Positions 1 through 64,000 of a DNA stretch of 64,000 nt are shown piece by piece. The stretch spans positions 144,814,057 through 144,878,056 of the forward strand of contig NC_062219.1 of the NCBI RefSeq assembly GCF_902686445.1. The letters are read 5' to 3'. The stretch is from Sciurus carolinensis. Its lineage: Eukaryota > Chordata > Mammalia > Rodentia > Sciuridae. The translations under genes were made by a program, and so were the position numbers. The first letter of the stretch is position 1; each line of letters starts with the position of its first letter. Below the pieces are notes generated by a model that was not told where the DNA came from, searched no databases, and saw nothing but the letters and a program-made list of their open reading frames with translations.

Positions 1-172
1 GGGATTAAACCCAGGGTGGTTTGCTACTGAGCTCCAGCCCCAACCCCTTTTATTTTCTACTTTGAGACAGGGCCTTGCTAAGTTGCTGAGGCTGGCCTTG
101 AACTTGCAATCCTCCTGCCTCAGCCTCCCAAGCCTCTGGGATTGCAGGTGTGTGCACCATGTCTAACTCCTT
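1..172 (-). mobile_element. B1-dID dimeric SINE, cut by window edge
   Basis: Read on the minus strand this is a 7SL-derived B1 half (tgaggcaggaggattgcaag, then the track through gcaacttagcaaggccctgtc) followed by a tRNA-like ID half. The ID half survives here as its complement, gggattaaacccaggg, at the very start of the window. The order B1 then ID is the squirrel B1-dID arrangement. The tail of the ID half lies outside the window. The copy is moderately diverged. The assignment to this SINE class is firm; the subfamily is not determined. Confidence 0.85.
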
Positions 173-1005
173 TCTTTTCATCTTTTTCTTTCTCTCCTTC
201 TGTATATACACACACATATGCCCATAAAGCCCTGACTTTATGAGAAAATACTCTCTGAAATTACTCTAAGATGTTTTACTTTCTCCCTAAGATCTGGAAA
301 CCACAGGCATCCTGGAAACTTTCTCTTTTTTCTGTTAGGTTAAAGTCAGGTTAAAGATACTCAGCTAGCTATTTTCAGCTCATCTTTTTATTGGTAAATA
401 AGCTATGGTAATCCTCATTTCTAAGTATAAAGTCATGCTCTCTTTTTGCAGCTTTTAAAAACACTTCAGGTTAACAACATAAATTTGAGATTTGACTTTT
501 TGCTTATTGTTACTAAAATGATCTCTCCACACATCTGGATTCCTGCTCTCTCTGCCAGAGAAAATTTAGTTGGGCCAGAACTGACTCATGGTTTGGAGCT
601 ACCCAGTCTTGGCTTGGGATTGTCTTGGTTTGCTTTTGTTTTTAAATCCAAGGTCTTCCCACAGATCTTGGGAGAGGAATCAGCAGCACCAGATTCCAAT
701 TGATTAGCCAGTTGAGTGATCGTGACCCCTGAACTTTGCTGCTCTGGACTGAATCCAGGTGATTATCTGGTTCTCACGATTGAAGAGACTCAGGCCCTGA
801 CTAGCCTGTAGTCAGACAAAGCTGCTCTAATTTGTGCCTAACCTTTGTCCTCTTGCTCTTGTCCACTCTCCTTTTTAGGCAATGACCCCTCTGCTGCTGG
901 ACTGTGGTTACCTTGTGCAGAGGATGGGCAAGGACAGAGAAAGCTAAGCTAAGCTTTGGTAAGAGGTACAGGGAAGAGAGTTGAGTCCTGGCTAAGTAGA
1001 GATGA
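173..1005. other. Unassigned sequence
   Basis: AT-leaning sequence with a short TA/CA tract near 203-220. The open frame at 446-703 has no recognisable motif and no splice context that I can defend. No repeat family is recognised. Confidence 0.5.
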
Positions 1006-1375
1006 AGTGTTAGTTCTTTCTGCATTACTGTAACAAAATACCTGAGGCTGGGTAACTTCATAAAGACAATTTATCTAGCTCATAATTCTGGAGGTCCAGG
1101 GGCTCACATCTAGCGAAGGCCTCCTTGCTGGGAGAATCCCAAGGTGGTGCATGGCATCCCATAGTGAGAGACAGGGAGCGTGCATATGTATCTCTTCTGA
1201 TTGTTCTCCCTCTTATAAAGTCAACAGGAGTCTATCACAGAGCCCCCGGACCACAATCTCATCGAATCCTAATCACGTATAAGCCCCATAGCTTGTTAGG
1301 TTTCCACCCTCTTGTCATCTCACAACAGACATGAAATTTCAGCACAAGAATCCTTGGGTGGTCATAGTCCAACCA
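1006..1375 (-). mobile_element. Old MaLR-like LTR (MLT1/MST type)
   Basis: The plus strand begins ttagttctttctgcattact and continues with the block gtaacaaaatacctgaggct and an 'aattctggaggtccaggggc' segment. These are the complement of the 3' end and core of mammalian MaLR LTRs. Divergence is high and the ends are ragged, as expected for a pre-rodent insertion. No duplication of the target could be read. The exact MLT1/MST subfamily is inferred only from resemblance. Confidence 0.6.
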
Positions 1376-3974
1376 TCTCCAAATCACAGTGGATGATTTA
1401 TGGATTCAAACTCTACTTTTTATTAGATTATTTGTGTATTTAAATTCTACTTATTTCAACCAAATGTCTGGTTAAAATATTAAAAAAAAAAACCCAGCTA
1501 CATTGGTCTGACATCAATGGAATCAAAACACATTCAAATAGTTTGCATTGGTCTTCTCCCTATAGGTGATCATGCTGACATTCCTATAAATTTTTGCCTT
1601 ACCAAGGGGGAAATCTGGGATCACGTGCCATGCAACATATTGACACTTAAACTAGAATCCCTCACAGCTTCAGTCGTAATAAATTCAACATATCCTGCAA
1701 GACTTGGGAGTAATGTACACTTGGTATATTTTTACCTCTAAAACATGTGAATAAACAAGTGTCCTTGTAAATAAGAAGTTGACTTCTGAGTTTTTTTTTT
1801 TTTCATGAAAATTCATATTAGCAAACACATTTTCTCCATTACATTTAAAAATGAATATGCATAATTTTTCTACTTGTTGCCCTACCAATTTGTGTGGTCT
1901 GCAAAGAAGATGCAAGGTCAGGATAAAATAAGAAGCCAAAATAACTTTTTTTGGCACTCTTGCACGGGAGCATATGTATTCTGGGGTACTTATACTCCTG
2001 TGCTTGCTGAGTGTACCCCAGATCATATCTCCAATTCTGCACCAAATGGACTTCTCAGCAGCCTTTTCCCTTCGCATTCATTGCCTCTGACAGATCTGTC
2101 CCCAGCTGGTGTTGCCTTCTCCCTGTGGTGTATGGAGATCATTAATCTGGCATGTTCTCTTACTCTGAGTTTTTTTTTCCCCCTTTACTGAGATTTTAAA
2201 ACAGATTGTGCCTATTTCTATTACCCTTTAAGAGATTTGTCATGTGTCCCCTTTTAATCAGGCTGTGTAAAAATCAATTGCTTGAATGTAGCTGGGGTCC
2301 CAGGCCCTAGTTCTGCTGCCAAGGTGGGAGCCTTAATTTTGTCCTGCTTCCCTATGGCAAAACCAGAGCGAGGACATCGCCAATAGAAGGATTAATTCTG
2401 TAGCATCTGAAGTGATGTGTTGGAACCATTCTGATTAGTGGTTCTCCTCCAGGGCTGGTGAAGTCACTTTGTCTTGTGTTCATAGGAAGCTGGAACTCTC
2501 ACCCAAACCAACTGCCAACAGTGACCCACAATGCAATTCCAGAAGGCCCGCGGGCTACTGTGGATCCCCCTGTAGTTACACTTTGAAATGGACAGTTCTC
2601 TAGGCTCTGGAGAGGGAAGGGATTGTGTCCACACAAACAGAACAGAGAAGAGCAACAGAGTCACCTAGCGAATGTTGAGAGGTGTCTGTAACTGCCAAAG
2701 CAAAAGATGGGACGCACACCCCCACAATACACCTCAGTCGCATGCGCACTCCCTCCTCAGTGGTCAGTGACTCCTTTCTTCTGGGATGCCCATTCTTGCA
2801 TCCAGTTTGCATTTTCTCTAGTCTCACCTGGTGTCATTTTTCAACAGTGGCCGAGGTCACTGCTCACGGAATGCCTATACTGCCCCTGCCCCACAGTCAG
2901 GGAAAGCAAGGGAAGTTAGAGGAAGACCTGTGGGGGCTCCCGCTTGGTCCTCTCTGGAAACCCCGCTCTTCCCTGCTTCACTCACCCAGAGCCTGTGAAG
3001 GAGGAGGGGACCCCCAGTACTCCTTCTGCCAGCACCCTTGTGCCCCCATCTGATGCAGATTAGGAGCTGCTTCACCGTGAACTGGCCCCTGTGCTCCCGT
3101 GAGACCCTGGGCTTACTCTCCGGGTCACAGCTCACAGCTCATTCTTATTCCTTCCTTTCTTCTTTTGGGTTTATTTGGCAACTCTGTCAACTTGCAGTAA
3201 CCATCTTGGCTCTGTTCTAGCTGGACGTTCAGGTCATCCTTCTGGTTGTGCTTTGTCCCCAGTCCCTTCCAAACTGGGTCTTTCCCTTCCTGCGTTATTT
3301 TGACCAGACTCTACCCCAACCTTGGAAATGGACAGTGGGCCCAATCAATATGGCGATCAACAACAGAACGTCCATGATTAGAAAAGAACTTGATGGTCAG
3401 TGGGAAGGAGTGTGACTGTTGGTCTCTACATGCTTTTTAAATATTATTCTTATCCATAAAGGCGATGATAAACACAGGTAGCTGCTGTGTTCAAAGGCAT
3501 CTGTGTTTTAACTGTGGCAGGGATTTCTCTCTGAGTTGGGGGCGCTGAGGCAGGGAGAGAGAAAAGTTTTGATCTTGATTTCTGAGCTATGGGGGAGCAG
3601 TTGAGCCTGTGGAGGTGGCCAGAGCTCCTGCAGGGTATAATAAGCTCTGCCAGGTGCTGGGAAAAGTGTCATGGACCAGGGATATAATGGAGGACCGAAT
3701 ACACAAGCAGCCTGTGTTCAGAGGGCTCGCGTGGCAGTAGGAGAGGAAAGAAGAAAGAATAAAGAACAGAAGGTTCGGCTGATCTGCGGCAGGGACTGTC
3801 CTCCCAGGAGGGACCCTGATTGGTTCCCTTTCTATCTGGACTCTCTCCCTTCCAGAAGTTCCACACCCAGTGGAACCTTCAAGTTTTTCTCACCATTAGT
3901 CATACCCTGTTCGTAGAAGCCCACCAGGATGCTGTCACTCATTTCCCTTGTCTATCAAATGCATGGTTGGACTT
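1376..3974. other. Unassigned sequence
   Basis: A 2.6-kb stretch with ordinary composition, turning more GC-rich from about 2440 to 3150. It has an A run near 1484 and a T run near 1792-1804. The open frames here overlap in several phases and have no family motifs. I see no tRNA, snRNA, CpG island or recognisable transposon. Confidence 0.4.
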
Positions 3975-4309
3975 TGTGAGATCAGACGCAGGTGACCGAA
4001 AGAGAATCAGACCAGAAGCTGCTAAGCAAAGCTTTACTGGATTAGCTCTTGGGCGAGGTTCCTGGGTCCACCAGAGTGAGGGCTGGAGAAGTTGCGCCCT
4101 GCCCGACTGGGTGGCACCTTTATAGTCCGGGGTGGGCAGGGGAAGCTTGAGGACCTTGTGTCCTTCTGGGATTGGTTGGGAACTCTGCTGATCGCCAGGC
4201 AGTTGCGAGGTGCCATTAGGGTTTATCTGTCAGCACCTGATGGGTTGTTTCTGGGCGTGGGGCCATCCGAAGCCCTGCCCCCACCCAGCCGCCCTGGACC
4301 ACCCTAGCA
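3975..4309 (-). mobile_element. Solo LTR, 335 bp, 5-bp target duplication
   Basis: The element starts tgtgagatcag and ends ccctagca on the plus strand, giving the TG...CA ends of an LTR. It is flanked on both sides by gactt (3970-3974 and 4310-4314). Read on the minus strand it has a TATA-like ctataaagg (complement of cctttatag near 4119-4127) and an AGTAAA-like polyadenylation signal in the complement of agctttactgg (4029-4039), so the LTR lies on the minus strand. No internal retroviral sequence adjoins it, so it is a recombined solo LTR. The family is not named. Confidence 0.8.
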
Positions 4310-5118
4310 GACTTCATCTCTGCAATCTTTCCTACCTACCTGCCTGATATGGGGCTGACAGCCCAGAATATGACCAACGAGAGTCTGTCTGCACAGTTCT
4401 TGCCACGCTCCTCACCATCACCATGGTCACGGTTAGGGACTATGGAGCTCTTGGGTGCCAGACCCTGTGCTAAAAATCTGTTTCCACAATTATAAAAGGG
4501 GACCAAGCTTCCAGTTGAAGATGAGTAACTGCCAGTAAGTGGGAGAGCTGAAGTCAAGCCAGGCATAGATGTCTGAGGTCCTTCTTTGATATAATTCATT
4601 GTGTTTTGCTTTTGTGCAAATTCCTAGCAACGAGCGGAGTCTCTCCCGCTTGAAGCCATGGCCCCGACTCAAGTCTCCCCTGCCCTTCTCCTCCTTTCTC
4701 CTGCAGCACTGTGCGCTATCCAGCAGCAGTTCATTGCATGTTGCTCTCTCTGGCTGGAGCGCAGAGTCCACCCGCGTGGGGGTGGGGCTGTTTCGTTCCC
4801 TGCTGTCACTCCAGCCCTGAGCACAGGGTCCATTGCAGCTGCTCAGTAGATACAAGCCAAGACGACGGGAGAGAGGAAGCAAGGATGGAGAAGGCAGGAA
4901 AAAGCGCCCACCCCGGAAGGGTGGGATATATAGAGGGCCAGAGAGAGGACCCCATGGCCCCAGGGACCAGGAGGCCCTGCGTGGGGAGGGCAGGTGGCTG
5001 AGGCCTCTGGCAGCCTGAAGGGGTTGTGGCTGGGGACATGCCATCGCAGCTTTGGTTGAGCGTTCCTGTGTGCAACAGGACCCTCTCCACCACACCTCCT
5101 GAATTACATCTTTCCAAG
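4310..5118. other. Unassigned sequence with open but unrecognised frames
   Basis: A GC-rich stretch crossed by a 233-codon minus-strand frame (4490-5191) and several shorter frames. The long frame runs into the DNA-transposon fragment at its upstream end, has low-complexity Ser/Pro/Arg-rich content and no domain I recognise. I treat it as a chance open frame. Confidence 0.45.
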
Positions 5119-5420
5119 TATAGTTGGCCCTCTGGAGCCATGGGTTCCGCCCGCACCCATCACTGGGACCAACCGCGGCTTGAAAGTACATGTATTTTTA
5201 AATTACATCAGACCTGAACATGTACACTCTTTTTTCTTGTCATTTTCCCTAAACAATAGTCAAACAACTATTTACAAAGCATGCACATTGCATGAGCAGT
5301 ACTCTAGAGGTGATTTAAAATACATGCCAGCAGGTTCCATGCAAGTATCCCACCACTGTTATACCAAGGGCATGGACTTGGTGTCCACCGGGGCACTGGC
5401 ATGGATGCCCCGAGGGTCCA
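5119..5420 (-). mobile_element. MER2/Tigger-like DNA transposon fragment
   Basis: The segment carries the hallmark order of the mammalian MER2 (Tigger, pogo-type) non-autonomous element in reverse: tatagttggccctctggagc, then gaccaaccgcggcttgaaag, gacctgaacatgtacactct, ttttcttgtcattttcccta and caactatttacaaagcat. The far end decays after about 5390. Such elements are dead fossils in mammals. The copy has no transposase coding capacity and is shorter than a full element. Confidence 0.75.
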
Positions 5421-6637
5421 GAGGGGCAGCAGCAACACTAAACAAGCTCTTCCTTTCAGACAGTGCAGGCTAATCCCAGGGCCAGTCCTTGTTGAGGACA
5501 GGCCTCCAGGAGCACTTTGCCACCTGAGAGACTCAGTGGAGAGCATTTCTCAGCCAGGGATGGGAGTGGCATCAACACTGGTGGCACCGAGCTGGGCTCG
5601 ATTCTCCCAGCTGGTTTTCTGAGTGGTTCATGTTCTCCCTAGGGAAGCAAGAGGACCCCAGAGGCTGGTAACAGAGGTGACCTTAATGACACGGGTGTAG
5701 CAAACAGCACACGACTTAATGAACAGAAACCACTGGCTCCTTCCAGTCATTTCTGAGAAAGAATTATTTTGCTTTTGTTGCACTGGCTCATTCATTTAAA
5801 TCAAATAATGGCTGCAAAAGGGCTTGTTGAAGTGCAGATTCCCATTCAAACATGGGGGAGGATATTGTTGCTGTAAGAGAACGTTTCCTTTTTTTTTTTT
5901 TTAAGGAGGCTTTGAACAGGAGCACATCAAAGTGTCTGTTGACTGGGAAAGTGGAGAGGGCTTTGGTTGCACCCTGGGGAAAGATTCTGCACTGGTTACT
6001 AATGAACACTTCTAGGGAGGGAAGTCGGAATAGCAGAGTGCTTGTGCTTCTCCGCTTGTCCAGAAGGGGCGCCACTGAGGCAGGCAGGGACTTCCCTCCT
6101 ACTGAACTGGAGAATTCCCTGCGGGGGCCAAAGAAGATTCTATCTGCCAAAAGAGTCCTCTCAGGGGTCCCTCCACGATAGAGAACGGATGCAGGAGTAG
6201 GAGACCAGGACGATAAGATGGAGTGATGTTGCAGCGGTTTTGGTTTTCTGTCCCAGAAACATGCCACTTGGCTCGCAAAGCCCATACAATGCACTGGCCT
6301 TTGATGATATTTTCCTGCCCCATCTGAAAAATATAAAGTCTGGGAGACACACATAGATTATGAACAGAGACTTTATATTCAGAAAGTAAAGGAGAAAAAA
6401 AAATAAAAAGAAACAAAATACCCCACCATTATAGAGCTCGCCAGTTCCTTTGGTGAAGTCTAGCCTTAGTAACGGGACCCCTGGAGACACACGGAAGCAT
6501 CAGAAACAAACAAAGGAAACCACCTCAGGTTTTAAGGCCTTTCATTTTCCACAGAAGTTATGTATCCCAAAGAGTTCCTGCTCTGAAAATTCCATCCAGT
6601 AAGAATTAGGCAGTGGTTAAAGTTTAGGTTTTACAAC
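5421..6637. other. Unassigned sequence
   Basis: Unique-looking DNA with a T run at 5889-5902 and A-rich patches near 6393-6420. Open frames on both strands overlap each other and carry no recognised motif. No repeat family is identified. Confidence 0.4.
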
Positions 6638-7111
6638 TGTAACAGGGTCCACTTTATGATTCGAATGCTCTGCCACTGCGACTTATTTTTAAAATGGTCA
6701 TGTGTCTCTCTTCCTCTCTCCTTGCTCCTTCCTTGTCTCCCCCTCTCCCTAATCTCAGGGGAAACAGGATTACCTTCCTTCCCCATCCTAGGCAGAGTTA
6801 TCTGTCCCTGAGTATGTACCCAACCACTGGAATGAAGGACTCCAGACTTTGGGGATGGCACCCGAAGATCTCAGAAATGACTGTTCCCAAATGAACAAGT
6901 GAATTACAACTCCAGACAGAAAAACATGGAATGGAGCCCTTGAGTCACCTCTTTAAAAGCCCTGTTCCTGCGGATGGGCAGAATCTCAGCCTCTGGGACA
7001 GGAGTCCCCTGTGTTTCTCTTTTGCTAGCAAAACAGTAAAACTTTTTCCTTTTTCTCAAATCTGTGTCCTTGTTATTGGCATCGGGGACAAGGACCGAGC
7101 TTTTGGCAACA
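6638..7111 (+). mobile_element. Solo LTR, family A copy 1
   Basis: Begins tgtaacagggtcc and ends ttggcaaca, with a 4-bp duplication caac on each side (6634-6637 and 7112-7115). A 4-bp duplication fits a class I (gammaretrovirus-like) element. Landmarks inside are a polypyrimidine stretch (6706-6756), a TATA-like ctctttaaaagccc near 6949-6962, and an AGTAAA-type signal near 7034-7039, followed by a short U5. Two further copies lie at 8494-8987 and 13404-14038. No gag, pol or env sequence is present between or beside them. Confidence 0.85.
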
Positions 7112-7835
7112 CAACTTCTTATGCACAGCCTGAAATCTCCCTCTGCAACTTCTGTTACCCATCCGGTCCTGTCGTGCTGGCTGCACGGTTTGCCAGTCAC
7201 CAAAAGGATGAGTTTTGGGAGGGATTAAGAACTTATTCACAAGATGGCCAAATACGAGGAAGAGGGAAGTTCATTCCTCAATTCTGCTTCCCCAGGAATA
7301 GGGTTTAGGCGTATTTATGGGATCAAGAAATGGGGCTGTCTGAGGACTAGAGAAGGCAATCGGAAGGAAGAAGTGAAGCATACAGAGGTGTGTGCATGCA
7401 CAATCCCACCCCATGGCTCCTCATAGGACGTGTGCTCAGCAAATGCCACCTGCTAGAGACTTGCACAGGTCCAGGTGAGGGTCGGGGCTCAGCTGGTTTG
7501 AGCTCTCAGTGCCTGAGAACACCTCGGGCATTATCATCCTGATCCAAATGCTGGAGGCATTCCACAGCACAGCAAATGGGCACACGCTGTTTGACTCGGT
7601 GACCTCTAAAATTGGTGATAAGAGCAAGTCACTAAAGCAAACAAACCCGGAGGGCTTATTCCTGCTCTCCCTCAGGGATTTGCCTCCCCACCCACTTCCT
7701 GAAACTTTCTGAACCCCTATTAAAATGGAACTGAATGTCCACTTGGTCCATTAAGAGGTGAAGAGGGGACTCAATGGTATCATGTTCAAATAATAACACA
7801 GTACACAGTGTTAAACAGAAAGGACAGGAAGCCAT
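7112..7835. other. Unassigned sequence
   Basis: About 720 bp between two LTRs. It starts directly at the duplicated caac, so it is flanking DNA and not the interior of the LTR family A element. No coding or repeat signature is recognised. Confidence 0.4.
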
Positions 7836-8342
7836 TGTTTCAGATCAAGCTCCTGCACTGGGTCCCCAGAGATCAGGCTAAAAATCAAAATGGAGTCCCT
7901 CATGCTAAAGTTCTATATCATCAGGCTGAAACTAAGCTGTTTATCTGACTTTGTGAGAAATCAGGAGAGAGAGATAACAGCCACAGGTCCCAAACAGGCC
8001 AGTTTCAATCAGCATGCTAATGAAGTTCCCTCTGTTTTAATCCTTACACAAAAGAAGTGACCTAAAGTAACCTGATGTTTATCAGTTATTTTTATATTGT
8101 TCAGTCTCCTTGTCCCCACCTTACAAAAAAAGTCACTTTGAAATGACCAGTTTTTTGTTCTTTGATTCTGCTTTTTGCAGCCCTTAGAGAAGGTTATAAA
8201 ACCAGCCTGGTCTGCTGAGCCCATTGGAACACGCGTCCTATTTGTCCTATTTTATGGAGAGAAGCGTTGCCTTACTCTGGAAACGAGCATAGAGCCAATT
8301 AAGATCTCTACACTGATTGTTGCAGTTTGGCCTCTGACAACA
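7836..8342 (+). mobile_element. Probable class I-like solo LTR
   Basis: Runs from tgtttcagatcaagctcctg to gcctctgacaaca, giving TG...CA ends. Inside are the retroviral-LTR-like phrase aaaatggagtccctcatgct, a TATA box in ggttataaaaccagcctgg (about 8191-8209) and a weak AATTAA-type signal near 8296-8301. The flanks do not show a clean target duplication, so the limits are provisional. The promoter layout is the main reason for the call. Confidence 0.6.
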
Positions 8343-8493
8343 GGAAGTACTCAGTAAAAGGTAGCGATTCTTGAAATTATCAATGACCTTAATATTGGAT
8401 GCACATTTTTCTCTCCAGCGCCTTCAATCAGGTAAAGCCAGCAGGCAACACTGAGGACTCTGGGGCATGGTGGAAGATGCCAACCACTGAGCC

Positions 8494-8987
8494 TGTTGCT
8501 GAAAGCTCAGTCCTTGTCCCAGATGCCAATCCAATAACAAGGACACAGATTTGAGAAAAAGGAAAAAGGTTTATTGCTTTGCTAGCAAAAGAGAAACACA
8601 GGGGACTCCTGTCCCAGAGGCTGTGATTCTGCCCATCAGCAGGAACAGGGGGCTTTTAAAGAGGTGATTCAAAGATCACATTCCACGTGTTCTCTGTCTG
8701 GAGTTGTAATTCACGTGTTCATTTGGGAGACAGTCGTTTCTGAGATCTTCGGGTGCCATCCCCAAAGTCTGGACTCCTTCATTCCTGTGGTGGGTGTGTG
8801 CTCAGGACAGATAACTCTGCCTAGGATGGGGAAGGAAGGTAACCCTGTGTCCCCTGAGATTAGGGAGGAGGAGATACTAGGAGGAGCAGGGAGAGAGGAG
8901 GAGAAAGACACACATCCATTATAAAAATAAGTTGCAGTGACTGAGCAGCCAGGGCTGCATTCAAAGCATAAAGTGGACCCTGTTACA
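8494..8987 (-). mobile_element. LTR, family A copy 2
   Basis: Complementary to copies 1 and 3 along its whole length: tgttgctgaaagctcagtcc at the left end (U5) and aagtggaccctgttaca at the right end. It keeps a proper AATAAA (complement of ggtttattgc near 8568-8577), which copy 1 has lost, and the TATA-like complement of cttttaaagag (8652-8662). The flanks agcc and cacc do not match, so this copy has either lost its duplication by mutation or arisen through inter-element recombination. Confidence 0.85.
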
Positions 8988-9202
8988 CACCGTCAATCCA
9001 GGATTTCCGGGGACAGGGCCAGCCAGTGCAGAGGGTGGCTATCAGGTGCCCACCTCCTCCCTGTAGTAAGAGAATACTTTATGTTCTGAGATTTTCCCAC
9101 GTGTGCTGGACATCATGGGAGACATCTGGCACGTGACATGTTTAGGATTCATTTGTGACTCCTGAGTTTTACTGGATTCTGGTCTGAATTTTAAAGCATC
9201 CT

Positions 9203-9945
9203 ACCCACTGTAGTTTGGATCCTAAGCATTCCCAAAGGCCCGTGAGTCAGAGGCCGACCCTTCAGCGTGGTGTTATGGGGACATGGTGGGAGTGTTCAGC
9301 AGCGGGGCCTACTGGGAGTCATGGGGCATGATCTTGAAGGGGATTTTGGGACCCCAGGCTCTCCTCTTCTCTCTTTTGCTCCCAGCCTTCATGAAGTGAC
9401 CAACTTTTTCCACCATGTGCTCCCTATCACAACGTACTGCCTCATCACAGAGGACAATGGGGTAACCAACTGTAGACGGAAACCTCCAGAATCCTGAGCC
9501 AAAAAACCCTTTTCTTCTGTTTAAGCTAATTTATCTCAGGGCTGTGTTACAGTAATGTAAAGCTTGTAAGGAATCCCATGGAAACCACACCGGACACGGG
9601 AAATCACATAAGGAGTTTATTAAGCAAACAGAGTGTCTCCCTGCAGGGTAAGAGAGAAAATGAGAGGAAAAGAGAAAGGGCTCGCACTAGAGAGAGTGGA
9701 AAAGCGAGGAGGAGAGAGGAAGCAAGTGTGTAGGAGACAAAAGCAAGAGAAAAAATGGCAGGGTAGCTACCGTGAAGCAGTTGAATTCTACCGGGCTAAC
9801 AGGGGACCAATAACGGAGAAGGATACTTGCAAGCTGACTGATGAACCAATGTTCACAGACTGACAGTAGTTGGGAGGCGGGGAAATGGCTGCAACAGAAA
9901 GGGTGGGGGAGCAGCTTTGTACATTACAAAGCTGACTAATGCAGG
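9203..9945 (+). mobile_element. MaLR-like LTR, split by a younger LTR
   Basis: Shows the order tagtttggatcctaagcatt, then gtggtgttatggggacatgg, catgaagtgaccaacttttt, gacggaaacctccagaatcc and gctgactaatgcag. This matches the long, common mammalian MaLR-like family seen again at 10606, 22003, 27836, 49476 and 54356. It is interrupted at 9565-9928. Read without the insert, ...gtaaagct joins straight to gactaatgcag. Family name is inferred. Confidence 0.65.
9565..9928 (-). mobile_element. Solo LTR, family B copy 1, nested
   Basis: Starts tgtaaggaatccc and ends gtacattaca on the plus strand, with aagct repeated at 9560-9564 and 9929-9933. The minus-strand reading has AATAAA (complement of gagtttattaagc, about 9613-9625). 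A purine-rich block (9650-9765) is shared with the copy at 36009-36405. It is inserted inside the older MaLR-like LTR, which orders the two events. Confidence 0.85.
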
Positions 9946-10358
9946 TCTCTGCTATAGGTTGGGGGTAGTAAAAAACAACAACAAAACTATCATTCTCTCC
10001 CTGCTCCTGGACATTCAATCATTTTTTTCTAGGCTGCTTCCCCTCAGCACCCACTGTGATGTCACAAAAACTACTGCATGAATCATATTGGTGTTTCCTT
10101 CAGTAAGAAGGGATGGTCATGCACACATGCCAAGTAAACCAGCTTCCGTCTGTGAGAAGTAACCAAATTCTTATTTCCATGTGGATAGCTCATTCATCGG
10201 CATACAAATCTTTGTCTTAACATGGTGTTCTCATATTTCTCTTATGGGCTGGTGATCATTTAATAAAAAATTGGAAGCGTTTGAGTGGGGCCTAGGGAGG
10301 GACTCTGGGGCCATGGTACTTAGGAGCTCCCCAGTGCAGAAATAGGTCTTGCTCTCGC

Positions 10359-10375
10359 CTGCCCTCTAGTGGCCA
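10359..10375 (-). promoter_or_regulatory. Strong CTCF-type binding motif
   Basis: The minus strand reads TGGCCACTAGAGGGCAG, which fits the vertebrate CTCF core CCASYAGRKGGCRS at every core position. It lies in sequence I do not assign to a repeat, so it is not obviously a SINE-borne site. CTCF sites act as insulators or loop anchors, and the orientation matters for loop direction. Occupancy cannot be judged from sequence. Confidence 0.6.
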
Positions 10376-10605
10376 GGCCCAGCCAAAGCCGTATCCCCCA
10401 GAATAGGAGATAGAACCTGTCTCCACAGATATTCAGCTGGCACATATTGTTCATCTGGACAAAATAAAGGCTTACAAGGACTTTATAGAAACAAATTTTT
10501 ATTGAATTATCTTTCATGCCTTACCTCGCCATCATACCCTGCCTGATTTCTCTTTTTAAGATGTATCTCAACTATTTGACTTTTTTCTGTCACCCTGTCT
10601 TGAAG

Positions 10606-11000
10606 GTGCTATAGGTTAGATCTTGAAAGTCCCTCCAAAGAGGCCCATGTATTAAAGACTTGGTCCCTGAACTGTGGTGCTATTGGGAGGGAGTGGAGTC
10701 TTTAGGAGGTGGAGCCTAGTAGAAGAAAGTTAGGTCATTGGGGGACCTCTAAGGGGACAAGGGGGCCCTGTTCTCCTTCTATCTCTCTCTCTCTTTTCTT
10801 CCTGGCCATCATGAACTGAGCAGCTTTGCTCCACTACACACTGCCTGCCATGATGTTCTGCCTCAACACAGGACCCAAAACTCATCCAATTAAACATGGA
10901 CTGAAACCTCTGAAACCATGAGTCATAATAAATTTTTTTCTTCATTCACTTGATTATCTCTGGTATTTTGTCACAGTGACAAGCAGCTGGCTAATGCAGA
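10606..11000 (+). mobile_element. MaLR-like LTR
   Basis: Runs from gtgctataggttagatcttg through ctttaggaggtggagcctag, gccatgatgttctgcctcaa and ggactgaaacctctgaaacc to gacaagcagctggctaatgc. The order matches the family split at 9203-9945. An AATAAA is visible in tcataataaattt near 10923-10935. Confidence 0.65.
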
Positions 11001-11029
11001 AGGTAAGCTTTAGGAGAACCCGGACTTAG

Positions 11030-11106
11030 TTTGGTTCACTGCAGTATCCCTGGTACTTAGAATGGCTGGCACATAGTGGGTGGTCTACACATATTAGTTG
11101 AATAAA
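11030..11106 (+). mobile_element. L2/MIR-type 3' tail fragment
   Basis: Contains the conserved phrase of mammalian L2 and MIR tails: tggctggcacatagtgggtg then tagttgaataaacaaatgag. Only about 75 bp are recognisable. The same tail is shared by L2 and MIR, so the class cannot be separated. Confidence 0.5.
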
Positions 11107-11393
11107 CAAATGAGTGTTATGCTTATCTAAGAATTGGGTACTGTCTTGAGAGATTCAAAACACCTTTTAGGGGTTCATGATTTTGAAGAATTGGGCCAAA
11201 AAGGATTATGATCATAGAAAAAACTGGTGACTCTAGTGCTTTAAAACCTGGAGGAGCCTGGCCCTAGGGAGTCATCCGTGCTTGGTTTCAATATTTGCGG
11301 AAGGTTGGACTAGTTGCCTTATTTCCAAAGACCCTCAAACTGGTAGAAGATAGAGGGCAAGAATGTTGTCTTGATAAAAATCTCAGAATTGTC

Positions 11394-11451
11394 TGGAATA
11401 GTTTTTTTTTTTTCAAATTTTATTTGTTCTCTTTAGTTGTGGAATAGTTTT
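11394..11451 (-). mobile_element. Tail-only L1 insertion with target duplication
   Basis: tggaatagtttt occurs at 11394-11405 and again at 11440-11451. The 34 bp between are a T run followed by caaattttatttgttctctt, which resembles the extreme 3' end of a squirrel L1 in minus orientation. This is the pattern of target-primed reverse transcription that aborted almost at once. Confidence 0.6.
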
Positions 11452-12099
11452 GAAGCACTGTGAACATCACTAGAGGTGTGTAATCATAGTGTGGAGAAGT
11501 TTCTGTGTGTAGGTATTATCGACAATCTCAAATGGGCATTTTTTTTTTTTTTAAAAAAAAACAAAACATTTTCTCAAGACTTTTCCCCAACAGACTAAAT
11601 CAGAATCCGGAGGAGGAGATCCCAGGAATCTCCATCTTAGAGCCAGTTCCTGGCGACTCAGAGGCAGCCCTCCACAGACTAAGGAAGGCCTTGGACTGGT
11701 CGACTCAGATCAAAGGAGCAGCTGGAGTGAATGATGAGAAACTTCTAGGCATGAGATTTCCGGGTCCCAGAAGATGGCAGAAGGCACTCTCCTCTTAATA
11801 ACGGTAACGGCAGTGCGTGCCGTCTTTGCCAGCGTTATCCCTAAAACAGAAAACCAAATCAGGGAGGTCTGGATGGGAGCCTGGAAGATGTTTTAAGCAA
11901 AATAAAACTCTGTATGTTCTCCCATGCTGCAGTGGGTAGAAATGGCCAGCCTTCGAATTCCCAGGTGCAGATCACCTGCCTTGCGAGTCGCCGGTTGGTG
12001 TTTGAGCTGGTAATAATGTGATAGTGTGTACCTTTCCCAGGCTCCAGGGCCTGGGACACCGAGAAATGGGCCAACTTCTTTTAGGAGAACTATCAAGTG
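11452..12099. other. Unassigned sequence
   Basis: Holds a T/A run at 11539-11563 and otherwise unique sequence. The region 11910-12090 has a few CpG pairs but no recognisable promoter, exon or repeat. Confidence 0.4.
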
Positions 12100-12115
12100 A
12101 AAGAACGTTTGCTGA

Positions 12116-13031
12116 TGAAACTAAACTCAAAATGGATTAAGGACCTCGGAATCAGACCAGAGACCTTGCATCTTATAGAAGAAAAAGTAGGTCCAGATCT
12201 TCAACATGTCGGCTTAGGATCAGACTTCCTCAACAGGACTCCCATAGCATAAGAAATAAAAGCAAGAATCAATAACTAAAAAGCTTTCTCTCAGCAAAGG
12301 AAACTATCAGCAATGTGAAGAAAGAGCCTACAGAGTGGGAGAAAATCTTTGCCAATCATACTTCAGATAGAGCACTAATCTCCAGAATCTATAAAGAACT
12401 CAAAAAACTCTACACCAAGAATGTAAATAATCCAATCAACAAATGGGCTAAAGAAATGAATAGACACTTCACAGAAGAAGATCTACAAGCAATCAACAAA
12501 CATATGGAAAAATGTTCAACATCTCTAGTAATAAGAGAAATGCAAATCAAAACTACCCTAAGATTCCATCTCACCCCAATTAGAATGGCGATTATCAAGA
12601 ATACAAGCAACAATAGGTGTTGGAGAGGATGTGGGGAGAAGGGTACACTCATGCATTGCTGGTGGGGCTACAAATTAGTGCAGCCACTCTGGAAAGCAGT
12701 GTGGAGACTCCTTAGAAAACTTGGAATGGAACCACCATTTGACCCAGCTATCCCACTCCTTGGCCTATACCCAAAGGACTTAAAATCAGCATATTACAGA
12801 GATACAGCCACATCAATGTTCATAGCTGCTTAGTTCACAATAGCCAGATTGTGGAACCAACCTAGATGTCCTTCAATTGATGAATGGATAAAGAAACTGT
12901 GGTATATATATACAATGGAATATTACTCAGCCATAAAGAATGATAAAATTATGGCATTTGCAGGCAAATGGATGAAACTGGAGAATATCATGCTAAGTGA
13001 AATAAGCCAATCTCAAAAAACCAAAGGATGA
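12116..13031 (+). pseudogene. L1 ORF2 C-terminal remnant
   Basis: Encodes the far C-terminal region of L1 ORF2p, including [34 protein letters not shown] and, after one stop, LWYIYTMEYYSAIKNDKIM. Upstream codons are broken by stops and a small deletion near 12248-12290. Downstream the only break is a TAG at 12831-12833 where the chimera copy at 37.7 kb has a Gln codon, after which the same frame resumes to 13031. Endonuclease and reverse-transcriptase domains are absent, so the copy has no activity. Confidence 0.9.
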
Positions 13032-13304
13032 ATGATATCACTGATAAGTGGATGATGACACATAATGGGGGGTGGGAGGGGTTAGTGTTAGGGTTAGAGT
13101 TAGGGTTAGGGAGGGGGGCAAGAATGGAGGAAGGAAGGACTGTATAGAGGGAAAAGAGGGGTGGGAGGGGTGGGGGGAAGGGAAAAAATAACAGAATGAA
13201 TCAAACATTACCCTATATAAATTTATGATTACACAAATGGTACGCCTTTACGCCGTGTACAAACAGAGAAACAACATGTATCCCATTTGTTTACAATAAA
13301 AAAA
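12116..13304 (+). mobile_element. 5'-truncated L1 with 16-bp target duplication
   Basis: aaagaacgtttgctga at 12100-12115 recurs with one change at 13305-13320 and brackets the element. It contains the end of ORF2, a 3' UTR with a G-rich tract holding TTAGGG-like units (13081-13111), and the terminal phrase acaacatgtatcccatttgt followed by an A run. The 3' UTR end matches the L1 part of the chimera at 37192-37798, so both belong to one squirrel L1 lineage. It lacks the 5' UTR, ORF1 and most of ORF2. Confidence 0.9.
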
Positions 13305-13403
13305 AAAGAACGTGTGCTGAGCCCAGCTGCCACCCCCCACTGTACCCCAAACTTAGTTTATGCTCGGAACCTTTCTGTGCTGTTTCCGTCTTGGCGGAGA
13401 TTG

Positions 13404-14038
13404 TGTAACAAGGTCCACTTTATGCTTTGAATGCAGCCCTTATTGCTCTGCCACCGCGACTTAATAATGTCATTTTTTTTTTTACTGCAACTTATTTTTA
13501 AAATGGACATGTGGGGGCTGGGGAGATAGCTCAGTCGGTAGAGTGCTTGCCTTATAAGCACAAAGCCCTGGGTTCGATCCCCAGCACCCCAAAAAATAAA
13601 ATAAAATAAAATAAAATGAACATGTGTCTCTCTTCCTCTCTCCCTGCTCCTTCTAGTCTCTCCCCCTCCCTAATCTCAGGGGACACAGGGTCACCTTCCT
13701 TCCCCATCCTAGGCAGAGTTATCTGTCCCTGAGTATGTACCCAACCACAGGAATGAAGGACTCCAGACTTTGGGGATGGCACCCGAAGATCTCAGAAATG
13801 ACTGTCTCCCAAATGAACAAGTGAATTACAACTCCAGACAGAGAACACATGGAATGGAGCCCTTGAGTCACCTCTTTAAAAGCCCTGTTCCTGCTGATGG
13901 GCAGAATCTCAGCCTCTGGGACAGGAGTCCCCTGTGTTTCTCCTTTGCTAACAAAGCAGTGACCTTTTTCCTTTTTCTCAAAACTGTGTCCTTGTTATTG
14001 GATTGGCATTGGGGACAAGGATCAAGTTTTTGGCAGCA
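13404..14038 (+). mobile_element. LTR, family A copy 3, carrying an ID element
   Basis: Starts tgtaacaaggtcc and ends tggcagca. It matches copies 1 and 2 and is lengthened by an ID insertion (13514-13612) and by a local expansion around 13459-13500 in which gcgacttaat and gcaacttatt appear as paired, related words separated by a T run. The flanks attg and gttt do not match. TATA-like tctttaaaagccc lies near 13873-13885. Confidence 0.8.
13514..13612 (+). mobile_element. ID element (tRNA-Ala-like SINE), young
   Basis: Begins ggggctggggagatagctca, with an A box (tagctcagtcggtagagtgc) and B box (gggttcgatccccagc), and ends in an aaaat repeat tail. aaaatggacatgtg (13500-13513) recurs with one change at 13613-13626, so the insertion into LTR family A is directly visible. 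It is a retroposon derived from BC1/tRNA-Ala-like RNA and not a tRNA gene. Confidence 0.92.
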
Positions 14039-17000
14039 GTTTGAACACTACTATGAGGACTAGGGAAAGAAGTTGAAGGTTAAATGCTTGCCAGTCTCAG
14101 CCTTTGATGCAAACAAATTTAATTTAGATACTTGGACCAGGGGGTGTGAGGAACTCTTTTTACCCAGGTCTAACCTGCATCCATTCATCTATAGTAAGTG
14201 CTCATTAAAGTCCAACTACTGCCAGGCTTATCTATCGAGTGCAGAATTGGGTGGTCCTGCTCTCAAGAGCTCAGGGTCCAGACGTGTTGCTAGAATCACA
14301 GCAGATGGGACAAGTGTTGGATTGGGGGTCTTTCCTTGGCCAGTGTGGCAGGGGAGTGCACAGAGATGTGTGTCTCGGGCGTCCTCAGCCCAGTCTGAGC
14401 TGAGACCCTGTGCGTGGGCTAGTCACCTGCGCTGCCCCATCATTAATTTGCTGGGCAGCTGGCATGGTCGCTTTTGTGTGTTTTAAACTGGAAGGAGGAG
14501 GAAAGGCTTATGCTTCCACCCCAGGACACTGAAGAGGTAGACAGGACCCTGAGGCCTGAGAGGCGGGATCTACCGGGAGGGAGATGGGGTTAGGATGAAG
14601 AGTCTTAAAGGAAACGCCCAGGAGCCACTGAGATGTGGAAGGCACCGCCGTGACTCTTGAGTGTCCTGCCTTTGCCCTCTGCTCTTGTAAAATGAGGGAA
14701 ACTCACAAACGAAGGGAAAACCGCCAAGTCGTACAGCCCAGCCTACCTCGTCCTGGCTCCCAGCTACTGCCCTTCTGTAAACACTGGACCCTCAACTCAA
14801 GGAGGGGCTTCTCACTGTGAGACAGTCCTCATTCTCCCTTGAATTGCACCTTCTTCCTAGATAAACCTCCCTCTCTGCCTTCGTCTGGCTTATGCTGAAA
14901 TTCTTCTCCACCTTGGATGCTAAGAACCCCGCTGGTCCGGGGTGGAATTCCCCCCATCCCTGGAAACTCGTGGGACCTTCTCCAGAGACATCTCTTCTCC
15001 CAGGACAGGAGGAGGGGAGGAGGAGGAGGCTCCGTAGGAATTAGGGTACCCCGAGGTGACCTTTCAAGTCCCAGGTGACACAATGGTCACCTAACAGCAC
15101 AGCCCAGGGAAGCGGAAGGGCCCAGGAAGGGCAGAGAGAGCACCTCCTCCAGGGGACTCTGTCACACGCCCAGGTGAAGGCAAGACTGAAGTGCTGAGCA
15201 CCTTTATGGCGGCCCTCGGGGACTCACAGGAACACCTGGGGATGATTCCAAGGTGCAATTAGGTCTTGGGTCAGCAGGTTAACAAACTGGTAAAACTCAG
15301 GTAACTATGCTAAGTATTTTGTGTCACAGGCTGAGGCGACCATGGCCATGGCCGTTCTAGGAACTCTGAGGTCTGGGGCAGGTGTACAAAATGGACAGCG
15401 TGACCTGAGCTTGGAGGGACGAGTAGGAGCCCGTTTAGCCGACACAGGTCAGCGAGCGGGCTGAGCATGGCCTGCTTCCCATCCTCTCCCCAGGCCGCCT
15501 CGTGCCGCCTAGATGTGTGGGGCTCTCCTGGAAGTCCATTGTTGCCTGCTGGACTGGTGACCTCACTGGCCTGGGCAAGGCTGGGGCGGACCCTGCATGC
15601 TGGAACAGGGAGGAGGAAGACGCGCGCCCTTCTCTGTGTCCATAAGGCAGACGGATTCAGGCCATGAAGACGCTGATTCCCGGGTTCTGCGGGGAGGCCC
15701 TTGGTCCTCCCTCTCCTGCCGGTCAGTTCCATGGCTCGACTGCGGCCAGAAGGCCTGGGGGATGGATGACCGGGGACACTGGATCTCTAAACAGCCCAAA
15801 GCAGATGGAGGAATGAGGGACCAGCATGAATGGACCGGCAGCCCGTGGGGCAGGGACACTCTTGAGGTCCCCCCAGGCGGCTTGGGCCAGTGTTCCTGGG
15901 GACCCTTCACAGGCGCGGGTCTGCCTGTGCTCTCGGAGAGGGATGGTTATTTTCTACCCAATGTGTCAAGAAGCACGTGGATCTATCAGGCTGCCCTGCA
16001 GGGAGCGGCAGGCTTGGGACTCGACCCCGCCTTCCATTCACTGCTGCTCCCCTGGACGGACTGGGTCTGCTCCCGAGCAGGACTCGGGCTCCCCCGGCCT
16101 CTGGGGAGCGTGCCTTCCTTTTCTGCCGTAAACCACAGCCTGTCTCACTTACATGCCTGGAGGTGGGTGAACATCTGCAACGATTAGGAGATGTCCTAAA
16201 GTCCATCAGTCCCCCACCTGGGGAACACGGAGCTGAGGAAGCAGGTGTAGACCACGGTGACCCGGGTGAGACTGCACGAGAGTAAAGGAATGGCAGAAGC
16301 GAGCCACTCTGAAGAAAGACAGCGACCCAGTGCCTATCGCTGGGTCCAGAGCTCTGCCACCCAATTAAGAAGAAATCCCCATTCCCGCTCCGTCAGGGTC
16401 CTTCCTGCTATTGGGCACCTGCTCTGGGGACCTGGAGGCTTTCCACCCTTGTGCAGAGCTGAGCTATGGGCCAGGAGAATTCCCTTCACTTCGGGTTCGC
16501 ACACCTTTAATTTGCTGCATGGAGGAATCAGAGAGAGCCTTGTCCACCCAGGAGCCAAACATCAGCTCACGAAGCTTGCCAAGACTCCATGCTCCCCGAA
16601 GATGAATTCTTGGCTCTGCCTTTTATGTGCTCTGTCACCAGGCGGACATCTCTGTGGCCCTGAGAAGTTAATACGGGTACTTAATTAAAGCCAGCCTCTC
16701 CTCTGTCTGGCAGTCGCCCAGCCGGGTCTTGTTCCACCACACACGGAGGACGCTCACTGAGTGAGTGAGCTCAGAGCGCACCCCTGTCCCTGCCGCTGCG
16801 CTAGGAGGCGAGGGGTCGGGTTCTGGTTGAGACCAGGGCTGAGAAAAGGCAGCTGGGTGAAGCAGCCCTCCCACACGGGCAGGGCTTCTGTGCTCAGGGT
16901 CTGCCAAAGGGTCTGCCAAAGGGTCGCATTTGCAGAGATGCTTCAGGTTAGAAAGGAGAACTCAGAGGAGGGAGTGGGGCAGTGGTATCCAATTCGTTGC

Positions 17001-17687
17001 TTAATGGGTGTAACTCAGAAAATAATAATGAAAACCTGTGAGTTTGCAAAACGCTCCGCATGCACTCAAACTGGTTGGGTCCTCACATCAGCTCTGGAAG
17101 GTGGGATTTGTATTCATCACCACTCGATTTGCTTGGCAGACACGGATGCAATGCCCCCTGCGGGCTGGCTCTGTGCTAGGCCCCAGGGTGGCAGGTGGCG
17201 GGGGGAGCAAAAGAACCAGGTTCCTGCCGCGCCTCTCACTCTTCAGGAGGAGCCAGCTCCCCTCACTTGGTGGGATCCTAGAACCAGTTAGAGGCCACAG
17301 CTGTGTCTCCCGCTCAGGGGGCTTTCTCACCCGTCACTCAACCACCAAACCGAGAGCACGTTTTTCTGGCCCTTTCCCCAGCACTGCCGAGGTAAACCAG
17401 CAAGCTCCATTCGCAACAGCATCAACAGTAGTGAGCAATGCTGTCACTGGATGATCCGCAGTGACATGAGACTTCGGCAGGGCTTGCACTAAGGAAGACT
17501 CCCAAACAATGGTTCATATGAGTGAAGGAGGCGGGCTGAGAGAAGCCACCAGGAGGAAAAGGCAGTGTTTCCTCCAATCCCTGACCACTATCGGAGGCTC
17601 GCCAGTGACTGAAGGAAGCCAGCCGACAGCGTGCTGAATGCAGCCTGTTGCGTCTATGACTATTGTCTAGTTCTTTTAAAAATCACA
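14039..17687. other. GC-rich unassigned region
   Basis: A 3.6-kb stretch of GC-rich, largely non-repetitive DNA. Several open frames of 100 to 196 codons overlap on both strands between 15300 and 17450, as expected when stop codons are scarce. None shows a domain or a consistent exon with splice sites. CpG is scattered and not dense enough for a clear island. It could hold a distal regulatory element or non-coding exon, but nothing here proves it. Confidence 0.4.
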
Positions 17688-17896
17688 GAAATTCCAGTGG
17701 CTCAGAAGGCTGAGGCAGGAGGATCACAGATTTGAGGCCAGCCTCAGTAACGAGCAAGACCCTAAGTAAGCAACTTAGTGAGACTCTGTCTCAAAACAAA
17801 AAATAAAAAGGACTGGGGATGTGGCTCAGTGATTAAGAGGTCCTGGGTTCAATCCCTGGTACAAAACAAACAAACAAACAACAACAACAAAAACCC
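17688..17896 (+). mobile_element. B1-dID dimeric SINE
   Basis: B1 half from ccagtggctcagaaggctga to gagactctgtctc, then ID half ggactggggatgtggctcag with B-box-like gggttcaatccctgg, and an acaaa-repeat tail (about 17862-17896). It is moderately diverged, and its 5' end lacks the usual start of B1. Confidence 0.85.
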
Positions 17897-18173
17897 AGAA
17901 AATTCAGGTTATCGTAAGTCATTTTTATTTAGGTGGTTAATAGAGAGCTAAAGATGGAATGGTTGGTTGAGTTTGCTTTTACTGGAACCATCACAAAGTG
18001 GTGCCCTGATATATGCAAAAATATATGCAAATACCTGTGCACGTAAATTTGTTATGAATTTTTCTGATATAACAGATGTGTAACATATAATTTACAAAAA
18101 TTATAAAGTTGGAAATGCTCTTTATTATAAATTTCATATGACCAATTGATTCTTATTTCGATTTTTTTTTTCT

Positions 18174-18500
18174 TTCTTTTTTTTGGCACCAGGTATTGAA
18201 CCCAGGGGTGCTTAACCACTAAGCCACATCCCCAGGTCTTTTAAAATTTTCTACTTAGAGACAGACTCTCTCTTTTTCTCTCTCTCTGCCCCACCTCTCT
18301 CTTTTGTGGGGGGTTGAACTCAGGGGCACTCAACACTGACCCACATCCCCAGCCCTATTTTGTATTTTGCTTAGAGACAGGGTCTTGTTAAGTCGCTCAG
18401 GGCCTTGCTAAGCTGCTAAGACTGGCTTTGAACTTGCAATCCCCTGCCTCAGCCTCCCAAGCCACTGGAATTATAGGCGCGTGCCAGCAAGCTTGGCTTG
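18174..18500 (-). mobile_element. Composite B1-dID SINE with two ID halves
   Basis: On the minus strand a B1 half (complement of 18370-18500) is followed by an ID half (complement of 18313-18355), then a pyrimidine stretch and a second ID half (complement of 18182-18240). The duplicated ID module suggests one SINE inserted in or next to another, or an unequal recombination. A shorter duplication of 'agggccttgctaagctgcta'-like words sits inside the B1 half (18380-18420). Confidence 0.75.
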
Positions 18501-20508
18501 GCCAATCGATTCTTCCAGAATGTGTTTATTGATTTCTGTTGAACTCTTGCCTCCTTCGTCAACCTTGATTCAACCACCAATTGATGAAATCCGATTATAA
18601 ACAAATATTTGCTTAGGCTCCAGTTCGGCAGTCATTGAAAGCATTAACAACTGTGTGGGATTCCAGCATGAATGTTGGTGGATGTTTTGGCTTCGAGCAA
18701 ACGAAAGGGGGAAAAGGGAAGCAATACGTGGCCATTTCATTTATTCATCAATGACTGATTTGACTGCTGAGTTAGAGCATGGCTTTTGATACTGAAAGAA
18801 AATCTCAATGATGGTGCTGTTCATAATCTGTCAGCTGCAGACACATGCTTAACTTTTATTATATACTGTTGGGTTTAATCCGCACCATTAGCATTTCCTC
18901 CACCACCTTCTTAAGTCTAGATGAGCAACAACAACAAAAAAAATCATTCGAGGCCCGATGTGTAGTTCTTGCCAATTTCTGTGGTGTAAATGCTCCCACA
19001 TGGCAATTCCATGCTGCCAACATGACGTCGCTGTCCACATTGATGGGAAGAGACGTGCAGTAGCAGGTGGCTTTGTGACATTTCCACATACAGGTATAAC
19101 AGAGCAAAATCATTTCAAGAGCACAGAGAATAGCAAAATACAGCCAAATAATTAGGAAGGGATGTATTGAGTATCTCATAACTATTTAAATATGATTTAA
19201 TCATAAATTTTAATAACGACTGCCTTTGACAATTGGCTTGCAAAGTCTTGGAAATTTAACAAACAGTCCTCGTGAGCTGGTACAAGTCAGCTTCAACACC
19301 CACCACCATACATCACTCCATTTAGTTGTGAAAGGTGCATCTCTTATCATAAAATGTTGTGACACTTGGCTACTAAAAGAAGACAGATAAACAGCTGATT
19401 GATACATGTATGTTGCATGAATGAAGACATATGGGAGAATATCCATTTACTCTAATCAAAGCCTGCTCTCGTTTTCTTATGAGATCACCCGAGTAACTTA
19501 AGAGTTGAACTAGCAAATATTGTACTTGGTGTATCCAGTTTCTGCTCTGCCACTATCTGATTTTCTGCACTTCCTCCACAGGTACAGCTTGAATTTTGAA
19601 ATTAGGTCCTACGATTTGATTCTACCTTGTTTAATTTGGAAGAATAACCCCTAACAACACGAATTTAAAATACCAATAGGTTTTCTGAATGTGGTGTCAT
19701 CTCAGGTGAGCACCTGCTAATTAGCTAGCGAGGATGTGGTCTTTGGGGACTTGTCTCACCAGCTGCTCAGGTTGTTTACACTGTGAGACACTCACCTTTA
19801 TCCCTGCAATCAGCCCTGGGCCTTTGCACTCTTGCTTTTGAGTCACAAAGCCAAAAGGCAGGCTCCTCTCTAAGATGGCAATCTGTGAGTGATCTGTCCT
19901 GGGGCTTAGGGAGGTGGCAACTGAAGGACCTCCCAGGGCTGCGCTGAAGCCGCTCACCAGAGGAGCAGGGATGTAGCCAGGGTGTCCTTGTCCTTCATTC
20001 ATTCTCAGTCACTCAGCAAACCCACAAGGACTACCTGGTACCCACCTGGAATCGGAGTGGTGTGGATTTCGGAAAATTTAATGACCTTCATAAAAACCCC
20101 TCATAGACTTTTTCTTACAGAAGAGAGAATGGAAAGAGAACAGCAAAGCAACTTTCTGGTAGAAGACAGTCATGACACGGAGAAGGAACATGAGAAGAAA
20201 ACCATTCAGAATCACTGTCTCCAAGGCATTCACTAAGTCTTCTAGACTTTTTAGTGCCTGCATAGCATGTGGTTGCAGCATTGGAACCATACTAAATAAA
20301 ATGCTTTTTGTAACTTAAAATCATATAATGTAGAAAGACTTACTTTTAATAGGGTTTTGACAAAATGTTCCTTAGAATTATGGTCTTGAAGGGAAATAAA
20401 ATGATTTTTGCATTCTGCTCGCTCTGGAAATGCTGGACTGGGACAGATGAGACCAAATGGCTGGTGCTGTCCTTTCCCAGAGGATAGCAATCTGAGCCTT
20501 GGAATCGT
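18501..20508. other. Unassigned AT-rich unique sequence
   Basis: Two kilobases without recognised repeats, with many TAAT/ATTA words between 18700 and 19700. Such depletion of repeats can mark conserved non-coding DNA, but conservation cannot be assessed here. No coding frame is credible. Confidence 0.4.
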
Positions 20509-20656
20509 GTCTTCTTTCCTTCCTTCCTCCCTCCCTTCCTTCCTCCCTCCCTCCTACCCTCCCTTCCTTTCTTCCTCCCTCCCTTTTTCCCTCCCTTCCT
20601 TCCTTCCTTCCTTCCTTCCTTCCTTCCTTCCTTCCTTCCTTCCTTCCTTCCTTCCT
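20509..20656. repeat. CCTT/CCCT polypyrimidine microsatellite
   Basis: About 150 bp of ttcc and tccc units. The right part, from about 20595, is a nearly pure ttcc array and the left part is interrupted. The array gives rise to an artificial Pro/Ser/Leu-rich frame that should be ignored. Confidence 0.95.
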
Positions 20657-21545
20657 GTGATGTCGTTTGGATTAGAGTCTTTAATTTTGGAAACGAGAAT
20701 ATTGCTAATTCATGCGTATTTCTGTAAGCATCTCCTTTTGCTTACGCCATGAGTGGTGATACTATATTTGAATACAAATTTGCATTACCCGTTCTCAGAA
20801 AGAAGCCAGACAGGAGCATGAGCATGGGTCCCAGTTTGCTAGGACCCAGCCAGGCTGGAGGCCACCAAGGTGGGCATGGTTGCAAAACTGGAATAGTACT
20901 TAATATAATGCTTTGTTTTTTTTTTTTTTAAACTTAAAATTATATCATGGAGAAGAAGGTCAGCAGCGCCGCAGCCTGAGAAGGCAGCCCCGGGGGAAGT
21001 GGGCGGGGCCTCTTCACCAAAGCTGGAGAGCAGATGGACAGGAGGACTGGCCCCCCAGGTCTTCCCACTCTGCTCCATGCCCGCGGTGGCCACAGCTCAC
21101 ACGCCATTGGCTTCAGCCCAGGTGTCTCCCCTGAGCTCCAGGTATTCTTGGCCGACTTCCTCCTGGACGGTTCTCCTGATGTCTCTCTCCTCCACCACCA
21201 ATGCCTAGAAGGGAACCCATGGCTTCCCTGCACCCCTCACTGCCGTTCCTGGTCCTTTCCCGAGTCCCGGGGAACCGCGTCTGGACCCTGCAGCTGTGGG
21301 TGTTCTCTCCTTACCACCTGCCAGTCCGTCTCTGCCTCGGGCTCACTGGCTTGGTTCCTTAGCTCGCACCCCCAACGCCTCCTCCCCACCGAGGCCTTGT
21401 TCCACTTACTCCTCTTTGTTGGGTCCCCAAAACAGAGGCATCAGCATCACCAGGGAGCTGGTCAGAAATGAGGACTCCAGGGCCCGTGTTCTCTGTCAGT
21501 AAGGGTCCTACCTGGAGATGTCAAGCCCCGTTAGCTTGAATAAAG
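20657..21545. other. Unassigned, GC-rich in the second half
   Basis: Has an A/T run at 20916-20935 and a GC-rich block 20960-21330 that is open in several frames on both strands. No promoter, exon or repeat could be named. Confidence 0.4.
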
Positions 21546-21549
21546 AAAC

Positions 21550-21920
21550 TTTAATATCAGAAATGGGTGACTGGATAAATAAATCTGTTCATCCATGCAA
21601 TGGACGCCTATTCAAGAAATGAGTAACACTGAAGGAGACCCTCATGTCTCCAAAGGCTATGTGCAGTGTGACTCCTTGTATGTGACATTATGGAAAAGCA
21701 AACCATGGGGACGGAGCTCAGTGGTTGCCAGAGGCGGGGGAGGGGATGATTTGATGACAAGGGACAAGATGGGGGAATTTGGGGACACTGAAGGTATGCT
21801 GGATCCTTACTACGATGGTGGGTACGTTTGTCTGCAATGTGTTAAAACACATAGAACTGTACCCCCAAGAAAACCCGGTGGACTAAATATGCATTTAAAA
21901 ACATGCAACAGATAGTAATG
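21550..21920 (+). mobile_element. Ancient L1M 3' end
   Basis: Carries the order of an old L1M tail: gactggataaataaatctgt, catgcaatggacgcctattc, gctcagtggttgccagaggc, gatggtgggtacgtttgtct and catagaactgtacccccaag. The 3' UTR is strongly decayed. The old frame is no longer open. Confidence 0.7.
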
Positions 21921-22002
21921 AGTTATAAACTGCCGAATAGAATCAGAAAACATGAGTTTGTGCTGATGTAAGTAAGTAGATACAAAATATCAGTTTTAGT
22001 CA

Positions 22003-22402
22003 GCTTTTTCGCTACTATCACTCAAAGTATCTGACCAGCACAATTATAGAGGATAAAAGCTTCATTTGAGGGCTCACGGTTTCAAAGGTGTGAGTCCACA
22101 GAAGGCTGGCTCCATTCCTGGGGGCTCCAGGTGAGGCTGAACATCATGGCAGAAGAGCGTGGCAGAGGGAAGCAGCTCACCTCATGATTAGGAAGCAGAG
22201 AGACTCCACTCGCCAGACACAAATACACACCCAAACCCACGCCCCAATTCCCACCTCATCCAGCCACACCCACCACTTCAGGAGTAAATCACCGATTGGG
22301 TTAAGACTCTCACAACCCAATCATTTCTCCTCTGAACCTTCTTGCACACTGTCTCACACATTAGCTTTTGGGGGACACTTCGCATCATCCAAACCACAAC
22401 CA
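22003..22402 (-). mobile_element. MaLR-like LTR
   Basis: Complement of the family seen at 27836-28290: tttttcgctactatcactca, cattcctgggggctccaggt, gctgaacatcatggcagaag, taagactctcacaacccaat and gcttttgggggacacttcgc. Ends are eroded. Confidence 0.65.
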
Positions 22403-24082
22403 TATCTTTCAATATTTAAGTAACTGCACAGGAGAAAGATCATGGTGGAAAGGCCTGGCAGATTCACCTACAGGGAGTGATCAAAGTTAACACCCTCAGT
22501 AATGCACAAAGCAGAACCACTAACCATCTGATGAGATGCAGCATTAAGATCACAGATGGACCAGCTTCGTGGGCATGTGACATCTGCGGTCCCACAGGGC
22601 CCTGTGCCTAGAAGCCCCATGGTTGGTCTCAAGCCCGGCTGTCACCTTCTTGGCATTCTCAGTAATTTTTAACACAGATCCGCATTTTCATTTTGCAGTG
22701 AGTGCTGCCTGAAATGTAGCTGATGCTGGACCCAGTGCTGCTCTTGAAATACTCCTGCCAAGGTGCATAACCTGAATTTGATCATGACGAAACATCCACA
22801 AAACCAAATTGGTGGGCATTCTGCAAAAGCAGTAGCCCGCGCTCTTCCACAGAGCCTAGGTCGTAAAAGTCACTGGAAGATCAAGGAACTGGTTCATGTT
22901 GGAGGAGACCAGAGACTCATGGAAAGAAACTGCCGTGCAGGTTTCTATGTTGGGTCCTTTGGCTGTAAAGGGTGTCATGGGCACAACAAGTGAAACTTGG
23001 ATGGACCCCTGGCAGTGACAAATCAGTGTTCATTTTCCCACCCGATGGTCGCACGCTGGCTGTGTAGACCCTTCTGGTTTGTAGATCTTCCAAGCTTACA
23101 TAGGTGATGGGCACCATATTGGTGAGTTTCTTCCAAATAGTCACGCTTTTTTTTTTTTTTTTTTTTTTTGCAGCTCATTATGTTTGAGATGGTTTCACAC
23201 AAGAAGTAGTGATGGTGAAGGGAAAGCAAGCGGGGAGGGCGTGCCTCTCTAATGAGGTGACAGCTGACGGGACACTTGAACGCAGGGAGGAAGCAAGTCC
23301 CCCGGGGAAGAGCATTCCAGGCAGGGGGGAAGAGAATATGCAAAGGTGGCAGGGAGGGCACATGCCCGTCTCGTTCCAGGAAACCAGGAGGCAGTCCTGC
23401 TGCTGCAGAGAGGCAGAGTGGGAGTTTGATGGAAAATGAGGTCAGAGGGTCAGTGGGGAGCAGATCAAAGTTCCAGTACGGTTGGGGGCTTTGTTCCTGT
23501 GCTGGGAGCCTTTGGGGGTTTTCCACAAGAGGGGAATAAACCAACCTGAGTTTTACAAGGATCACTCTGGCCGCTGTGTGGGAAAGAGACTCTGGAGGGG
23601 AAGTGAGGAGACTCGCTGGGGCCCAATAGGGATAAGTCACTCTCTGAGGAATAATGGGCTGCAGAGCCTCATGGAAGGCTGGCCACTCACAAGCTCAAGC
23701 GCTGGCAGGGCTCAGCCCCAGTAGCAATCATTGCCAGTCTCGTGCCTGTCTTCCTTTGGAGCCCTGCCAGGAGGCATCTAGCACAGAGGCTTCTTGCCAA
23801 AGGGCACTTCTGATCATGACTTGCCAGGAAGGTTGAAAAGGCAGCTGGTTGCATTTTAAATCTAATTTTTCTATTATTTGGCACACACGTTAAAGTGTCA
23901 TTTTAAATTAATTATCACAGAACCAAAGACAAGCTCAGGGAGAAATATGGTAATCATCAGATCCTGCTGTATTACCTGGGGCTCCCTGACAGCTGCAAGC
24001 TCCTTATCCCGTGGGGAGTTCGCATCCTCAAGTCTCCTCAGGAGAAGGATCTTGTGGCTTCAAACTGGCTCCACTTGTGGTA
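22403..24082. other. Mostly unassigned, with one ancient repeat scrap
   Basis: The stretch 22765-22850 (catgacgaaacatccacaaa and nearby) resembles a widely seen old mammalian repeat whose name I cannot give. A run of about 25 T residues lies at 23144-23169 with no visible retroposon body or duplication. Minus-strand frames through 23023-23640 are open by chance and include the homopolymer as Lys residues. Confidence 0.4.
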
Positions 24083-24483
24083 AGTCCCTTTTGTGTTGCA
24101 AAAACAGAATACCACGGACTGGGTAATTTATAAAGGAAGATGCTTCTTACAGTTCCGGAGACTGGGAAGTCCAAGGTGCAGGGGCTTGTGTCTGATGAGG
24201 GCTGCCATCAGCCCATGAGGGCTGCATCATCCCATGGTGGAAGACAGAAGGGCAAGGGAGTGAGATGGAGACAGGAAGGAAGGGCGAGAGGGCAAGAGGG
24301 AGAGAAAAAGGGAGAGAGGGAGAGGAAGGGGCCCTCAGACTCAAGCCCATTTTATAATTGGCACTAATCCATTCTTGAGGGTGAAGCCCTTGTGACCTAA
24401 ACACCTCCCCTCACTGGGGATTGGGAATTGCTTGCAATTCCAACACACAGCTTTGGTGGGGCACATTCAAACCTTGGCACCAC
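24083..24483 (-). mobile_element. Old MaLR-like LTR (MLT1/MST type)
   Basis: Shows cagaataccacggactgggt, aatttataaaggaagatgct, ggagactgggaagtccaagg and ccattcttgagggtgaagcc, the complement of the classical MLT1/MST order. A purine-rich stretch (24240-24330) lies inside. Confidence 0.65.
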
Positions 24484-25440
24484 ATCTCACAAAAATATCT
24501 GTGCATGGACCCCTGATTTTTGGACCCAAAGAGACCTTGTTGGGAAATGATTCCAGTCCCTTCTTTTTCTAGACTCACCAGGTAAATGACATTTTAGAGG
24601 TTGGTTGGGTTTAGCTGTACCCCAAACTTGTCCTTACCAGTTGTCAAGTCCTCTTTAGAGAAAAACCTGGACTTAGGTGCTGGGCATTATGTTTATTGCC
24701 TCTGTCTTCTCCTTCCTTTTTGGAATACCCTGTGATCTTAGGACATAGCATAACTAAAAGACAATCACATGTCCCTTTTGTGTTTGACCAACAATGATGC
24801 TTTAATCTATTATACGATACTTTTCAAACATAAATACACACTTATGGTATTAGGTGTAAAACACACTTTTAAAACCCAAGAGCAGATTCACAAAGACCAA
24901 TACTTAAAAAACATTTCCCCTCTATTTTTAATAAATGTATATTTACTTAAAAATGTATTTCAAATGTGATCCTAAGCCTCTGAGATCATTAATTCCCAGT
25001 TTACACAGCAGAAACCCAGCATGATTAGGGGATGATTTGCTCTAGGTCAGAGACAAAGCCTGTGTGACCTTGGCAATGAAGTAACTAGTTAGATCTGAGA
25101 GATGCCCAGGTTGGCACCCGGACAGATGCACGGCCAAGTACAGCTCTGACCCCTAATTTTGTTGGCCTGATGAGTTCTGAACTGGATTTTGTTCAGCTCG
25201 CCGTGCCTGTTCTTACAGTTACTGAATAGGGTGGTTTAGTTCAAATTTTGTTTGGAGTGATTTATACCTTCCAAGGATGGAGATGAAGATACGGTGGCCT
25301 TCCTTAACTTTCAGGATTATAATTCTGAGGAAAATGAAGCATCAGTTAAATCTAAAAACAACAAAAATATGTAAGTCTTAAAACAATGTCATCCCCACAA
25401 ACTTAAACTTTCAAATCATTTACAAAAGACGTTAGCCATG
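24484..25440. other. Unassigned sequence
   Basis: AT-rich DNA between two LTR-derived segments. No reliable coding, RNA or repeat signal is seen. Confidence 0.4.
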
Positions 25441-26375
25441 GCTCTGGTCTAAATGTGGCCTTCCAAATTTATGTGTTGAAACTTAATGGCCTATGTGACA
25501 GTATTGAGAGGTCAGGCCTTGAGGAGGTTGTTATGGGCCAGGCTATCGGGCAATGACCAAACAGACTCCATTTTACCCTGAGACTCCCAGTCATGTAAGA
25601 AATGCCTCTCCCACGGGAAGAATCGCCTCTGCCCTCCTGATCCTGCTTAGCACACCTTGTGTGGAAACGCAAATGTTTCTGTTCCTCTTATACAATGTAA
25701 AATTGTTCTCTTTTTCCTTCTCATTTTTCTTGGACAATGTACCTCTCAGAGAATGATGGTGTAGACGTTAGTAACCATTCTTTAACTTGTACTTAACTGA
25801 GGCCGTTTTGACTTACGTCCCCTTCTGCTTATGATTCTAGATCTCATGATGTTTGTTTGTGGTTTTGAATCACAGCAACAGCCGCTTGTGATTAATGTGC
25901 TGACTGACATGCTTTACTTATGGGATAAAAGGTGTCCTCTACGTTTGGAGGGGGTCGAAGAGTGTGGACTTGCCGTCTGTCCTCGTCCCGCCAGCTGGGG
26001 GCCCTCAGGCTGGTGAATAAAGATGGTTCCATCTCCTGCTTTAAGACTGACTTTGTGATTTACTGTGATCTCGTCATAACAAGGAAATTGAATCATAAGA
26101 ACCTCCCTCTTGAATAGATTAATAAAAGTGGTTGAGGGAAGTGCCTGGGGCTCTTTTCTCTTCTGTCCTTCCATGTAAGGTCACAGGGTTTGTTCCGCCG
26201 TCCCTTTCCTGATGGGTGGGGATGCAGCGAGAAGGCCCTCACCAGACATCAAACACCAGCATCTTGAACTGGACTCCCCACCTCCAGAACTGTAAGAAGT
26301 AAATCACTGTCTTTGCAGTTTACTCAGTCTCAGGCATTTTGTTACAGCAGCACAAACAGACTAAGATAGCATGCT
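25441..26375 (+). mobile_element. MLT1-like LTR, split by a younger LTR
   Basis: The left part has ggtctaaatgtggccttcca and gtgttgaaacttaatggcct. The right part has ggccctcaccagacatcaaa, ctccagaactgtaagaagta and gcacaaacagactaagatag. Together they make an ordinary MLT1 order once 25529-26081 is removed. Confidence 0.7.
25529..26081 (+). mobile_element. Solo LTR, 553 bp, nested in MLT1-like LTR
   Basis: Bounded by a perfect 7-bp inverted terminal repeat, TGTTATG...CATAACA. A TATA box (gggataaaagg, 25921-25931) is followed about 85 bp later by AATAAA (gaataaagatgg, 26014-26025), giving U3, R and U5 in plus orientation. The flanking aggt and agga differ at one base, compatible with an aged 4-bp duplication. 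No internal retroviral DNA is present. Confidence 0.8.
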
Positions 26376-26644
26376 GCCATGTTTCTACCTGTTCAGTTTG
26401 TAGCAGTCCTGAAAAAATCGTCCGTATTTCCCGAGGCCACAACTTACATTTTTGTCTTGTTTCCCCAAAACCTTTCATAGGTCTGATTACTTGGATCACA
26501 TACTCACAAAATGTTTTTGCCACCTTAATAGACCAATCAAGGAAACTCAGGGCCTCAGGGTCTTGAGCATCCTAGCTGTGAGACTTCAAGTTTCTATGGC
26601 TGCTAATGTTCTCATTGATTCTCCCTGTGAGTTTAAAGCCCGTT

Positions 26645-27345
26645 ATGGTCTGAATTATGTCCCCTCACCACCCGGTTTCCTGTTTGACATCCTAACCCTC
26701 AGTACCTCAGAATGACTGTATTTGGAGACAAGGTTTTTAAAGAGGTGATTAAGTTAAAATAAGGTTGTAGGGGTGCCAGGCTAACTCAGGCGCAGGTAAG
26801 GGCCACGGAGTCAAGACCCCAGATTCTGGGAGTTGGGTGGAAGCAGGCTTGTGGTGAGCAGCCTGCAAACTCGTTTATTGCAGGAACAGGTATACATTTT
26901 ATAAGTTTCTTGCTCAATCACAATGTGCCACGGGGGATCAGACCACCAGACTCCTATACAGTTTCCCTTGGTAACACTAGGTCGACTTGGGGCAGTTGTT
27001 TACTTTCCTAGGTGGTCAGAGCGGAATGCTCCTCCCTGCAAGTTTACACACTTGAGACATTAACTGCTGTGAGCCAAGAACTAGGATTTCTCCCATCCTA
27101 AGGTCTTTATGGTAGGCCCTAATCTAATGTGACCTGTGTCCTTTAGAAGATTCATGGAGGACAGATTGCCTGAAGATGTCAGAAAAAGACAGCCACGTGC
27201 ACAGCAAGGATGCCTGAGAACGATACCACCCCCATTAGCACCATGATCTTGAACTTCCAGCTCCAGAACTGGAAAGAGATAGATTTCTGTGGTTTAAGTC
27301 ACCCAGTCCATGGTGTTTTGTTGGGTAGCCCTAGCAGACTAAATA
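26645..27345 (+). mobile_element. MaLR-like LTR, split by a younger LTR
   Basis: The left part reads atggtctgaattatgtcccc and ccctcagtacctcagaatga. The right part reads aggccctaatctaatgtgac, gaacttccagctccagaact and agccctagcagactaaatag. The two parts join across 26766-27100. Confidence 0.65.
26766..27100 (-). mobile_element. Solo LTR, nested, 4-bp target duplication
   Basis: Flanked by aggt at 26762-26765 and 27101-27104. The minus strand shows a TATA box (complement of cattttataagtttc, about 26894-26908) and AATAAA (complement of gtttattgcagg, about 26873-26884). The right terminus reads ta where CA/TG symmetry would predict ca, a likely point change. Length and duplication fit a class I-type solo LTR. 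Confidence 0.7.
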
Positions 27346-27835
27346 GAGTTTGGTACTCAGAGTGGGGTACTATTATTTTAAAAACCCTAAAAATGGGGAA
27401 GTGGCATGGAGCTGGGTAATGGGTAGTGGCTAGAAGGCTTTTGAAGCACATGGTAGAAAAACCTAGATTGTCTTGAAGAGACTGTTGGTAGAAATACGGG
27501 CATGTCAGTTGTTTCTGGTGAGGTCTCAGATGGAAGTGAGGAGCATGTTATTAGGCACTAGAAGAAAGGAAATGCTTGCTATAAAGTTGCAAAGGACATG
27601 GCTTAATTATGTTCCAGTGTTTTGCAAAAGGTAATACTCAAACGTGATAAACTTGAATATTTAGCTCAGGAAATTTCTAAATGAAGTGTCGATGGTGTGG
27701 CCTGATTTCTTTTCACCATGTATACAAAAGTACGAGACCACAAAGCTAAGTTGAAGAAGGAACTGTTAAACAAGGAACCAGAATTCGAAGATTTGGACAA
27801 TGCTTAGTTATCCAGATTGCAATGCATGAATACAC

Positions 27836-28290
27836 CGTGTCTGGTTTAGATATGAAGTGTCCTCTAAGAGCTTGCCTGTGAGACAACGCAAGAACATTCA
27901 GAGATAAAACAATTAGATCATGAGAGTCGTGACCTAATCAGTGGATCCATCCATTTGGTGGATTAATAACTTGAAAGGTTTCTGGCCCAGGTGGCAACTT
28001 TAGGTATGTAGGTGTGGCTGGAGGAAGCCCGTCACTGGGGGTGTGCCTTTTGGTTTTAAATTTTGTCCCTGGCAACTCACTTTCTCTGTCTGCTTTCTGA
28101 CTGCCAGGACCTGCCAGCTTTCCTCACCAGGCCCTCCCACCATGATGTTCTGACTCACTTGGGGCCAGAGCAATGCAGTTGGCTGACCATGAACTGAACC
28201 TCTGAATCCATGAGTTAACATCAACTTTTCCTGCTCGGAGTTGTTCTTGACAGGCATTTTGGTCACATGGATGAAAGTCTGACTAACATA
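27836..28290 (+). mobile_element. MaLR-like LTR
   Basis: Order gtctggtttagatatgaagt, caattagatcatgagagtcg, gtgacctaatcagtggatcc, ccaccatgatgttctgactc, ctgaacctctgaatccatga and gaaagtctgactaaca. This is the best-preserved example in the window of the family also seen at 22003 and 54356. Confidence 0.7.
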
Positions 28291-28805
28291 TTGCCCTTAC
28301 TTTATAGGGTGGTCATGAGGCTTGAATGTGATCTGTTACATGTACTGTGAGAACTTTGCCAATCGTAAACTGTTGTACAAAGAAAAGGTGCTATAATGCT
28401 AATATCATTGGTGTTGTTTTATGTCCCTCATGAGGGCAGGAAGGAGGAAAATGTCAGCATTATTATTTTTTCATTTGTGATATCGGAGGTTTAGAAAGAT
28501 AAAGTGATTTATTCTGTAATGCCTTAGGGTCGTAGGATCTGGATGAGACTTTGATCTTTAAATCTCAGCCCAGTGCTTTCTAATATACCATTCTCTCATG
28601 CCAAAGACTTTTAGACTTTTAGCAAATCAGATTAACAAGCATTTAATTGCCTATTCTGACCAGCACATGGTTAGAACCAGGAGAAATACAATATAAGCAG
28701 AAAACACAGTTTTGTCTCTATATTGTTTAGAAATAATTTTAAACAGTTCCCAGCTAACTAACTGCATCACAACATTGGGATAATGAATTTCCAGCATGTC
28801 ATTCT

Positions 28806-28930
28806 CTCTGTTTTTGAGATGGAGTCTTGCTATGTTGCCCAGGGTGGCCTTAAACTCCTGGGCTCAAGGGATCCTCCTGCCTCAGCCTCCCGAGTAGCTG
28901 AGACCACAGGTGTGCACCTCTACCTGGCTC
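28806..28930 (-). mobile_element. Old 7SL-derived monomer (B1F/FLAM-like)
   Basis: The minus strand reads through ctactcgggaggctgaggca, gaggatcccttgagcccagg and gccaccctgggcaacatagc. It resembles the early 7SL monomers ancestral to rodent B1 and primate Alu more than it does the younger B1 halves of the B1-dID copies here, and it has no ID half. Confidence 0.75.
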
Positions 28931-31900
28931 CATATACTTGAGTTGATTAACCTCTAAAGGTAGGCTGGTGATCTCCCTAACACCTTTTGGAAAACAGGTT
29001 AGATTTTAGAGTCTTGAAAGATGTCACTTTGGTTAGTTTGTCACAGATGCATTTTTTTCCCCTTTGTATCTTCCATGATTGTCTTGGAAGGCAAAGGCTT
29101 TAATTCATATGCCAATATCACAATCCAAAGCTCCTGCCACAAATAAAAGGTTATCAAGTAGAATACAGACAGCCCCGACTTCCAGTGACTTGACTGGTGA
29201 TTTTTTAGCTTTCTGATGGTGCTAAAAGGATGCATATTTAGTGGAATCTGTACTTGGAATTTTGAATCTGGATCTTTTCCCAGGCTGGCGATATGCAATC
29301 CCGTCCTCTCTCGTGATGCTGGGCAGTGGCAGTGGCCGCAGCTCCCAGACAGCCCAGGAAACAACCCATGCTGCGTAGGAAGCAGCTGCTTAGCTGGGAT
29401 GCTCCACAGATCAGGTGTAGCCAATGCACTTCGAACTTGGAACATTTTCAATTTGCAGTGAACACAGGACACAACCCTGTCTGAAGTCAAGGAGCATATT
29501 TGTACTTGTGAATTCGGTCACTGATTTAATTAAAAATGGCCTGGGGGAACGACAAAGAACAACGTCACAGGTAGCGTTTTGGCAGACGTGAAGCAGCTTG
29601 AGCTGTGGTATCTACCTTGGGTGTCATCCTGGGGAGCATGTTGCTGGAGTCCCCGTGAGTGACAGGCCTTCATCTTTCTGCTCCTCATCCAACCTCACAA
29701 ATGCTACTGAAGCAAATCCACATCTGCTGGAGGGTAGGTGTTAAAATGGTCTTCCCCTGACACTGGGGTAAAAGCTTTGCATAGTAATAATAGTACAATA
29801 AATAATGGGAGGAAAGGAAGGGAGACAATCGAAGGACGTCCAGAAACCTTCTCCTCCCATGGCAACTCACCAGCTGCCAAGAGCACGTATGTGTGGACGA
29901 TGCCAACTGACTAATCTTCATGGAAAGCAATGTTTTTTTCTTTCTTTCTTTCTTTCTAATGAACAACTTCAAAGAAAACATCCTCAGAAATGATGGCCCC
30001 ATAATTCAGTCCTGAGAGATGGTATGGAATTGTAATCATACTCCCCATTAGTGATTTCAGAGAACCCAGTGGGGAAGGATTTTGTGAAGTGTAGAATTTT
30101 TTTTCCTATTTGAAGACTCTGCTACTCCCTTTTGATTTTTAAGTTTGAATTTCCATGTATTTGATTGTCTTAAAGTCAGACACATATATTGACATGTGAC
30201 CTCAAAGTAGCAAGTGACTACAGAGCAAGGGTCTCAGGAGGAGCAACTCTGTTCTGATCACCCAGAGGCCCCCCCCAACTCTGTTCATGGCAGGACCACA
30301 TCATGGGACACAGACAAGCCACAGCCCCACAAAGAAAAGTCACTGTGGGTGTGTCTGGCTTCGCCATAGCAGGACCCTGCACACACCCACACTCTATGTG
30401 ACCACAGATATGAGGAAAAGAGAAACAAGTTCTCCCAAGTGAAATTTGCTCATATAATCAGCTTACAATCACTTCCTCTTCTCTTTCTTCATAATAAACA
30501 AAACAACAACAACAACCCAATGATTTTACCATTTACCCATCCCTAAGGTAAAGTACTAAGACCTTATCACACATCCTCTGGCCTTGCCCTCCCCCTTTCT
30601 CACTACCTTTGGCATCATTGTCTGGGTTCACATGCACATCTATTCTGGAAAGGCCACGTGAGTGTGTGTGTTTGTGTGTCTGGTTCTTCACATCTCTTTC
30701 CACTTCTCCCCTAGGTAGACATACCCCCTTTCCTCCTTGCTCCTACAGGTGAAAAGCCAAAGACTCTGGGTATTACAATTCTAGTAGTACTTCCTTTGAT
30801 ACAGAGGTTACTAGTAGTGCAATTCATTGTCTATATATATATTTACTAATTTAATCTCCAGAGCAGCTCTATGAAGTTAGAACTATTAGCCTCATTTTAT
30901 ATATGAGAAAATGGATACATAAATTGTTATAAATAAGTTCAGAGAAAGGAAATAAACAGCCTCTCAAGTGCACTCTCCCCTTCGGCTCACAAGCTTCCTA
31001 GTCTATCTGAATGCAGAGAGAATATAGAGTACACACAGAAGCCAGGTGTGGGCAGATCCCCATCACACGGGCTCACTTCTAAGTATGTGCATGAGCCTGT
31101 GGCTTTCTCGAGGCGTCCAGCAGGGCTGAAAACAGCGCTAGCTTGCAGAGCGTCGGGGCAGGGTCGACACCCAGGAACCTGGTCCACAGTGTCCTAGGGC
31201 TCTCAGCCTGGAGCCTGCACTTGTTCACCACGAAGCTCCACGGCGCGCTCCTGCCACCTACAGCTGGAAGACTGAAGCGCAGATTCCAGATCCAGCAAAA
31301 CCCAGGACAAAACAAAGCAGAAAGTCAGGCCCAAACCCTCAAAAAGCAAGCTCTTGAGTCTGAGCACTGTGGATCAACACGATAATGTACTTCAAAATCA
31401 AAGGTATTTATTTTAGATGCCCAGCTTCCTATTTCTGTAAGTGGGTTATCCTCCAATAACATTAAGATTAAACTTTTGGCAGCTCTTAAAATAAGGAAGG
31501 AGAGAGAGAGAGAAAGAGAGAGAGAGAGAAGAAACACGAGAGAATGTGCTTTAAAAATAAGCCTTGATGTTGTAGTACAGGGCTCAAGGGTCATCTGTTT
31601 TTTGTTTGTTTGTTTTGTTTTGTTTTAAATTCCAAATGAACTCATCACAGTGAGTCAGAAGACTTAACGTTCCTCCTTAGTAAAGGGCGGCTTTCCAGTG
31701 GGTCCACCCCGTCCTGGGAAGGACGTGGGCTTGGGAGCTTCCTCCAGGTTCTGCGTGGGTCCCTTCCCCAGACAGCACTCACTTCTCAGCTGGCTGCGTC
31801 AGTGCCGTCTGTGACAGGCGGGAGTGCAGGCGCTGGCCTACAGGGACAGGCCAAGCACACACAACTGCCCGTCACCACCGCGTCCTAGCTGCTGTCCTCA

Positions 31901-32104
31901 CCCGGAGATGAAGGAGCGCTGTGACCACGACGGGGGACGCGGGGTCTTCTTCGTGATCTCCACTGGGCGATGGACCCCCTGGGGAATATAATTCATTCAT
32001 TTTTTGAACACCTTCCAGTGCAGAAGAGGGAATACATAGGATCATAAAGGAAATGGACTATGTGTTCTTTAAAACTGTGCTGGTGTGTGTCTAGTCCAAG
32101 CACT
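28931..32104. other. Mostly unassigned, with short simple repeats
   Basis: Over 3 kb with no recognised transposon. It contains ttc-type repeats (29937-29956), a caa tract (30502-30515), ta repeats (30832-30842) and an ag tract (31498-31530). The 149-codon minus-strand frame (29041-29490) has no domain I recognise. A weaker CTCF-like word on the minus strand (GTAGGTGGCAGGAGC, 31249-31263) matches the right half of the core only. Confidence 0.4.
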
Positions 32105-32380
32105 AGTAAGTGTTCTGCTATAAGAAAATTCCACAGATGGGAGCATAACTAGCAGATGGTTATTTCTCGCAGCTCTGGGGGATGTAAGTCCAAGGTCAAG
32201 GTGCCCCCAGATTCATTTCCTGGCCAGGGCCCACTTCCAGGCTTGGGGGCGCTGCCTGCTCTCTGCGTCCCTGTGGCAGGGACAGGGGCTCTGGTGTCTC
32301 TTGCTCTTCCCACCAGGGCTCTCCTCCCACCGTGGCCCCACCCTCTTATCTAAACTTGATCACCCCCCCCAAGGCCCTAT
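32105..32380 (-). mobile_element. Old MaLR-like LTR (MLT1/MST type)
   Basis: Recognised by ctataagaaaattccacaga, gcagctctgggggatgtaag, tccaaggtcaaggtgccccc and atttcctggccagggcccac. Strongly decayed, with poorly defined ends. Confidence 0.5.
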
Positions 32381-34639
32381 GCCACGTTGCAGGGTGGGAT
32401 TTCAGCAAATAAATCTGGGTAGTAGGAAGGTGGGAGATGTTCGGCCCATGACCATGTGCCTCTTTCCTGGGGCGTTGAATGGCAAGCCCTGGTAGTGACC
32501 CAATGAAGCAGCGATGAACGTAATTGGTATTTCCAGGTCTCTGGGATGTAACATGATCTGAAAATATTGGTGATTTCCATTGGTGACAAAGCCCCAGGAA
32601 CTCCTCATGCTATTGTGGTTCAGGACCCATTTTCTTAATTGAGGAAACGTTAAATTTCAATTAGAAGCTAATAAAAGTAGCTGTGTCATTTCCCCACCTA
32701 TCTTCACAGAGCCCGAGGCTCTGTAAATGGACCTTAGTGTAATGAGCCTCTGCCTTAGAGAGTCTGAGCACATTGCCGGCTTGTGTTCACTGGACCACAG
32801 GGGGCTGGGCGCCCTGTTAGCTAAGGTATTAAGGAGAACTCACCAGTGTGCAGATTGCAGACGGGGGCTGCCACGCGAGCCGGCCACCTTGGTCTCAATA
32901 TCTGCCTTTCCTCCGGCCTTTCGGTTTTCTGGAATGCAAGACGTGGGCCCTGGTTGCAGGGCCTATTCTGAGCACAGCGTCCTTTTCTCACCATTCGGTC
33001 TTGGGTACAAGTGACAGTGAATATTGGGCTGAGTCAGCCTCCTGGACAGAAACTGCTGACCCCAACAGGGAGCTCAGCTTCACTGTGTTCCTTTCCAGGA
33101 TGTATCGGTAAACCCACGGATTTGTGTTCTGTAGGGAAAGGGCTGATTCCTAGTTAGTGTTCAAGGCCAAACGAATCCTTTCTGGAGTAGAGTAAGTGTT
33201 AAAATCAAAAGGGTGAAGAGGATGGAAGGCTGTCACATCTCCATAGAAATGTCTCAGTCAACCGGAAGCAAACTTGTGCAAGCATTTTCAGTATGTAGTT
33301 TAAGATGGATGAAAATATACTTTCACTGGTAGAAAACCGTCGGTCCATCTTGGAATATTTTAATGCCATTCTTTTGGGGGCATCTTGTATCCAGGGAGAT
33401 GTCTTAATGATACTCATGAATCACAAAGTAAAATGTCTCGTCGTGCTTCCTTTAGATGCCCCTCCTCTGAGTTAATAGTGTCATTGGCACTTATTCAACC
33501 TGTAGGAGTTTAGCCTCATGGAAAACCTCAGTATAGGCCTGATGGCCACTTGTGGGCAGAAGTCCCCTCTGTGGCTTCTGCTCTGCTGATGTGCACAGAG
33601 GTGGGAAGCGGGGCGGGGGTTGTGACTTCCGGGGTTCCCGGGAGGAGAGCAACCTCCTGGCTGCAGCCAGCTTAGCAAGCTGTCCCCACCACCATCCACT
33701 CTCCAAATTAGGCCTGGGTATCATGAGGTGAGGACTTAGCCCAGGGCCAGCAGATGGGGACAGAAGGAAGGGAAGGGCTGCTATGGAATCCATTTGTAAT
33801 TTTCATACAGTTATCCCAAAGATTCCTTGAAAAAAGGGAAATTCTCAATGTAATTCAGACACACCTGCCCATTCCCTAATCCCATCCCCGTTACCAAGAA
33901 AGTCCAAAGGGATATTTTTAAAAGCTCATGGGCCGTCTCCAGTGATAAACTGGACATGTGCTCACCTCTTCCAGGCCCATGACGCCTGTCAATTCAGACG
34001 CCAGCAAATACTTCAGAGGCAGCAGGAGCGTGGCCTGATGGAAGGACCTCGTTTGTCTTTATTTTTTGAGATGATAGAGACCAAAAACAAATGAATAAAT
34101 GAAGGCCAGCTCAGAAGATGTAGAATCTTTCATAACTTTAACATTTCATTTTGGTAAGCGTCCTTTTATTTTTTGCCCATACATAAACATTTTCATGCAA
34201 AAGTATGTAAAGTTTTTTTTATATAGTTCATATCATTTTGATCTAATATTGTGTACATTTTCTCATGGTGCCTGTAGTCTTTGTATCAAGTAGCTACCTG
34301 CATGGAGATAATATGCAATAACTTCATAATTATGCTGTCATTGTTACAAAGTATGTCTTTTCCAATTTTTGCTACTTTGAAATATTTCCTTTATAGAGTT
34401 TTTTTCTTCATTTGTGTTAAGGATAAATTCTCATGAATTTTGTAATAAAGCATGGAATATAAATATTTTGTTTAAGTAAATACATATTATCAGACTATTT
34501 TGCAAACTGACAGTGTCAGGACCAATGGACAATGTCAGCAGCATTGAGGAGGCTCTGATTTCATCACATTCACAGCTCAAGGTCCTATGATCAGAAGAGC
34601 TTTGCTAATTCAGAGGGTATATTTCCTTCTCTCTCCCCC
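32381..34639. other. Unassigned sequence
   Basis: Unique-looking, with an AT-rich section 34090-34500 that has a weak resemblance to antisense ancient L1. No gene or clear repeat is supported. Confidence 0.4.
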
Positions 34640-34931
34640 ACCCCCCCAGAGGCATAGACAGAGGTTTATTTAGGAAAACAGATAAATACTCAAGGGAGAA
34701 TGAGGTGATCGCAAGGAAAAGGACTTTGGAGTGAAGCAAGGAAGACTTTCAAGGGAGACACTCAGCAACCCGTTGTGTGGGCTGTCAATATTTATCAAGG
34801 GACTGTTGCTAGGGGCGGGACTAGGGGTGGAGCCAGGGCGGAGTCACACAATTTAGTGCTAGTTTTCTCAGTGCTTGCGTTTTGCCCTCATTTTGCAAAG
34901 GCCTGGGTCACAGCCTAACCCATGGTCTGAC
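34640..34931 (-). mobile_element. Probable LTR, minus orientation
   Basis: The right end is tggtctgaca and the minus strand begins TGTCAGACCATGGG, an LTR-like TG start. Two polyadenylation-like complements (tttatt, 34667-34672, and the complement of aaataaat) lie near the left end. GC boxes (ggggcgggac, 34813-34822; ggggtggagc) precede an AT-rich tcaatatttatc (34786-34797), giving a plausible promoter. The left boundary and target duplication are not resolved. Confidence 0.5.
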
Positions 34932-35499
34932 ACTCAGGAGTTGCAGTTGTTCCTGGGCATTGCATGATTTTTCTTTCCGTTCACATCTGCTTACCAATGA
35001 GATGACACATTTCCCAAATATCTGTTTTCAGTTTGTGTTTTTACTTTGAGAGATTATCTTTCCACGTCTTTCTCAATTTCTCTAGCAGGTGACTTCAATT
35101 TATTAGGACTTCATGATAGGTATTAATTCTTTGCTTGCATATTTGCGGCAAATAATTTTTATTATAAAAGAGTCTATTTTACATGCTTTAATGTGTCAAT
35201 CTTTATTTGCTGATGTTCCATATCAGAGGAAAGCATCATTCTCTGTGGATTTTTAAAAAAAGTTTTATTAAATGATTCCTGATTTTTAAAAGCAGCTTGT
35301 AATATTTTAGACTTTTTCATCTTTTAACCCACCTGTGGTTCGTCTAGTGATGTTGCATCTGGCAGTGTTTCTCAAAGGGCTGGTAGAGGCCACTTGTATC
35401 AGGTGCACTTGGAGCAGAGTTAAGAATCTGGATTCTTGGACGGCCCAGATTTATGGGGTCAGTCTATCCAGATGGCCCCAGACTCATCATGAAGGAAAT

Positions 35500-36440
35500 T
35501 AGTAGACAAATCCAAATTGAGGCACATTGTATGAATCAGAACGCCTGTAGATGGCGAAGTCATGAAAATAAGGAAGAGACTGACAAACTGGAAGAGGCTG
35601 GAGAAGCCTAAGGAGATGGGACCATGAAGTCTGAGCTAGGAATTCAGGAAAACAGAAAAGCAAAGAGAGACTGAGTCTCAAAAGAGAAGTGCTCAGGAGC
35701 TGCTGGAAACTCCCATGAAACTTTGAAATGCAAAACAAACATTCCTGAGCAACCCAGCCCATGCCCTTAGCCTGCACCCTTGACCCATGCACTTGACCCA
35801 TGCCCTTGACCCCATGGCCTTGCCTACCAAAAGTAGCATGGGGGTCTGCATGAGTGCTGGAGAACTGGTACCAAATGATGAAGCTCTGTCCTGGCTCCGC
35901 CTCCAGTCCAGCCCCTACCTACTCTATTAACAGTCCACGGAGGGGTTGCAGTCTCTTCCTCTGGAAATGATTACCTGAATGCATCTCTGCTCCCCCCAAT
36001 AAACTTTTTGTAAGAAACCCATGAAAACAATGCCAGACATGGGAAATCACATAAGGGAGTTTATTAAGCAAACAAAGTGTCTCCCTGCAGGGTAAGAGAG
36101 AAAATGAGAGGAAAAGAGAAAAGGTGTGTGCTAGTGAGAGTGGAAAAGCAAGGAGGAGAGAGAAAGAAAGTGAGTCAATGGGAGAGAAAGCAAGCCTCAG
36201 GGCTAACAGGGGACCAATAACGGAGAAGGATACTTGCAAGCTGACTGATGAACCAATAGCTAGCTAGGATGTTCACAGACTGACAGTAGTTGGGAGGCGG
36301 GGAAATGGCTGCAGCGGAAGGGGGTGGGGAGAGCAGCTTTCAGACTGACAAGCTAGGTTGTGATGCAAGGTAAAGGGTGGGGGAGCAGCTTTGTATTACA
36401 TTACACCTTTCCTGTGCCTCTGACAAGTGCATACTGAAAT
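35500..36440 (+). mobile_element. Older LTR-like segment, split by LTR family B
   Basis: The left portion ends in ctccccccaataaacttttt, an LTR-like polyadenylation site, and appears to resume after the nested LTR with cctgtgcctctgacaagtgc. Pairwise tandem words of about 14 bp based on ttgacccatgc occur at 35760-35815. Family and left boundary are uncertain. Confidence 0.4.
36009..36405 (-). mobile_element. Solo LTR, family B copy 2, nested
   Basis: Matches the copy at 9565-9928 across its length, including gtgtctccctgcagggtaag, ccaataacggagaaggatac and agtagttgggaggcggggaa. It is longer through a local duplication near its right end, where two related words (cagctttcagactgacaagc and cagctttgtattacattaca) occur. 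Flanks ctttt and ccttt differ at one base. Confidence 0.8.
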
Positions 36441-36752
36441 GCTTTTCCATCATGTAAGCCAAGAACCCTGCTCGTACTGAAGTGAGGTCCCCTCTTTGGG
36501 AACTCTGTGAACCTCTAGTGACATGGAAACTGAGTAAGGACATTAATGGGAAACCCAGAAAACTGTAAATACTGTCTGAGTTTAGGTAATAGCAATGCAC
36601 CAATGTTAATTTTTTTCTTTAGAGAAAGTACCACAGGAAGAAGATTAGGGGAAAACAATGATGGAGAGATGCTGGGATTCTACACTATCTTCCCCACATT
36701 TCTGTGCATCTGAAATTATTCTCAAAAAAGTTTATTATTTAAAATGCATTGA

Positions 36753-36975
36753 AGCTGGGTGAGGTGGTGTGCGCCATAATCCCAGATACTCTGGAGGTTG
36801 AGGCAGGAGGATCACTTGAACACAGGAGTTCAAGACCAGCCTGGGAAACGTAGTGACCCTTGTCACAAGGTGGGGAAAAGAAAGGCACAACAATATGGTT
36901 ATCTCCAGGTTGGGCATGTAGACCAATGATAAGGCAGGCAAGTTCCTGGGGTCAGTCCTGAGCACTGCAAAGGTC
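36753..36975 (+). mobile_element. Old B1-dID-like SINE
   Basis: B1 half gctgggtgaggtggtgtgcg through gatcacttgaacacaggagt and accagcctgggaaacgtagt, then a much-decayed ID half ending caagttcctggggtcagtcctgagc-like. Its B1 half keeps the older agaccagcctggg phrasing, which suggests an early copy. Confidence 0.65.
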
Positions 36976-37441
36976 AATAAATAGATAAGTTATGAATGAA
37001 TGAATAAAAGGAGCATTAAGGTAGGGATCGTGGCTCTTTATTTTTTTATTTTTATTTTTTATGGTTTTATTACTTTTATTTGTTTTCCATAACAAATATC
37101 TCTAGTGCACGAAAGGTCAGGGATCATGAAACTGGTCGTGTCATTTACAAAACTTGTGTGATGCATTGGTTGCTGGTCTCCCAGTTCACTCTTTTTTTTT
37201 TTTATTGTAAACAAATGGGATACATGTTGTTTCTCTGTTTGTACATGGAGTATAGGCATACCATTTGTGTAATCATAAATTTACATAGGGTAATGTTGTT
37301 TGATTCATTCTGTTATTTATCCCCTTCCCCCACACCACCCACCCCTCTTTTCCCTCTATACAGTCCTTCCTTCCTCCATTCTTGCCCCCCTCCCTAACCC
37401 TAACTCTAACCCTAACCCCTCCCATCCCCCATTATGTGTCA

Positions 37442-37798
37442 TCATCCGCTTATCAGAGAGATCATTTGACCTTTGTTTTTTTGAGATTGGCTTATATCAC
37501 TTACCATGATATTCTCTAATTTCATCCATTTGCCTGCAAATCCCATAATTTTATCATTCCTTATGGCTGAGTAATATTCCATTGTATATATATACCACAG
37601 TTTCTTTATCCATTCATCAATTGAAGGACATCTAGGTTGGTTCCACAGTCTGGCTATTGTGAATTGAGTAGCTATGAACATTGATGTGGCTGTATCTCTG
37701 TAGTATGCTGATTTTAAGTCCTTTGGGTGTAGGCCGAGGAGTGGGATAGCTGGGTCAAATGGTGGGTCCATTCCAAGTTTTCTAAGGAATCTCCACAC
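37442..37798 (-). pseudogene. L1 ORF2 C-terminal remnant in the chimera
   Basis: Encodes the last segment of L1 ORF2p with motifs [26 protein letters not shown] and LWYIYTMEYYSAIRNDKIM. Unlike the copy at 12.1 kb it has no stop in the middle. The open frame happens to run on into the U6 part, giving a 160-codon reading frame (37442-37924). The U6-derived part is antigenic noise in coding terms, since U6 is non-coding, and no start context or promoter supports translation. Confidence 0.85.
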
Positions 37799-37863
37799 AA
37801 AAATATGGAACACTTCATGAATTTGCGTGTCATCCTTGCGTGGGGGCCATGCTAATCTTCTCG

Positions 37864-37899
<36 letters not shown>

Positions 37900-37905
37900 G
37901 AGCAC
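37799..37905 (-). pseudogene. RNU6: U6 spliceosomal snRNA retropseudogene
   Basis: All 107 positions of U6 are present, from gtgctcgcttcggcagcaca to gttccatattttt. From memory of mammalian U6 I count about five substitutions, including the catalytic-region ACAGAGA box reading ACCGAGA. It joins L1 sequence with no linker at 37798/37799. No upstream U6 promoter (distal or proximal sequence element, TATA at about -25) is seen beyond 37916, as expected for a copy made from RNA. It is not expected to be transcribed as functional U6. Confidence 0.95.
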
Positions 37906-37916
37906 GTGGCTCTTTA

Positions 37917-38640
37917 ATTGACATGCCACATGATTGGTTATGGTAAGCTGTGGTGTTTGAAGGTCCCGGGGAAGAAGTTACCTTTTCCCCTCTGTTTTGA
38001 AAAGCTTGTTTAGGAGCATCTGCTTCTGGTTTCTCTCTTCTGTGACTCAGGAGTTTGATTTGAGGGTACTAAAGCTGTTCCGAGTCAGAGCTCAGGGGGA
38101 GGGTGGGGAGGCCCAGAGTTGCAGGGGCCAGGCTGGGATTGGGGTGCCCTCCCTGCCATCAGGACAGCCCCACCTGCCAGACCTGGGCAGCTGGTTTCTA
38201 ATCTCCATCCTCTGAACCCCAGCTGCGCCTCCGCTTCTGTCATTCTGGTCCCTTGATATTTTCTTGTCTGAATTTCAGCTTTGGCCCCTGAGCTCGGATG
38301 AGTATAAACTTGACTATAGATTGATGACATCAAGAAAGGTCTCCGAACATACCACACATAGGAGAGTTAGCCAACACGACTTTCCCCTGCGGTAGGACGT
38401 GGCCTCACAGTGGCGCAGCTGTAGATGGCTAGGAGGGGACAAAGGCAGCGGAGTAGTTGCTCTCCTGGGGATGTTGAAGGAAAGTATTTGAAAGTAATGA
38501 ACTGCCATGATGTTTATTTAAACAAGGGCAAAATTACCTGAGAAGAGATAGGAAAAAGTGAGCTACGTCAGGAAGAAAACAGGAGGGCTGCCTTCTATCC
38601 CATATTACACCATTCCAGGGGTGGAAATAGGATTGGCCTA
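37917..38640. other. Unassigned sequence
   Basis: Flanking DNA of the chimera, moderately GC-rich at 38040-38220. No gene or repeat is recognised. Confidence 0.4.
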
Positions 38641-39008
38641 TTTCCAGGGGAGTGGCCGTTACTGGGTATGGGGTCTCTTTTTTGGGATAAGTGGCCTGGA
38701 GTTAGATAATGGTGATGGCTGGACAACTCTGTGAATATAGAAAAATCCTCTGAATTGTACACTTTAATTTTAAAATTATTATGATTAGTATTATTTGTAG
38801 TACTGGGGATTGGACCCAGGGATTCTCTACCACTAAACTACATCCCCAGTCCTTTTACGCTTTAATTTTGAGGCAGGGTCTTACTAAGTTGCTGGGGCTG
38901 CCCTCAAATTTGTGATCCTCCTGCCTCAGCCTCCCGAACAGCTAGAATTAAAGACATGTGCCACCACACGTGGCTTGAACTGTATACTCTTAAAGGGTGC
39001 ATTTTGAT
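38641..39008 (+). mobile_element. Ancient L1M 3' end, split by a SINE
   Basis: Left part: gggtatggggtctctttttt, gagttagataatggtgatgg and caactctgtgaatatagaaa. Right part: gaactgtatactcttaaagg and gtgcattttgattg. The SINE at 38783-38976 separates ctgaattgtacacttta from its near-copy ttgaactgtatactctta, a diverged target duplication. Confidence 0.75.
38783..38976 (-). mobile_element. B1-dID dimeric SINE inside an L1M tail
   Basis: Complement of an ID half (ggggattggacccagggatt at the left) and a B1 half (gatcctcctgcctcagcctc, gccaccacacgtggct at the right). Its presence inside the L1M tail dates it as younger. Confidence 0.8.
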
Positions 39009-39081
<73 letters not shown>

Positions 39082-39090
39082 TTTTTTTTT
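39009..39090. repeat. Compound TG/AG microsatellite with T run
   Basis: About 36 bp of tg units, then about 27 bp of ag units, then about 16 T residues. The order (tg)n(ag)n(t)n in a row invites length polymorphism. Confidence 0.95.
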
Positions 39091-39244
39091 TGATGAATTT
39101 TCTGCCCCCAAAGAAAAAGCAGCCCTGGCTGGCTTACAAAGGACCTACCCCCAGGTAAGAACTGCCCTAATGTCTTGTCCCATCTCTTGTCCTCTAGCCT
39201 GGATTATGACACCATTAATGCAGCAGCAAAAAAGCATTTTCATT

Positions 39245-39410
39245 ACCAAATGGGTGACTCTGGCCAAGCTGCCAGCTTTCCCTCTTCCTCAGTTTCCTTG
39301 TCTGTCAAATACCAATGATGATCATATTTATGTTCTAGGTTATTGAGAGGATCAATACACTTAGAATAGCGCCCTGCAGGGGTAGATGCTATGTAAGTGG
39401 TAGCAACTGC
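39245..39410 (+). mobile_element. MIR SINE
   Basis: Typical MIR right half: gccagctttccctcttcctc, agtttccttgtctgtcaaat, gttattgagaggatcaatac and ttagaatagcgccctgcagg. Ancient tRNA-derived mammalian SINE, diverged. Confidence 0.7.
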
Positions 39411-39756
39411 ACTCGTTCATTTGAGATCATAAAAGTGCTTTCCTGGGACATCTGCACTTGTCTGTTAGAGATATAAAGATAGACAGGATGTGGCCCCCAC
39501 CCTCAAGTTGTCTGCCGAGATCTGGTGTAGCCAGAGGGCTGCTCAGAGGGAGGCCTGGAGGCTGTTTCTACTCTGAGGACCCAGCAGATGTTAAGTGGGC
39601 TGACATGATCATCTGGGGTTTCCATGAGATGTTCTGTGCATAGGAGATAACCCCCCGGCCGGACTGTTTCAGTGGTTTTCACCCTGCAAACTATCTTGAT
39701 CAGTCTTGCATGAGAATGAAAATAGAGGTCAAGGAAGAACAACAGGGACAGACATT

Positions 39757-40035
39757 TGTTAACTTTAACAGAGTTTTAACAAGTTAACTTTAACAGAGAA
39801 AGAAGGTTCAGGAACCAGGGGACACTCAGACCCAAAGTAGTGGGGAGAGAGAAAGATGTTGTAGCAGCCTCCAGTCTAGGCCTGGCTAAAGGCTGGGCTG
39901 CTCTGATTGGCTGAGACTCCGCTATTGTTTGAAGGGTACACTCCTCGTTGTGTTGCAGGTGGTTGACACACTAAGTTGGGTTACAGATCACTCTCTATGG
40001 AGGCAGTTTTGGGTCAAACTTAATTCAGTTTGACA
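39757..40035 (-). mobile_element. Possible LTR fragment
   Basis: Runs from tgttaactttaacag to cagtttgaca, with a CCAAT-box complement in ctgattggctgag (39904-39916). The word ttaactttaacagag is repeated 25 bp apart at its left end. No matched target duplication was found, and no second copy is in the window. Confidence 0.35.
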
Positions 40036-41233
40036 TAATTTATTTCTTGGCGAGGCTGCCAGATTTGGCGGTCCTAAAGAGACAGCCCTGAGGACACAGG
40101 ACTTGACTTAGTCAAGAATCTCTGCCCCAGTAGCCTGAGGAAGAGAGGACAGTCTGATAAGCAACCCTGTGACCACTCCAAGGGTCTGTCCTCCCTTACG
40201 GGGCCAGCTGGCCTGGCTGTCCCCAGCAAGAAGCCTTCCTCTGGCCGTTGGCCTAGCATAGAGACAAAGTATGACGAATTATTTTCTTGTGAAAAACAAA
40301 CCTCACGGCAGAGCAGCCAACGGGAGGCGGGGGAAGTGGTTCTGCCCTTCCCTTACTCTGGGTCTCCCTGGACCGTGGAGGAACAGGGAGGTACTGTGGC
40401 CTCCCTGAGGACAGAACCAGAGGCACTGTGGGGCTCCCACGGCCTTTCCAGAGCCCTTAGCGGCCCAGGCAGAAGGCTGAGGGTGGAGGCAGGGCTTCGG
40501 CGCCACAGCCTGTTTTAACCCTCGCTACTTTCTTCCCCTGGGCTTGTGTGACGTTCCCTTTTTCAGAAAGAGTTCCAAGCTCTGAAAGTTCTGGAGGCTG
40601 CGGGAAGAGCTCTGAGGGCCCTCCGTTTCCAGCCCTTGTGCTGGGTTCCCTCATGCGGGGCCAGTAGCAAGCCATCCTGTCCCAGTGTCAGAGGGCCCGC
40701 GGAAGTCCCCGCCACCAGTGCCTCCACTTGGTCCTCCTGGCAGTTCCTGGGCTCCCAAGGAGTGGGGCTGAGCTGGAGCTGTACGGGCGCTGGCTCTGGC
40801 TGGCAGACTGCCCGGGCCCCCACCCTGGGTCTCCCGAAGGCCCCAGAGAAGTTCCCTGAGGCACTGCTGCTGGCAATGTCCTGACGTTTTGAGGCCAGGG
40901 AGGCCTCCCCTAAGCTCTGGGAACAGCTTTTTCAGTACAGTTTCCTCTTTGAGGGACCAACTGGAATCTGCAGACTCCAGAAGTTCGGAATGTGCCAGAT
41001 TGGTTACTGTGGACTTAAGCTCCCAAGTTTGTGAGGGTTACAGGGTCAAGGACTGGACTTCACCTCTATCGACCCTGCAGTTGTGAGCAAGCCAGCCAAC
41101 TACACGGGTTCTCACATCTGCTCGGGCAGTTCGATGGCCTGGGATGGGGCCAGAGCAGCGCTGGTGTGGGGCTGGTCCACGGCTCAGCTTGGCACCAGTC
41201 CCCCTGAAGCCAGAATTAAGGACAGGTAGTTAG
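40036..41233. other. GC-rich unassigned sequence
   Basis: GC-rich and open in several frames on both strands between 40300 and 40900. No domain, promoter or repeat is recognised. CpG density is modest. Confidence 0.4.
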
Positions 41234-41745
41234 TGTGGAAATAGGGAATCGGGTCAATTCGAGGAAATGAAGCCACGAAGCCATCTGCCTCTGGAAGTTG
41301 GAGACTGCCCCTGGAAGAATGGAATGTCAAGGATCTCCGGAGCCCATTGATGACCAAATTTACCTGCCCTTATCAAGGACTGCAAGCAAGGAGCTCATAA
41401 TTGGTGCCCCCTGGGCCCTTGTCGGCCTGAATCACCCTGGTCCTCCCCCTGCCCATGGTTTTTCACTTAATGAAAAACCAGGCCTAGTCACATAGGCAGG
41501 AAGGAGAGATAAGGGGGGAGAAAACTGGAGAACAAAAGAAACTTTAACCTATAAAAGATGTAGGGTGAGCACACTTCTGGGGACTTTAGAACATCAGCCA
41601 TGGCCCCCTTCTTCCTGCCGGGAGAAGTCTGTATTATTACCTTTAAATAAAACCTGCTTAATATGCTTGCCTTGGCGTGCTTCTCTAGTGTTCAGACTTC
41701 AACATTAGAAGGAGCAGAACTCGTCACCGGTAAACGGCGGTATCA
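41234..41745 (+). mobile_element. Probable solo LTR with TATA and AATAAA
   Basis: Starts tgtggaaataggg and ends ggcggtatca. A TATA box (acctataaaagatg, 41548-41561) lies about 85 bp before AATAAA (tttaaataaaacctg, 41641-41655), so U3, R and U5 are in plus order. A short inverted repeat, tggtttttcacttaatgaaaaacca, spans 41457-41481 and would form a hairpin. The flanks show no clear duplication. Confidence 0.65.
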
Positions 41746-41773
41746 CCCCCACCCCTTCCACAGGTTGCAATCC

Positions 41774-41905
41774 TCTTCTTTATTATTTTTCCACATTTTT
41801 TATTGGCTTATCATAGTTGTACATAATGATGGGATTTGTTGGCACATATTCGTACATGCACACAACATAACAATATAATTTGACCAATCTCTCTCCCCAG
41901 CCCTT
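41774..41905 (-). mobile_element. L1 3' UTR end, another squirrel L1 lineage
   Basis: The plus strand has tttttattggcttatcatag, ttgtacataatgatgggatt, acatattcgtacatgcacac and aacaatataatttgaccaat. This is the complement of an L1 3' end that differs from the chimera and 12.1-kb type. Heavily 5'-truncated. Confidence 0.7.
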
Positions 41906-42005
41906 CCCTGCTGGACATCAGCTTTTAAATTCTCTCTTCCCTGGGATTCTAAAGTGCAGATGAGCCTAAGAACCACCAGGCTGAAGGAAATTCACTGAGA
42001 AAAGA

Positions 42006-42007
42006 CA

Positions 42008-42042
<35 letters not shown>
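42006..42042. repeat. CA microsatellite
   Basis: About 18 ca units without interruption. Confidence 0.95.
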
Positions 42043-42044
<2 letters not shown>

Positions 42045-43343
42045 GCTGGTTTTAATGTCTTGGAATGTGTCTGTCCAAAAATACTCCTTGATCTCTTTGA
42101 TAATTTCTTGTCATTGTAGAAGAGGTTAAAGGGAGAATATTTGAAAAGAAAATGTCTTCTGAGTCAAGGGAATGGTCTAGTTAAAAGGAATGTTTCAAAT
42201 AGAAGTCAAATAATATATTTTAAAAAAATGAGGTTTCTCTTCTACACATATCAGACTATTGTCCATGGGCTCATTCATTACTCCGGCGATCCTGCTTGAA
42301 CTGTTGGTTGGCTCTTGATTAAGGACCAAGCATGATGTAAAGTAATTGGAAATATGAGCAGTGGGACAGAGAAGCAGCTATCCTGCGGTTAAAAGCCCCT
42401 CAATGTATGTAGTGAAACCAGGGTTCAACTCCAGAACAAAGACACTGTGTCAGAGGTGTGGATTATACAAGAGGCACCTAAATTTCCACAGCCTATTAGC
42501 ATCAGTATCACTGAGTCATAAGTTGAACCTAAAACTAGACGGTGCCAGCTAGGATACCCAGCTCAGAGGACTGCTGGGGCGAGGTGGAACAGAGTGTGGG
42601 AAGAGCTTATGCAAATAACAACCACGGCCCTGCCGTTTTTAGTACCGCTGCCTGCCAGACCCTGTTCCTGGCCCTGAACTCACCTGGTGTGACTGGTTTC
42701 TCCTGTGAACCTTTTAGGAAGGAATTAACTTACCCCCGATTCTAGGAAGCTGTGAGTGCAGGCCAGAGCCCAGCCCCGCCTGTCCACTGAGTCCCTGTCC
42801 TGTGGTTCCCCATGCATCTTGCAAATGTCAGGGAGCCACAGGACCAACAGCACGTATTGGTATTCATCTTCTGTTTGAATGGGGACAGGGGACATTGCCC
42901 ACAAGGTTATTTGGAAAGCCGAGAGCTTCAGAAGCTGCCTAAGGAAGTTGGAGCTGGCGGTTTTTTTTTTTACTTAAGAAAAACTTCGGACATCAGTGGG
43001 GACATTCCGTTTTTCTGTTGACCTTAGAAATGCTGTGGTAAAAAAATGTTTTGGGGCTTGATGATGGAAGTGGCTATTAAAAACAAGACCTTAACTCTCA
43101 ACTCTCTAGAGTGTTCTTGGGAGACATGAAGTGAAAGTGTGGTTTCATGATAAAATGCTGAAGTATGTGAAAAAGGGGAAACACATCCACACTGCTACGT
43201 GCTGGAAATTTTTCATGGTGGATGAAGCCAGAGGGGAGGTCAGAGAGTGGGAGCCTCTGAATTGAGCTCATTTTGTTGATTTGGTTTTCCGCCCACGTCA
43301 ATGTTTAATATAGTCACAAAACAAAATTAAATCAAAGTAGAAA
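42043..43343. other. Unassigned sequence
   Basis: Unique-looking DNA with a T run at 42961-42971 and no recognised repeat or exon. Confidence 0.4.
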
Positions 43344-43548
43344 TTGGGTGCGGTGGCGCACCCTGTAATCCCAGCGGGAGGCTGAGGCAGGAGGATCGTG
43401 AGTTCAAAACCAGCCTCAACAAAAGCGAGGTGCTAAGCAACTCAGTGAGATCCTGTCTCTAAATAAAATACAAAACAGGGCTGGGGATGGGGCTCAGTGA
43501 TTGAGCGCCCCTGAGTTCAATCCCAGGCAACCCCTACCCCCCAAAAAA
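43344..43548 (+). mobile_element. B1-dID dimeric SINE, relatively well preserved
   Basis: B1 half begins gggtgcggtggcgcaccctg and ends gagatcctgtctc. ID half begins gggctggggatggggctcag, with tRNA B-box-like gagttcaatcccaggc. Its CpG content is higher than in the other copies, which suggests a younger age. Confidence 0.88.
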
Positions 43549-43796
43549 GGAGAGAGCAATCTTTAAAAACTAAAAGCAAAATTTTCTTCCTGCTCCTTTG
43601 GACTTAAAAAGAAACAAAAGCAAAGTGGAACAATAGCCTTGTTAACTTAATAGTTGAGTTAGATGGGTCAACAGAAAGGAACGATTTCATGTGACCTTGA
43701 AGCATTGTGATTAAGTGTACACTCCTAGCAGGTTACACCTTAAGGGATCAATCAACTATGAACAAAGTTTAAATAGTGTTCAATAGTAATACTTAC

Positions 43797-44251
43797 TGTA
43801 GGGACTAATGACACGTTAACTAACTCAGGCTGACTCCTTACTCCCTGGCGAGTGAGCAAGATCAAGGCTCAAAGGCGGTTTCAAAGGTTCATGAGATAAA
43901 CCGGACCACCCTCAGGGATTGGTTAACGACAGTTCCTCGAAGGTGATCAGCTCGTGCTTGCCATATAGTCCAATGGGACTCTCGCCTGCGTGACCCCCCT
44001 GCCTTGCTGACCTTTAAGCTGATTGGTTCCCGCCTACATAAAAGCCCCCACCCTACATAAAAGCTGTGGGATTTCCTCAATAAACGAGTTCCTGCTGTGA
44101 CAGGTCTCCCTGATGCGTCTGATTGTCCTCCGCCTAGAGGGCTGGGTGCGGGCGGTCAGTCGGCCCTACCTATCCTGATCTGACCTTGTTGGGGAGTGTC
44201 CCCTTCCCTTGCCGCTGGTCGAGAAGGGCAAGGGGGCTTAAGACCCCGACA
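43797..44251 (+). mobile_element. Young solo LTR with perfect 6-bp duplication
   Basis: Starts tgtagggactaatg and ends gaccccgaca, with acttac perfectly repeated at 43791-43796 and 44252-44257. A 6-bp duplication fits a class II (betaretrovirus-like, ERVK) integration. Two tandem copies of cctacataaaagc (44032 and 44052) offer duplicate TATA boxes, and AATAAA (caataaacgag, 44079-44089) follows within about 20 bp, so the signal probably lies in U3 just before a short R. No internal viral sequence remains. Confidence 0.88.
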
Positions 44252-44324
44252 ACTTACTAAATATATTTACTAATAAAATTTACTAAGTATTTTTATTTGC
44301 TAATAATATTGGTAGTGTTCATTT

Positions 44325-44366
44325 GAAACATGTATGTGTGTATATTTGTGTGTGTGTGCGCGCACG
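44325..44366. repeat. TG-rich microsatellite ending in CG/CA
   Basis: Interrupted tg units that end tgtgcgcgcacg, a stretch prone to left-handed DNA in principle. Lies just before the ID insertion. Confidence 0.85.
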
Positions 44367-44382
44367 TAGATAATTAAATTAC

Positions 44383-44486
44383 GGGGCTGGGGAGCTAGCT
44401 CAGTCGGTAGAGTGCTTGCCTTGCAAGCACAAGGCCCTGGGTTCGAACCCCAGCACCGCAAAAAAAAAAAAAAAAAAAAAAAGAAA
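44383..44486 (+). mobile_element. Very young ID element with perfect duplication
   Basis: Body ggggctggggagctagctca, with intact A box and B box (gggttcgaaccccagc), then ccgc and an A tail of over 20 residues. The 15-bp word agataattaaattac is perfectly repeated at 44368-44382 and 44487-44501. The intact tail, intact promoter boxes and perfect duplication point to a recent insertion. Confidence 0.95.
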
Positions 44487-44501
44487 AGATAATTAAATTA
44501 C

Positions 44502-45564
44502 ATTAACATTATTAGGAACTAAGACATTCAGTTTAAAAAGAGGTGCAAGTATAAAATTAAACAATTTATGCAAAACCCTGTAGTTCTAAATTTAAGTGGT
44601 CAAATGACATGAACTCCTGATATATTTTCTTTTGTAAAAGTATTTCCCATTAGTTCATAACTAAAAGCTCTATAAATAATCTACAAATAAGTATTGCTAG
44701 CTTTCAGATATTTGGCTCTAAAGGCCAGTTTCCCATAAAAGGCACCAGTGTTCCTTGGAGAAATAGCTAATTGCATGTCTGAGAAAAGAAGTGTGCGAGA
44801 TGAACCTAGAACTCACTGATCTACCGAAGCCAAGGACACCTTCAGAGACTTTTAGAGTTGCGTCGGAAGAATTCTGGAGCCAACCTGAAGGTGCTCTTGG
44901 TGGGCAAAGTTGGGAAAATTTGAGCATCAAAAAGTTGATAATTACTACAAGTAACAGAATAACAGCAATGAATCCATATGTCAAAGTCCATGAGCTAATT
45001 ATAGTACTAATAAATTGCCCTCATGGTTCCTCTGTGGAAGATGCTCAGGCACCAACTCATTATTTTGAAGACCAATAAATAAAGGAAATGAAGGAACTCT
45101 TCATCCTGTCTTGCTGGTACGAACTGGACTTCAGAGTAAGCGAGCAGAATGTTCTTTGTGGAAGAATTTCAGATAACACATGCAGAAATAGCAATTAAAG
45201 ATGACAGCTTTCAATCCCAACGATATAATAGATCTGAGCCATGTTCATTAAGGGCTACTGAAGCCATTAAATGGAAGGCTGATGTGGAGAGTCGGTAGCC
45301 TGTGACTGGGCCTTGGTGTCACCAGAGCGAGGCCCAGGCGTTGAGCTTCTCCTAGCGCATTCTTGCTAAAATAACCATATCTTAACCTGGTCATGGGACT
45401 GGGTCTCCCTATCAGTCTACAGGAAATCCAGAGGGACAGAGAAACATGTTATGACTGAGATTAAGTGGAAGAAATCAGGAAAAGCCAGAAGTTCAACACT
45501 GTCTTGGTTCTTCAACAACTGAATCACAAGGAAATAGGGGAAAAAACCAAAAACCAAAAACCAA
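44502..45564. other. Unassigned sequence
   Basis: AT-rich unique DNA, with an aaaaacc tandem stretch at 45540-45567. The overlapping frames at 44718-45078 carry no known motif. Confidence 0.4.
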
Positions 45565-46085
45565 AAAACTATTATGGATCAAGTTGGCTTTGCCCCAAAT
45601 TCATTTGTCGAAGCTTTGATTTACCTAATCTCAGAAGTGACCTTAGTTGGAAACAGGGTCTTTACAGAGGTATTCAAGTTAAAGCCAAGTCGTGCATCCA
45701 ACTTGACTGGTGTCCTCTAAGAAGGGGGACTTTGGAGCAGACACACAGAGAGGGTGCGGGGGAGGGGGAGGGGGAGTGGGAGGGGGAGACAAAGACAAAG
45801 GCAGGGCCATGTGTCCACCGGCCATGGAACACCAGAGACAGCCAGCAAACACCAGAACCCAGCACAGGTTGGCCCTCACAGCGCTCAGGAGGAAGCAGGC
45901 GCGCCCATGGTTCATCCTGGACTCCCAGCGTCCAGACAGCCGAGGGACACGCATTTCTGTTGTGTCATCCACCCGGGTTTGTTGTGCTTGGTTCCTGCAG
46001 CCCCGGCAAATTAAACTTGAAACCTGTTGGGCAAAAGGGATGTGGGGCTTTCTCACCAAGAGTACTGTGTGACCCTTATTTTGAT
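45565..46085 (+). mobile_element. MaLR-like LTR containing a G-rich tandem tract
   Basis: Order gctttgccccaaattcattt, gaccttagttggaaacaggg, ggtgtcctctaagaaggggg, acttggtt...ctgcagccc. An internal expansion of gggagg units (45756-45788) is not a standard part of the LTR and could form a G-quadruplex. Confidence 0.55.
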
Positions 46086-46281
46086 CCTGAGTCCAACTAA
46101 CTGTACAAATCTATTCTGTTGGGCATTTGATGATATTAAAAGATTCTAGGGGTTTTAGGTATAGAAATGGCATTTTGGGTGGCTAAATGGAGGGTCCTGG
46201 TGATCTAGAGATGCATTTGAAGTATGTACAGATAGAATGATAAGATGTCTGGGGTTTGCATCAAAGAGAGAAAGCAGTGGG

Positions 46282-46297
46282 TACGGGGGGGGGGGGC
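46282..46297. repeat. Uninterrupted G run
   Basis: About 14 consecutive G residues. Such runs are mutable and prone to sequencing or assembly error, so its exact length is doubtful. Confidence 0.85.
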
Positions 46298-46724
46298 AGA
46301 ACAAGCTTGGCCAGCTGACTGGCGACTCTGGGAAGTGTGGATAGGGACACATGTGGCCAGGAGGCTGGGACGTGGGAAGCGTCACATGTAGGCCATTTGC
46401 CAATGTTTTCAGGATTCCCACCATGGCCAATTTCAAGCTACCAATAGTTTGACAGGCATCTCAAAAACTTCCTGAATACTTAGCACTCTGGTTGTGGGAG
46501 CTGGTGGTAAAACCACTGGCTCCGTCCAGCACACCACTGTTCCATTCTCTGGACTTTGTGTGTTTGAGGTTGTCCATTACATACTGGGAAAAAACACAAC
46601 ACAATAATCAACCAATAGACAATCAATCAATGGACAAACAAAAACCAAAACCTGGCCACTCTGTTTTGGAGCTAGGGGTTGGAAAAGAAACACCTGATGT
46701 TGGAGGAAGCAGTACCAACTGAGT

Positions 46725-46850
46725 CCCAATCCCGCTGATGACTAGCTGTGTGTGACTTTAGGTAGATTACTTAACTTCTCTGGGCCTGGTTCTTCAGTGG
46801 AAAAATAAGAAAAATACTACCTTATAAAATGGTTGTGAGGATTACTTTGT
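46725..46850 (+). mobile_element. MIR SINE, cut at its 3' side
   Basis: Contains agctgtgtgtgactttaggt, agattacttaacttctctgg and aatggttgtgaggattact, the MIR core. It stops abruptly where the GC-rich block begins, suggesting an insertion there. Confidence 0.75.
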
Positions 46851-46851
46851 T

Positions 46852-48240
46852 GCCAGGCAGGGGTCCGAGGAGGTCCCTCTAAGGGACTTCAACTCAGCCC
46901 AGGTGGGTTCTGATGTCCAAAACAAGGCCCAAGTGAAGATTTATTAAAGGACAACAAACCAAAGGTGTACACACCCCAAAAGCAGCGAGGGACATACCCA
47001 GGGCTGAGCTCCTGATGATAGGCAGACTCTCCCTGGGAAGGACAGAGCCGGTTCCCAGGCGGGCTCTCGTCAGGTCAGATCGCATGTCGATCACCCGATT
47101 TTGGGGGTGCGGCGGGTTTCTTCCTGGCTGGGCAGTCCAGTCGCAGTCACCTGTGGGCTCCCTGGGCAGGTCTGTGAACGTGGTGACCTTCGAATCGGTC
47201 ACAGCGTTGCCCCGACGGAGCTGGCTCGAGCCTAGGCTGGAGCTGGTTGGTGTAACCACAGGGGCCAGCCTGGTGGCGGGGCGGAGACCCGTCCCCGTCT
47301 GGAAGGGCCCACTTGCCTCCACTCAGAGTAAGACAAAGGGCTTTGGGGGACGTTCAGTGTGGTCGTCATGGTAAACGCAGCTGCTGAGCATCAGACCAAA
47401 GGCGGAGAGCGGAGGCGACCCCACGGTGGGCCTGGCAGCCACAGAACGTTCCAGAACCCGCGAGGCCACGGCCCGCATTACCGAGTCACGGCAGGGACTT
47501 CCCAAGAACCCTTCCACCCCCTGGTGAGACCACCAGGAAGGGCCTGGCCGCCTGGACCGGCACCGCCCTGGACCGCAGAGTGGGTACCAGGTAAGGGGAC
47601 AGGCGCGGCAGTGCAGCGGGGCCGGGGGCCAGCTGCGGGGTGGAGGGGCCGCCCCTATCTGCTCCTGGGCGTGGGACTCCATCTCCCGAATCCCTGCTTT
47701 GGGATGAACACGCCCTTCCTTGGCCCTCAGGTGGCCCTGCCTAGCCTCGCCCTTCAGCAAGGGTCCGCCAAGGACAGCCTGAAGGTGAGGCCGGAAGACA
47801 CTGCCTGCCAGCTCGGGGGAGGGTTTGGAGCCACGCTGCTCTCGCGGGCCCCCCAGTCCTGAGAAACGGCAATTTCCTTCTGTAAGAAAAAGCAGCCTCC
47901 AGACTTCCACGGGGGCTGCCCGTGTGGGCCGGGGGAACAGGAGGCCAGCCTTGCCCTCTTCCCTGTCCCCTCCTGCAGAGCTGAGGGCCTCAGGGACTCT
48001 CGGCTGCCACCGCCAGGCCGGCCTCACGGGGGCGCTGTTGCGCGGTAACACCGTAGCCCGGGTGGGCGGGGCTCCATCTGTCCTGCCTCCGCCCCGTGTG
48101 AGGCCTCCCCTCCTTCAACAGGAGGCTCCCCAAAGCAAAAGCCTCCAGGACAAATAAAAGCAATGACGACGAGCCCCAGACATAATGACAGAGTGGTGGG
48201 AGACGGGCCAGGGTCTTTTGGGGCCAATACCTTGTTGCTG
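46852..48240 (-). other. GC/CpG-rich block, possible long LTR or CpG island
   Basis: The block starts tgttgccaggcaggggtccg inside a MIR and has an AATAAA on the minus strand (complement of gatttattaaagg, 46938-46950), which would fit the U5/R end of a minus-strand LTR. The next kilobase is unusually rich in CG and SmaI-like sites for this window, with a 242-codon minus frame (47323-48051) and a 167-codon plus frame (47359-47862) overlapping it. A plus-strand AATAAA in caggacaaataaaagcaatg lies at 48148-48167. Neither frame has a known domain. It may be an LTR of about 1.3 kb, a CpG island, or a non-coding promoter exon. Confidence 0.35.
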
Positions 48241-48423
48241 TTCTCTTAAATCTGCTTATGACTTTGTGTAAAACTGGCTAAAGGTCACCCAGATATTATG
48301 GATGTTTTAGTAAATAAGATTTCCTTCATTCATTCAGTAACATGATCTCCGTGTCCCCTACGCGGACATGGCAAAGCTGAGATAAACAGACCGTGGCTCC
48401 GAGCTCTGAAAGACGATTAGGGG

Positions 48424-48640
48424 TAGTGTTTAAGTGCACAGGCTTGGAGCCAGGGCACTGTGTGACCTTGGTTGTGTCACTTGATGTCTCTGTGCATCAG
48501 ATGTCTTATTGGATGAAATGAAGAACTGAATGGCATCTCTTTCCCAGGGATGTTGTGAGAAACGAATGAACGCCTACTTGGAAAACCCTCAGAATAGTAT
48601 CGGGAAGCTCACAGCCTCAGTAACGCTTATGCGATTATTA
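48424..48640 (+). mobile_element. MIR SINE
   Basis: Full MIR-like order: cacaggcttggagccagggc, actgtgtgaccttggttgtg, tcacttgatgtctctgtgca, atgttgtgagaaacgaatga and an aac...attattattt tail. Diverged, but nearly full length. Confidence 0.8.
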
Positions 48641-49475
48641 TTTATACTTAACGTTCCAGGAACAATTCTCCCAGATGTCTGGGTATCAGAGTAAGTAAAA
48701 AGAGAATAATAATAATAATACTCCATCTGTGCAACTCCTTTTTTTCAAAAATCCACGTGCTTCCCCATCACAGGGCCGGGCTGTGGGCTCTCAGGTAGTG
48801 TCAGAAGCTTCCTCCTCCATAGCTGGAAGGTGACCTGGTTCTAGCCTGGACATTTCCCATTCAAACAGCTTTTCCTGCCGCCGTCCCCTGCCCCACCACA
48901 CTTCCCCCCAGCACGCAGAAGGGGCCACCCGCCGGGAGATGCTGCTAGCCACCATGCACCATCCTGGGCTCAGCCATCCGGGCACCACCCAGCTCATCTC
49001 CCAGCCTGGCAGGGAACACGTGTGGGCGCCGCTCACCGGCCCAAGCCCTTGTCCTGGTTGCTGACCGTGGAGCTGGGCAACTCAGCCTGCCTCATCTTCA
49101 ACACACGATGCCCACGATTCAAGACGCAGACCTGAACCTAGTGTCCTAACACTCAGCCCCCGAAGGTCTCAGTGGCCAGGGAGCAATCCCATTGTACCAT
49201 CGTGAGGCGCCCGGCTCTCAGAGTGGCCGTGGGGTTTGAGCAGAGAGAAGCCTGCTGGCTGGGTTTACTAAGGCAGCGACTTTCAGTTGGGAGCCTTTGG
49301 ACTTTGCTGGAAGGAGGGGACAAAAGAAGTAGAAAGGGTGGACCTCGCAAAATGGAAACCCATTCACCACCTGCTCCTCACTCTAGGCTCCTTAATAGAC
49401 TTAATAAGAGAATTTTCTTTGTGTTAATCTCCTCTTCCTTACCCGTTCAGTGATGGGGAGATTCCCTCCTGGGTT
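48641..49475. other. Unassigned sequence
   Basis: Has an aat trinucleotide tract (48703-48721) and a GC-richer part near 48880-49050. No gene or repeat family is recognised. Confidence 0.4.
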
Positions 49476-49678
49476 AGTCAGCTGTCAGTCACTGTAACAA
49501 ATTCCTGACATAATCAACTTATAAAGAGAAAAGGTTGATTTTGGCTCAGATGTTGGTTTCAGTCCATGATTGATTAGTCTTGGTGCTTTTAGGTTGTGGC
49601 AGCACATCATGGCCAGGATCACAGGGCAGAGCAGTCAGTCACCTCTCAGTCAAGGAGGGAGGGAGGGGGGGGGAGAGA

Positions 49679-49742
<64 letters not shown>

Positions 49743-49905
49743 ATACAGAGAGAAAGAGGGAGGCAGGGCGGGATGGAGTCTGATTCCCACAAACCACTAG
49801 GCCACACCTCCAGTTCCACCATCTCCCCAAAGCACCTGGCCTGGGACCGAGCCTTTAACACATGGGCCTTGGGGGACATTCCAGATTCAAACTATAGCAC
49901 TGTCC
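49476..49905 (-). mobile_element. MaLR-like LTR with internal GA microsatellite
   Basis: Order gtcagctgtcagtcactgta, aacttataaagagaaaaggt, catcatggccaggatcacag, gccttgggggacattccaga and ttcaaactatagc, complement of the 9203/27836 family. The ga array at 49676-49739 sits where the LTR consensus has a purine-rich segment, so it probably grew from it. Confidence 0.65.
49659..49740. repeat. GA microsatellite
   Basis: A gggagggggggggagag lead-in followed by about 30 ga units. Open frames through it (Arg-Glu repeats) are artefacts. Confidence 0.95.
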
Positions 49906-49984
49906 CAAGGCGACAGGGACAGGTGAACAAAGAGTTGGGCAGATGAAGCTGGCGGCAGTTCAGGTGTCACAAAGCCACCACCTG

Positions 49985-50330
49985 TGGCGAGGAGGCCCCG
50001 CAGGGCCTCCGGGAGGCTGCGTCCGGAGCACAGCGAAGCGGTGGGGCTTGTGGCCGCGAGAGGGCGCTGTGCCCGCTGGTTCCCGCAGCGGGGCGAGCTT
50101 GGCTTGTGGGAGTGACTTCACGGGCGGCGGGGAAGTGAAAGCCACCCTCGCAGCTCAGAAGACTCGCGTTTGCTCCTCTTGACCTGAAGGGCCGTGCGGA
50201 GGGAAGCTGGTCCTCGGGGCGCAGGGGGCGGAAGTCCCGGCAGGCCCGCCAGGCGGTCCCGACTGTCAGGGGCTCGCAGTTTGCATCTTACTCCGTGGAC
50301 CTCATGGGCGGGCCTCCGCTCGGCCGCACA
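49985..50330. promoter_or_regulatory. CpG-island-like segment
   Basis: By eye this 345-bp segment holds roughly 35 to 40 CpG pairs at high GC content, far above its surroundings. It includes several GC-box-like words (gggcggaag, gggcggggaag-like, gggcgggcc). No TATA box or recognised repeat is present. It is the best candidate in the window for a promoter or enhancer with open chromatin. No coding exon was identified beside it. Confidence 0.5.
50051..50069 (+). promoter_or_regulatory. Strong CTCF-type binding motif
   Basis: Reads TGGCCGCGAGAGGGCGCTG, matching the CTCF core in the GAGGGCGC half and the TGGCC flank, with the central CA replaced by GCG. It lies in the CpG-rich segment, so methylation could control it. 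Its orientation is plus, opposite to the site at 10359-10375. Confidence 0.55.
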
Positions 50331-50719
50331 AACCAGAGAGTGGGGCTCAGGCTTGTCCCCTTCCTCTTTCTTGCCACCAGCATCCCATCAGCCACCCAAT
50401 TCTGTCGTTTCCGTGTCTTTACTACGTGGAGTCCACCCTTCCTCACTGTGAAACAGCCTCCTGCGCCCCCTCTGTGGAGGCTGCCCCCAGGCTTCCTCCT
50501 CCCCAGGGCGCCCTTGGGCCAGCGTGGCCTCTGCGGTGTCTGCCTGGCTGGCCACCTTGGTCAGGCACGGTCGTGCTGTATAGAGCTTGCCCAACAGTGT
50601 GACAGCCTTTGGTTTAACCTCTGGTCCTGTCTCCCCTCGGGAACTTTGGAAGAAGAAAATATGCCTCTGCCATTGTCTATTTGCTTCAGAATAATCTAGA
50701 CCCATTGCCTTCGGTTTTC

Positions 50720-50995
50720 AGCTCTTCCTGGACCGAGCTCTTCCTTCCTGCGTGGCCTCTGCTCTCTCTCCCGGGGCACATTTTACCTGCACTGGCCACC
50801 ATAAGCTAGTTCCAGTTCCTGGATATGCATCTTCTACCTCTGGGCCTTTGCACATGCTGGCCCTTCACTGGGCTCTTCTTTTCCCAACACAAATGCACCC
50901 TCCAAATCTCAGGGGGCTCTCACTTCCCCCACAAATTTCCCTTGCCCTGGTTAAGCCTGGTCTGGGCACCTGCAATGAGCCTTAAATTTAATCTC
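50720..50995 (+). mobile_element. L2-like fragment
   Basis: Shows the well-known phrase of an old mammalian LINE: cctctgggcctttgcacatg, ctggcccttcactgggctct and ccccacaaatttcccttgcc. The class (L2 against other old LINE) is inferred from this phrase only. Confidence 0.5.
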
Positions 50996-51099
50996 GTGAT
51001 AGTCCTTCCCACGCTTCAGTGTCCAGGGATCCAGTCCCCTGTTTTATGAGAGGGCAGAGGCCCAAAGAAATGTACAAACTTGTTTAAAAAAAATCACAG

Positions 51100-52264
51100 G
51101 ACTATTTTTTTTTTAAAGGTAGTTCTGTTTATCTATTCAATGATCTTTGAAAAGAATTTCCGATCAGGAAAAGCCCAGTGGGTGCCTGCACATCTGGGTT
51201 TGCCCTTTGGTCATGAATAATGCTGACCATTTATTTCCTCTATCAAATACCAGTCTTGGAATTATGGCTTGATTGAATGCTTAAACTTGCGCCTGAATAT
51301 ATTTTGAATTTCAGTTTGTGAATAAGGGAACAATCTGCTACTGGAGGAAAGGTGAGCTAAAGGCTCTGGTGTCTTGAAGCACAACCCCTAGAAAGAAACT
51401 GGCACTCGAAGCCCTTGTTTTGTGAAACAGAGATGTCCTATCGATGCTCTAATCCACTCAAGGGGTAATTCTGTGCAGGTTTCCCAAGCAATTTATTGGA
51501 CAGGCCCGGAGATTTGCAAAATGGATTTTATTCAATTCATATTTTGGTTCCTAATCCTCCTTCATGCCAAACACGTCACATTTCAATTTGGTATTTCAGA
51601 ACCTATTTAAATAAATCACGAGAGCTTAATGGAAAATCAAAATCAAATTAAATAAATGGGCTAACTGCTCAGCTGCTAAGTTTTACTTCAGCCATTACAG
51701 GGTTAGGAAAAAAACCACAGAGCGATTTACAGCAAACCCGCCTGCTCAGGGGGGAGACCCCTACCTCCGCCAGCCCCTCCTGGGCGTGCTTAACCCATCT
51801 CACACGACACATGGAGAAAACATCTGTTCTTTGGAAAATACCTTCCCAAGAACAATTCCAATTGCAAACCCACATCAATATCCAACACATATCCTGGTGT
51901 ATTTTAAATAGAAAGGGGGGAGAGAGCAAATCATAAAAGTTTATTTACCAAGCGTAATGCTCAGAAGGGGAGTTCAGCTCCTTAGCATGGAGACAGAAAG
52001 CGGAGGAATGAAGGAGCAGAGAAGCTGAGGGTGGAGAATCCACGTTTTCCCAAACCCGACTCGGACCTCTCAGGCTCCCGGAATTCTAGAACTCTCTGTT
52101 TCCTCTCCTGTCCTCGAGTTACGAGCTGTGCTGCGTGATACTAGCTTGTTGTACCATGGCCAGACCAAAGTTCCTGCAGGGCCCTTTCCCCTCTTTCCTG
52201 AAGGTGGTTTCTTGTCCTTGTCCCCATCTTCCCTTTCCTTGACACCAAGGGCAGTCTACACTGG
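51100..52264. other. Unassigned, includes a homeobox-site-like AT-rich block
   Basis: No repeat is recognised. Around 51480-51665 the sequence is unique, AT-rich and dense in TTTATT/AAATTA words, which resembles conserved non-coding enhancers in general style. Conservation cannot be tested here. Confidence 0.3.
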
Positions 52265-52620
52265 TGGCATATTAAGTGGGTTTTATTGCAGTAACAGACA
52301 ACTCCAGATTTTGTCAGCTTATGAAAGCAGACGTTGATTTCTCACTCCCCGGACGAAGGCCAGCTGAACCTCAGCTGGGGTTCACCTGAACTTCTTGCTC
52401 CACTGGACTCCATCAGGCTTTGGATCCACGGGTCTTTCACCCCGAGACCCAGGGTGGAGGGGCAATGGCTACCAGGGGCATCCTTTTCTCACGGACCAGG
52501 AAGTGGGAGACACGGGCCTGAGATTCTCTTTCTGGCCTAGCGTGCTGCATCCACAGGCCACAGCACATCATATGGCCGGCCGAGTCCAAAGTCGAGAAGG
52601 TAGGAAAGATTCCTCCCAGG
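52265..52620 (-). mobile_element. Old interspersed repeat of uncertain class
   Basis: The phrase tattgcagtaacagacaact and the following layout (cagctgaacctcagctgggg) resemble a common mammalian LTR-like repeat in complement. Assignment is weak. Confidence 0.3.
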
Positions 52621-52844
52621 GGTGTGGACCCAGAGCGTGGGCCTTGAGAAGATTGCCTCTACCACAGAGGGGAGGGAGCAGACAGCAGGGATCTCTCGGA
52701 TGTTCTTACAAGGAAAAGACCAAGTATTTCTCCAGCTTCTTTTAGGCTGGGGTGCTCTGACCTTATTTTCAGTGCTCAAGATGAGTGCCTCCACTTCTCT
52801 GGAGAAGAAGGAGCTGGACCTTGTCAATAGTCATCTTGGTAAGA

Positions 52845-52900
52845 GCTGAAATTTATTGTGCAACTACTAGGTGCACAGGCACTTCATCAGTTCGTCCAGT
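52845..52900 (+). mobile_element. L2 3'-end scrap
   Basis: tttattgtgcaactactagg then tgcacaggcacttcatcag is the decayed L2 phrase tttattgagcacctactatg...ccaggcactg. Confidence 0.5.
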
Positions 52901-53159
52901 GAGTGCTCACGGCGGACTTTGCAAAAATATGTTACTTTTTACGACTGTAATTAATTTCAGTGTCAGTTTCTGTTGAGTGCTCCCCTTGTGAAGAACTGCC
53001 CACGTCTAATCTGCATCCCTGCAGTGCCTGGGCAGTGGATCTGGTGGCAGGGTCATCGCCTGTGTGAGCAGCTTGCTCCTGTCTGATTCTGGCCCCTGGT
53101 GGACAGTATGGCCCCTGCCCTCACCTCATCTTGCCGAGGCCCTGTGGGTCTGGCTGCCC

Positions 53160-53377
53160 TAGGCAGCTCCTGTGACTTTCTTGGAGCCTGGAGCCTTCTC
53201 CAGTTCAGCCCTCTCTGCTTCGAGATGCCTCCTCGCCTGGTCTGCTTTGTTGCTTGCCACCCTGTCTCTCTTGGATTCTGTCTTGCTTGTCGAGGGACAA
53301 TTAGAGCGTCTGGTGGACTTCCAGGGGCTCACACATGCTCTTGAGTTCTTCAAGCTATTGGAGTTTCTGCCAGTCAC
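53160..53377 (-). other. Possible pseudogene or repeat fragment
   Basis: The minus strand has an open 72-codon frame with Lys/Arg/Glu-rich text. Its centre (53262-53291) is 29/30 identical to 55070-55099, and both copies read TESKRDR in their open frames. The source is unknown. It could be a processed-gene fragment or an unnamed repeat. Confidence 0.25.
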
Positions 53378-53799
53378 TTTCCCTCACTGTCTTGGGCCAA
53401 TGGGGGGTAGGGAGGGTCAGAGGGCAGGGCTCTCTCTGAAACCAGGCCGCACTGACCGGCCCTCTTGATTCTCATTGGCCTCCCTCCTCTCACCTCATGG
53501 GGTTTTATCTGGGTATGACTTGGGATGACTTGGCTTTCTAGAATCTTCCCCAATGTCCTGTCTCTGGTGTAATTTTGTGCCTGGATTCCTTCACCTTGAT
53601 TACAGGTGGGGAAGTTCGTTTGGAGGCAGACAAGTCACTTTATGAAGTAGACTCAGGAAATGGGGGAGGGAGACCTTGTCAAATCCTCTTGACAAGCAGA
53701 GCCTCCCTACACGCAGCTAAACCAGCTCTTCAGAAATATAATTTTTTTAAGCAAAAAAAGGGCAAAATGGGGACCACAGTAGACCTTTGACCTCCTATA

Positions 53800-54115
53800 A
53801 CAAAAATACCGTAGATGAGACAGCCCCTAACATTAATTTCTTCTGGTTTCAGAGTCTGCAAAGGCTACTATTAAGGGACCAGAAGGTTCAGCAGATGGTG
53901 AAGATCCACTTCCTGGTTCATTGATTGCCATCTTCTTGCTGTGTCCTCACATGGAGTAAGTGGCAAGAGCTCTCTGGGGCCTCTTTTATAAAAGGGCACT
54001 GATCCCATTCCTGAGCTCCACCCTCAGGACCTGATCACCTTCCGAAGTTCCCATCTGTAATGCACATCAACATCTGAATTTGGGGAGGGGGAAACACAGA
54101 CTTTCAGTTTGTAAT
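53800..54115 (-). mobile_element. Old MaLR-like LTR (MLT1/MST type)
   Basis: Recognised by acttcctggttcattgattg, ccatcttcttgctgtgtcct, gctctctggggcctctttta and gggcactgatcccattcctg, the complement of MLT1. Confidence 0.65.
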
Positions 54116-54355
54116 AGAGAGCATCTGGCATCTTAACACTGGTGTGAAGACTGAAATAACTGTGAGAGACCAAATCAAGCAGAATTTTTAATTCAGTATT
54201 TTCTGGTAGGTCATAGGGAGGTGGCCTTAGTTGTTGAGACTAATCATTTTCATATCTTGTTTCTATGTCTCCAGAACACAATCCAGATGGGAAAGTATGA
54301 GGAAAATATCCTTTCCTCTTGGATCTGGATCTCCAAAGATCCATATGTTATTTAG

Positions 54356-54732
54356 CTTTCCATGACTATGACAAAATACCTGAAGTGGTAAACTTATAGG
54401 GAGAAAAGGTTATTTTGAGTCATCATTTTAGAGGTTTCAGTTCATGGTTCCTTGGCCCTGTTGCTTTGGACCTGGGGTGGTGCAGTGTTTCATGGCAGGA
54501 ATACAGGGCTGTTGAGGCCTGCTTACCTCATGGTGGCTGGGAAGTAAAGAGAGAGACAGGAAGGGGCTAGGGGTCCAAAATCCCCTTCAAGGGTGCGCTC
54601 CCAAAGTCCTAATTTCCTTCCACTAAAACCCACCTCCTAAAGGTTCTACCACCTCCCAATTGAGCCCCAGACTGGGGACTAAGCCTTTAGCATATTGGCC
54701 CCTTGGGGGACACTCCAGATTCAAACTATAGA
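54356..54732 (-). mobile_element. MaLR-like LTR
   Basis: Order gctttccatgactatgacaa, gtggtaaacttatagggaga, gaggtttcagttcatggttc, ccttgggggacactccagat and tcaaactatagaa. Same family as 49476-49905. Confidence 0.65.
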
Positions 54733-54929
54733 ACTCCAAGATGGCGGTAGGGCTGTTCTGACCTCATAGGTGGCTCAGGTTGGCATTCGGTAAGCAGTCT
54801 GCGCTTGCCAAGAAAGCGTGCTTCGACATGGTGCCATCCCTCTCGCTTTCTGAAAAGACCTGGTAGACGTCAACAGTCTGCGTCTTGTCCGAACCGGCCT
54901 TAGCTGGTGCTTCCTCCATCTGAAGAGCT

Positions 54930-55225
54930 CTCACTCCATTGCTGGGGGATACACTTCATGACGTGTACTGAGAACCGTATCCACACATCGTCCACATCAA
55001 TGAATGACTTGGCGAGATTGACATATGCCATTCTCTTCATTCTCTGTTGGAACCACATTATTTTCCTCTCTGTCTCTCTTGGATTCTGTCTCGCTTGTCA
55101 TGCATTGTGGGGACATGACCAGATTGTATTCTTGCAAGATATCGTCGCCAAGGGCAGGGTTAGGAAACAAGACAGGAGCTCTTTTGGTATAGCTGTTCAC
55201 CTTTTCTACGCCTCTAAACATTTTG
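54930..55225 (-). other. Possible decayed pseudogene fragment
   Basis: Minus-strand frames at 54997-55221 and, in another phase, upstream of it have ordinary amino-acid composition, unlike the low-complexity frames elsewhere. I do not recognise a family. The segment starts right after an LTR end and shares a 30-bp word with 53262-53291. A retrocopy or an unnamed repeat are equally possible. Confidence 0.25.
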
Positions 55226-56365
55226 AAATAGATTACAAGTTAGGACACTTCTAATCCCGATGTCTGACTTTTTGCCGGTTCTGTAGCTTCTCTGAACCAC
55301 ATCAAACGGGAATACGTGGAATATGGACTGGGGCTAACGAAAAGAGAGATCCAAACCTGCATATATGGCATTTTCCCATTTGTGTTAAAAGATATGCATG
55401 GAAGAAAATACACCTGGGTGCTGATGGCAGTTATCTCTGGGTTGTGAAATTACATGAAAATTTAAATTTCTTCTTTATATCACCCTGCTGGATCTTTCCT
55501 CTTTTTTCACTGAATTTGCTTCCAAATAAACTTTCTGTTTCCAAAAATCACATCCGTTTCTCAGAGGACAAAGATTTGCTGCCTATAATAATATTTTTAA
55601 AGTGTATACCCGGCTTGAAAGATGTCTAAGGATTTCCAGCATGGCTTTGAACTTCAGCAATTCCCTGGAATAAATGGGTGATGTGACTGATCTGATGGAT
55701 CCACTTTGGTGGATAATTTCTGGCTTCTCTGAGAATCAGGCAGGTGCTTTGTAATTATGCCCTTAAATGGGAACAAGGACTGACGTAGGCCATTGTTCTT
55801 TATTTTATTTTTAACTGCAGATCATTGTACCATGTGAATGTAGCGATCTGACCAGTCGTCTGTAAAGTTCCTGTATAAGAAAAGTAAATATATGTCTTAC
55901 GAGAAACGCCAGTTCATTGAATGCTCTAACATAAAACAAATCTCTCTGCTTACATAAATAAAAAGAGGAACTAGATTGCATTTGAAACTGAACTGTGGAG
56001 AAAAAAATGTGATTCTGAAGAATTTCTCTGATCTTAAATATAGAATATGAAAATCAAAGATAATGTGTTTTATGAATAAAAACATATAAAATTATCAAGT
56101 TGGGAGCCAGCATTTGCTTTATGCAATGTTTTACTTCACAGGTCTTTTAAATACTGGATTCTCTATCTCCCACCTATTCTATGAACATATTTTAGAAGGG
56201 AAAGGGAAGTTTTTATGTTTAATATCTCATGGAATTGACAATTGAATATTATCTTTGTCAAATAGTGATAAAGCATTTGAAATTGATTATTAAGAGAGCA
56301 AAAATATTTATCTGATGAAAACTAAATTACATTTGCTTTTTTAGTGGGTAGTCATGGAAAGTTTT
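55226..56365. other. Unassigned AT-rich sequence
   Basis: Over 1 kb of AT-rich unique DNA without recognised transposons, genes or RNA signals. Confidence 0.4.
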
Positions 56366-56460
56366 TTTTATTTAAATTTTTTTTTTATTTTTACAGATTG
56401 CACTTTGATTCATTGTACACAAATGGGGTACAACTTTTCATTTCTATGTCTCTTGGGTCT
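56366..56460 (-). mobile_element. L1 3' end scrap
   Basis: T-rich start, then gattgcactttgattcattg and tacacaaatggggtacaact, the complement of an L1 3' terminus of a lineage different from the 12.1-kb copy. Confidence 0.6.
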
Positions 56461-56864
56461 GCTGTTCACAGTCTTAGGCTAGCCCTGGGAATACAAGGAC
56501 AATGTATTTCCATTTAAACAAAGGGAGTCTCATTCTGATAAAGAAGGGAGATGTTGGTACAGAATATTTGTAATTGTGTGTCTTATTGCTCATACGGTCC
56601 TCACAGGGTCCCTGTTCTCAATGACTTTAGAGTCTTACTGATAAGATTTCACATGTACGAGTATTAAATAATATATCAGGTTGAGTTCTAGAAAGCATGA
56701 TATTGGATACGAACAGGTGCAAAAATACCAGACACACAAAAAGAAGGATTTGAAGTGGCCAGGTCATAAAGGGTCTGAAATCACCAGGGAAGTTTTCATG
56801 AACAAAGGGATCTGAGGGAGTAGGACCAGGCAGTAATCCCACTTAGACCTTATTTTGACACTTT

Positions 56865-57360
56865 TATTAGTCATCTACTACTGCAATAATGTTATGTAAC
56901 AAAGACTCCCCCAATCTCAGTGGCTTACATCACAGACATTTACTCTTCTTATTCATAGGTCTGAGGTTTGGCTGGGATTCAGCTGATCTTGGCTGGGTGC
57001 AGCTGATCTTGGCTGGGCACAGCTGGGCAGGCCTCCAAGCTGCGAGTCAACTCTGGGCCTGCTTTGTGTATTTCATTCTTGAATTGGCACTGATTGGGGC
57101 TCAGTCTTCCCATAATGGTAGGAACACAAGAGGCCAAGTCAAATCATACAGCAGGTTTAAAGCCTCTGTTACATTTCGTGCACATCTGTCTTTCAACGTA
57201 AGTCATGTGGTGAAACAGACACTCACTAATTCTAGTGTAAGTTACTGCAGAGAAAACACTCACTAATTCTAGTGTAAGTTACTGCAGAGTCACACCCAAG
57301 AGCCATGGATGTACAGTGTTGCAACAGGGATGGGAAACGATCATCCAGTCCACCAGAGTC
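56865..57360 (-). mobile_element. Old repeat with internal tandem duplications
   Basis: The phrase gcaataatgttatgtaacaa...ctcagtggcttacatcacag is typical of an old mammalian repeat in complement; I cannot name it securely. It contains a tandem pair of about 20 bp (cagctgatcttggctggg, near 56980-57018) and a 37-bp tandem pair at 57219-57289. Confidence 0.4.
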
Positions 57361-58005
57361 ACTTGTTTGCAAAAAGCAGTGGAGAAATTACAAATAGCCA
57401 ACCGCTCACAAAATATGAACCAAGTTCAGGGTGCCCAACGGGTATTGTGTATTGTTGGTCTAAAACGATCAGCAACCCCATCTCGGAGAGTTAGGAAGTT
57501 CGAGCGAATGGAAGCTCACATGTTGGCCTTCCTGGATGAGGAAATGATAGCTGACTTCAGCTAAATGAGAACTTGCCTTGGGAGAAAATCCAGCCGGGAG
57601 ATTCAACACTGGCAAGAGGTTGCTGAAGGAGGGGGACCCAGGTCCGGATCTTCGGTGGGACAGACCTTCCAGGGGAGAGTGCCTGGACAGGATGAGTCTC
57701 TCAGATCTTCTTCCGTTTTCCGTGTCTCTGACGTCAGTGCTACTTCCTGACCCCAAACCCCTGCAGTGGCTAAGCATCACTGTGCCACAAGTGACAGGAC
57801 CGTGACGGCCGCTGCAAGTTCTTCTTTTGGTTTCTCTCGCAGGTGCTGATGGAGGCAGGGGGAGAGGCCAGAGGTCTGCTTTGGGGTTGTCGTCTCCGGA
57901 TGGCTAGTTGATGCCAAGACCACCCCTGGAAGGCTGGTGGCCAATACCTGGCAGCTCCTTTATGCTGGAGAATATGTGCAGGAGCCACAGACCCCTGATT
58001 CACAT

Positions 58006-58125
58006 GGACTGGACCCCACACAAGGCCAGCTTCAGCTTTCAATGTGGACTGGACCCCACACAAGGCCAGCTTCAGCTTTCAATGTGGACTGGACCCCAGA
58101 CAAGGCCAGCTTCAGCTTTCAATGT
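58006..58125. repeat. 40-bp minisatellite, three copies
   Basis: Three head-to-tail units of 40 bp, each beginning ggactggaccccaca or ggactggaccccaga and ending agctttcaatgt. They differ at very few sites, so the array expanded recently. The unit length is not a multiple of three, so reading frames shift from copy to copy. Confidence 0.95.
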
Positions 58126-58127
58126 TG

Positions 58128-58205
58128 CCACACAGGACTGGGGACACAGCTCCTTGGTAGAGAGCTTTTCTAGCAATGGGTTCAATTCCTACCCCCGCCC
58201 CCAAA
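58128..58205 (+). mobile_element. Decayed ID-like SINE half
   Basis: ggactggggacacagctcct, tagagagcttttctagcaat and gggttcaattcctacccccg follow the ID layout with many changes. It directly abuts the minisatellite. Confidence 0.65.
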
Positions 58206-59057
58206 GTTGCCCTTATAGATCAGAGAATCTTCAAAAGTCACCAAGGTGAAACTGAGGCATTATGGAACATAATGAGCAAAGGTAATGCCAGCTAATCTGG
58301 AGGCTCATTGTGCAGAATGAACCGGAAAATACATGGAAAGTCTCAGCATGTAGTCTTCAGTAAGTGACAGCTCTAAAAAAAAATCCAACAAAGTCATAAG
58401 CATCCATTATTTGGATCAGATGATTTTTTTTCCTTTTTAAAATGATTTGACTTGGTATTTTATAGACACTGCTAGCCTCAGGCTGTGCCTCCAAGAGTAG
58501 GTTGAAGTTCCAATGAAAGTATGAATTAAAAAAACCCTCTGATGCTCCCAGCTAGGAAAGCCTGGTTAACAAATCCTTATGAAAAATGTCTAGCCATAGG
58601 CATCCTTATCTGGCTTGGGCGCCACCGCAGACACACTGTAGGTAATGTGACCAGCATCCCTCTCTCCAGCTCTTCTTCCACCCCCGGTACCCTGGACCTC
58701 CTGGCCTGTGGCTTACTCTAGGGAGAGTGGAATTTTATTCATTGTTGTGGATCCAGAGTGTTTGGCAATATGGGTTGTAAAACCCTCTGTCCTCAGGGAG
58801 GGAGCGTTTGCTGAATAAATGAAGGAGCACCCCCGACTTCACCTGCAGTCTCAGGGCATCGCCACCGGCTGCGTCAGCTCAGGGGCCTCACCCATGCAAA
58901 TCAGGAGCTAAAAATCAACACAAGGCGTAGAATTATAACACGTTGCAGGAGGCCTTCTATCTTGTACGACCTGCATGTCAGCCGAGTTGAGACCAAGGGC
59001 TTTGTGTGGAATGAGCTGTGTGGTGAACAACCCTGGCTGGCCCATCTAGGTGTGTGT

Positions 59058-59094
<37 letters not shown>

Positions 59095-60615
59095 AAGTGT
59101 GTGAGTGGCTGAAAATTAAGCTTCCATAGGCCTTTCATCAGATTCCTGAGAACTTACCTATTTCCTCCATCAAAGCATAAAAGACTCAGAGAAACTTCCT
59201 CATAAGTATTTTAAGATGAAATTTGGCCTTTTGTGGGTTCTACATGGGAACTCACCAGAATGTCACCAGATGTTGGCTGTCTTCCTGTTGCCCAGTGGCC
59301 AACCTGGGCAGCTGTACCTGTTGACACCTCCAGGAGGATCAGTTTGGCCTGGTCCTGGCCTGAGTCTGTAGGGTCAGGCCTTCTGTCAGGCACCCAGTGT
59401 TTGGGTTTTTGCTTCTGAAATTGCTTCCCTCTGTCCTTAATCCCTGAAGCTCCCCCAGAGTCCTCCTACCAATCACTTGCTTTACCCCGATCTGGGTAGA
59501 TACCTTAGGTTTTTATCTTAGCCGAAAGAAAGGGAGTCCTGATCTCATTTCCTTTCTTTACTCCATGAGCTTCCTGCAGGGACTTGCCTTTGCAGTTGTG
59601 CTTGTGAACTTAGAAGCTGAGCAGGGCCAGGTGTCCTGTCCTGTGTGAGTCTGGGGGCAGCCTGGAAAACAGGGGCAGGAATGACAGGGGCCTCCTGGCT
59701 CATCCTTCCGCCTGCAGGAGCAGGGTGACAGTCAGTGGTAAGGAGATGAATGGCATCTGAGACACTAAGTGGCCAGGGGAACCATGCTCTGGTTTCAGCT
59801 GTGCCAAGTGGGTGTGGGCGGCAGGGATGGAGGGCAAAGGGGCGTGTGTGTCACAGTTCCAGCCAGTTGTTCCCAGGTCCTTTTTTGCTTTCAAGAAAAG
59901 GCAGGAGTCTAGATTTTTTAGTACCCCAATTGCTAAACACAAACCGACTTATTTAAAAACCCTGGGATGGTCCATCAAACGTGCCAGGGACCATTCCCAG
60001 ACCTGTGGGCAGTGTGGTTGGAGGACTTGGGCATACATAGACCTCTCACAGGGACCAGTGTGACTCCCCACAGTGCTGTTATTATGCTCCCTTGGCATGT
60101 ACAAGGCCAACCATCCATATCAGGGGTCAGGGGGTCAGGACTGGACCATGTCTTCTGACTTATGTGGATGTTGCTACGTGCGACTGATTTCCCAGTTATT
60201 CTGTGTCCTTGATGCACATCCAGATGTGCTTGGCCCGCGGTACCAGAAGTTTCCCTCCACTGGGCCCCAAAGAGGAGTCATGGTGCTTCCTGGGACGCTC
60301 AGCCCTCGGAGCCTTGTTGGTCATGCAAATGGCCTCATAGCGCCCCTGTCTCCAGTTCAAGATGACACACTCCAAGTCTGCTACCTATAAACAGGCAGGA
60401 GCAGGTTGGCCTCTCCCTGCGGGGGTCTGGACCCAGGCCACGGCAGGAGGAAGACCAGCTCACTTTCTTCCGCTTCCCTGGCTTCTCCTTCGGGCAGTCT
60501 GGCAGAAGACCATCTGCCATGCTGTCTGTGGGGTCTGAACTTGGACCCGGACGGTGTAAGTGTTAGTAAGTGTTTGTGTCATCTCATCTACAATTTTCCA
60601 GAGTGGCTTTGAACC
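58206..60615. other. Unassigned, with one TG tract
   Basis: Includes a tg microsatellite (59049-59093). The remainder is moderately GC-rich unique DNA, with overlapping short frames and no recognised gene or repeat. Confidence 0.4.
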
Positions 60616-61168
60616 TGTAATGTTTAATTTGAATTGTCAACCTGATGGGATTAAGAGATGCCAATGATTTAAGAGGCTTCTGGGCATGTCAGTGAGGGCG
60701 TGTCTAGGAATGGCTGGCATGTGAGATAGCGAATTGAAGTGGAGACCCTCCCTAAGCGTGGCAGCACTGCCCAATAGGATGGTGGCTTAGATGGAATAAA
60801 AGCTGGAAGAACAAGGAAGCAGCAGCAGATGCAACTCGGCTCTTCTTGAACCGGTTCTTGATTATTGCTTCCACCGTCTGAGTATACCAAACTCTCGCTT
60901 CTTCACTCTTCCAAAGCGGACTCTGCCAGTGATTCTCCAGGGAGCTTCCAGACGCCTTGGTCTCAGACTAGGGTGGCACCATTGATCCCTCTTGTTCTGG
61001 GGCTTCTGCGTCTTAGACTGTGCAGCTGCTGGTTCTTCCAGCTCTCCGGCTGCAGACGGCCATTGTGCACTGTCCAACTTCTGGTCGCGTATGGCAATCT
61101 AATAAATCCTCTTTTTATAATCATATTTCCTGTTGATTCTCTTTCTCTAGAGAACCCTCACTAACACA
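60616..61168 (+). mobile_element. ERVL-like LTR (MLT2-type layout)
   Basis: Starts tgtaatgtttaatttgaatt and passes gtcaacctgatgggattaag and agctctccggctgcagacgg. It ends gattctctttctctagagaa...cctcactaacaca, with AATAAA-like tctaataaatcctc (61098-61111). The terminal 'tctctagagaaccctcacta' phrase is a hallmark of a widespread mammalian LTR class. The name ERVL/MLT2 is my best guess. Confidence 0.6.
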
Positions 61169-61859
61169 GGACCTGTCCCTTCAACTCACCGGGTTTAGAT
61201 TCCACATTGTCACAATGTGAGGGATGAAGGCGTGCCTCGGTAGACTCATGGAATGCAGGTGACACAAAACCCAGCTCAGGCAGGTGTGAGCAGAGATGTG
61301 AAATGAGAGGCTCATGGGATGAGAGGAAAGGAGCAGGGCTTGATCCAGGGGCTTGACAATATTTCTAGGAATGAATCTGCCCATCTGCCTGCTCTGCTTG
61401 CTGGCTTCTCCTTGGGCTTCATTTCAAGACGTCACATGGTGCTGAGGGCTGATGACAAGGGCCCACTAGCCTCTGTGTGCAGACTGGCAGCCAAAGGCTG
61501 TGGCAGGTCACCGACCCAGTTGTGTTAGGTGCCCATCCCTGAGCCAGGCTCCTCAACCCGTGGCCATGACTGCTACCCATGTAAGACCCAGGAGGTGCAC
61601 CTGAGCTGAGCACGTGGGAGGGCTGCGTCTGCAAGGAACTGTGGGTATAGCTGTGCGAGGAAGGGCAGCTGGGTGCTGGTAAGTTCATGACTGATTTCTT
61701 CCTGTGTTTTACTAGGTGGAACATTAAGGTGCTATCAAAAGTCAAGACTATATAGGAATATGTGTGCAGAGAAGCATCACTCCACCCGAGTTCTTCCTCC
61801 CCATCCCCCACACTCTTTGGAGGAGACCAACTCCAAGACTACAATCTACAGAGAGCAGT
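61169..61859. other. Unassigned sequence
   Basis: Moderately GC-rich. No gene or repeat is recognised. Confidence 0.4.
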
Positions 61860-62860
61860 TCTTCAGGGGTGCATGCTATTTTATCCAACCAATCTCCTGT
61901 GCCTGGGCGCTTGGGTCGTTTCCGATATTTTGCCATGATAAATAGGACTGCAGTGAGTTACTGTAAGTCTATGGGGTCTATGTCTAATGTTATGGGGGTA
62001 AATGTCCAGAGGTGGAATCGATGGTCAAAGGAGGTGTGTTGGCCAGATATTGTCAAAGTGCCCTCCATGGAGATGGGGCCACATCACATTCTCACGGGGA
62101 TATGTCAGAGTACCTGTTTCTTTAGCTTCCCCAACAACAGGTAGTGTTAATTTTTTTTTATTAGGAGTGACTTTATCATCTTTTCATCTGTTGGAGGACC
62201 AATTTCATGTCTCTTTCAATGAATTTTATGTTCATTCCTTTTGTCTGCTTTTCCCTAGGATTTTCAGTCTTTTTTCTCAGTTTTTAGTTTTTTATATTAA
62301 TTATGGGTCCTTTACATTTTTTCGGTCAGTTTTCATTTGTCTTGATTATGTTCTTGTTTTTTGTTTATCCCCACCTTTTTTTTTTTTTTCAGTCAGATTT
62401 ACCAATCTTTCTTTTATAGCATTTTGATTTTTAGGCAAATTAAAAAATATTTCCCATGCCGGTTGTATAGCAGTTCTTCTGTATTTTCTGCTAGGGCTGG
62501 TACAGTTTCACTTTGCATCTTGACCTCTGATTCCTTGGGCAATTATTTTGTGTAGAGTGTGAAAAATAGATTTGACTCAATTATACTTTTCAAATGACTA
62601 TCCAGTTCTTCCAATATCCTGTATTAAGAAGAGTTTCTTTGCTTTGGTGATTTTGGAGTATCTCTCAGGATAACCTAGATTTTTATAAGTACCTGGGTCC
62701 ATTTCTTGACTTGATTTCCATTGGCCTGTCTGCATTATTTATTTATTTATTAGTTTATTTATTTTTTATTTTATTTTTCCTGTCTGCATTTTTATTTGTT
62801 CCCATCACACTGTTTTGATTGCAGGGCTTCCTATGTGTATTGACATCTTAGAGGATCACT
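61860..62860 (-). mobile_element. Ancient L1-like sequence, antisense
   Basis: Phrases such as catgataaataggactgcag, caaagtgccctccatggaga, atcatcttttcatctgttgg, gtgggtcc...atttcttgac and cacactgttttgattgcagg recall old mammalian L1 read in complement. Coding content is fully lost. It is interrupted by a tail-only insertion at 62737-62778. Confidence 0.5.
62737..62778 (-). mobile_element. Tail-only retroposition with duplication
   Basis: cctgtctgcatt occurs at 62725-62736 and 62779-62790. The 42 bp between are only attt/tttt units, that is, an A-rich tail in complement with no element body. This fits an L1-mediated insertion that copied only a tail. Confidence 0.65.
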
Positions 62861-64000
62861 CCTCTTGGATATAGGAATTAAAAAAAAAAAACAATAGGAG
62901 ACATTGTAGAATATGTTCAGGCTGATAGGAGCAAACACGTAGAGAGCTGGGCAGGAGAGAGAGGACATTTGGATAGATACAAGTGGAGAAGACTTGGAAA
63001 AAAGTCAGAGAAAGCAGATTTAGGAAGTTGGTTTGGTTTTCTAGTGAAATCAGAACCAAGGTCATCAACCAAGTGCGGGGAAAGAGAAGATGAGAAATGG
63101 TCAACTTGCAGAGGGGGCTGCAGAGTGAGTTGATTAGGGGATTACCCAGACAACACTGGGGGCCCACTTGAGGTTTGTGGTCATAAACATAAGGCAAGAC
63201 CAGTCAGCGCAATTGAGTAATTGAGTGTTTTTCTCTAGCCTCATAAGATGGCTTGGTTTGGGAGTGGAGTAGGCAAGGAGCTGAGTTTAAATAGAGTTGG
63301 CACTTAGCCTAAGAGGCGTGCCAGAGAGGACTTGAGGAGCAGGAGGAACATGGATGCAGGTGAGCAGAGTGATGGCCAAGGATCCAGGTGGGGCCATGGG
63401 GACAGGTGTGGAAAAGATGGTAGGGGTAGCATCAATGGATTAGAGATCCTGAAGAATCCAAGAAACCCTGGGGTCTATGGAAGGGGAGGAAGTAACCTTG
63501 AGTATCCATCTAGGGTATTATCTTGGGAGTGGGTGGACAGGGTGGGACAGAAGAAAAGATGGCGACATGGAGATTCAAAACTGCAGGCTCAGGATGCAGG
63601 GTGGGTTGTCTTTGCGGTTGGGACGACAGGGCGGTGGAGAGGGGCAGATCCTCAGCTGGTGTGGGGGCAGTGTCAGGGAGCTTGGACCACTGGGAAGAGA
63701 GGGGGTGCTGGTGGCATCTCTCATCCAGGACCTGCTGCAGAATGGCAGTAACAGAGTCCTGGACTCTGTCACCCCTAGAAATCTCATGCCCCTCTTCGGT
63801 CTGTTTCCTTGGTAACCTTCTAGGATCATGTTTAGCAGAGGGGTCTAAGTCTCAGGGGCTTGTCTGAGAGATTTGATTGTGGGGTTTGCCTTTCTTGAGG
63901 CCCAGAGACAATCAGATAACCCTGAGGACAACCACAGAGAGCCAAGGAAGATCCTTCCTGAAGGGCTGGGAGGGAGCCTCGGTGGGAGGGAGTTCCTCTG
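62861..64000. other. Unassigned sequence to window end
   Basis: Purine-rich, GC-moderate DNA. Overlapping plus-strand frames of 112 to 139 codons at 63332-63867 are Gly/Trp/Arg-rich and look like chance frames in G-rich DNA. An A run lies at 62880-62890. Confidence 0.4.

Follow-up and report, generated by a model that had tools for sequence, protein, structure and literature searches.

A U6-L1 chimeric retroposon in Sciurus carolinensis with a non-L1 3' segment that resembles a transduction

Architecture of the insertion

The window analysed here, a 64,000-nt stretch of the Sciurus carolinensis genome, carries on its minus strand an insertion (37041-37905) that consists, in order, of a U6 snRNA copy, the 3' end of an L1 element, a run of 12 A's (A12), a non-L1 segment (hereafter X) and an A-rich tail. 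The U6 copy is complete and forms the 5' end of the retroposon (37905-37799; Rfam RF00026). It is followed by a 5'-truncated L1 3' end, recognized by its similarity to another L1 of the window (37798-37204), by the A12 run that ends the L1 part and can be read directly from the sequence (37203-37192), and by the 131 nt of X (37191-37061), a candidate 3' transduction delimited by a genome match on C11. The insertion closes with a second, A-rich tail of 20 nt, AAAAAATAAAAATAAAAAAA (37060-37041), which is absent from C11. Two AATAAA polyadenylation signals within X, at 37080-37075 and 37071-37066, lie 14 and 5 nt before this tail, respectively, about the distance expected between a polyadenylation signal and the cleavage site.

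The insertion is bracketed by a direct repeat, GTGGCTCTTTA, at 37030-37040 and 37906-37916, which matches perfectly over 11 bp and extends to 12 bp if the base in common with the first G of U6 is counted. The sense layout is TAAAGAGCCAC / U6 / L1 / A12 / X / tail / TAAAGAGCCAC, with one copy of the target-site duplication on the U6 side (5' of the retroposon; 37906-37916, minus strand) and the other on the tail side (3' of the retroposon; 37030-37040, minus strand). An earlier note on this DNA had described the same four parts in the same order, and all of them are present on the minus strand, within boundaries that it had placed exactly to the base. Its estimate of 110-150 bp for the transduced sequence is consistent with the 131 nt of X, and the interval that it had singled out for alignment (37041-37191) corresponds to X plus the second tail.

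Evidence for a single insertion event

Direct repeats of 11 bp or more were found by chance in 3 of 20,000 random placements in the window (same spacing, slack of +/-3). When the flanks are rejoined, the pre-insertion site reads, in sense, GTCAATT/AAAGAGCCACGATCC, alternatively written GTCAATT/AAAGAGCCAC, and its other strand presents a CTTT/AATT nick that is L1-endonuclease-like, being close to the TT/AAAA motif given for this enzyme in the available text of PMC13174262. The same kind of test at the inner joints revealed no duplication comparable to the outer 11 bp. The second 5'-truncated L1 of the window (12100-13320, plus strand), which belongs to the same family, served as a control: it is an ordinary insertion whose single A-tail runs directly into its duplication, AAAGAACGTKTGCTGA (12100-12115 and 13305-13320, one mismatch), without any extra segment. 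Downstream of this control lies a further element on the plus strand (13503-13626), in which a tRNA-like sequence (Rfam tRNA, 45.9 bits) is followed by an (AAAAT)n tail and flanked by the similar words ATGGACATGTG and ATGAACATGTG; it looks like a tRNA-derived SINE.

A sequential origin has been proposed for tripartite elements in general (PMC4476161, in the portion available), and X could accordingly have been inserted first and U6-L1 later, exactly at the 5' end of X, or in the reverse order. The observation that could favor such a history is the word AAAGAG, which occurs at the A12/X joint as well as where the outer duplication begins (matches of at least 6 bp arise in 276 of 20,000 random placements at slack 3), and which makes this history very slightly more probable. 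Between the U6 flank and the beginning of X, 3 bp are shared at slack 3, and AAAGAG (6 bp) is reached at slack 6 only if the 4 bases before U6 are skipped. The GAG of this word is native to X, because the C11 copy has GAG too, and AAAGAG is read as a chance match to an A run. One copy of the outer 11-bp duplication flanks U6 and its partner lies beyond the tail of X, which also argues against two successive insertions, and this origin is scarcely credible.

Collectively, U6, L1, X and the tail look like the product of one insertion event, as the earlier note had proposed: the support comes from the one outer 11-bp duplication and from the lack of a comparable one at the inner joints. The contrary pictures named there, in which X would belong to the flanking DNA or U6 and L1 would have separate duplications, fail insofar as they can be tested, because X maps elsewhere and the inner joints have no comparable duplication.

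The U6 part and its joint to L1

The U6 copy (37905-37799) scores 106 bits and covers positions 1-105 of the 105-position Rfam model (RF00026; gathering score 44). It is 107 nt long and ends in 5 U's. It differs from the Rfam consensus within the ACAGAGA box and by UG>CA directly after GGCCCC. Because of these departures, one of them in an otherwise conserved box, the copy looks unconstrained and old. Full-length U6 and L1 lie within one duplication, which bears out the U6-L1 chimera that had been recognized beforehand.

U6 and L1 are joined bluntly and in the same sense, with the U-tract ATATTTTT set against L1 GTGTGGAGA. There is no base common to both at the joint, because an L1 relative has GCA before GTGTGGAGA. 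U6 and L1 RNAs are reportedly ligated to each other, as Moldovan is said to have described in 2019. Such a blunt junction with an intact U6 end is compatible with RNA ligation before integration as well as with a template switch, and both are named as routes to U6 joining in the available text of PMC13174262. The template jump that the earlier note had invoked here is one of two published options, and RNA ligation fits equally well.

The L1 part and its relatives

The L1 part (37798-37206) shows 93% identity over 600 aligned columns to the second L1 of the window (12699-13295). Telomere-like GGGTTA repeats occur in the G-rich stretch of the L1 3' UTR of both elements, at 37392-37419 (minus strand) and 13079-13111 (plus strand). 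Genome-wide, 39 other copies at 93-95% identity were found among the matches listed (40 of 9,409 candidates scored); these matches comprise 41 entries, namely the window itself, the 39 other copies and one short second piece. The nearest other copies are 95% identical, again among the matches listed (40/9,409). One listed match lies on C11, at 131.7 Mb, and none near C11:53.7 Mb. By identity alone, a parent might lie elsewhere among the candidates outside this listing, but according to the whole-genome search with X, X adjoins none of the listed L1 copies.

The divergence of the L1 part was assessed against 20 L1 copies from the genome together with the second L1 of the window. The insertion differs from the majority at 21 of 588 sites, the other copies at 4-21. 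Seven of its 21 variant sites are private, 6 are common to one copy and 8 to two to eight copies; since such subfamily variants blur the L1 estimate, no age in years is given. The divergence of X (6/~131, accumulated over two lineages; see below) and that of L1 (21/588) are compatible with one date.

Segment X and its native copy on C11

A whole-genome search with X and its tail returned three candidates, all of which were scored (3/3): the window itself, a locus on another contig, C11, and a 44-bp A-rich stretch on C3. The C3 match (L003 1480-1640) was dropped as a copy of X, since it amounts to an A-rich stretch of this length that adjoins a tRNA-like element; short A-rich matches of this kind need not be further X copies. 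The C11 match (G000:C11:53704118-53704248, plus strand) is 95% identical (E 1.7e-50; query 1-132 of 152), and the part common to both loci differs by 6 substitutions and 1 indel, i.e., by ~5%. The C11 sequence begins at 53704118 with AAGAGTGAGC, contains both AATAAA signals and, after CCAT, runs on as TGTGAAATTACC without an A tail. Judged by these features of the sequence, the C11 locus is the native copy of X, in line with the earlier suggestion of a non-L1 3' part that brings its own polyadenylation signals and a second tail.

In the insertion, the A-run of L1 meets X directly; the C11 locus reads AAGAGTG at this joint, so that up to two of the 12 A's could belong to X. Within 3.1 kb of C11 sequence surrounding X, neither other similarity to the insertion nor any Rfam family at gathering thresholds was detected.

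Origin of X: a lost parent and its alternatives

The most probable reading, to which a probability of roughly 0.76 is assigned, is one L1-mediated insertion that combines U6, L1 and a 3' transduction, and whose parent L1 once stood on C11 and is absent from the assembly. A sense L1 would formerly have been located at about C11:53704117, between TTAC and AAGAGTG. Its transcript would have passed the end of L1 and, as the start of the tail suggests, would have undergone cleavage and polyadenylation 131 nt beyond it, downstream of both AATAAA signals. U6 snRNA would have been joined to the 5'-truncated L1, either through prior ligation of the RNAs or through template switching. L1 endonuclease would then have nicked the target at CTTT/AATT, and U6-L1-A12-X-poly(A) would have been copied in with duplication of 11 bp, a course of events that the structure of the locus makes probable. 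Target-primed reverse transcription by L1 would thus have been the single driving event. The parent L1 was probably polymorphic, and was then either lost or absent from the sequenced chromosome, which would explain why the site is now empty and intact.

This reading draws on the one outer duplication, the L1-endonuclease-like site, the tail-less native X and the direct joint between the A-run and X. Transductions accompany 466 of 5,311 human polymorphic L1 insertions (8.8%), and 82.2% of human L1 transductions are 3' (PMC12350158, available portion). Because human L1 transductions are, on these figures, common and mostly 3', the transduction route has a high prior. At the break point on C11, the other strand reads CTCTT/G, a nick motif of a pyrimidine run followed by a purine, which gives weak to mild support to a former nick site: a motif defined after the fact (a pyrimidine before and three purines after AA) is found at 3,338 of the 44,534 AA positions on the two strands of 200 kb (7.5%).

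What counts against a lost parent is the lack of any L1 3' end at the presumed source: just upstream of X, this assembly of C11 reads CTTTCAGCTAGTTAC. A parent was sought, without success, in 250 kb of C11, of which 194 kb precede X. This upstream portion contains seven sense matches of at least 100 bp to the L1 part, with identities of 90.2, 72.7, 76.4, 85.8, 84.5, 75.8 and 80.5%; four of them extend to the L1 end (90.2, 72.7, 85.8 and 84.5%), and none of the seven is parent-like. Nor were other offspring of the C11 source found, the whole-genome search with X having returned the window, C11 and the 44-bp A-rich match. The expectation that the transduced tag would lead to the parent L1 is therefore not borne out, there being no L1 3' end directly before X on C11 and no parent-like match in 194 kb; read-through transcription of a source L1, also part of that expectation, is accordingly no more than the likeliest inference. 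Since the two copies of X differ by ~5%, the event would not be recent, and the parent would be either lost or a very old segregating allele; a difference of 5% would also mean that there was time enough for its complete loss.

The same upstream matches bear on a spliced 3' transduction, in which the source L1 would lie farther upstream on C11 and the end of its A-tail would have been spliced to an acceptor before X. In keeping with this, an AG stands exactly at the C11 joint (TTACAAG/AGTG), and X resembles a terminal exon with polyadenylation signals. The acceptor, AAG, is a poor one, however, with 55% pyrimidines in the 20 nt that lie 6-25 nt before the joint, and both CAG and TAG occur just upstream of the joint as well. 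Furthermore, GT follows the match end in 0 of the 7 sense L1 matches in the 194 kb upstream, the best of which is 90% identical. Splicing is accordingly considered very improbable.

A source L1 on C11 would not be needed at all if the insertion arose from three templates. L1 reverse transcriptase would have started on the poly(A) of a cellular RNA from C11, run off the 5' end of this RNA, switched to the poly(A) of an L1 RNA and gone on to U6, the last step being either a second jump or the consequence of an L1 RNA that had already been ligated to U6. This would account for a C11 locus without L1 before X, X being separate from L1 in the assembly, and for the overlap of two A's at the X/L1 joint. 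Double template switches have, moreover, been published for tripartite retroelements with duplications in a fungus and in mouse (PMC2104539, as far as its available text goes). Such an origin requires, however, that X existed as a short polyadenylated RNA or fragment, and the genome search returned no other retrocopy of X; the enzyme would also have had to switch to the poly(A) terminus of another RNA. In the elements from mouse and fungus, as described in that portion of the source, the extra RNA lies 5' of the LINE part and not 3' like X, and 3' transduction is by far the commoner reaction. An insertion from three templates is thus unlikely, and a 3' transduction from a lost parent is the reading adopted below.

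Comparison with known chimeric insertions

Like the U6/L1 chimeric retroposons described in the available parts of PMC13174262 and PMC4476161, the insertion has a full-length 5' U6 in sense with a 5'-truncated L1, an L1-endonuclease site and an outer target duplication; unlike them, it continues at its 3' end into an extra non-L1 segment with a second tail. With L1 3' transductions, as presented in the available parts of PMC12350158 and PMC4862182, it has in common the L1 end, the A run, a traceable X, a polyadenylation signal, a second tail and an outer duplication. It departs from them in that, in this assembly, its origin locus on C11 is not directly preceded by an L1 and in that U6 replaces the rest of L1 at the 5' end. 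The insertion works like a 3' transduction, with membership in that class resting on a parent that was probably lost. Three sequences inside one duplication are also known from the tripartite elements WEIRD-MgSINE-MGL of Magnaporthe, the rice blast fungus, and B2-U6-L1 of mouse, both with duplications (PMC2104539, available text); here, by contrast with what that text describes, the extra RNA lies 3' of L1 and has its own poly(A).

U6/L1 is the commonest L1 small-RNA chimera, making up 70.9% of 253 catalogued insertions of known types (PMC13174262, available portion). In the thirteen-lined ground squirrel, 6 of 29 U6 copies analysed are associated with repeats (PMC4476161, available portion). 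If the two reactions are independent and proceed at the human rates excerpted above, ~7% of U6/L1 chimeras would be expected, by our own arithmetic, to carry a 3' transduction, and for this reason the combination is expected at low frequency. To call it uncommon, as the earlier note did, is fair, with the qualification that coincidence alone would yield ~7% of U6/L1 chimeras at those human rates. In the literature covered (titles and the openings of abstracts, with subscription papers mostly outside), no report of U6/L1 combined with a 3' transduction was found. U6/L1 chimeras and 3' transductions are each well documented, and their combination is a neat but modest find.

Implications

No effect of the insertion on the host would be expected. 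The locus records two side reactions of L1 together, and its tag points to a site that is now without L1. If the transduction reading is true, the parent L1 was once active and has since disappeared while a copy of it survives, which would be a simple way for old transduction sources to become untraceable. If, instead, three templates were combined by jumping, calls of 3' transductions that lack a source can be false, and some source-less transductions would be template-jump products and not traces of lost L1 elements.
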